Shown here: positions 1-26,455 of the stretch, one piece after another
Position numbering within the stretch: position 1 is the stretch's first letter
Layout: every line of letters starts with the position of its first letter
Source: a virus
Length of the DNA stretch: 26,455 bases
Reading direction: 5' to 3' (one strand)
Virus record (IMG/VR): IMGVR_UViG_3300007541_000174
Location: 1-26,455 of that record
Notes under the pieces: generated by a model
The model's database searches: none
What the model saw: only the letters and a program-made list of their open reading frames with translations
Told to the model about the DNA's origin: nothing
Program-made: the position numbers and the translations under genes

Positions 1-1007
1 CATTTCCTGGTTCTATCGACCTTGGTGGTTATGATTTAAAACGATCTAGCACTTTGGTGGAAAGATACGGCGGTGTAGGTTCAGCGTCAGGCAATGTTGC
101 TGTATTTGACAAATATAGACATATGACGCTTAATAATCAAATCGGCACAGTACTCACTGGCAACTTCACAGTGAACTTTACCAGTGTTGATCTGCCTTCG
201 GGTTATATTGCTAAATTCAGTGTTTATCTAAGACAAGGAGCCACAGGATATTATCCAAACGTGTTTCAGATCAATGGTGTGACACAAACCCTAGTATGGG
301 ACGGCGGAACACCACCGACTCCTACAAGCAGTGCGGGTGCAGTTGATGTGTTTGAATTTATTCTGTACAGCGGTGGAAGTTTTGGAACAGCCACAGGTAG
401 AGCCATTCTTTCTTCTTCAAGTGGTGGTGGTGAGGTCGTAGATGACACAACTCCGCAACTTGGTGGGAACTTGGACGTAAACGGAAATTCAATAGTTTCT
501 GTAAGTGACGGTGATATTAATCTTGCTCCTAATGGCAGTGGTGAAGTTACTGTTACTGGTAATGCAACAATAAGCAACGTTGCCAAAGCATATGAGATGA
601 TTGTTACGAGTTCTAATGCCGCTCTAAAACTTGGTGATGGCACAGGCAGTGAAGGATATATGAACATATATCTTAACAATGTTTCCGGTGGAGCAAAACA
701 CATAATTCAATCTTATCCAACCGCTGGTGGTGGATTTAAAATTCAAAACCTAGTAAACGATCAAGCGATTACATTTGAAACTAAAAATAGTTCAGGCACT
801 ACAAAAACACCTTTGATACTAAACGGTGATGGAAGTGTCACTTTCGGAAGCATCTTAACATTGCCAGTACTAAGTTCGGCTCCTAGTAGTCCATCTAATG
901 GTATGGTAGCGATAGCAGATGGAACTAACTGGAACCCAACCAGCACAGGCACAGAAACTATGGTAGTTTATCTAGGTGGTGCTTGGAGAACAATAGCAAA
1001 TGCATAA
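1..1007 (+). CDS. Fibre-like structural protein, 3' part
   Basis: The reading frame is open to the left edge (first full codon at position 3), so this is the C-terminal part of a longer gene; the first possible internal start, TTG at 54, is not believable as the true start. The visible 334 or so residues are rich in Gly, Ser, Thr and Asn and contain the phrase DDTTPQLGGNLDVNGNSI followed by short beta-strand-like units, the style of repetitive phage tail fibre or virion decoration proteins. The last 60 residues (LSSAPSSPSNGMVAIADG, then a GGAWRTIANA end) look like a terminal beta domain often seen at the end of such fibres. No enzyme motif is visible. Whether it is a receptor-binding tip or another structural protein cannot be decided from this fragment. 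Confidence 0.7.
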   Translation, partial: FPGSIDLGGYDLKRSSTLVERYGGVGSASGNVAVFDKYRHMTLNNQIGTVLTGNFTVNFTSVDLPSGYIAKFSVYLRQGATGYYPNVFQINGVTQTLVWDGGTPPTPTSSAGAVDVFEFILYSGGSFGTATGRAILSSSSGGGEVVDDTTPQLGGNLDVNGNSIVSVSDGDINLAPNGSGEVTVTGNATISNVAKAYEMIVTSSNAALKLGDGTGSEGYMNIYLNNVSGGAKHIIQSYPTAGGGFKIQNLVNDQAITFETKNSSGTTKTPLILNGDGSVTFGSILTLPVLSSAPSSPSNGMVAIADGTNWNPTSTGTETMVVYLGGAWRTIANA

Positions 1008-1017
1008 GGTCAAAACA

Positions 1018-1308
1018 ATGGAACATTACGTAAGAATTATTTTTGAACAGGATCCAGGCGAAACATTTATTAGAATATTCGCGGGTGCTATGGAAAGCAC
1101 AGTTAGCAATCATCTAATGGAATCACAAGAAAGTGTTATCTTTGAAAGTTATCAAACTGACAAAGGTCAATACGTTTACGAAGTGGAATTAAAAAAGGAT
1201 CTTTCCAACGAAGTTGCTGATGCAATGGTTGAAAAGATCTCTAAAGTAATCCGTGGCGATTACGAAATCGAAGTAAGCGGCGATGGCCGACTATTCACTA
1301 ACCTTTAA
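1018..1308 (+). CDS. Hypothetical protein, 96 aa
   Basis: Not recognised. ATG 1018 is preferred over the in-frame ATG at 1000, because the TAAGG at 1005-1009 lies 8 bases upstream of 1018 and overlaps the stop codon of the fibre gene, which suggests translational coupling. The protein is soluble-looking and alternates acidic and hydrophobic stretches (YVRIIFEQDPGETFIRIF near the start, YVYEVELKKDLSNEVADAMV in the middle), consistent with a small alpha/beta fold. Its 3' end overlaps the end of the leftward gene by 18 bases, so the two genes converge with no room for a terminator between them. It could be a fibre chaperone or simply a neighbour; nothing decides this. Confidence 0.6.
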   Translation: MEHYVRIIFEQDPGETFIRIFAGAMESTVSNHLMESQESVIFESYQTDKGQYVYEVELKKDLSNEVADAMVEKISKVIRGDYEIEVSGDGRLFTNL

Positions 1309-1980
1309 ATAATTTACCACAGTATCTTTGCAGTCATAAAACGAACTGTGACCATGTCGTTTAACCTTAAACGTAATTGTGTATTCTTCACCTTCACGAA
1401 GCACTCCAACAGTTGACCATTGATTGATTGCTTTTGGTGTAAAGTGTGTGATTAAATCACCATTGCTAATAAAGGTATACACATTAAAATCACGTGAACG
1501 AATATAACGTGCTTCGTGCAATGTAGCACGAACCGTACACTTTTCTCCAATTGTGCCAACCCATTGTGAGTTGCGTATTTCTTCAACAAATAAATTGCGT
1601 TGCATTTCTGCTTCGTAAAGCGAAGGTAAAGGAGCAAGATATCCTAATTCGCGATATCCAACCATTTCGCTCGTGATAATTTTATAAACGTTTTGATTAA
1701 AGTCAGTGGCTGTGTTTGTCATAATCTTAAAAACCAACCCCTGATAATGGGTGTAGATATCTTCAACCATATCATTGCATTTTGGATCAATGAAGATTTC
1801 ATCTTGTTGAAACATCTCACGCATAAGGTGTTTGTTACCTTTTACTGTAATACGTTCGCTAGGACCGTCATCGGTTTCAACATATTCATATTGGTCTTCT
1901 CGATGATACTTGCCGTTTTTAATGTAAACCTGTACAGCAAGATTAAGTGCGTCTTTAACAGTAATTTGCTTTTTGCTCAT
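1291..1980 (-). CDS. Hypothetical protein with possible C-terminal OB-like fold
   Basis: This 229-residue gene is the only supported leftward gene in the window. Its start is backed by a GAGG box about 8 bases upstream and by a near-consensus sigma70 promoter at 2015-2043. The N-terminal half is mixed and charged. Residues ~140-229 show a run of predicted strands (GTIGEKCTVRATLHEARYI, NVYTFISNGDLITHF, GEEYTITFKVKRHG) ending in KDTVVNYLKV; this alternation resembles a small OB-type beta barrel, as in nucleic-acid binding domains, but that is my inference from the pattern and not a family match. The opposite orientation and its own strong promoter suggest early expression by the host polymerase. 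Confidence 0.75.
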   Translation of the reverse strand: MSKKQITVKDALNLAVQVYIKNGKYHREDQYEYVETDDGPSERITVKGNKHLMREMFQQDEIFIDPKCNDMVEDIYTHYQGLVFKIMTNTATDFNQNVYKIITSEMVGYRELGYLAPLPSLYEAEMQRNLFVEEIRNSQWVGTIGEKCTVRATLHEARYIRSRDFNVYTFISNGDLITHFTPKAINQWSTVGVLREGEEYTITFKVKRHGHSSFYDCKDTVVNYLKVSE

Positions 1981-2014
1981 TTTGAAATCCTCGCTTTTTT
2001 AACTAACTGTATAT

Positions 2015-2043
2015 AGTATATGATCGTTTGGAGATTCTGTCAA
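2015..2043 (-). promoter_or_regulatory. Sigma70-like promoter for the leftward gene
   Basis: On the minus strand TTGACA (2043-2038) is followed after exactly 17 bases by TATACT (2020-2015), 35 bases before the ATG at 1980. The -35 box is perfect and the -10 box has five of six consensus bases. It probably drives the 229-residue leftward gene from the unmodified host RNA polymerase early in infection. Confidence 0.75.
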
Positions 2044-2066
2044 CCTCTTTTTGGTAATATTTTTAA

Positions 2067-2095
2067 TAGACAGATACAACTTTTTAATGTATATT
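2067..2095 (+). promoter_or_regulatory. Sigma70-like promoter, rightward
   Basis: TAGACA (2067-2072), a 17-base spacer and TATATT (2090-2095) precede the ATG at 2158. Together with the leftward promoter at 2015-2043 this makes a divergent promoter pair in the 177-base gap between two oppositely oriented genes. The rest of the gap is AT-rich with no other structure I can see. Confidence 0.55.
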
Positions 2096-2157
2096 AGTAG
2101 AGTATGTTTAAGATAATCTTAAATTTTTTCAAAAACAATAAGAAGGAGAAAACTCAT

Positions 2158-2472
2158 ATGGCTAGAACAAAGCAATATGTTACTTACACGAGAGAATTTA
2201 CAAAAGGTAATGTAAATTCAAAAATTGGTGTATTTGTTGAACCTGCTAATGACTACATTGTAAAAGGTGCAGTTAACGGTGGTGCTATCAAATTCGCTAA
2301 CTTAAAAATCAAAAGACCAACAGCAACTAAAAGATTAATTGATGCTGGTTATGATTTCAACGTAAGAGTTTTAGGAACTGGAACTCTTCAATCAGCATTA
2401 GCGATGAAAGAACAATTAATTGCTCTTTTATCTACAACAAACAAAACTATCATCAACGAAAACGTTGCCTAG
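2158..2472 (+). CDS. Small basic protein, 104 aa, unknown
   Basis: The start is set by a strong ribosome binding site, AAGGAG at 2143-2148, nine bases before ATG 2158; an upstream in-frame ATG at 2104 has no such site and would place the Shine-Dalgarno inside the coding region. The product is strongly basic (many Lys and Arg, few acidic residues), begins MARTKQYVTYTREF and has a hydrophobic helical stretch LQSALAMKEQLIALL near its end. I do not recognise a family. Its own sigma70-like promoter, strong Shine-Dalgarno and a terminator 17 bases after the stop make it a single-gene transcription unit, typical of a highly expressed early phage protein. A nucleic-acid binding or host-takeover role is a guess. 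Confidence 0.75.
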   Translation: MARTKQYVTYTREFTKGNVNSKIGVFVEPANDYIVKGAVNGGAIKFANLKIKRPTATKRLIDAGYDFNVRVLGTGTLQSALAMKEQLIALLSTTNKTIINENVA

Positions 2473-2488
2473 TTTTGGATAACCTTAG

Positions 2489-2508
2489 AGGCCCGAAAGG
2501 GCCTTTTT
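2489..2508 (+). terminator. Intrinsic terminator
   Basis: AGGCCC (2489-2494), GAAA tetraloop, GGGCCT (2499-2504), then a T run to 2508. It lies 17 bases after the stop of the 104-residue gene and closes that one-gene unit. Confidence 0.85.
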
Positions 2509-2532
2509 GGCAATATTAGTCAACTAAAAGAG

Positions 2533-2564
2533 TTGACAATCCCCACAAAATTTGTTACTATAAT
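2533..2564 (+). promoter_or_regulatory. Sigma70-like promoter
   Basis: A perfect TTGACA (2533-2538) is followed by TACTAT at 2556-2561 (17-base spacer) and by an overlapping perfect TATAAT at 2559-2564 (20-base spacer). Either could serve as the -10. It follows directly after the terminator at 2489-2508 and precedes the ATG at 2610. Confidence 0.7.
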
Positions 2565-2609
2565 AATTGATGCTGTGCAAAGCATCTAACTTAATTGGAG
2601 ATGAAACAA

Positions 2610-2867
2610 ATGAAGACAATTCAAAATCGAGTTCTTAACTCACTACAAGAAGGTAATGAACTTACTTCTGCTCAGATCAAGGCACGTTTCGGTGCTGGCA
2701 ATCCTGCGGCGGTAATTCAAGCACTTCGTTTTTCGGGATTCCCGATTTACTGCAACACTCACACTGATACAAAGGGTCGTGTAACTCAAAAGTATCGTTT
2801 GGGTACTCCAAGTCGCAAGATTATTGCGGCTGGTTATAAAGCACTAGCAAAAGGCTTGGTTGCTTAA
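2610..2867 (+). CDS. Small winged-helix/HTH-like protein, 85 aa
   Basis: ATG 2610 is chosen because GGAG at 2597-2600 lies nine bases upstream; a TTG at 2595 and an ATG at 2601 in the same frame are less well placed. The sequence reads like a small winged helix: helix 1 (TIQNRVLNSLQEG), helix 2 (TSAQIKARFG), recognition-like helix (NPAAVIQALRFSG), then a strand-turn-strand wing (FPIYCNTHTDTKGRVTQKYRLG). The segment ELTSAQIKARFGAGNPAAV is the typical 'de-repressed when the ends meet' HTH style seen in small phage DNA-binding proteins. The tail (RKIIAAGYKALAKGLVA) is basic and amphipathic. It has its own promoter and terminator. Likely role: DNA-binding regulator or host-transcription modifier, inferred. 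Confidence 0.75.
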   Translation: MKTIQNRVLNSLQEGNELTSAQIKARFGAGNPAAVIQALRFSGFPIYCNTHTDTKGRVTQKYRLGTPSRKIIAAGYKALAKGLVA

Positions 2868-2880
2868 TATAAAATAAAGT

Positions 2881-2904
2881 GAAAGGCCCGCAAGGGCCTT
2901 TCTA
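2881..2904 (+). terminator. Intrinsic terminator-like hairpin
   Basis: GAAAGGCCC (2881-2889), GCAA loop and GGGCCTTTC (2894-2902) form a perfect 9-bp stem. The following T run is short and broken by C, so termination may be partial. The core GGCCC...GGGCC is nearly the same as in the terminator at 2489-2508. Confidence 0.7.
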
Positions 2905-2925
2905 CTTTGCAAAGGATCAACTAGA

Positions 2926-3153
2926 ATGTATAAAGAAGTTATTCCAGAAAAAATTATGGTTACTTGCACAGATAATGGCAAGACCACAGAAGCATATTTG
3001 GATAGATATGTTGAAGGCAAGTATATGGATGTAATCATTAATACAGTGCGTCTAAAGTTGGTTTACACCGGTAAGATCTACGCAGGAAACATGGCTGGGT
3101 TAGAATTCACCGCAAAAGACCCCGAAATACAGCATATCAAACAAGGTCGTTAA
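2926..3153 (+). CDS. Hypothetical protein, 75 aa
   Basis: Not recognised. The start has AAAGGA at 2911-2916, nine bases upstream. The protein is short and predicted to be mainly beta strand (EKIMVTCTDNGKTTEAYLDRYV, DVIINTVRLKLVYTGKIYAG) with no membrane segment or catalytic motif. It follows a hairpin terminator without an obvious promoter of its own, so it may depend on readthrough. Position in the small-gene block suggests an early accessory gene. Confidence 0.6.
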   Translation: MYKEVIPEKIMVTCTDNGKTTEAYLDRYVEGKYMDVIINTVRLKLVYTGKIYAGNMAGLEFTAKDPEIQHIKQGR

Positions 3154-3162
3154 GATACGTTC

Positions 3163-3173
3163 TATAATAAATA
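3163..3173 (+). promoter_or_regulatory. Possible T4-type late promoter box
   Basis: TATAATAAATA at 3163-3173 contains AATAAATA, close to the T4 late promoter consensus TATAAATA, 20 bases before the ATG at 3193. No -35 hexamer is visible at the right distance, which fits a late-type rather than a sigma70 promoter. It would head the block of head-associated genes. Confidence 0.45.
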
Positions 3174-3192
3174 CTTCTATAAGGAGTATATT

Positions 3193-4380
3193 ATGGACAT
3201 CAGAGATCTTTTAAATAAGTTAGACACTATTTCCACTGAAGCAAAAGCGGAGAAAGTGCGTGAACCTTATACTGTAGATAAAGCAGTAAAGGACATTCAA
3301 GGCGTTGTGTTTGCTGAACCTAGCAAAGGCGACATTAAATACAGCAGTGCAAACATTAAGAAATTTACAGATAGCAAATCTGAAATAGCGTACAAAGTAC
3401 GTGAACTTGCTAGTCGTATTAAAAACAACGACGAATTATCCTTATATCTAGCAGACCTAGCAGGAAGAATTACAGATCCTAGTCCTAGACAAGACGAAAA
3501 AGATCCTATTACAAACAAACACGTTGCTTTAATCAAACAAGCACTGGTTAAACATAATGAAATGGATAAGCCAGTTGATCCTGATTCCCAAGTTCCTTTT
3601 GATGATAACGGCGACGAAGATGAATTTGAATCAGCAGATGTACAAGAAGGTCCGATTGCTAATAATGTAGCAAGAGCGGCAAAAATTGGTGCTACAAGAG
3701 CGGCACAACTTGGCAAAGACACCGTTACTGGTATTAGAAGAATGGCTGGTAGATTAGGCCAAACAGATCAGATTAATAAAATGGTTCAAGGATTAAACAA
3801 ACTCGGAACTGGTTCTGTTTCGGGTATTGGTGCAAAAGGTTTAGAAACATTTGTTGAACCGCTTAAAAAGATTTTATCTAATCCAACACTTTCTGCGGCA
3901 TTTATGCAGTTGGTTAAAAAAGCAGAAGCAATGGAAAAGAATCAATCACAGGTTGGTCCACTAGGTGCTGAAGCAGGTGCTGAAGCAGGTGCTGAATCAT
4001 TTGTTCCTGAAAGCGATTTAAAAAAAAATTCTGAACAAGTAGAAGAAACTTGGTTTCAGGATATGATCGATGTTACCTTCCACGGTGACGAATTTTATGA
4101 AAACTTTGGTTGGGTTGGCTATGACGAAGAAGGTATTTCTGAAGGGGAATATCAAGGTCGCACAGTACAACTGAACAAACCAATGCGTGGCGATGTTAAG
4201 AAATTTAAAGTATATGTTAAGAATCCAAAAGGTAACGTGGTTAAGGTCAACTTCGGTGATCCGGACATGAAGATTAAAGCATATAATCCTGAAAGACGTA
4301 GAAGTTTCCGTGCTAGACACAACTGCGATAATCCAGGACCGAAAACAAAAGCACGTTATTGGTCATGTAGAAAATGGTAA
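3193..4380 (+). CDS. Head-associated-like protein with Cys-rich C-terminal tag
   Basis: The 395-residue product starts after a strong AAGGAG (3181-3185 region). Layout: an N-terminal leader MDIRDLLNKLDTIS resembling that of the gene at 9587; a charged helical region to ~130; an acidic linker (DDNGDEDEFE, ~138-146); a basic helical stretch (~155-250) rich in Ala, Gly and Lys; a GAEAGAEAGAE repeat (~258-268); and a C-terminal domain (~300-395) with KKFKVYVKNPKGNVVKVNFGD then a tag FRARHNC...RYWSCRKW holding two Cys. I recognise this tag as recurring at the ends of phage virion-related proteins, but cannot name a function. Probably a scaffold/core or packaged head protein, from context and composition; not proven. 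Confidence 0.7.
   Translation: MDIRDLLNKLDTISTEAKAEKVREPYTVDKAVKDIQGVVFAEPSKGDIKYSSANIKKFTDSKSEIAYKVRELASRIKNNDELSLYLADLAGRITDPSPRQDEKDPITNKHVALIKQALVKHNEMDKPVDPDSQVPFDDNGDEDEFESADVQEGPIANNVARAAKIGATRAAQLGKDTVTGIRRMAGRLGQTDQINKMVQGLNKLGTGSVSGIGAKGLETFVEPLKKILSNPTLSAAFMQLVKKAEAMEKNQSQVGPLGAEAGAEAGAESFVPESDLKKNSEQVEETWFQDMIDVTFHGDEFYENFGWVGYDEEGISEGEYQGRTVQLNKPMRGDVKKFKVYVKNPKGNVVKVNFGDPDMKIKAYNPERRRSFRARHNCDNPGPKTKARYWSCRKW
3964..3996 (+). repeat. In-gene 12-bp tandem repeat
   Basis: GGTGCTGAAGCA occurs at 3964-3975 and 3976-3987 and as a 9-base partial copy at 3988-3996. It encodes Gly-Ala-Glu-Ala units, a flexible acidic linker before the C-terminal domain. Copy number could vary between relatives without shifting the frame. 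Confidence 0.9.
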
Positions 4381-4387
4381 ATGAATC

Positions 4388-4741
4388 ATGTTATTGCAAG
4401 AACTCTTTAGTAAAGAAGAAAAACGAGCAGATGTCGGTTTAGTTGATGACGTTATATTTTTCATTGACCATGATGATGACTTGCATAAAGAACACTTTCT
4501 TCCAATAGTAGACAAACTCAAAAGCATAGCAAAAGAAGATAAAGACGAAGTATCTGAAATTGCTCCATATTTCACGAATATGGTTGACAAGGGTTGTGAA
4601 ATATACTATAACAAGTTTAAAGTACAAGGAAGAATGGAAGATATTTTCACAAAGGAATTCAAAAACCAAATCAAAGAAAAACTGGCAAAGAAACATCTGC
4701 CATATATCGTTGATGGGCATTACGACCCGAAGGAGGCGTAA
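4388..4741 (+). CDS. Hypothetical protein with CTS-like leader, 117 aa
   Basis: Not recognised as a family. The leader MLLQELFSKEEK has the same flavour (Met, hydrophobics, Glu-Leu/Phe) as neighbouring genes. The body is acidic at first (DDVIFFIDHDDDLHKEHF) and then mainly helical and lysine-rich (FKNQIKEKLAKKHLP). No clear Shine-Dalgarno is visible, but it begins seven bases after the upstream stop and its TAA shares a base with the next ATG (TAATG at 4739-4743), so translation is probably coupled. Probable member of the head-associated set. Confidence 0.65.
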   Translation: MLLQELFSKEEKRADVGLVDDVIFFIDHDDDLHKEHFLPIVDKLKSIAKEDKDEVSEIAPYFTNMVDKGCEIYYNKFKVQGRMEDIFTKEFKNQIKEKLAKKHLPYIVDGHYDPKEA

Positions 4742-5994
4742 TGAAATTATTTGAGTTTATTGCAGAAGCACCCAACAAGACCGCGGTGATTGCTTGGGGT
4801 AGAATGAATCCTCCCACTATTGGTCATCAGCAAGTGGTTGATACTGTTAACAACACAGCAAAAAAATTAGGTGCTGATCCTATTCTGTTTTTAACAAAAA
4901 CACAAAATCCAAAAAAGGATCCTTTAAACTTTAGCGAAAAGTTTCATTTCGCTAGTAATATGTTTAACATTCCAATAGATAAAAATGCTAATACCAAAAC
5001 ATTAATTCAAGCATTTCAAGAATTACAGTCAAATGGTTATGAAAATGTTGTATTGGTTGCTGGTAGTGATCGTATTCCCGAATATCAAAAACTCTTAGAT
5101 ACCTATAATAATAAACCTGACAAAAAAGGTATTGTGCCTTTTGCTTTTAAAAATATTAAAGTTGTTAGCAGTGGTGATAGAGACCCTGATGCTGAAGGTG
5201 TTAGTGGTATGAGTGCAAGTAAACTAAGACAACTTGCGGTTGATGGAAACTTTGATGCATTTAAATCAGGAGTTCCCGGTGACGAAACACTTGCAAAACA
5301 AATGTATGCAAGGGTACGAAGTGCCATGGGAATACAGGAAGAAGGCATTGCTGAAAATCCTCGAGGACCTCAACAGTTTAACAAAAAATTAGATCATAAT
5401 CAAATTAGTCAACTAATCGACGACTTTATTGATAAACTAAAACCGTTGTTGGCTCCTATTATTCCGGTGTTTTCAAAGACACATAACATTATTAAAGATA
5501 CAATAAAACAATATGTTGATCAAAATCCTATGATGGCAAAAATGGGTATCAGATATGCAAACGGTAATAATCCAAATTGGCTTGTAAGAAAAATTATCGC
5601 CAATGGTATTCCTGCTGAACATAAACCAACGTTGGATAAAGTTATGGCCCTTTGGAAGGGACTTCCAAATCAAGTACGCCATGAGGTTGAAGTCAATCCT
5701 ACAAAGTTTTTAGAGTCAGCATCAAATGAAATGTTTGGTTTTGCTACAAAAAGACCAAAGCCTGTTACTATAAAAAAGAAACCTAAAAAAGATGATTATG
5801 AAGACAGCCTAGGTCAACGTGTTCAGGATAGACTGAAACAAATTAGAAAAGACCAAGGAACTGTTAAAGAAGAAGGTGTTGGTATTGTAACAAAACAAAA
5901 TGCCACAAAGGATGTTCCTGTTGGTGGTGAATACATGAATTTAAAAAAATTACATTTAGGAAAAAAGCCTAAAAATTTAATGAAGAATCGATAA
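4741..5994 (+). CDS. Nucleotidyltransferase with capsid-targeting-like leader
   Basis: Residues ~13-170 form a cytidylyltransferase/NMN-adenylyltransferase-type fold: GRMNPPTIGH at 20-29 is the family's nucleotide-binding HxGH signature (TIGH), and SGMSASKLR at 155-163 corresponds to the later (I/V)SxTxxR-type phosphate-binding motif. Such enzymes join a nucleotide to a phosphorylated small molecule; the substrate is unknown. The first ten residues, MKLFEFIAEA, closely match the T4 internal-protein leader MKTYQEFIAEA, including the Ile-Ala-Glu site cut by the head protease gp21. Residues ~200-340 are an unrecognised helical domain and the end holds a basic GVGIVTKQNATKD-type tag. Start and stop codons overlap neighbours on both sides. 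The enzymatic call is firm; capsid packaging is inference. Confidence 0.85.
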   Translation: MKLFEFIAEAPNKTAVIAWGRMNPPTIGHQQVVDTVNNTAKKLGADPILFLTKTQNPKKDPLNFSEKFHFASNMFNIPIDKNANTKTLIQAFQELQSNGYENVVLVAGSDRIPEYQKLLDTYNNKPDKKGIVPFAFKNIKVVSSGDRDPDAEGVSGMSASKLRQLAVDGNFDAFKSGVPGDETLAKQMYARVRSAMGIQEEGIAENPRGPQQFNKKLDHNQISQLIDDFIDKLKPLLAPIIPVFSKTHNIIKDTIKQYVDQNPMMAKMGIRYANGNNPNWLVRKIIANGIPAEHKPTLDKVMALWKGLPNQVRHEVEVNPTKFLESASNEMFGFATKRPKPVTIKKKPKKDDYEDSLGQRVQDRLKQIRKDQGTVKEEGVGIVTKQNATKDVPVGGEYMNLKKLHLGKKPKNLMKNR

Positions 5995-6209
5995 TGGATA
6001 TTAATGATTTAAAAGTATTGGCTGGTATTACTAACACCTTTGGTGGACAACAAGAATACTCAATAGAAAATATGAGCCATACTGCGGCGGAACTTAAGAA
6101 AAAAGAAAAAGAACTGGGTGTTAAGCCTGGCGATGCTGAATGGTTTAAGTTGTGGTTTAGCAGACCATACATGACAGGCCCTGTGCAATTTAGAGGACGC
6201 AAAAAGTAA
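5994..6209 (+). CDS. Small hypothetical protein, 71 aa
   Basis: Starts on the last base of the upstream stop (TAATG) and ends sharing a base with the next ATG, so it is embedded in a coupled gene string. The leader MDINDLKVLAGI resembles those of the 3193 and 9587 genes. The C-terminal half (KEKELGVKPGDAEWFKLWFS then a basic FRGRKK end) looks like a portable tag with a conserved Trp-Phe-x-Leu-Trp-Phe core, of the type found at the ends of other phage proteins; here it makes up half the gene. No catalytic motif. Probably head-associated like its neighbours. Confidence 0.65.
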   Translation: MDINDLKVLAGITNTFGGQQEYSIENMSHTAAELKKKEKELGVKPGDAEWFKLWFSRPYMTGPVQFRGRKK

Positions 6210-7231
6210 TGGGAACACCTAAAATATATTTGGACATGGACGGGGTACTTGCAGACTTCTTTTCGGAGTATGCTAAGATGGCTGGAGTTAAATCCGGACA
6301 GTACAGAGAAATTCCAAAAGACAAAGTTGAAGCAACACTAGATGCTATGGTTGGCACAGACTTCTTTGCACGTCTACCTGTGTTTCCAAGTGTTCCTGCA
6401 CTATTAAAATTAGTGTTAAGTTATACCGATCATTACAATATTTGCTCAAGTCCGTTACGTGGCGATTTTGCAAATTCAGAAAAATATAAAAGAGTATGGA
6501 TCAAAGATCATTTAAATCCACAACCACAGGATATTATTATAACCGCTAACAAGTCTAAATATGCAAAACAAGCAGATGGTACTCCTAATGTTCTTATAGA
6601 TGACAGAGGCATTAACATCAGCGGTTGGATTGGTGCGGGAGGTATTGGAGTTAAGTATCAAGCAGACGAAGATAGTTTAAGTATTGTTAAACAAGCATTG
6701 GATAAAGCATTTAAGAAAGAAGACACAGAAGAATCCTGGATAATTGATTATGAAAAAGGATTGGACGAAGTTATTAAAAAATATGCAGACGAAGGATCGT
6801 TGTTAGCCAACCCCAAGAACACTTATGTTGTTAGAACCGATTCGCCATATGATTATATTAGATTAGGAACCCATTTAGGAAATCCAGCGGATGTGGATCC
6901 AGATGATTTTAATCCAAGTGTAGGATCTCCCGATGTTCCACTGGTATTTTACGGTGGAGAAAAAGAGAAAGAAATGGCATACAAATATCTTAAAAGATTG
7001 GGTTACAAAATACAACCTGGTGATGGATATACTGATATGCACTATGATGCTCAACAGGATGAAAACTTTGCTGATGGTAAAAATCCAGGACGCAAAGGTT
7101 TAGCAAAGCGTAGTGGTGTGGATTGCAAACAACCTGTGAGCAAACTGCGTAAAATAGCGAAGAATTCAAGCGGTGAAAAACAACGTATGGCTCATTGGTG
7201 TGCCAACATGAAAAGCGGTAGGAATAAATAG
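6209..7231 (+). CDS. HAD-family phosphatase (deoxyribonucleotidase-like) with tag domain
   Basis: Residues 1-170 carry a HAD hydrolase: motif I DMDGVLADF (9-17, nucleophile Asp9 and Asp11), motif II Ser in CSSPL (79-83), motif III Lys in NKSKYA (~114-119) and motif IV LIDDRG (129-134). The DxDGVLADF form is typical of 5'(3')-deoxyribonucleotidase-like and 5'-nucleotidase-like members, which remove phosphate from nucleotides; the exact substrate is unknown. Residues ~180-285 are a second unrecognised domain, and the C-terminus (GRKGLAKRSGVDCKQPVSKL ... EKQRMAHWCANMK) is a basic tag I associate with assorted phage proteins. Unlike its neighbours it lacks a clear targeting leader. Overlaps the previous gene by one base. 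Confidence 0.8.
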   Translation: MGTPKIYLDMDGVLADFFSEYAKMAGVKSGQYREIPKDKVEATLDAMVGTDFFARLPVFPSVPALLKLVLSYTDHYNICSSPLRGDFANSEKYKRVWIKDHLNPQPQDIIITANKSKYAKQADGTPNVLIDDRGINISGWIGAGGIGVKYQADEDSLSIVKQALDKAFKKEDTEESWIIDYEKGLDEVIKKYADEGSLLANPKNTYVVRTDSPYDYIRLGTHLGNPADVDPDDFNPSVGSPDVPLVFYGGEKEKEMAYKYLKRLGYKIQPGDGYTDMHYDAQQDENFADGKNPGRKGLAKRSGVDCKQPVSKLRKIAKNSSGEKQRMAHWCANMKSGRNK

Positions 7232-7235
7232 AATT

Positions 7236-8297
7236 ATGCGTATTACAGAATTAGATATATTTGCTCCACATACAGCCTATATTAGAACTGCTCCGGGTGT
7301 ATATTTTAAAGCCGACTGGAGACAATCAGAAAAATTAACAGGCGACGATGCCGCATCTTTTGTTAAAATAGAACCTTTATCACCAGAAGTTGTTAAATCA
7401 ATGGGGTTAGATGCCAAATTAAATGATAAGTCTGCCACAAGATATCGAAATAGAGAACTTGCTCGAGGTGGTCCAATTGGTGCTAGTGGTCCTTTCGCAG
7501 ATAGAGAAATTACGCTGGTAGATTTAACAGATGAACCTTCAAAACGCTTTGGGGCACCACAACTTCCCGCAGGTGTTATTGCAAAACTATACAAACATAT
7601 AGAGAAGGCAGAAAAAACTTCTGAAGCAAAAGAACAAAAGCCAATCAAGGCACGTGATCCTAACTGGCGTGATATGGAAGCATTGAGAAGGAGCGGTGCA
7701 AGTGGATCGCATGGCGATAAAACTAAAATCATTCCACGCAAAGAAAAACATAAAAACATTCCTATGGAAGACAAAGACACAGAAGATTTTGTTACAATGA
7801 ATGTTCCGTTGCTAATACGTGTTTTAGAATATGCTCGTGAAGATGCAGAAACAGATATTGATCTACATAATATAATTGAAAAAGCGGTTGAACTAGGACA
7901 GGGCGAACCTTTAACAATGAAGGACTACGATAGACTGGTACAAAAAGACTTACCTGATACACAAGCAGAAGCAAAAGATCCTTGTTGGAAGGGTTATAAA
8001 CAAATTGGTATGAAAAAGAAAGGTGGCAAACAAGTCCCTAACTGTGTACCAGAAAGAAAAACTATTTTTAGTGAATTAGAAAGTTTAAACGAAATTGCAT
8101 CCGCGGGTGCTACAAGTGCAGGTAGCATTGCTACCGTGGTTAATCCACACGTTGCCATCGGCGATAAAAATGCACGTAAACGTTATGGACAAAAGGGAGA
8201 AAACCCAAATCCACCAAAAGCGAAACCACAAAAACCAAGCGACAATGCACTGGACATGAAAGGTGTTTCTGTCTTTGGAGGAACGATAAGTAGATAG
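7236..8297 (+). CDS. Modular tag-mosaic protein, 353 aa
   Basis: No catalytic domain is visible. Instead the protein strings together segments that read like portable phage modules: leader MRITELDIFAPHTAYI; a basic piece with ARDPNWRDMEALRRSGASG; a helical piece NVPLLIRVLEYAREDAETD ... LTMKDYDRLV (~190-240); a two-Cys piece AKDPCWKGYKQIGMKKKGGK followed by VPNC; a possible head-protease site Ser-Leu-Asn-Glu; and a Gly/Ala/Ser-rich end starting SAGATSAGSIATVVNPH. Each resembles tags I would expect on several unrelated phage proteins, so it may be a structural or packaged adaptor. An AATAAATA at 7223-7230 lies just upstream, but is too close to the ATG for an ordinary leader. Confidence 0.65.
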   Translation: MRITELDIFAPHTAYIRTAPGVYFKADWRQSEKLTGDDAASFVKIEPLSPEVVKSMGLDAKLNDKSATRYRNRELARGGPIGASGPFADREITLVDLTDEPSKRFGAPQLPAGVIAKLYKHIEKAEKTSEAKEQKPIKARDPNWRDMEALRRSGASGSHGDKTKIIPRKEKHKNIPMEDKDTEDFVTMNVPLLIRVLEYAREDAETDIDLHNIIEKAVELGQGEPLTMKDYDRLVQKDLPDTQAEAKDPCWKGYKQIGMKKKGGKQVPNCVPERKTIFSELESLNEIASAGATSAGSIATVVNPHVAIGDKNARKRYGQKGENPNPPKAKPQKPSDNALDMKGVSVFGGTISR

Positions 8298-8299
8298 TC

Positions 8300-9127
8300 A
8301 TGAGAGCCGTAGAATTTATAAAAGAAGATAGACAGCAATTAAACGAATTTGCTTTTGTACCATTTGCGATAGCCGCTCTAGTAAGAGCCGCTGGTCCTAT
8401 GGTGATTAAACAGTTGGCCGGCAAAGGTGTAAAAGAAGTAGCAAAAAAAATGGCGGCTGAACAACTAAAAAAACAAGCAATAAAAAAGGCGGCGAGTTCT
8501 GGATTTCAACAGGCGGCTAAATCAACAGGCGGCAAAACAATAGCAAAAGGTATTGTTAAAAAAGGTGCTGAAAAAGCAGGTAAACTTGCAATCGGTGCAG
8601 GCGAAGCAATTCTTAGAAATCCAGGAAAAAGTTTTTTAGCATATGCTGGATGGAAAGCCTGGAACAGTGTGGACGAAATTAAACAATGGCTAGGTGCTAA
8701 ATTTGATATGGAGCAAGGAACCATTGCTAGTATTGCTGAAACAATTTGGGATTATAAAATTCATGCGGCAGTAGTTGCGGCAGTGGCTTGGGGCGGATAC
8801 AAGTTTTATCAATGGTTTGGAAATAGAGATGAAGATCAAATTACCAACGATGTTGTTAGAATGTCAGGCGTTAAAGGACAAGTAGATGGTGGTATAGATG
8901 TAGGTGAAATGAACAATGATAAATGGTTAGCACTTCTAGTTAGTGGTGCTGTTGTTGGTGGACTAGTTGGAAAATACTGGCCTGAAATTAAAAAGAAAAT
9001 TGCGGCCATGAAAGATGGTACAATGGATTGGGTTAAAGATACGTTGGGTATAGGTGATGACGATGCAACAGGAGCACAACAAGGTGGAAGACCTGATGGT
9101 GCAAATGATCCAATACCAGGAGCATAG
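8300..9127 (+). CDS. Membrane-active-looking protein with capsid-targeting-like leader
   Basis: The leader MRAVEFIKEDRQQLNEF resembles T4 capsid-targeting sequences and holds two candidate gp21-type sites (Ile-Lys-Glu and Leu-Asn-Glu). After it come a hydrophobic segment (FAFVPFAIAALVRAAGPMVI), a long Lys/Ala amphipathic region (~45-100), two further hydrophobic segments (AAVVAAVAWGGYKFYQWFG at ~153-171 and WLALLVSGAVVGGLVGKYW at ~213-231), and an acidic tail. This pattern fits a protein that inserts into or disrupts membranes. If packaged in the head it could act in DNA ejection; alternatively it may be a membrane anchor for head assembly. Both are inferences; no family was recognised. Confidence 0.7.
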   Translation: MRAVEFIKEDRQQLNEFAFVPFAIAALVRAAGPMVIKQLAGKGVKEVAKKMAAEQLKKQAIKKAASSGFQQAAKSTGGKTIAKGIVKKGAEKAGKLAIGAGEAILRNPGKSFLAYAGWKAWNSVDEIKQWLGAKFDMEQGTIASIAETIWDYKIHAAVVAAVAWGGYKFYQWFGNRDEDQITNDVVRMSGVKGQVDGGIDVGEMNNDKWLALLVSGAVVGGLVGKYWPEIKKKIAAMKDGTMDWVKDTLGIGDDDATGAQQGGRPDGANDPIPGA

Positions 9128-9135
9128 GAGAATAT

Positions 9136-9585
9136 ATGATGGAAAGAGATGAAATATTAGATAAGATTTTTGAAACAGACTATGATGCACCCGCTAATAG
9201 TTATGAAGCGGAAATGGTTAATAACCAAGTGGCGTTTATCAAGTATGCGGTTGACGAAATTGATGAGCACGTTAAGTCTGGTGGTATATTCCCTGAATGG
9301 TTTCAAAACAAATTAAGTGGTGTTCATGAAACAATCAAAATGCTACACGCATACATGGAAGGCGAAAGACAGCAACAAGAACGACAATTAAAGTTAAAAT
9401 CTATAATGAGTTCTGAAGATTCCTACCTTGAAACACTGCAAGACAAGTTACAAAAGATGACTGATTATCATGCAAAGAAAAAAGCACTACAAGATATTCA
9501 AATGGATCCTAACACAGATAAAGATCCAGAACTAAAGAAAGAGTTGATTAAAAGATTACATCGTTTAGAAAAAACAGGAAAATAA
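9136..9585 (+). CDS. Helical coiled-coil-like protein, 149 aa
   Basis: TAGGAG at 9125-9130 supports a start at ATG 9136 (5-base gap) or the adjacent in-frame ATG 9139 (8-base gap); they differ by one residue. The product is almost wholly helical. A module around residues 30-75 (FIKYAVDEIDEHVKSGG, then FPEWFQNKLSGVHETIKML) looks like a small phage domain, and residues ~75-149 are a charged coiled coil rich in Lys, Glu and Gln. No catalytic or membrane motif. Its place between two presumed head-associated genes suggests a core or packaged-protein role. Confidence 0.65.
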   Translation: MMERDEILDKIFETDYDAPANSYEAEMVNNQVAFIKYAVDEIDEHVKSGGIFPEWFQNKLSGVHETIKMLHAYMEGERQQQERQLKLKSIMSSEDSYLETLQDKLQKMTDYHAKKKALQDIQMDPNTDKDPELKKELIKRLHRLEKTGK

Positions 9586-9586
9586 T

Positions 9587-10330
9587 ATGTCTGATCTGCA
9601 CAACATACTCAACAAATTTAACAGCCTAGGAATAGTTAACAAAGGATTAACAGTTGACGGTCCAATAGGTGCTCCTAAGAAACAAGACAGCACAGAAGTA
9701 AGTCCGTCATCTCATGCAAAACAAGTTAATGAAAGTGTTGGAAAGAAATTCATTCCAGGAGTTAGTGATGTTAGTGCAAACGATTTCGCCGCATTAGCAG
9801 GAATTAAAAGACAATCAACAGGTACTATGTACGCTGAACAACCTAAAAGACAACCACAACAGCAATCCACAGCAACTATGCAATCACAATCAACTTCAAA
9901 TGCTGATTGGAATAAAGTAATGAACAGATTAGATTCAATGGAAGAAAAATTAAACAAAATGTTTGAATCATTAAATCCTGCTCCGTGGAAAAAATCTTTA
10001 AATGAAGATGTTGAAGTTCAAGAAGGAGACTTAATAATTAAAAGACCAGCATTTAATCATGCTATGCAATCTGCAATGGATGATCTACTTTGGAAAACAA
10101 CTAAAAATCCTGAAATGATTCCATTGGTACAGAAGTTATATAAACTAGCCACTGGCAAGGATGTTGAGTATGATTCTGATAAGGATAGTTTTACAATTAA
10201 AGCAAAGCCAAAAGAATTAAGTCCGGCGGAAAAAATTATAGCAAAGACAAAAAAAGAGTTAAACACAGAAGATACTCTTAAATCAGAGTTTGCTTCTTTT
10301 CTAAAAGAGTTAGAAAACTTTAAAAAATGA
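9587..10330 (+). CDS. Hypothetical low-complexity protein, 247 aa
   Basis: AGGA at 9576-9579 sits seven bases before the ATG. The leader MSDLHNILNKFNSLG parallels MDIRDLLNKLDTIS of the 3193 gene. Residues ~85-115 are Gln/Ser/Thr-rich low complexity, followed by a short coiled coil (MNRLDSMEEKLNKMFESL) and a Ser-Leu-Asn-Glu that could be a head-protease site. The C-terminal 100 residues are Lys/Glu-rich and helical and contain FNHAMQSAMDDLLWKTTKN, a compact domain I do not recognise. Its stop overlaps the next start (ATGA at 10327-10330). Probably a scaffold or internal head protein by analogy and context. Confidence 0.65.
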   Translation: MSDLHNILNKFNSLGIVNKGLTVDGPIGAPKKQDSTEVSPSSHAKQVNESVGKKFIPGVSDVSANDFAALAGIKRQSTGTMYAEQPKRQPQQQSTATMQSQSTSNADWNKVMNRLDSMEEKLNKMFESLNPAPWKKSLNEDVEVQEGDLIIKRPAFNHAMQSAMDDLLWKTTKNPEMIPLVQKLYKLATGKDVEYDSDKDSFTIKAKPKELSPAEKIIAKTKKELNTEDTLKSEFASFLKELENFKK

Positions 10331-10560
10331 GAGCAAAAGAGTTCGTAGATTACTTCTATGGTCTTGATCCGGAACATTTGTCCTATGGATATAAGATCGG
10401 TGATGTGTACGGAAAGAAAAATCTAAAAGTACCACACGCAAAACTGCATAGAAAGAAAAAAGTAGAGGAAAAGTGGAGTGAGAAGTACAAACGATCAATC
10501 AACTGTAACAATCCAAAAGGATTCTCACAACGTGCTCACTGCCAAGGAAGAAAAAAGTAG
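10327..10560 (+). CDS. Small basic protein with CTS-like leader and Cys tag, 77 aa
   Basis: The protein is almost only a leader plus a tag: MRAKEFVDYFYG at the start, then a Lys/Arg-rich stretch (VPHAKLHRKKKVEEKWSEKY), then KRSINCNNPKGFSQRAHCQG and RKK with two Cys about ten residues apart. The tag has the look of a small metal- or DNA-binding motif that recurs on other phage proteins. High basic charge would suit a DNA-bound internal head protein. It overlaps the previous stop by four bases and the likely start of the glycosyltransferase by 29. Confidence 0.7.
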   Translation: MRAKEFVDYFYGLDPEHLSYGYKIGDVYGKKNLKVPHAKLHRKKKVEEKWSEKYKRSINCNNPKGFSQRAHCQGRKK

Positions 10561-11266
10561 ATCCATTGACTTTATAACGTCAATGAGTGCCGAGTATTAC
10601 GAAAAGATCGGCTATCGTTTAACTAAAACATTTGATCATTACTTCCCCGAAAACATAAAATTACATATTTGGTCCGAGGATACACTGCCCGTCGACAGTA
10701 ATAGATTTATTTTTCATGACCTGCAAACAAATGAATTTTATAATAGATTTACAATGCAGGTAAAAAAGCCTAACAAAACATCTAAAATGAGCATAAAAGT
10801 AGGTGCTCAGTATGAAGCAAGTAAAATACTAACAGGTAACACACTAGTTTGGTTGGATGCTGATGTGTTTATTATCAAACCAATTGATCATACATTTTTC
10901 AACAAGGTTACTCCACATGGATTAGCAAAATATATGGGGCAACATTATGATTCAGGACCCGAAACAGGTTTTATTTCATACAATAGAACACATTCAGAAT
11001 TTATAAATTTCATGGAACAGTTTGTAGACATATATTACAGTGGAAGAATATATGATATTAATCCTAGTGTTGATACAGGAGCATGGTGGACAGTAAAACA
11101 ATCAATGCCAGAAGAATTTTTTCACAGTTTAAGCAGTCATCTAGGAGTCAGTCACGTGTTCTCCGGAAGTGAACTGCGTGAATACCTCGGTCATGCCAAG
11201 GGTGCGATAAAATCAACAAAGCCAGATCTCTGTGATAATCGAGCATTTGTAAATATAGAAAACTAA
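10532..11266 (+). CDS. GT-A-like glycosyltransferase
   Basis: The fold starts with a beta strand FITSMS and has the metal-binding DxD motif in NTLVWLDADVFIIKPI, typical of GT-A enzymes that use nucleotide sugars; later segments (GPETGFISYNRTHSEF and SVDTGAWWTVKQ) fit acceptor-side loops of such enzymes. The frame is open from GTG 10478, but that would overlap the previous gene by 83 bases. GTG 10532 with AAAAGGA at 10515-10521 is the best start I can see; ATG 10583 is the next option but would cut into the first strand. The acceptor could be a virion protein, host glycan or modified DNA base; a SAM methyltransferase lies two genes downstream. A hairpin terminator follows the stop. Confidence 0.75.
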   Translation: MLTAKEEKSRSIDFITSMSAEYYEKIGYRLTKTFDHYFPENIKLHIWSEDTLPVDSNRFIFHDLQTNEFYNRFTMQVKKPNKTSKMSIKVGAQYEASKILTGNTLVWLDADVFIIKPIDHTFFNKVTPHGLAKYMGQHYDSGPETGFISYNRTHSEFINFMEQFVDIYYSGRIYDINPSVDTGAWWTVKQSMPEEFFHSLSSHLGVSHVFSGSELREYLGHAKGAIKSTKPDLCDNRAFVNIEN

Positions 11267-11269
11267 ATA
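11263..11269 (+). promoter_or_regulatory. Possible late promoter box CTAAATA
   Basis: CTAAATA overlaps the stop of the glycosyltransferase gene and matches most of the T4 late consensus TATAAATA. It precedes the 11322 gene by 53 bases. The intervening DNA holds a hairpin (11275-11302), so a transcript from here would carry the hairpin at its 5' end. Confidence 0.3.
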
Positions 11270-11274
11270 CTATT

Positions 11275-11302
11275 GAAGGGGTTGCTCAGTAACCTCTTTT
11301 TT
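11275..11302 (+). terminator. Intrinsic terminator or 5' leader hairpin
   Basis: AGGGGTT (11277-11283) pairs with AACCTCT (11291-11297) around a 7-base loop, with one G-T pair, followed by five T. It can end transcription after the glycosyltransferase gene. If the CTAAATA at 11263 is a promoter, the same hairpin would instead sit at the start of the next transcript. Confidence 0.65.
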
Positions 11303-11321
11303 AACGAAAGAGAGGAACCCT

Positions 11322-12020
11322 ATGGCCTACTTGGTAGCAAATATACCACCAGTTGAATGTTTTGTTAGAAAAGAATACTTGTATGATTTAACTCCTGATC
11401 CAGAATTTCCAGGAAAACTTCAAGGACAAGGTGAATACGCTCATGCAATATGGGTATCAGTAAAAAGTATTCGAGGAAAAGCACTTTACGTTGAAAGTTT
11501 ATTAACAGAATACGGTGCTTTATATGACAAGTTACCTTTAAGTGCTTATGTATGGCGTACAAATATCGATCAGAAAGATCTTCTTCCTTTAGATAATTTA
11601 GAAATATGGGACGCTTTCTCCTATCATATTAGTGTAATTAGAAAAGAAACATTAAAAGAATGTCGTGTTGCATACTTTGGCAAAGACAAACAACTGCATC
11701 ACGGTGAATATATGTTTACTGTTGACAGTTGTCATTCAGAGCCAAATGAATTAAATGTAAGCCTATCAGAAACTCCTAACGAACATAAATCTTTTAATTT
11801 TATTAAGTTAGATAACGGTCAATTTGCCGCACAACCAAACAACAGATGTAAATGGTTCGATCAAAGTTTAATCAGTTCTGAGACCAAAACCGCAAACTTT
11901 AAGGTAAGTACACATGAGTTTAGTGTCGAAGACAATCCTAAGTGGAGTGCAAATCACGGTGACGGCACTAGTTGGCAATACGAACTAAAAGAAACGAAAC
12001 CGAAAGTTGGAAAAGATTAG
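11322..12020 (+). CDS. Conserved-looking phage protein of unknown function, 232 aa
   Basis: The start has a good GAGAGGAA site about 8 bases upstream. I have an impression that similar proteins beginning MAYLVANIPPVECFVRKEYL occur in T4-like marine phages, usually as hypothetical; this is memory, not a search result. The sequence is soluble, aromatic-rich (VWVSVKSIRGKALYVESLLT style strands, LEIWDAFSYHISVI), and has a central block with KDKQLHHGEYMFTVDSCHSE. A late segment (NNRCKWFDQSLI) has a single Cys. No catalytic signature is recognised. The following methyltransferase gene overlaps its end by 14 bases, suggesting coupled expression and perhaps shared function. Confidence 0.7.
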   Translation: MAYLVANIPPVECFVRKEYLYDLTPDPEFPGKLQGQGEYAHAIWVSVKSIRGKALYVESLLTEYGALYDKLPLSAYVWRTNIDQKDLLPLDNLEIWDAFSYHISVIRKETLKECRVAYFGKDKQLHHGEYMFTVDSCHSEPNELNVSLSETPNEHKSFNFIKLDNGQFAAQPNNRCKWFDQSLISSETKTANFKVSTHEFSVEDNPKWSANHGDGTSWQYELKETKPKVGKD

Positions 12021-12546
12021 AGTAAAAATACAAAGAACCATTGAGTATAATGGTCCTAACAAACGAGATTACTTCCTAGCAGATCTTTTAAAAAAGTTTA
12101 ACCCTAAACTAGGTTGTGAAGTCGGTGTGCGTAACGGTCGCACAACATTCCATCTACTAGATAAATTTCCAAATCTCACAATGTATGCTATCGACTATGA
12201 CACAAAATTGTTCATGAGTGATAGAGCAGTATTAAAATATGGAACAAGATTGAATCCAATACAAGGAAATAGTCATGAAGTACACACAAAGATTGAGGAC
12301 AATAGTTTAGATTTTGTTTTCATCGACGCCAGTCATGATTATAATAGTGTTAAAAAGGACATAGAATATTATACACCAAAATTAAAAGAAGATGGTTGGT
12401 TATGTGGACACGATATGGATTTTCCTGGCGTAAACAAAGCAGTTCTAGAACTATTACCAAACAATCATCATATCGGTCCTAACAATGTTTGGTTTACCTG
12501 TTTGAATAAATCTATTCCAATTCCATTTAAAGTTCTTGACAACTAG
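12007..12546 (+). CDS. Class I SAM-dependent methyltransferase
   Basis: Residues ~34-130 fit a Rossmann methyltransferase of the Methyltransf_24 type: motif I as GCEVGVRNGRTTFHLLDKF (SAM-binding Glu-x-Gly-x-x-x-Gly), motif II acidic end in MYAIDYD, and a motif IV-like LDFVFIDASHDYNSVKKDI, followed by KLKEDGWLCGHDM. Members methylate sugars, small molecules or lipid heads more often than DNA; no DNA target-recognition domain is present in 179 residues. The start is probably the TTG at 12007, which overlaps the upstream gene by 14 bases; no ATG lies near enough without losing the N-terminal strand. It may modify a glycan made by the nearby glycosyltransferase; that is inference. Confidence 0.75.
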   Translation: MEKIRVKIQRTIEYNGPNKRDYFLADLLKKFNPKLGCEVGVRNGRTTFHLLDKFPNLTMYAIDYDTKLFMSDRAVLKYGTRLNPIQGNSHEVHTKIEDNSLDFVFIDASHDYNSVKKDIEYYTPKLKEDGWLCGHDMDFPGVNKAVLELLPNNHHIGPNNVWFTCLNKSIPIPFKVLDN

Positions 12547-12565
12547 CATAAATCTATTATATAAT
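12536..12565 (+). promoter_or_regulatory. Consensus sigma70 promoter for dsbA
   Basis: Perfect TTGACA (12536-12541), 18-base spacer and perfect TATAAT (12560-12565). The -35 box overlaps the last codons of the methyltransferase gene. The dsbA ATG follows at 12603 with AAAGGAG at 12588-12594. This is the most complete sigma70 match in the window. Confidence 0.85.
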
Positions 12566-12602
12566 AAACAATCATACATATACAACCAAAGGAGTTTAAC
12601 AT

Positions 12603-12863
12603 ATGTCAGGCAAAGTTTTCGGACCAGATGAAAAAGCAAAACTAATTCAAGTAGTTGGTGAAGGTGCCAATGTTATGCAGGAAATCGATGATCTTAAAGA
12701 AGGTCTTAGAGACACTGTAAAAGCAGTAGCAGAAGAACTTGATATCAAACCCGCTTTAATTAATAAAGCAATTAGTATTGCACAAAAAGGTAACTGGGGC
12801 GAGGTTTATTCAAATTTTGATGACCTTGAAACTATTATTGTTACCATCGGTAAGGACAAATAA
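12603..12863 (+). CDS. dsbA: DsbA-like double-stranded DNA-binding late-transcription protein
   Basis: The 86-residue product matches the length and layout of T4 DsbA, a small dsDNA-binding protein that assists late transcription. It has an acidic N-terminal half (GPDEKAKLIQVVGEG ... MQEIDDLKEGLRDTV), a central AEELDIKPALINKAISIAQK resembling the T4 ELGVDGKMFNRLLALYHK segment, and an acidic end (FDDLETIIVTIGKD). Similarity is by pattern, so the assignment is good but not certain. It has the strongest promoter and one of the best Shine-Dalgarno sites seen here, so it is expected to be abundant. It starts a run of small genes that includes the paired membrane proteins. Confidence 0.75.
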   Translation: MSGKVFGPDEKAKLIQVVGEGANVMQEIDDLKEGLRDTVKAVAEELDIKPALINKAISIAQKGNWGEVYSNFDDLETIIVTIGKDK

Positions 12864-12865
12864 TT

Positions 12866-13147
12866 TTGGATTCCATAAAACGTTTTTGGACTGAAAGTTA
12901 TCATTCTGATAAAATAGCATTTGCTTGTGAACTTATCAGTTTCGTATTCACTGTTGGTGCGAGCCTAACACTTGCACTAACAGCGAACAATCCTAATATG
13001 GCTGTTGTATATCCTGGATTTTTTATAGGATCCCTTACAGCCGTTTATGCTTATTATAGACGCAGAATACCGTGGCCAATGATGCTAACGACTTATTTTG
13101 CTATTGTTAATGTTTTTGGTTTTGGGAGAGCAGTCGGATGGTGGTAA
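12866..13147 (+). CDS. Small membrane protein, first of a tandem paralogous pair
   Basis: The likely start is TTG 12866, just after the dsbA stop. The 93 residues contain a charged N-terminal segment (IKRFWTESYHSDKIAF) and three hydrophobic segments: LISFVFTVGASLTLALTA, VVYPGFFIGSLTAVYAYY and MMLTTYFAIVNVFGFG. A basic RRRIPWP lies between the second and third, which should place it on the cytoplasmic side. The end FGFGRAVGWW is nearly identical to that of the next gene. Function unknown; a small inner-membrane protein altering host envelope or transport is possible. No known transporter signature was recognised. Confidence 0.75.
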   Translation: MDSIKRFWTESYHSDKIAFACELISFVFTVGASLTLALTANNPNMAVVYPGFFIGSLTAVYAYYRRRIPWPMMLTTYFAIVNVFGFGRAVGWW

Positions 13148-13434
13148 ATCTTTGGCAAAAAGTAAAGGACTTTTGGATTAGAAGTTATACTTCAGATCGC
13201 AGAGCATTTTATTATGAAACAGTGGCAAGTATTTGTGTGTTTACATCAATGACTTGGATTTCAATGACAGCACAACATCCACCGATGCATTTGATTTATC
13301 CTGTAAGTTTTACAGGTGCTGTTTTTAGTATCGCGGCATTTTTACGCAGGGGTGCAGGATGGCCTTTGGTTATGACTACCTATTTTGCTTTCCTACACGT
13401 ATTTGGTTTTGGCAGAGCAATGGGTTGGTGGTAA
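13138..13434 (+). CDS. Small membrane protein, second of a tandem paralogous pair
   Basis: The 98 residues align end to end with the previous gene, roughly 40 percent identical by eye: FWxxSYxSDxxAF at the start, P-x-M-x-x-x-Y-P in the middle, RR...WP and TTYFA, and the shared terminal FGFGRA-x-GWW. Three hydrophobic segments occupy the same positions. The ATG at 13138 overlaps the end of the first gene by 10 bases, so the two are probably made in a fixed ratio. This is a gene duplication that has diverged, and the products may form a heterodimer in the inner membrane. Confidence 0.75.
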   Translation: MVVNLWQKVKDFWIRSYTSDRRAFYYETVASICVFTSMTWISMTAQHPPMHLIYPVSFTGAVFSIAAFLRRGAGWPLVMTTYFAFLHVFGFGRAMGWW

Positions 13435-13435
13435 T

Positions 13436-13654
13436 ATGGGCAGAATGAAAGAGCATTTAGAAAAAACAATTCATACAAGGATGAATGCTCTGCAACATTG
13501 GATGGAAGGAAACTATCATCTAAAGCGTCCCGAGGTTGTTGAAGAACACATTCTAACAATAACAAAATTTTGGAGTTTTCTATCTGAAGAAGATAAAGAC
13601 TATATAGATGGTGCTAGGTACGCAATCGAAAAAAAGATGGAATGGAACGTATGA
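13436..13654 (+). CDS. Small helical protein, 72 aa
   Basis: ATG 13436 follows the stop of the membrane protein by one base; an upstream in-frame start at 13385 would lie inside that gene and add non-conserved-looking sequence. The protein is helical and charged (KEHLEKTIHTRMNALQHWME, VEEHILTITKFWSFLSEEDK, DYIDGARYAIEKK). No family is recognised. It overlaps the next gene by four bases (ATGA). A small regulator or adaptor is possible but nothing shows this. Confidence 0.65.
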   Translation: MGRMKEHLEKTIHTRMNALQHWMEGNYHLKRPEVVEEHILTITKFWSFLSEEDKDYIDGARYAIEKKMEWNV

Positions 13655-13977
13655 AATATATAGTAGATGTTGACGGAACCATTTGTAGCCTAAATATAAC
13701 AGCAGATGGTAAAAACGAATACGAATTCGCAAAACCTTTCATGAAACGAATAGAACATCTAAATAAGTTATATGATGAAGGGCATGAAATACACTATTGG
13801 ACAGCAAGAGGCATGAGCAACGGCAATTTAGAGGCAAAGCAACAATTAACAATAAAGCAATTTGAAGAATGGGGAGTAAAATACACTTCTCTAAACTTTA
13901 AGAAACCACACTATGATATTTGGATTGATGACAAGGCACAAAATGAAAAAGATTTTTTTGGTAACATTGACGGTTGA
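13651..13977 (+). CDS. Small HAD-family phosphatase
   Basis: ATG 13651 is preferred over an ATG at 13642, since MKYIVDVDGTIC puts the first strand at the start and gives the ATGA overlap with the previous gene. HAD motifs: DVDGT (motif I, Asp7 and Asp9 of this start), the Thr of HYWTARG (motif II), the Lys pair in NFKKPHYD (motif III) and WIDDKA (motif IV). At 108 residues it has almost no cap domain, so it likely acts on large or polymeric substrates, as with polynucleotide 3'-phosphatases or capsule-associated HAD enzymes. In T4-like phages a 3'-phosphatase role in nucleic-acid repair would be natural; the substrate is not shown. Confidence 0.8.
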   Translation: MKYIVDVDGTICSLNITADGKNEYEFAKPFMKRIEHLNKLYDEGHEIHYWTARGMSNGNLEAKQQLTIKQFEEWGVKYTSLNFKKPHYDIWIDDKAQNEKDFFGNIDG

Positions 13978-14002
13978 TTTATTTCTAAATAGATCGTACA
14001 AT
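13974..14002 (+). promoter_or_regulatory. Sigma70-like promoter with embedded CTAAATA
   Basis: TTGATT (13974-13979), a 17-base spacer and TACAAT (13997-14002) lie upstream of the DNA polymerase gene. A late-type box CTAAATA sits in the spacer at 13985-13991. The predicted leader before the ATG at 14082 is about 70 bases and holds the two repeats at 14017-14058. Confidence 0.5.
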
Positions 14003-14016
14003 TAAACTATGCATAA

Positions 14017-14058
14017 GGTATTGTCGGCCATAAACGACTTAATTTGGTATTGTCAGCC
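14017..14058 (+). repeat. Two-copy direct repeat in the polymerase leader
   Basis: GGTATTGTCGGCC (14017-14029) and GGTATTGTCAGCC (14046-14058) differ at one base and are 29 bases apart. The second ends 13 bases before the TAGGAG Shine-Dalgarno of the polymerase gene. The first can form a small GTCG...CGAC hairpin. It is a candidate operator; T4 gp43 represses its own translation by binding the leader RNA, but these repeats do not copy the T4 operator. Confidence 0.75.
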
Positions 14059-14081
14059 GAAAGTGGCAAATAGGAGAATAA

Positions 14082-16754
14082 ATGAGTTACGTAGACGCTC
14101 TGTGGGACAGAGATAAGGATATAATCAAAGTCGTTGAACGAAATAAAAACGGCGAAAGAGAATTCCGAGAATTTCCAGCAAGATATATATTTTACTATAA
14201 AGATCCTCGAGGTAAAACGCAAAGTACTTTGGGCGATTCTGTTACCCGTGTGGTATGCAAAAGTTGGAAAGACTTTCTTAAAGAACAAAAAATTAACAAA
14301 CACCGCGGACTGTATGAAGCAGACATTAATCCTGTTTATCGACTGCTTGAAGAAAACTATCTAGGTCAGGACGCACCTAATCTACACAAAGCATTTTTCG
14401 ACATTGAGGTTGATTTTGATCCTAAGCGTGGATATAGTTCACCTGAAGATCCATTTACACCTATTACAGCAATTACGGTGTATTTACAATGGATGGAAAG
14501 TCTTGTAACACTTGCACTACCTCCTAAGGCTATGTCAATGGATGATGCCAAGTATGCAGTTAAAGACTTTGATAACGTTCACCTGTTTACCAGCGAAGCA
14601 GAAATGCTTGATACATTCCTAACACTAATTCAAGATGCAGATATTTTAAGTGGCTGGAACTCCGAAGGTTATGATATACCTTACACCATTAATAGAATTA
14701 CAAAGGTACTAAGCAAAGAAGATACTAGACGTTTCTGCTTATGGGATCAGTATCCTAAGAAAAGAACTTATGAAAAGTTCGGAAGAGAACAAGAAACCTA
14801 TGACCTAATAGGCAGACAGCATTTAGATAGTCTTGAACTTTATCGTAAATACACGTATGAAGAAAGACACACATATCGACTTGACGCTATTGGCGAAATG
14901 GAAGTTGGCGAAACAAAAACTGTGTACGAAGGTACACTCGATCAACTTTATAACAATGACTTCAGAACGTTCATCGAGTACAACAGACAAGACGTTGCAC
15001 TACTGGACAAGTTGGACAAAAAACTAAGGTTCATTGATTTAGCCAACGAACTTGCTCACGCAAATACAGTTTTGCTACCCACCACGATGGGTGCAGTAGC
15101 AGTTACAGAACAAGCAATTATTAACGAAGCACACAGACGTGGCTTTGTTGTTCCTAATAGGGTACACAGAGAACCAGGTAGTGAACCTGCCGCAGGTGCT
15201 TATGTTGCTTATCCTAAAAAAGGATTGCATGACTGGATTGGATCGATGGACTTAAACTCACTATATCCGTCAGTAATTAGATCGCTGAACATGGATCCTG
15301 CAACTGTTGTAGGACAACTAAGACAAAACTATACACAAGAACACGTCGATCAAGAAATGACATTGCGTAAAAAATCATTTGCGGCGGCATGGGAAGGCAA
15401 ATTTGGTAGTCTTGAGTATGATGCTGTTATGGAAAAACGCAAGGATCTTGCAATCACAATTGACTGGGAAAATGGTGAAGAAGACACAATGAGTGCCGCG
15501 GAAGTTTATAGGCTTATCTTTGAAAGTAATCAACCGTGGATGCTTACTGCTAACGGTACTATTCTTACATCAGAAAAAGAAGGTGTTATCCCAGGACTAC
15601 TAGAACGTTGGTATGCTGAACGTAAAGAGATGCAGGCTAAGAAAAAACAAGCAATTGACGCAGGTAACAAAATTGAAGAAGCATTCTGGGACAAACGACA
15701 ACTTGTTAAGAAAATTAATCTTAACTCTTTGTATGGGGCCATTCTTAATCCTGGTTGTAGATTTTTTGACCCTAGGATCGGGCAAAGTACAACACTTACA
15801 GGTAGACGTATTACTAAACATATGGCCGCAAAGGTAAATGAAATTATCACAGGCGAATATGATCACACAGGTAAGGCAATTATCTATGGTGATACTGACT
15901 CCTGTTACTTTAGTGCATACACCAGTCTACGTGCAGAAATCGAAAAGGGCGAAGTAGAATGGAACAAAGAAACAGTAACACAACTGTATGATACTATCTG
16001 TGAAGAAGCAAACGAAAGTTTTCCAAAATTTATGCAAGATGCATTTCATTGTCCTAAGTCAAGAAGTACAGATGTTATTGCGGCTGGACGTGAAATTGTT
16101 GGCTCAAAAGGCTTGTTCATTACAAAGAAACGCTATGCTGTTTTGATTTATGATTTAGAAGGCCATCGTGTTGATGTTGATGGCAAACCAGGTAAGGTAA
16201 AAGCAATGGGTCTTGATCTTAAGAGATCAGATACTCCTGTGTTTATGCAGGACTTCCTAAGTGAAGTATTGTTGGCTGTGCTGACAGGTGCCCAAGAAGA
16301 ACAGGTGCTTGATATGATTAGCGAGTTCCGAACAAAATTTAAAGCAAGACCTGGTTGGGAAAAAGGTTCACCTAAACGTGCAAATAACGTTACGGATTAT
16401 CATGCTAAAGAAAAGAAGCAAGGTAAAACAAATATGCCAGGACACGTAAGAGCAAGTATTAACTGGAATACGTTACGTGAGTTAAATGGTGACAATTATA
16501 GTATGCGAATTGTTGACGGTATGAAGGTAATCGTTTGCAAACTAAAAAACAATCCATTGGGATATACTTCGGTTGCGTATCCTACAGACGAACTAAGACT
16601 GCCTAATTGGTTTCAAGAACTTCCGTTTTCGGATGATGAAATGGAATCAGTTATCATTGATAACAAATTGGACAATCTTATAGGCGTTTTGGATTGGGAT
16701 ATTAAATCAACCGAACAGAAGAATACATTCAATAATTTATTTGACTTTGAATGA
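14082..16754 (+). CDS. 43: Family B DNA polymerase (T4 gp43-like)
   Basis: At 890 residues it is close to T4 gp43 (898). It copies phage DNA and proofreads. Exonuclease motifs are intact: FFDIEVDF with Asp107 and Glu109, the NSEGYDIPY segment (Exo II) and YNRQDVALLDKL (Exo III). Polymerase motif A is DLNSLYPSVI with Asp390, motif B is KKINLNSLYGAI (~543-554) and motif C is YGDTDSC with Asp604 and Asp606. The C-terminus (FNNLFDFE) is a likely clamp-binding peptide, as at the end of T4 gp43. TAGGAG precedes the ATG, with a repeat-bearing leader upstream. The sliding clamp follows; the clamp-loader genes 44 and 62, which neighbour these genes in T4, are not in the window. Confidence 0.97.
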   Translation: MSYVDALWDRDKDIIKVVERNKNGEREFREFPARYIFYYKDPRGKTQSTLGDSVTRVVCKSWKDFLKEQKINKHRGLYEADINPVYRLLEENYLGQDAPNLHKAFFDIEVDFDPKRGYSSPEDPFTPITAITVYLQWMESLVTLALPPKAMSMDDAKYAVKDFDNVHLFTSEAEMLDTFLTLIQDADILSGWNSEGYDIPYTINRITKVLSKEDTRRFCLWDQYPKKRTYEKFGREQETYDLIGRQHLDSLELYRKYTYEERHTYRLDAIGEMEVGETKTVYEGTLDQLYNNDFRTFIEYNRQDVALLDKLDKKLRFIDLANELAHANTVLLPTTMGAVAVTEQAIINEAHRRGFVVPNRVHREPGSEPAAGAYVAYPKKGLHDWIGSMDLNSLYPSVIRSLNMDPATVVGQLRQNYTQEHVDQEMTLRKKSFAAAWEGKFGSLEYDAVMEKRKDLAITIDWENGEEDTMSAAEVYRLIFESNQPWMLTANGTILTSEKEGVIPGLLERWYAERKEMQAKKKQAIDAGNKIEEAFWDKRQLVKKINLNSLYGAILNPGCRFFDPRIGQSTTLTGRRITKHMAAKVNEIITGEYDHTGKAIIYGDTDSCYFSAYTSLRAEIEKGEVEWNKETVTQLYDTICEEANESFPKFMQDAFHCPKSRSTDVIAAGREIVGSKGLFITKKRYAVLIYDLEGHRVDVDGKPGKVKAMGLDLKRSDTPVFMQDFLSEVLLAVLTGAQEEQVLDMISEFRTKFKARPGWEKGSPKRANNVTDYHAKEKKQGKTNMPGHVRASINWNTLRELNGDNYSMRIVDGMKVIVCKLKNNPLGYTSVAYPTDELRLPNWFQELPFSDDEMESVIIDNKLDNLIGVLDWDIKSTEQKNTFNNLFDFE

Positions 16755-16769
16755 TTTTCTAAATATAAT
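16741..16769 (+). promoter_or_regulatory. Sigma70-like promoter for the clamp gene
   Basis: TTGACT (16741-16746), a 17-base spacer and perfect TATAAT (16764-16769). The -35 box lies in the last codons of the polymerase gene. A CTAAATA at 16759-16765 overlaps the -10, so the same site may serve host and late-modified polymerase. ATG follows at 16790. Confidence 0.7.
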
Positions 16770-16789
16770 ATAAGGAACGGAGAAAAAAC

Positions 16790-17521
16790 ATGAAAGACAT
16801 TTTACAAGACATTGTAGCACATACACACGCACTTGGCTTTTTAAACATTGTTAAGGTAAACGGTGATGATGCACAAACAGGTATCGATAGCATGGCGGAA
16901 GATCGCTCTGTTATCCTACAAGCAAACACAAAGACTGCCCAGATAGAAATGAAGGGTACCTTTGGTATGCCAAACCTAAATAAACTAGACATTCACTTGA
17001 AGTGTCCAGAATATAAGGATGGTGCAAAGATTGACGTGGTAACTGCTGACAGAAATGGTTCAACTATTCCAGTTGGTATTCACTTTGAAAATCAAACAGG
17101 CGATTTTAAAAACGACTATCGTTTTATGAACGCAGAGATTATTAATGAAAAACTTAAAACCATTAAGTTCAAGGGTGCAAGTTGGGACGTTGAAGTATCA
17201 CCGACTGTTGCAAGTATTCAACGATTTAAACTTCAAGCAACTGCTAACGCAGAAGAAACTGTGTTTACTGTGATTGCTGACGGTAATGACGTTAAGTTTA
17301 AATTTGGTGATGCAAGTACACACGCAGGTGAATTTATTTTTGCTACTGGTATTCCAGGTAAACTTAAAAACGAATGGGCATGGCCTGTTGCACAGGTAAT
17401 GGCTATTTTAAATTTGAGCGGAGATAAGATTATGCGTATTTCTGATCAAGGTGCTATGCAGATTGCTGTTGATAGTGGTCTTGCAAATTATGAGTATATC
17501 TTACCAGCACAAAGCAAATAG
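16790..17521 (+). CDS. 45: Sliding clamp (T4 gp45-like)
   Basis: The 243-residue product directly follows the polymerase and is close in size to T4 gp45 (228). It forms the ring that holds polymerase on DNA and, in T4, also activates late transcription. The sequence has the repeated beta-rich, low-Cys texture of clamps (DRSVILQANTKTAQIEMKG near the start; VFTVIADGNDVKFKFGDAS, then a hydrophobic strand FIFATG) and ends with a strand pattern MRISDQGAMQIAVDSGLANY followed by YILPA, as in the last domain of gp45. GGAG lies 9 bases before the ATG. Its own promoter would let it be made in excess of polymerase. A DsbA-like protein is also encoded, consistent with a T4-type late transcription system. 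Confidence 0.85.
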   Translation: MKDILQDIVAHTHALGFLNIVKVNGDDAQTGIDSMAEDRSVILQANTKTAQIEMKGTFGMPNLNKLDIHLKCPEYKDGAKIDVVTADRNGSTIPVGIHFENQTGDFKNDYRFMNAEIINEKLKTIKFKGASWDVEVSPTVASIQRFKLQATANAEETVFTVIADGNDVKFKFGDASTHAGEFIFATGIPGKLKNEWAWPVAQVMAILNLSGDKIMRISDQGAMQIAVDSGLANYEYILPAQSK

Positions 17522-17527
17522 GAGTTT

Positions 17528-17722
17528 ATGTCTAAACCGACTTTAGTACAAAAAATAGGCACATGGCATTCTAAGATATTTGGATATGTTAGTGAAAAGG
17601 CAAAAACAAGTAAAGTATGGGCAATACTATTAACAGCATTGGTGATTTACGAACTGATAGAACACTTAGTATTTCCTTGGTTAGTTCCATTACTCGCTAT
17701 AATGGCATTTGGAGGAAAATAA
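17528..17722 (+). CDS. Small single-pass or hairpin membrane protein, 64 aa
   Basis: TAGGAG lies just upstream of the ATG. A basic, amphipathic N-terminal third (LVQKIGTWHSKIFGYVSEKAK) precedes a hydrophobic stretch VWAILLTALVIYELIEHLVF and a second PWLVPLLAIMAFGG, so it is a one- or two-segment membrane protein with the N-terminus probably inside. No family is recognised. The next gene starts on the base after its stop, with the Shine-Dalgarno GGAGG inside this gene's last codons. Confidence 0.7.
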   Translation: MSKPTLVQKIGTWHSKIFGYVSEKAKTSKVWAILLTALVIYELIEHLVFPWLVPLLAIMAFGGK

Positions 17723-19267
17723 TTGAATACTAATCTAACACAAGAACAAAAGGATTACGCAATATACCTTCCGGCATTGAGTGGCTTCTATGCTACCTTT
17801 ATTGGTAAACAACGCAGAGAAGAGTATGTAGATAAAAGTCGTATTCCTTTTCCGAACAACGACATGGAAGGTCTTAATTGGCTTAATCCACAAAAGGGTA
17901 TATTCCAATATCATTGGACTTTGTATTCTGCAGGACACGCCGAACTTGACATTAACAAGGACGCACCTAAAGAATTAATGATCCGTGAACGTGATCGCGA
18001 AAATAGTTGGCTACTTGGTGACTCAGGTGGTTTCCAGATTGGTAAGGGTGTTTGGGAAGGTGATTGGAAAGATCCTAATTGTCCTAAGGCTAAAAAGAAA
18101 CGTGAGCAGGTTCTTGCGTGGATGGATGCTTATATGGACTATGGTATGATCCTTGATATTCCGGCTTGGGTGGCACGTTCTCCGGCAGGTGCAAAAGCAA
18201 CTGGAATTAGCACATATCAAGAAGCCGTTAATGCTACACGCATTAACAACGATTACTTTATGAAGAATCGTACAGGTGCTTGTAAGTTCTTAAACGTATT
18301 GCAAGGTGAAAACCATGCAGACGCTGAAGATTGGTATCAGCAGATGAAAGACTACTGTGATCCTAAGAAATATCCAAATGATCATTTTAACGGATGGTCA
18401 ATGGGTGGTCAGAATATGTGTGATGTACACTTGGTACTAAAACGCTTGATAGCATTACGTTTTGATGGATTGCTTGAAAAAGGCAAACACGACTTTATGC
18501 ACTTCTTGGGTACAAGTAAACTAGAGTGGGCAACGTTGCTTACCGACATTCAAAGAGCAGTTCGCAAATATCACAATGAAAACTTTACAATTACATTTGA
18601 CTGTGCTTCACCGTTCCTAGCAACAGCAAATGGTCAGATCTATTGTGAACTTGAAACAGAAGATCGTAAGAAGTGGGTTTATAGAATGGTACCTAGCATT
18701 GACAACAAAGCACTTGCAACTGATACTACACCCTTTGGTCAAGCATTTGTTCGTGAAGGGAAACATGGAAGTTTTAAAGATTCGCCAATTACAGCAAATC
18801 TACAAGCCAAAGATATTTGCATCTATGCACCAGGCGACCTAAATAAAATAGGTAAAGAAGGCAGAACAAGTTGGGATAGTTTTTCATATGCGATCCAAAT
18901 GGGTCATAATGTATGGAGTCACATTAATGCAGTACAAGAAGCAAACAGACAATATGATACGGGACGAGTTCCTGCAATGCTTGTCGAAGAACGCTTTGAC
19001 AGGATATTTTTTAGAGATGTTGTGGAGGCAATATTCGCAACTGACAACCGCGACACAGCGAACGCGGTGGTAGAAGAGTTTTCGAGATTCTGGATGTCAA
19101 TTATTGGCACTAGAGGAGCAACAGGTAAAAAAACTGTGAATGCTAGTACACAGTTTAATGCTCTTTTTGAGGTGGATGCACCAATATTAAAAGAAGACGA
19201 AGACGTTCATGAAGATGGATGTTTTAGTGAAGATGAAGAAAATAAACTAGAAGAACTGGAGGCATAA
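17723..19267 (+). CDS. dpdA: TGT-superfamily base-exchange enzyme, DpdA-like
   Basis: The TTG start is supported by GGAGG at 17711-17715, seven bases upstream. The 514 residues contain the TIM-barrel signatures of tRNA-guanine transglycosylases: DSGGFQ (100-105), a base-recognition Asp in DIPAW (145-149), LQGE (193-196), Gly228-Gly229 in WSMGGQ, HFLGTS (260-265) and the catalytic-type Asp293 in FDCASP. The CxCxxC...H zinc site of tRNA TGTs is not seen after this point, and the protein has ~200 extra C-terminal residues. Loss of that zinc site and the larger size are features of DpdA enzymes, which swap guanine in DNA for a 7-deazaguanine. FolE and a QueD-like gene nearby support that. A tRNA substrate remains possible. 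Confidence 0.8.
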   Translation: MNTNLTQEQKDYAIYLPALSGFYATFIGKQRREEYVDKSRIPFPNNDMEGLNWLNPQKGIFQYHWTLYSAGHAELDINKDAPKELMIRERDRENSWLLGDSGGFQIGKGVWEGDWKDPNCPKAKKKREQVLAWMDAYMDYGMILDIPAWVARSPAGAKATGISTYQEAVNATRINNDYFMKNRTGACKFLNVLQGENHADAEDWYQQMKDYCDPKKYPNDHFNGWSMGGQNMCDVHLVLKRLIALRFDGLLEKGKHDFMHFLGTSKLEWATLLTDIQRAVRKYHNENFTITFDCASPFLATANGQIYCELETEDRKKWVYRMVPSIDNKALATDTTPFGQAFVREGKHGSFKDSPITANLQAKDICIYAPGDLNKIGKEGRTSWDSFSYAIQMGHNVWSHINAVQEANRQYDTGRVPAMLVEERFDRIFFRDVVEAIFATDNRDTANAVVEEFSRFWMSIIGTRGATGKKTVNASTQFNALFEVDAPILKEDEDVHEDGCFSEDEENKLEELEA

Positions 19268-19461
19268 TGTCAAAGATAAAAAATAAAAAAGTGAAAAAAC
19301 TAATGCAAGATCACGAATACTATTCAAACAAAGTTGAAGAGATCGAAAGAGAACGTAGTGTATTTAGAGATTTCGGACATAAGGCATTATTAATTAAACT
19401 TAAAAAAACAAAATTATATCTTAAAGATCAAATTGATAGGTTATTAAAAAATGAAGCGTGA
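19267..19461 (+). CDS. DUF465/YdcH-like small helical protein
   Basis: GGAGG precedes an ATG that shares a base with the upstream stop (TAATG). The 64 residues follow the DUF465 pattern: a His in DHEYYSNKVEEIERE, then LKKTKLYLKDQIDRLL, where the 'LKK-x-KL-x-LKDxI' block is the family hallmark. It should fold as a short antiparallel helical coiled coil. The function of this family is unknown. Coupling to the DpdA-like gene may reflect only gene packing. Confidence 0.7.
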   Translation: MSKIKNKKVKKLMQDHEYYSNKVEEIERERSVFRDFGHKALLIKLKKTKLYLKDQIDRLLKNEA

Positions 19462-19978
19462 TTATACAGATGGCGTAAGGGACGATGTTAACTACTTTAC
19501 AGGCTTTGAAGTAGAAAAAACACCTGCGTATGATATGGACACACTATTTGTCGTAGGTTGTCGTCCACTAGAAGAAGTTCTTGCTAAAGCAGAAGATCAC
19601 CATGTGGATCATATCTATCTTGGTGCTAATCATAGTTTTGTTCCAAAAGAAGAATGGGAAGATTTGGTACTAGGATTATTAGACGCTAAATCGTCTTTGG
19701 GTAGAAATTATATGGTAACACTTGATTATGATGTTAAGTATCACGAATGGATACTAGAATGTGGAATGACCGAAAGACACAACTTTATTCCACTGTTAAG
19801 TGTAAAACTACCTTATGTAACTCAACTAGGCTACAATGCTTGTATTAAGATTGATGACTCAGACTTTAATCATTCCAATCCTGGAGTTTGGATTCATCAA
19901 GTTCATGACCTTTTGGACAGAAATAAATTCACGGATTGGAGCAAATATGGCAACGATAATCCGGTTGACAAAGAATAA
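19451..19978 (+). CDS. Hypothetical protein, 175 aa
   Basis: The ATG lies inside the end of the DUF465-like gene (11-base overlap). The sequence is an alpha/beta type: strands TLFVVGCR, HIYLGAN and YMVTLDYDVKYH alternate with helices, giving a Rossmann-like or TIM-like feel, and a conserved-looking end YNACIKIDDSDFNHSNPGVW. I do not recognise a family and see no clear catalytic motif, though several His, Asp and Cys are clustered (DVKYHEWILECG). It sits between the DpdA-like and QueD-like genes, so an accessory role in the same pathway deserves testing. Confidence 0.7.
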   Translation: MKRDYTDGVRDDVNYFTGFEVEKTPAYDMDTLFVVGCRPLEEVLAKAEDHHVDHIYLGANHSFVPKEEWEDLVLGLLDAKSSLGRNYMVTLDYDVKYHEWILECGMTERHNFIPLLSVKLPYVTQLGYNACIKIDDSDFNHSNPGVWIHQVHDLLDRNKFTDWSKYGNDNPVDKE

Positions 19979-19993
19979 GAAAGGCACTATACT
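19965..19993 (+). promoter_or_regulatory. Sigma70-like promoter abutting the QueD-like start
   Basis: TTGACA (19965-19970), exactly 17 bases, TATACT (19988-19993). The -10 box touches the ATG at 19994, so a transcript would start near position 20000, inside the annotated gene. It implies either a leaderless or shorter product (ATG 20003 or 20054) or a chance match in the 3' end of the upstream gene. Confidence 0.55.
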
Positions 19994-20437
19994 ATGAGTA
20001 CAATGGACGAAATTATTAAAGAAGCAACGAAAACTGAAAATCATGAGAGAATCATGAATACTGCTAAACGTATGATTTGGGTTACGTTCCGCAAGGAAGG
20101 TATCCACAAGTATCCTGCGGCACTGACTGATCCAAGTCTTGCAACAGGTGATGAATATGATGTTTCGTTCTTGGGTTATCCCCACAGACACATATTTCAT
20201 TTCAAGGTCGGTATCACTGTAACTCACAACGACAGAGATATCGAATTCATTCAATTTAAACGTTGGTTGGAGAAATTATATGACAGTAAGACACTAGAGT
20301 TAGACTACAAGAGTTGTGAAATGATGGCTGACGATCTATATGAAAAGATTTCAGCGAAACACCCGGGCAGAGAGGTTCACATCGACATCAGTGAAGATGG
20401 TGAAAACGGTGCCCATATCGAATACGCAAAATATTAA
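19994..20437 (+). CDS. QueD/PTPS-like T-fold protein
   Basis: I aligned it by eye to E. coli QueD (6-carboxytetrahydropterin synthase). VTFRKEGIHKYP (30-41) matches the TFEAAHRLP segment with His38; GYPHRHIFHFKVGIT (61-75) matches the HGH zinc block (His64, His66); RDIEFIQFKRWL (81-92) matches IDF-x-x-LK; LDYKSCEMMADDL (103-115) matches the NPTSE-x-LA segment with Glu109; HIDISED (129-135) matches the VxVxET end with Glu134. The catalytic Cys of QueD (just before the GRLHGH block) is absent, with Leu near that place. So it may be a divergent QueD, another pterin synthase, or an inactive binder. AAGG before ATG 19994 supports that start, but see the promoter entry. Confidence 0.65.
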   Translation: MSTMDEIIKEATKTENHERIMNTAKRMIWVTFRKEGIHKYPAALTDPSLATGDEYDVSFLGYPHRHIFHFKVGITVTHNDRDIEFIQFKRWLEKLYDSKTLELDYKSCEMMADDLYEKISAKHPGREVHIDISEDGENGAHIEYAKY

Positions 20438-20448
20438 AGGAGATGACT

Positions 20449-20694
20449 GTGTCATATTTTGCAGATAGACCCGATGTTGTTAAGATCTTTGATGATCTTG
20501 ACAAGTTCCGTAACTTTTGTCGCTTCAATGCGTACAAATTTGACGAAGCGAATATGTATAAAACAGATTCGCTAGAATGGAAGGCTTACCAAAGCGGTAA
20601 GTCAAATTGGCCTTGGGGTGCTCAAAAGCAAAAGCCAAAGTTCAATAACAATGGCTTTAAGAAACCTTACAAAGGTAAACGTAAAAGCAATTAA
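20449..20694 (+). CDS. Small basic-tailed protein, 81 aa
   Basis: AAAGGAG at 20436-20442 decides the start: ATG 20443 directly abuts it, while GTG 20449 has a normal six-base gap, so GTG is preferred. The N-terminal part (SYFADRPDVVKIFDDLDKFR) is acidic and helical; then a Cys-containing stretch FCRFNAYKFDEANMYK and a Trp/Lys/Asn-rich tail (NWPWGAQKQKPKFNNNGFKK) ending basic. The tail could bind nucleic acid. No family is recognised. Confidence 0.65.
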   Translation: MSYFADRPDVVKIFDDLDKFRNFCRFNAYKFDEANMYKTDSLEWKAYQSGKSNWPWGAQKQKPKFNNNGFKKPYKGKRKSN

Positions 20695-20716
20695 GTTTGC
20701 AAGGAGTTGTAGTATT

Positions 20717-21826
20717 ATGAAAATATGGTTAGTAGATTTAGAAGCAGTTGAAACTAGGTACACAGCACAGTGGAAAGTTCACCTGCCTAAGATTCTTAAA
20801 CGTGTTGGCGGATTACATCCTGAAAGGGTTGACATTGAAGTCATGGACGGTGCTGACGATATTCCTGATGCTACAACTCCTGGTGCGTTTTTAAACTTTG
20901 GTGGTACAAACATTTATAAATGCACACAGATAGAAAAACTATCAAGAGCATTTACAGCAGGTAAAGTAAAAGACGGAGATCAAATTATCTTCACAGATGC
21001 GTGGCATCCTGGTATTATTAATGTGAAGTACATGGCAGAATTGCTAGGTATTAAGGTTGTTACACACGGACTATGGCACGCCGGTAGTTATGATCCTGCA
21101 GATTTCTTAGGACGTATTATAGGTGATGCACGATGGGTAAGACACGCTGAAAAGAGTTTCTTCCACGCATATGATCATAATCACTTTGCTAGTGATTTTC
21201 ATATTGATTTATTCTGTCTTGAATTGCTAGGTATAGATAGAGAATCAGCAAAAGCAACTTATATTAAAAATAAAAAGATAGTGCGTACAGGTTGGCCAAT
21301 GGAATATACAAAAGACTCGTTGGTGCCATATCGCAATATGAAAAAAAGAAAACTTATTCTGTTTCCGCATAGAGTTGCTCCTGAAAAACAACCAGACATC
21401 TTTTATGACTTAAAAGAAACTCTGCAGGATGACTATGAGTTTGTTGTATGTCAAGAACAACATTTAAGTAAAATTGAATATCATAATTTACTAGGCGAAG
21501 CAAAAATGATTTTTAGTGCTAATCTACAAGAAACACTAGGCATTAGTGCATACGAAGGTGCTGTTGTAGATGCGTTTCCGTTAGTTCCAGACAGGTTATC
21601 ATACAAAGAAATGTATGATGATTATTTTAAGTACCCAAGTGAATGGACTGAGTCGTTTGAAGCATACAAAGAACACAAAGACAAATTAATTGAAAAAATA
21701 CATTGGGTAATGAATGATCATAAAAAGCATTTACCAAAAATAGATACACTTGTTAAATTTTTATCCGATGAGTATTTTAGTTGTAAAAATTTAATTAGAA
21801 CTTTAGAGAATAAAGACAATGATTAA
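20717..21826 (+). CDS. GT-B-type glycosyltransferase
   Basis: AAGGAG at 20701-20706 sets the start at ATG 20717, ten bases on; the frame is open further upstream but into the previous gene. The 369 residues have two Rossmann-like halves. The second half shows the GT4-type pattern: RKLILFPHRVAPEKQPDIF (phosphate-loop strand and helix), YEFVVCQ, and ANLQETLGISAYEGAVVDAF, where Glu-x-x-Gly-x-x-x-x-Glu (ETLGISAYEG) is the donor-sugar-phosphate motif. The first half has aromatic, His-rich acceptor-like loops (THGLWHAGSYDPADFLG). T4 DNA glucosyltransferases are also GT-B. It overlaps the oxygenase by 8 bases, and this linkage to oxygenase and folE suggests, but does not show, a role in base hypermodification. 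Confidence 0.75.
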   Translation: MKIWLVDLEAVETRYTAQWKVHLPKILKRVGGLHPERVDIEVMDGADDIPDATTPGAFLNFGGTNIYKCTQIEKLSRAFTAGKVKDGDQIIFTDAWHPGIINVKYMAELLGIKVVTHGLWHAGSYDPADFLGRIIGDARWVRHAEKSFFHAYDHNHFASDFHIDLFCLELLGIDRESAKATYIKNKKIVRTGWPMEYTKDSLVPYRNMKKRKLILFPHRVAPEKQPDIFYDLKETLQDDYEFVVCQEQHLSKIEYHNLLGEAKMIFSANLQETLGISAYEGAVVDAFPLVPDRLSYKEMYDDYFKYPSEWTESFEAYKEHKDKLIEKIHWVMNDHKKHLPKIDTLVKFLSDEYFSCKNLIRTLENKDND

Positions 21827-22334
21827 AATATTTGATAACTTTGCACCAGAATGGTTATATCAAAGAAATCTCGTCGAAATGACAACAGGTGTTTTTCCTT
21901 GGTATTGGCCTAGTGGAGCATATAGTGATCATCCAGATGTTAGTGCATTTGGAAATGAAATATTTCACGGTGCTAGAGGACATAATGCATTACATCTTGC
22001 ACCTAGCCTAACGTATATCATGGATTATTGGTTTGATAAAAATAAAGATTGGTTTAAACTTGTTGAATTTGAAAGATGTAGAGCCAATTTATACACACCA
22101 GGACAAACGGTAGAAGAACATATAGATACTGATAGACAAAACAGATATAGTCTGTTATACTATGTAAATGATAGTGACGGCGGAACTACTATTGGTGGTG
22201 AAGTTGTTGAGCATAAGGCTAACAGAGCGGTATTGTTTAACAGCGATATCAAACATCAAGCAATAAAAAATACTAGTCCTGCTAGAATTAGTATTAATAT
22301 TATAATGCACGGAGAAGTAAATGAAAAAGTATGA
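21819..22334 (+). CDS. 2-oxoglutarate/Fe(II)-dependent oxygenase
   Basis: The 171-residue protein has the full iron site of the double-stranded beta-helix oxygenases: His101-x-Asp103 (EEHIDTD), distal His146 (SDIKHQAI) and a 2-oxoglutarate-binding Arg156 (SPARISINI). Such enzymes hydroxylate proteins, nucleic acids or small molecules. T4-like phages of marine bacteria often carry them with unknown targets; TET/JBP members oxidise bases in DNA. Here the gene overlaps the glycosyltransferase start-side by 8 bases and folE by 14 bases, so all three should be translated together. It could oxidise a base or a precursor to give a hydroxyl for glycosylation; a protein target such as a virion or host protein is the alternative. 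Confidence 0.85.
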   Translation: MIKIFDNFAPEWLYQRNLVEMTTGVFPWYWPSGAYSDHPDVSAFGNEIFHGARGHNALHLAPSLTYIMDYWFDKNKDWFKLVEFERCRANLYTPGQTVEEHIDTDRQNRYSLLYYVNDSDGGTTIGGEVVEHKANRAVLFNSDIKHQAIKNTSPARISINIIMHGEVNEKV

Positions 22335-23007
22335 AGAAGTAACACGCAGATTAAAGGACGCAAACAAGCGTTACTGGGCCGGCGACAATATCAGTGAATT
22401 CATTTATGTCGGCGAAAAATCAGAACTAATCAAAGAAGCAACAGAAAAGTTTGAAGGTGTGCTAGACGCACTTATTATTGATAGAGAAAACGATCCTAAC
22501 AGTCACGGTACTGCTAGACGTCTTGCAAAAATGTATTACAACGAACTAATGCAAGGACGTTATGATCGTATTCCACCAGCAACTGCTTTCCCCAATGAAG
22601 GTGAAAATGCATATACAGGTATGCTTGTTGTGCGAAGTGAACTTAAGAGTGTTTGTTCGCATCATCATCAACCGGTAACGGGTGTAGCATACATTGGTGT
22701 TATTCCTAATGGTAAAGTAATCGGACTTAGCAAATATACACGTATTGCACAGTGGTGTGCTAGACGTGGAACATTGCAGGAAGAACTTTGTAATGATATT
22801 GCACGTGAAATTGAAAAGGCTACAGATGCAAAACACTTAGGTGTTTATATTCAAGCAACACATGGTTGTTGTGAGAACAGAGGCATTATGGCACACAGCA
22901 GTCTTACACAAACAACCGTGCTAAAAGGTTCATTCAAGGATGATCCTGCTACTAAAAAAGAGTTTATGGACAATATTAAATTGCAACAAGAGTTTGCACC
23001 GAGATAA
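22321..23007 (+). CDS. folE: GTP cyclohydrolase I
   Basis: Converts GTP to dihydroneopterin triphosphate, the first step of both folate and 7-deazaguanine (queuosine) synthesis. The 228 residues match the FolE pattern: zinc ligands Cys112 and His115 in CSHHHQPVTG and Cys183 in ATHGCC, the PNSHGTARRLAKMY block, IGLSKYTRIAQW (134-145) and ENRGIMAHSS at the end. GGAG lies just before the ATG, which is inside the oxygenase gene (14-base overlap). Phage folE can support thymidylate synthesis through folate, or deazaguanine in DNA. The DpdA-like gene and QueD-like gene in the same stretch favour the second. QueE and QueC are not in the window. Confidence 0.93.
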   Translation: MKKYEEVTRRLKDANKRYWAGDNISEFIYVGEKSELIKEATEKFEGVLDALIIDRENDPNSHGTARRLAKMYYNELMQGRYDRIPPATAFPNEGENAYTGMLVVRSELKSVCSHHHQPVTGVAYIGVIPNGKVIGLSKYTRIAQWCARRGTLQEELCNDIAREIEKATDAKHLGVYIQATHGCCENRGIMAHSSLTQTTVLKGSFKDDPATKKEFMDNIKLQQEFAPR

Positions 23008-23009
23008 TT

Positions 23010-23339
23010 ATGACTAAAACAGATCCTTTAAAAGAAAGTTACACAATTACATTTGACGAAACTAATACTGACTATGCTTCGTCATATTATCCAAATCCAA
23101 CATATACATTTGATAATCTAGCCAATAATACCATTAACTGGACAGGTCCTGGAGCAACTGTTGGTGGTGTTACAGAATCGGTATTTGTAAGTCCGTATGG
23201 TCAAGGATTTTATGTTGACGAAGCACTAGTAGAGTCAAACCCAACTTGTAAATCAATATGGGAACAATTTAAGTATGTCTACGAAATAGTTAAAAGAGAC
23301 AAAGAGAATGGGGATTCAGGGGATGAAGTTAATTTCTAA
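23010..23339 (+). CDS. Hypothetical protein, 109 aa
   Basis: Begins two bases after folE. The first 75 residues are rich in Thr, Asn, Tyr, Gly and Pro (YASSYYPNPTYTFDNLANNT, then SPYGQGFYVDEALV), the style of a small virion or surface beta protein, and the last 30 are a charged helix. One Cys (NPTCKSIWEQF). Not recognised. Its 3' end overlaps the cupin-like gene by 17 to 32 bases depending on the start chosen there. Confidence 0.6.
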   Translation: MTKTDPLKESYTITFDETNTDYASSYYPNPTYTFDNLANNTINWTGPGATVGGVTESVFVSPYGQGFYVDEALVESNPTCKSIWEQFKYVYEIVKRDKENGDSGDEVNF

Positions 23340-23763
23340 TTTTTTAAACTGGTTAGATAGTTTAGGTCGTAAACGTATTATCATGGACCGTTACGATAAT
23401 CAACCTTATCTAACAAGATATTATTTGTTTTTAAAAGATAGAAAATGGTTTCCGTTTAACGTATTCCTACACAAATTTCACAAAGGAGATTTAGATGACT
23501 TACATGATCATCCATGGCCTTATTTCACTCTTATACTCCGTGGAGGCTATTGGGAACATACACCAAAGGGAAAATTTTGGAGAAGACCAGGTCATTTTCG
23601 GTTTTGCACTCCTAGGAGCCTTCATCGTATCGAACTTGCTCCTGGTGTTACACCATGGACACTTTTTATTCCAGGACCTAAATTAAGAGAATGGGGGTTT
23701 GTACGCAAAGGTGAATGGGTACAACACGAACAATATCTAGAGGAAAAATACAATGGAAAATAG
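23323..23763 (+). CDS. Cupin-like metal-binding protein
   Basis: ATG 23323 has GGGGA at 23310-23314 eight bases upstream; ATG 23308 in the same frame is the alternative. The central part reads as a cupin barrel: FHKGDLDDLHDHPWPYFTLI gives the His/Asp metal-binding first motif (HDHPW), followed by LRGGYWEHTPKGKF, and a later His in PRSLHRIEL with GVTPWTLFIPG. Cupins bind a divalent metal and may be isomerases, dioxygenases or plain ligand binders; the reaction here is unknown. The N-terminal MKLISNFLNWLDSLG is an amphipathic helix. It overlaps the next gene by 11 bases. Confidence 0.7.
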   Translation: MKLISNFLNWLDSLGRKRIIMDRYDNQPYLTRYYLFLKDRKWFPFNVFLHKFHKGDLDDLHDHPWPYFTLILRGGYWEHTPKGKFWRRPGHFRFCTPRSLHRIELAPGVTPWTLFIPGPKLREWGFVRKGEWVQHEQYLEEKYNGK

Positions 23764-24049
23764 TAAAATTAATACACCAGAAGGCCGTGATTGGCTTACA
23801 ACATTATTGCGTGAACAAAAGGTAGTTGTTACCTTTAATAAAAAAGATGGTGAGCAACGTGTAATGACTTGCACACTTAATCAAAACATTATTCCGCAGG
23901 ATAAACTTCCTAAAGGAACGCAAGATACTGTAAACGAAGGTAAAAAGAAAAACGAAAATGTTATGGCTGTTTATGATATCAATGCAGAAGGTTGGAGATC
24001 ATTTACTTGGGCGAATGTAACTAATGTAGAGTTTTCTTTAGGGGATTGA
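23753..24049 (+). CDS. SH3-barrel-like (DUF2693-type) small protein
   Basis: 98 residues in which REQKVVVTFNKKDGEQRVMT and the later AVYDINAEGWRSFTWANVTN form the strand pattern I associate with DUF2693, a small SH3-like barrel found in phages. GAGG about 9 bases upstream supports the ATG. A charged loop (PKGTQDTVNEGKKKNEN) interrupts the barrel. In T4-like phages these proteins are of unknown function, probably binding nucleic acid or protein. Assignment is from the sequence pattern only. Confidence 0.65.
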   Translation: MENSKINTPEGRDWLTTLLREQKVVVTFNKKDGEQRVMTCTLNQNIIPQDKLPKGTQDTVNEGKKKNENVMAVYDINAEGWRSFTWANVTNVEFSLGD

Positions 24050-24050
24050 T

Positions 24051-24617
24051 ATGATTAAGAAGAAGTTTTATACTTGGCAGGATGTTGAAAAAATGTGCGT
24101 TAGCATTGTCAATCAAATGTACAAGGACAACTGGCGTCCTGATTACATTGTAGGACTTACTCGAGGTGGCAATGTTCCTGCTACTATTATCAGCAATATG
24201 ACAGGCATTCGTTGTGAATCATTAAAAGTAAAACTTCGTGACATCGAAGCAGATGAAGAATGCGAGAGTAATTGTTGGATGGCAGAGGATGCTTATGGGT
24301 ACGATGAGAATGGTGAATACGCACCAGAAATGGGCCAATTCAAACATAATCCAATGGGCAAGAACATTCTAATTATAGATGACATCAACGATACAGGTGC
24401 TACATTCAATTGGATCAAAAAAGATTGGCAGAGCGGATGTTTGCCTAAAAGTCCTGTATGGGATCAAATTTGGGGTGATAATGTTCGCTTCGCAGTATTA
24501 ACAGAAAATCTAAGCAGTGGGTTTGACGGCGTGTCATACTCTTGTGATGAAGTAAACAAAGCAGAAGAGGATGTATGGTTAGTATATCCCTGGGAGAATG
24601 TAGGACACTATGGCTAA
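24051..24617 (+). CDS. Type I phosphoribosyltransferase
   Basis: The PRPP-binding signature is clear: NILIIDDINDTGATF (two acidic residues followed by the Asp-Thr-Gly-Ala-Thr loop), together with the PPi-loop region IVGLTRGGNVPATIIS. The 188-residue size and YIVGLTRGG start are like hypoxanthine/xanthine-guanine phosphoribosyltransferases, which make purine nucleotides from a free base and PRPP. An acidic insert (RDIEADEECESNCWMAEDAY) lies between the two motifs. AGGGGA precedes the ATG. It may salvage purines for phage DNA or handle a modified guanine-like base; the second is speculation. It overlaps the ClpP-like gene by 8 bases. Confidence 0.85.
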   Translation: MIKKKFYTWQDVEKMCVSIVNQMYKDNWRPDYIVGLTRGGNVPATIISNMTGIRCESLKVKLRDIEADEECESNCWMAEDAYGYDENGEYAPEMGQFKHNPMGKNILIIDDINDTGATFNWIKKDWQSGCLPKSPVWDQIWGDNVRFAVLTENLSSGFDGVSYSCDEVNKAEEDVWLVYPWENVGHYG

Positions 24618-25173
24618 AAAAGGCGAAGTACAACAACAGCAACCGAACAACATAGACAGCAATGGTGTTTATCTTTTAATGGATCAAATTACCTATGCTA
24701 GTTGTAAGGACGCAATTAAATGGATAATGAATCATAATCTAAGTGATAATCCATTACCAAAATAAACACTTATAATTAATTCACCAGGCGGCGATGTACA
24801 CGCGGCGTTTGCATTAATTGACACAATGAAAGCAAGTAGTATTCCTATTAAAACAGTAGGATTAGGATTAATTGCAAGTTGTGGATTCTTAATTTTTATT
24901 GCAGGTGAAAAAGGTAAACGTATCCTTACACCTAACACAAGCATTTTATCACATCAGTACACTTGGGGTAGTAGAGGCAAGGAACACGAACTGTATGCTA
25001 GAGTAAAGGAATTCGAACTCAGCACAGAACGTATGATTAATCATTACAAAAAATGTTTAGGAATGACAGAAGCAAAAATTAAAGAAATACTTCTTCCGCC
25101 ACAGGACGTTTGGTTAAGTGCTGAAGAAGCAAAGAAACTTAAAATTTGTGATAAGATTGAGGAATTGTACTAA
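24610..25173 (+). pseudogene. clpP: ClpP-like serine protease with in-frame TAA
   Basis: The frame starts at ATG 24610, overlapping the upstream stop, and codes 51 residues (MAKKGEVQQQQPNN ... NPLPK) before TAA at 24763-24765. The same frame then continues without another stop to 25173 and reads as the rest of a ClpP protease: INSPGGDVHAAFALID, catalytic-type Ser in GLIASCGFLIFIAG, His in ILSHQYTWGS and the end DVWLSAEEAKKLKICDKI. Joined, it is ~187 residues, a normal ClpP length. Either the gene is broken by one base change, the TAA is a sequence error, or the stop is read through or followed by restart at ATG 24826, which has no evident Shine-Dalgarno. It would degrade proteins with a Clp ATPase partner or mature virion proteins. 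Confidence 0.85.
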
Positions 25174-25586
25174 TGCGTGAAGACCTGATGGTACAGCAAC
25201 AGGTAAAAAATGTATGGCAACACATGGTTGGTGTTATTTGTCTGAATCAAGTTAATAGACGTCAAACCAAACCATTGCTTACAAAATTTTTCAAACGCTG
25301 GCCAACAGCAAATAAACTATTGCGTTCAGCAACTATTCCTATGCTGGAAGAGTTTTTAGCACCTTTGGGTATGCAAAAGGTAAGAGCAAAACGCATTTAT
25401 AAGATGAGCATACAGTTTGAAAATTGGGACGGAGAGGATGCTACACGACTTTATGGTATCGGTAAGTATGGTTCTGACAGTTATAAAATATTTTATAAAA
25501 ACGAAATTCCAACAGATGTTCAGGACAAAGAACTAAAAAGATATATCAAGGAAGAACTATGTGGGAATATTGGTGCAAAGCAATAG
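25173..25586 (+). CDS. MBD4-like HhH-GPD DNA glycosylase
   Basis: The 137 residues resemble the catalytic domain of MBD4, a mismatch glycosylase that removes T or U (and hydroxymethyl-U) opposite G. MVGVICLNQVNRRQTKPLL (18-36) matches its first helices, FLAPLGMQKVRAKRI (61-75) the next, and LYGIGKYGSDSYKIF (93-107) the helix-hairpin-helix and nearly its exact wording in MBD4. The catalytic Asp is probably Asp118 in VQDKELKRY. No iron-sulphur Cys cluster and no methyl-CpG domain are present. The ATG overlaps the ClpP-like stop (TAATG). It may repair deaminated or modified bases, or cut host DNA; which base is unknown. Confidence 0.8.
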   Translation: MREDLMVQQQVKNVWQHMVGVICLNQVNRRQTKPLLTKFFKRWPTANKLLRSATIPMLEEFLAPLGMQKVRAKRIYKMSIQFENWDGEDATRLYGIGKYGSDSYKIFYKNEIPTDVQDKELKRYIKEELCGNIGAKQ

Positions 25587-25717
25587 GGCAAAAGGCATAT
25601 GAACAAAAAAATAAAGCAGACAGAGTTGCAATTATACGCACTGTGTGGGTTTTATTACATATTGTTACTTGCCTTTTTATTATTATAGGTAACGGAAGGA
25701 CACTACATTTATGGTAA
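25559..25717 (+). CDS. Small membrane protein, 52 aa
   Basis: A short frame inside the gap between the glycosylase and the last gene: ATG 25559 to TAA 25715-25717. GGAAG lies upstream near 25550. The product starts MWEYWCKAIGQKAYEQKNK, then a hydrophobic segment VWVLLHIVTCLFIIIG follows, so it is a single-pass membrane protein with a charged cytoplasmic-type start. It overlaps the glycosylase by 28 bases and the next ATG by 7 bases, exactly filling the gap, which argues it is real. The function is unknown. Confidence 0.7.
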   Translation: MWEYWCKAIGQKAYEQKNKADRVAIIRTVWVLLHIVTCLFIIIGNGRTLHLW

Positions 25718-26454
25718 ACAAATCACCAGAACTTATTAAAGAACAAGAACTATTAATAGAAACTATTAAAAGACCCGATAGATATTATCGTATCAGCATT
25801 TGGGGTTATGGTAGTGAAATGGCTTGGTGTCCTATTAGCAAAGAATGTGCTGATTGGTGGAACTCACAGGAAGATCTATCAGCAGAAGAATACATGAGTG
25901 ATCCTGAAGGGTTTGTAAAAGAACACACCATTCCAGATTTTGCTGATTTCCTAGCATTTAAAAATGACGAGGGAGAAACTTATTATAATGGCTGGCATGA
26001 ATCACCAAACGAAGAATGTCACTTTTGGGGTGTTACCGATGAAGCCGCAAGTATTACCGTAGAGGAGGTTGAATCAGATGAGTATAATGCTCCTGTGATT
26101 GAAACCATAATCGATAGTAAGGACTTTCATAATGCTATCGACGAAGATGGTATTGAATGCACAATTGAAGATGCTGATGCAGTTATTCCTAAGGGTTGGT
26201 ATGCACAGATGATCAGCAGTGAAAAAGGAACTTTCTTTGATGGTGTTCTACACTTGGTAGGAGAAACTTTTGATCCTACTAAACTTGTTATCAATCAAAA
26301 CACAATGCCCAACGATGAAGTTTACATTCAGAGTGTTAGTTACGGAACCGAAGGCAATGAAGTAGAAATTGATAATCAAGGTGGGGACACCAACGGAAAA
26401 GGTTATTCAATTCATTTTTATGAGGAAACTTACGAACCACCGGTTCGAAACTAA
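25711..26454 (+). CDS. Acidic hypothetical protein, 247 aa
   Basis: The ATG overlaps the stop of the 52-residue gene and AACGGAAGGA is ~10 bases upstream. The gene is complete, ending at TAA 26452-26454, one base from the window edge. The protein is strongly acidic and aromatic (RPDRYYRISIWGYGSEMAWC, then repeated Asp/Glu clusters), with predicted strands and no catalytic motif I can name. Residues ~145-195 (IDSKDFHNAIDEDGIECTIE ... GWYAQMISSEKGTFF) look like a compact beta domain. Its acidity suggests a virion-surface or DNA-mimic-like protein; this is speculation. Confidence 0.65.
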   Translation: MVNKSPELIKEQELLIETIKRPDRYYRISIWGYGSEMAWCPISKECADWWNSQEDLSAEEYMSDPEGFVKEHTIPDFADFLAFKNDEGETYYNGWHESPNEECHFWGVTDEAASITVEEVESDEYNAPVIETIIDSKDFHNAIDEDGIECTIEDADAVIPKGWYAQMISSEKGTFFDGVLHLVGETFDPTKLVINQNTMPNDEVYIQSVSYGTEGNEVEIDNQGGDTNGKGYSIHFYEETYEPPVRN

Positions 26455-26455
26455 A

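Follow-up and report, generated by a model that had tools for sequence, protein, structure and literature searches.

A bank of phage genes with candidate capsid-targeting leaders and exchangeable modules in an uncultured T4-superfamily phage

The window, that is, the whole stretch of DNA analysed, is a 26,455-base fragment of an IMG/VR record (G000). It encodes a T4-type (gp43-type) family B DNA polymerase, whose matches span approximately its full length at 43-50% identity. The best polymerase matches in the phage collection were large phages, namely Phosso (50%), Atu_ph07 (46%), and 121Q (44%), and no near-identical or close phage relative of the window was found in the collection searched. 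Within the fragment, neither capsid/head genes nor a gp21-family (S77) prohead protease were found. The source is an uncultured T4-superfamily phage carrying a T4-type replication gene, and its habitat is probably marine.

Several other ORFs of the window were noted. Two small tandem paralogues at 12866-13147 and 13138-13434, hydrophobic by eye, match the same loci. Positions 22321-23007 encode GTP cyclohydrolase I (Pfam E = 1e-40), a possible sign of a 7-deazaguanine type pathway; its neighbour, a 514-aa ORF at 17723-19267, had no Pfam match. The ORF at 24826-25173 resembles a Clp-protease fragment (E = 3e-18); the match is confined to the second half of this family, and the first half is possibly upstream or missing. 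The ORF at 25173-25586 encodes a HhH-GPD type repair protein.

Ten consecutive ORFs span positions 3193-10560 and are named here by their start positions. The sequence-only reading had counted nine consecutive genes; the block itself is real. Most of its products are small and basic, and the C-termini of the bank proteins are more basic than those of other genes (p = 0.001). The features are listed below, with a slash marking a predicted cut or junction.

3193-4380, plus strand: bank gene; N-terminus MDIRDLLNKLDTISTEA, not a T4-type leader (profile p = 0.15)
From about 4144, plus strand: C-terminal EYQGR...RARHNC module of 3193, after I-S-E/G (PHROG 7595, E = 9e-12)
4388-4741, plus strand: bank gene with leader MLLQELF (p = 0.028, and leaders of orthologues)
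4741-4767, plus strand: capsid-targeting-type leader MKLFEFIAE, predicted cut before Ala10 (p = 0.001; disordered in the AF2 model)
4741-5994, plus strand: predicted NadD/NMNAT-like nucleotidyltransferase, core at about residues 13-200, C-terminus basic (PHROG 3041 cytidyltransferase, E = 1e-51)
From about 5872, plus strand: C-terminal GVGIVTKQN module of 4741, after V-K-E
5994-6209, plus strand: small bank protein with N-terminal LAGI motif (MDINDLKVLAGI) at 6009-6029, found in 24 related loci
6209-7231, plus strand: predicted NT5C-like HAD nucleotidase without leader (PHROG 2643, E = 8e-22)
From 7064, plus strand: C-terminal NFADGK module of 6209, after Q-D-E, a poor site
7236-8297, plus strand: bank protein with start MRITE/L, leader not significant
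From 7983, plus strand: CWKGY module of 7236
From 8094, plus strand: C-terminal capsid-arm-like ASAGATSAG module of 7236, after L-N-E (capsid junction match, E = 4e-4)
8300-9127, plus strand: Ala-rich protein with leader MRAVEFIKE/D (p = 0.027; T4-type regex match)
9136-9585, plus strand: bank protein M(M)ERDEILDKIFE/T, weak leader only (p = 0.125; L-F-E-T conserved in L002)
9587-10330, plus strand: bank protein with internal scaffold-like FAALAGI at 9785-9805, no T4-type leader (orthologues in L002 and L014)
10327-10560, plus strand: short bank protein with leader MRAKEFV (p = 0.049; leader swapped in orthologues)
From 10471, plus strand: C-terminal WSxKYKRSINC module of 10327, after V-E-E

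It had been proposed from the sequence that the genes of this block share short leaders resembling that of the T4 internal proteins, and the N-termini quoted for this proposal are all present at the gene starts given. We collected relatives of the 4741 nucleotidyltransferase and obtained 44 distinct N-termini, mostly of the form M-K/R/L-x-F/L-x-x-I/L-x-E-A with one optional extra residue. A leader profile was then trained on 41 nucleotidyltransferase leaders of other clades, the window, L002, and L014 being excluded, and its p values were computed against internal windows. On this profile, where the T4 leader scores 10.1, MKLFEFIAEA of 4741, which the sequence-only reading had described as a close match to the T4 leader, was the strongest of the matches in the bank. 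The genes 8300 and 10327, which had been called close variants of it, fared differently: 8300 matched, whereas 10327 was marginal. Among the leaders described as looser, MLLQELF (4388) also matched; those of 3193, 5994, 7236, and 9587 did not, and MDINDL of 5994 turned out to be part of a different conserved motif, DLKxLAGI. The profile was likewise not significant for 9136 and for the HAD gene 6209, for which no clear leader had been claimed and which carries none here, so that six of the ten bank genes gave no significant match. Nevertheless, the block scored above the other genes of the window (Mann-Whitney p = 0.011). A T4-like leader of about 10 residues with L/I-x-E is accordingly found in 4741 and 8300, marginally in 4388 and 10327, and not in the other six; nine similar leaders was an overstatement. 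A plain L/I-x-E within 14 residues was rejected as a test, its background being approximately 10% at internal positions of proteins of the Methylophilales phage Melnitz. In the AF2 model of 4741, residues 1-10 (mean pLDDT of about 50) lie outside the confident fold, most of the core being above 90.

In relatives, the leader was conserved or exchanged separately from the protein body. A few relatives of the nucleotidyltransferase begin directly at the enzyme (L005, L032, L037, L065, L071, L077, and L080), and the L002 enzyme, which is 69% identical to 4741, starts with MLLKELLEA in place of MKLFEFIAE. Orthologues of 10327 have MRAKEFV, MKIREVT(D), MKICEVT(D), or MRYKEFRMVEA ahead of the same YGLDP body, and those of 4388 start with MLLKELF (L002 and L014), MRIDEFT, MRASEFLNEA (L057), or MVRAHQFISES (L003); these orthologue leaders strengthen the case for 4388 and 10327. 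Conversely, two ORFs of L002 and L020 that show no other relationship share all nine residues of MRAKDFIIE. No homologue of 8300 was found among the related loci. The leader is thus a detachable element, as judged from these comparisons: missing in some relatives, exchanged by orthologues, and common to unrelated bodies.

The presence of a nucleotidyltransferase in the set was borne out. Foldseek matched 4741 to NadD (E = 1.7e-6, TM of about 0.55, 14% identity) and also to the PPAT and FAD synthetase folds, and GRxNPxTxGH is invariant in 40 sequences, the SxxxxR columns being invariant as well. The Pfam score for CTP_transf_like was 14.2 bits, below the cut-off of 21, and when PDB sequences were searched with a profile of the enzyme, no relative was convincing; the identity of 4741 therefore rests on the fold search. 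By predicted fold and (T/H)xGH motif, it is a NadD/NMNAT-like nucleotidyltransferase with putative activity on NaMN/NMN. In the ORF of 6209, the HAD motifs DMDGV, SSPLRG, and LIDDR were seen, at a Pfam NT5C score of 21.2 bits, below the cut-off of 24.8. Its relatives stand behind a leader, fused behind a leader-bearing protein in several cases, or fused to the nucleotidyltransferase; some have no leader. In Melnitz, similar starts precede three further proteins, namely one of the RimK-type ATP-grasp kind, a zeta-toxin-like P-loop kinase, and one with DUF6267. It was also observed that DUF6267 proteins with KWDGAPA (ligase-like KxDG by eye) adjoin the nucleotidyltransferase at many loci, e.g., L007:13272-14528 and L005:629-1849, the leader being very frequent on them.

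Subsequently, the distribution of the leader over other genes was examined. In loci around the enzyme, the profile matched 5.5% of N-terminal ATGs versus 0.4% of internal ATGs. In the capsid-gene regions of related phages, it matched 53 of 80 scaffold starts (MLDALKTLFENDVVSE and variants), 10 of 96 prohead protease starts, and 1 of 626 other genes, compared with 114 of 1185 other starts near the enzyme; since orthologues were counted and are not independent, p values are optimistic. A first comparison of enzyme regions with capsid regions had shown only a 1.5-fold difference, because the capsid-region matches are the scaffold and protease themselves. A prohead protease is annotated in Melnitz and S-CREM2, and PF03420 was found in four contigs with related banks. 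One of these, the 196-kb contig G001, carries a bank resembling that of the window (L057) and has the PF03420 prohead protease, a scaffold, and a major capsid protein. By the counts above, the leader marks head-core proteins, i.e., scaffold and protease.

Bank genes share other motifs with scaffold and capsid proteins. In 64 distinct capsid-protein variants, [LI]-x-E is followed by a TAGATSAGNVATL-like stretch; by its position, without alignment, this site would correspond to the gp23 cleavage region. The module of 7236 reads LNE/IASAGATSAGSIAT. When the capsid junction was used as the query, the equivalent gene in G001's own bank was matched at 2e-7 in addition to 7236, and the reversed junction gave no match below 0.5. 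The 7236 module is similar to the predicted N-terminus of the major capsid protein after maturation. The scaffold C-terminus, located after an I/L-S-E site, is LTNIRKLAGI, and its LAGI motif also occurs in 5994, internally in 9587, and in relatives (25 forward matches versus 1 reversed). The bank genes were not recovered by BLAST with the entire C-terminal sequence of the scaffold; what they have in common with it is confined to the short LAGI motif. The likeness to scaffold and capsid may be due to mimicry, common origin, or convergence. As a separate observation, G006 (the contig of L062) has two major capsid protein matches on the minus strand (C1:48349-48474 and 47184-47342), which lie approximately 1 kb apart in different short ORFs with only about 55 residues between them in the query; an intron or intein may split this capsid gene.

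Published virion proteomes of cyanophages offered another line of evidence. In S-CREM2 virions purified on CsCl, 52 proteins were detected by mass spectrometry (PMC10665884). Among S-CREM2 genes not named structural, a T4-leader regex matched 6 of 28 virion-detected versus 7 of 167 undetected genes (p = 0.004; p = 0.06 over all genes), although some choices of the analysis (regex, thresholds, modules) followed inspection of the data. The leader profile applied by threshold did not separate the virion-detected genes (p = 0.14 to 0.56), whereas the regex did, and the support from S-CREM2 is therefore moderate. The regex-matching virion proteins are a cytidylyltransferase (MKNFSSFLTEA), a SAM hydrolase (MKDFDSFLEE), an APH-like kinase (KRFDAFLTEE), gp13, gp15, and gp136. 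We also noted that the Cas9-like virion protein gp12 (L094 / OR473000 7704-10313, minus strand) contains the leader-like RFASFMAEA at residues 18-26, 17 residues inside the annotated start. The S-CREM2 authors suggested that such enzymes may enter the cell but were unable to exclude contamination (PMC10665884), and a citidylyltransferase was detected in S-SM1 virions (PMC3037559). The published cyanophage virion work is not known to link the leader to packaging, and searches of a library with little subscription literature yielded no account of capsid-targeting leaders on marine enzymes of this kind.

The C-terminal parts of the bank proteins are found again in relatives, where they are joined to other bodies or stand by themselves after a leader, as in MKIREVTE/NFADGK (L056), MKSYQQWLNE/AEYQGR (L023), MLIREITE/GWTKKYKKS (L028), and MRIKEVITE/VASAGATSAG (L073). 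By eye, an L002 gene with a leader of its own (9078-9590) looked like the C-terminal half of 4741, but this idea was discarded (BLASTP E = 2.5), and the AF2 model of the EYQGR module was too poor for use (pLDDT 51). Upstream of NFADGK in unrelated contexts, P1 was E in 20 of 20 and P3 was I/L/V/M in 16 of 20 (p = 6e-8); upstream of EYQGR, the corresponding counts were 29 and 30 of 31. A site at the fitting offset was also seen for WSxKYKKS (5/5) and ASAGATS (5/6), and in the window such sites stand at junctions of 3193 (I-S-E), 4741 (V-K-E), 7236 (L-N-E), and 10327 (V-E-E). The modules thus often begin directly after [ILVM]-x-E, like T4 gp21 cut sites, and protease sites between modules are probable from these patterns. 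It is conceivable instead that the leaders are cut while the modules merely have conserved domain edges, the internal junctions being left uncleaved. Such edges would account for the additional acidic bias at P5-P7 upstream of EYQGR, for CWxGY (CWKGY) and GVNTT, where a site at one offset occurs in a minority of cases, and for the window junctions of the HAD protein (6209) and CWKGY, which have no [ILVM]-x-E site, but they do not readily explain why P1 and P3 are the sole conserved columns before NFADGK. Moreover, four phages have the EYQGR domain as a stand-alone gene, namely siphovirus Kolga, podoviruses HTVC111P and HTVC026P, and Roseobacter phage CRP-901; in them the gene starts with MA[KT]Y[QK]G, precisely where the cut is predicted, and they are assumed from their phage type to have no gp21-type protease. 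Uncleaved domain edges are a serious possibility, although the less likely one. In small pelagiphages and roseophages (L268, L269, L270, and L271), the basic EYQGR module forms a gene by itself, so that its spread extends beyond the T4 superfamily.

Two other explanations concern the bank as a whole. Rather than form a payload, its products could help to shape the head as accessory parts of the scaffold or core, as T4 gp67, gp68, and IPIII do, the enzymes riding along or being degraded. The resemblance of the leader to scaffold and protease N-termini, the LAGI and capsid-arm motifs common to scaffold and capsid, and the small, basic nature of most products fit this idea. A conserved NadD-like active-site core, however, is needless for head shape, as are the ATP-grasp, kinase, and nucleotidase domains that relatives carry under similar leaders, and leader-bearing enzymes are found in mature S-CREM2 virions; we consider this explanation unlikely. 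Still less probable, in our view, is that the enzymes act in the cytosol as ordinary auxiliary metabolic proteins, their N-terminal likeness being a common amphipathic start or translation signal with no packaging role. That some relatives of both enzymes lack the leader and that L/I-x-E is common by chance would agree with this, but a signal of that kind should not be restricted to one in 626 other capsid-region genes while present on scaffold and protease, nor be associated, as a regex, with virion detection in S-CREM2.

Taken together, these findings favour the reading, to which we assign a probability of roughly 0.68, that the block is a bank of internal proteins of the T4 type that also takes in enzymes and uses several assembly-derived tags, with processing by the prohead protease and injection with the DNA. 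The proteins would reach the prohead core through an N-terminal leader in several genes and through a scaffold-like LAGI or capsid-arm-like module in others. Cutting after L/I/V-x-E, a gp21-type prohead protease would then remove the leaders and possibly also separate the basic C-terminal modules. In mature form the proteins, the NadD-like nucleotidyltransferase among them, would remain with the DNA and be delivered to the cell upon infection. The analysis shows the motifs themselves, that they vary independently of the bodies, and that scaffold, protease, and capsid proteins have them too, and leader-bearing homologues were detected in published work on virions of another phage; packaging, cleavage, and injection in the phage of the window we infer. 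The proposal of capsid targeting made from the sequence alone thus holds in part: the same leader on scaffold and protease starts of relatives and the leader-bearing enzymes in S-CREM2 virions make targeting of the 4741 nucleotidyltransferase well supported and that of 8300, 4388, and 10327 probable, while it does not extend through a leader to all nine genes, the HAD protein being leaderless.

A wider view is tentative: marine T4-superfamily phages may use interchangeable loading tags common to both ends of the scaffold (LAGI at its C-terminus) and to the arm of the capsid protein, polyprotein cargo cut at module junctions by the prohead protease, and injected nucleotide-metabolism enzymes, possibly against NAD- or nucleotide-depleting defences, of which a role against NAD-depleting defences is only a guess. 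The new aspects would be the extension of the T4 internal-protein principle to other enzymes, exchangeable modules, and further tags. If this is true, virion cargo becomes predictable from sequence in an abundant phage group, and a leader start or module content makes a gene a candidate for delivery at infection. It would also provide a mechanism for the unexplained virion enzymes of cyanophages (cytidylyltransferase, SAM hydrolase, and kinase) and name candidate loading tags besides the N-terminal leader.

An enzyme payload is found in T4 itself, namely Alt. The capsid-targeting sequence of T4 is a sufficient leader of 10 residues, of which residues 4 and 7 mainly serve targeting and residues 8 and 10 processing, and gp21 cuts after L/I-X-E (PMC9026906). 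Like IPI-IPIII and Alt, the bank has ten-residue leaders, hydrophobic near positions 4 and 7, with an L/I-x-E cut motif, conserved while the bodies differ and shared by several genes. It differs from them in that its cargo includes a predicted NadD-like nucleotidyltransferase, orthologues exchange several classes of leader, LAGI and capsid-arm-like tags are present as well, sites between modules are probable, and many genes are leaderless. The virion cytidylyltransferases S-CREM2 ORF154 and S-SM1 T4-GC190 belong to a homologous enzyme family, and the S-CREM2 protein has a T4-type leader, but these phages are cyanophages of another clade. In SPN3US and phiKZ, ejection proteins are packaged in the head and the prohead protease cuts after a short Glu-ending motif (PMC9026906). 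These distant giant phages resemble the bank in head-packaged, ejected proteins cut after a Glu-ending motif, features that are predicted for the bank.
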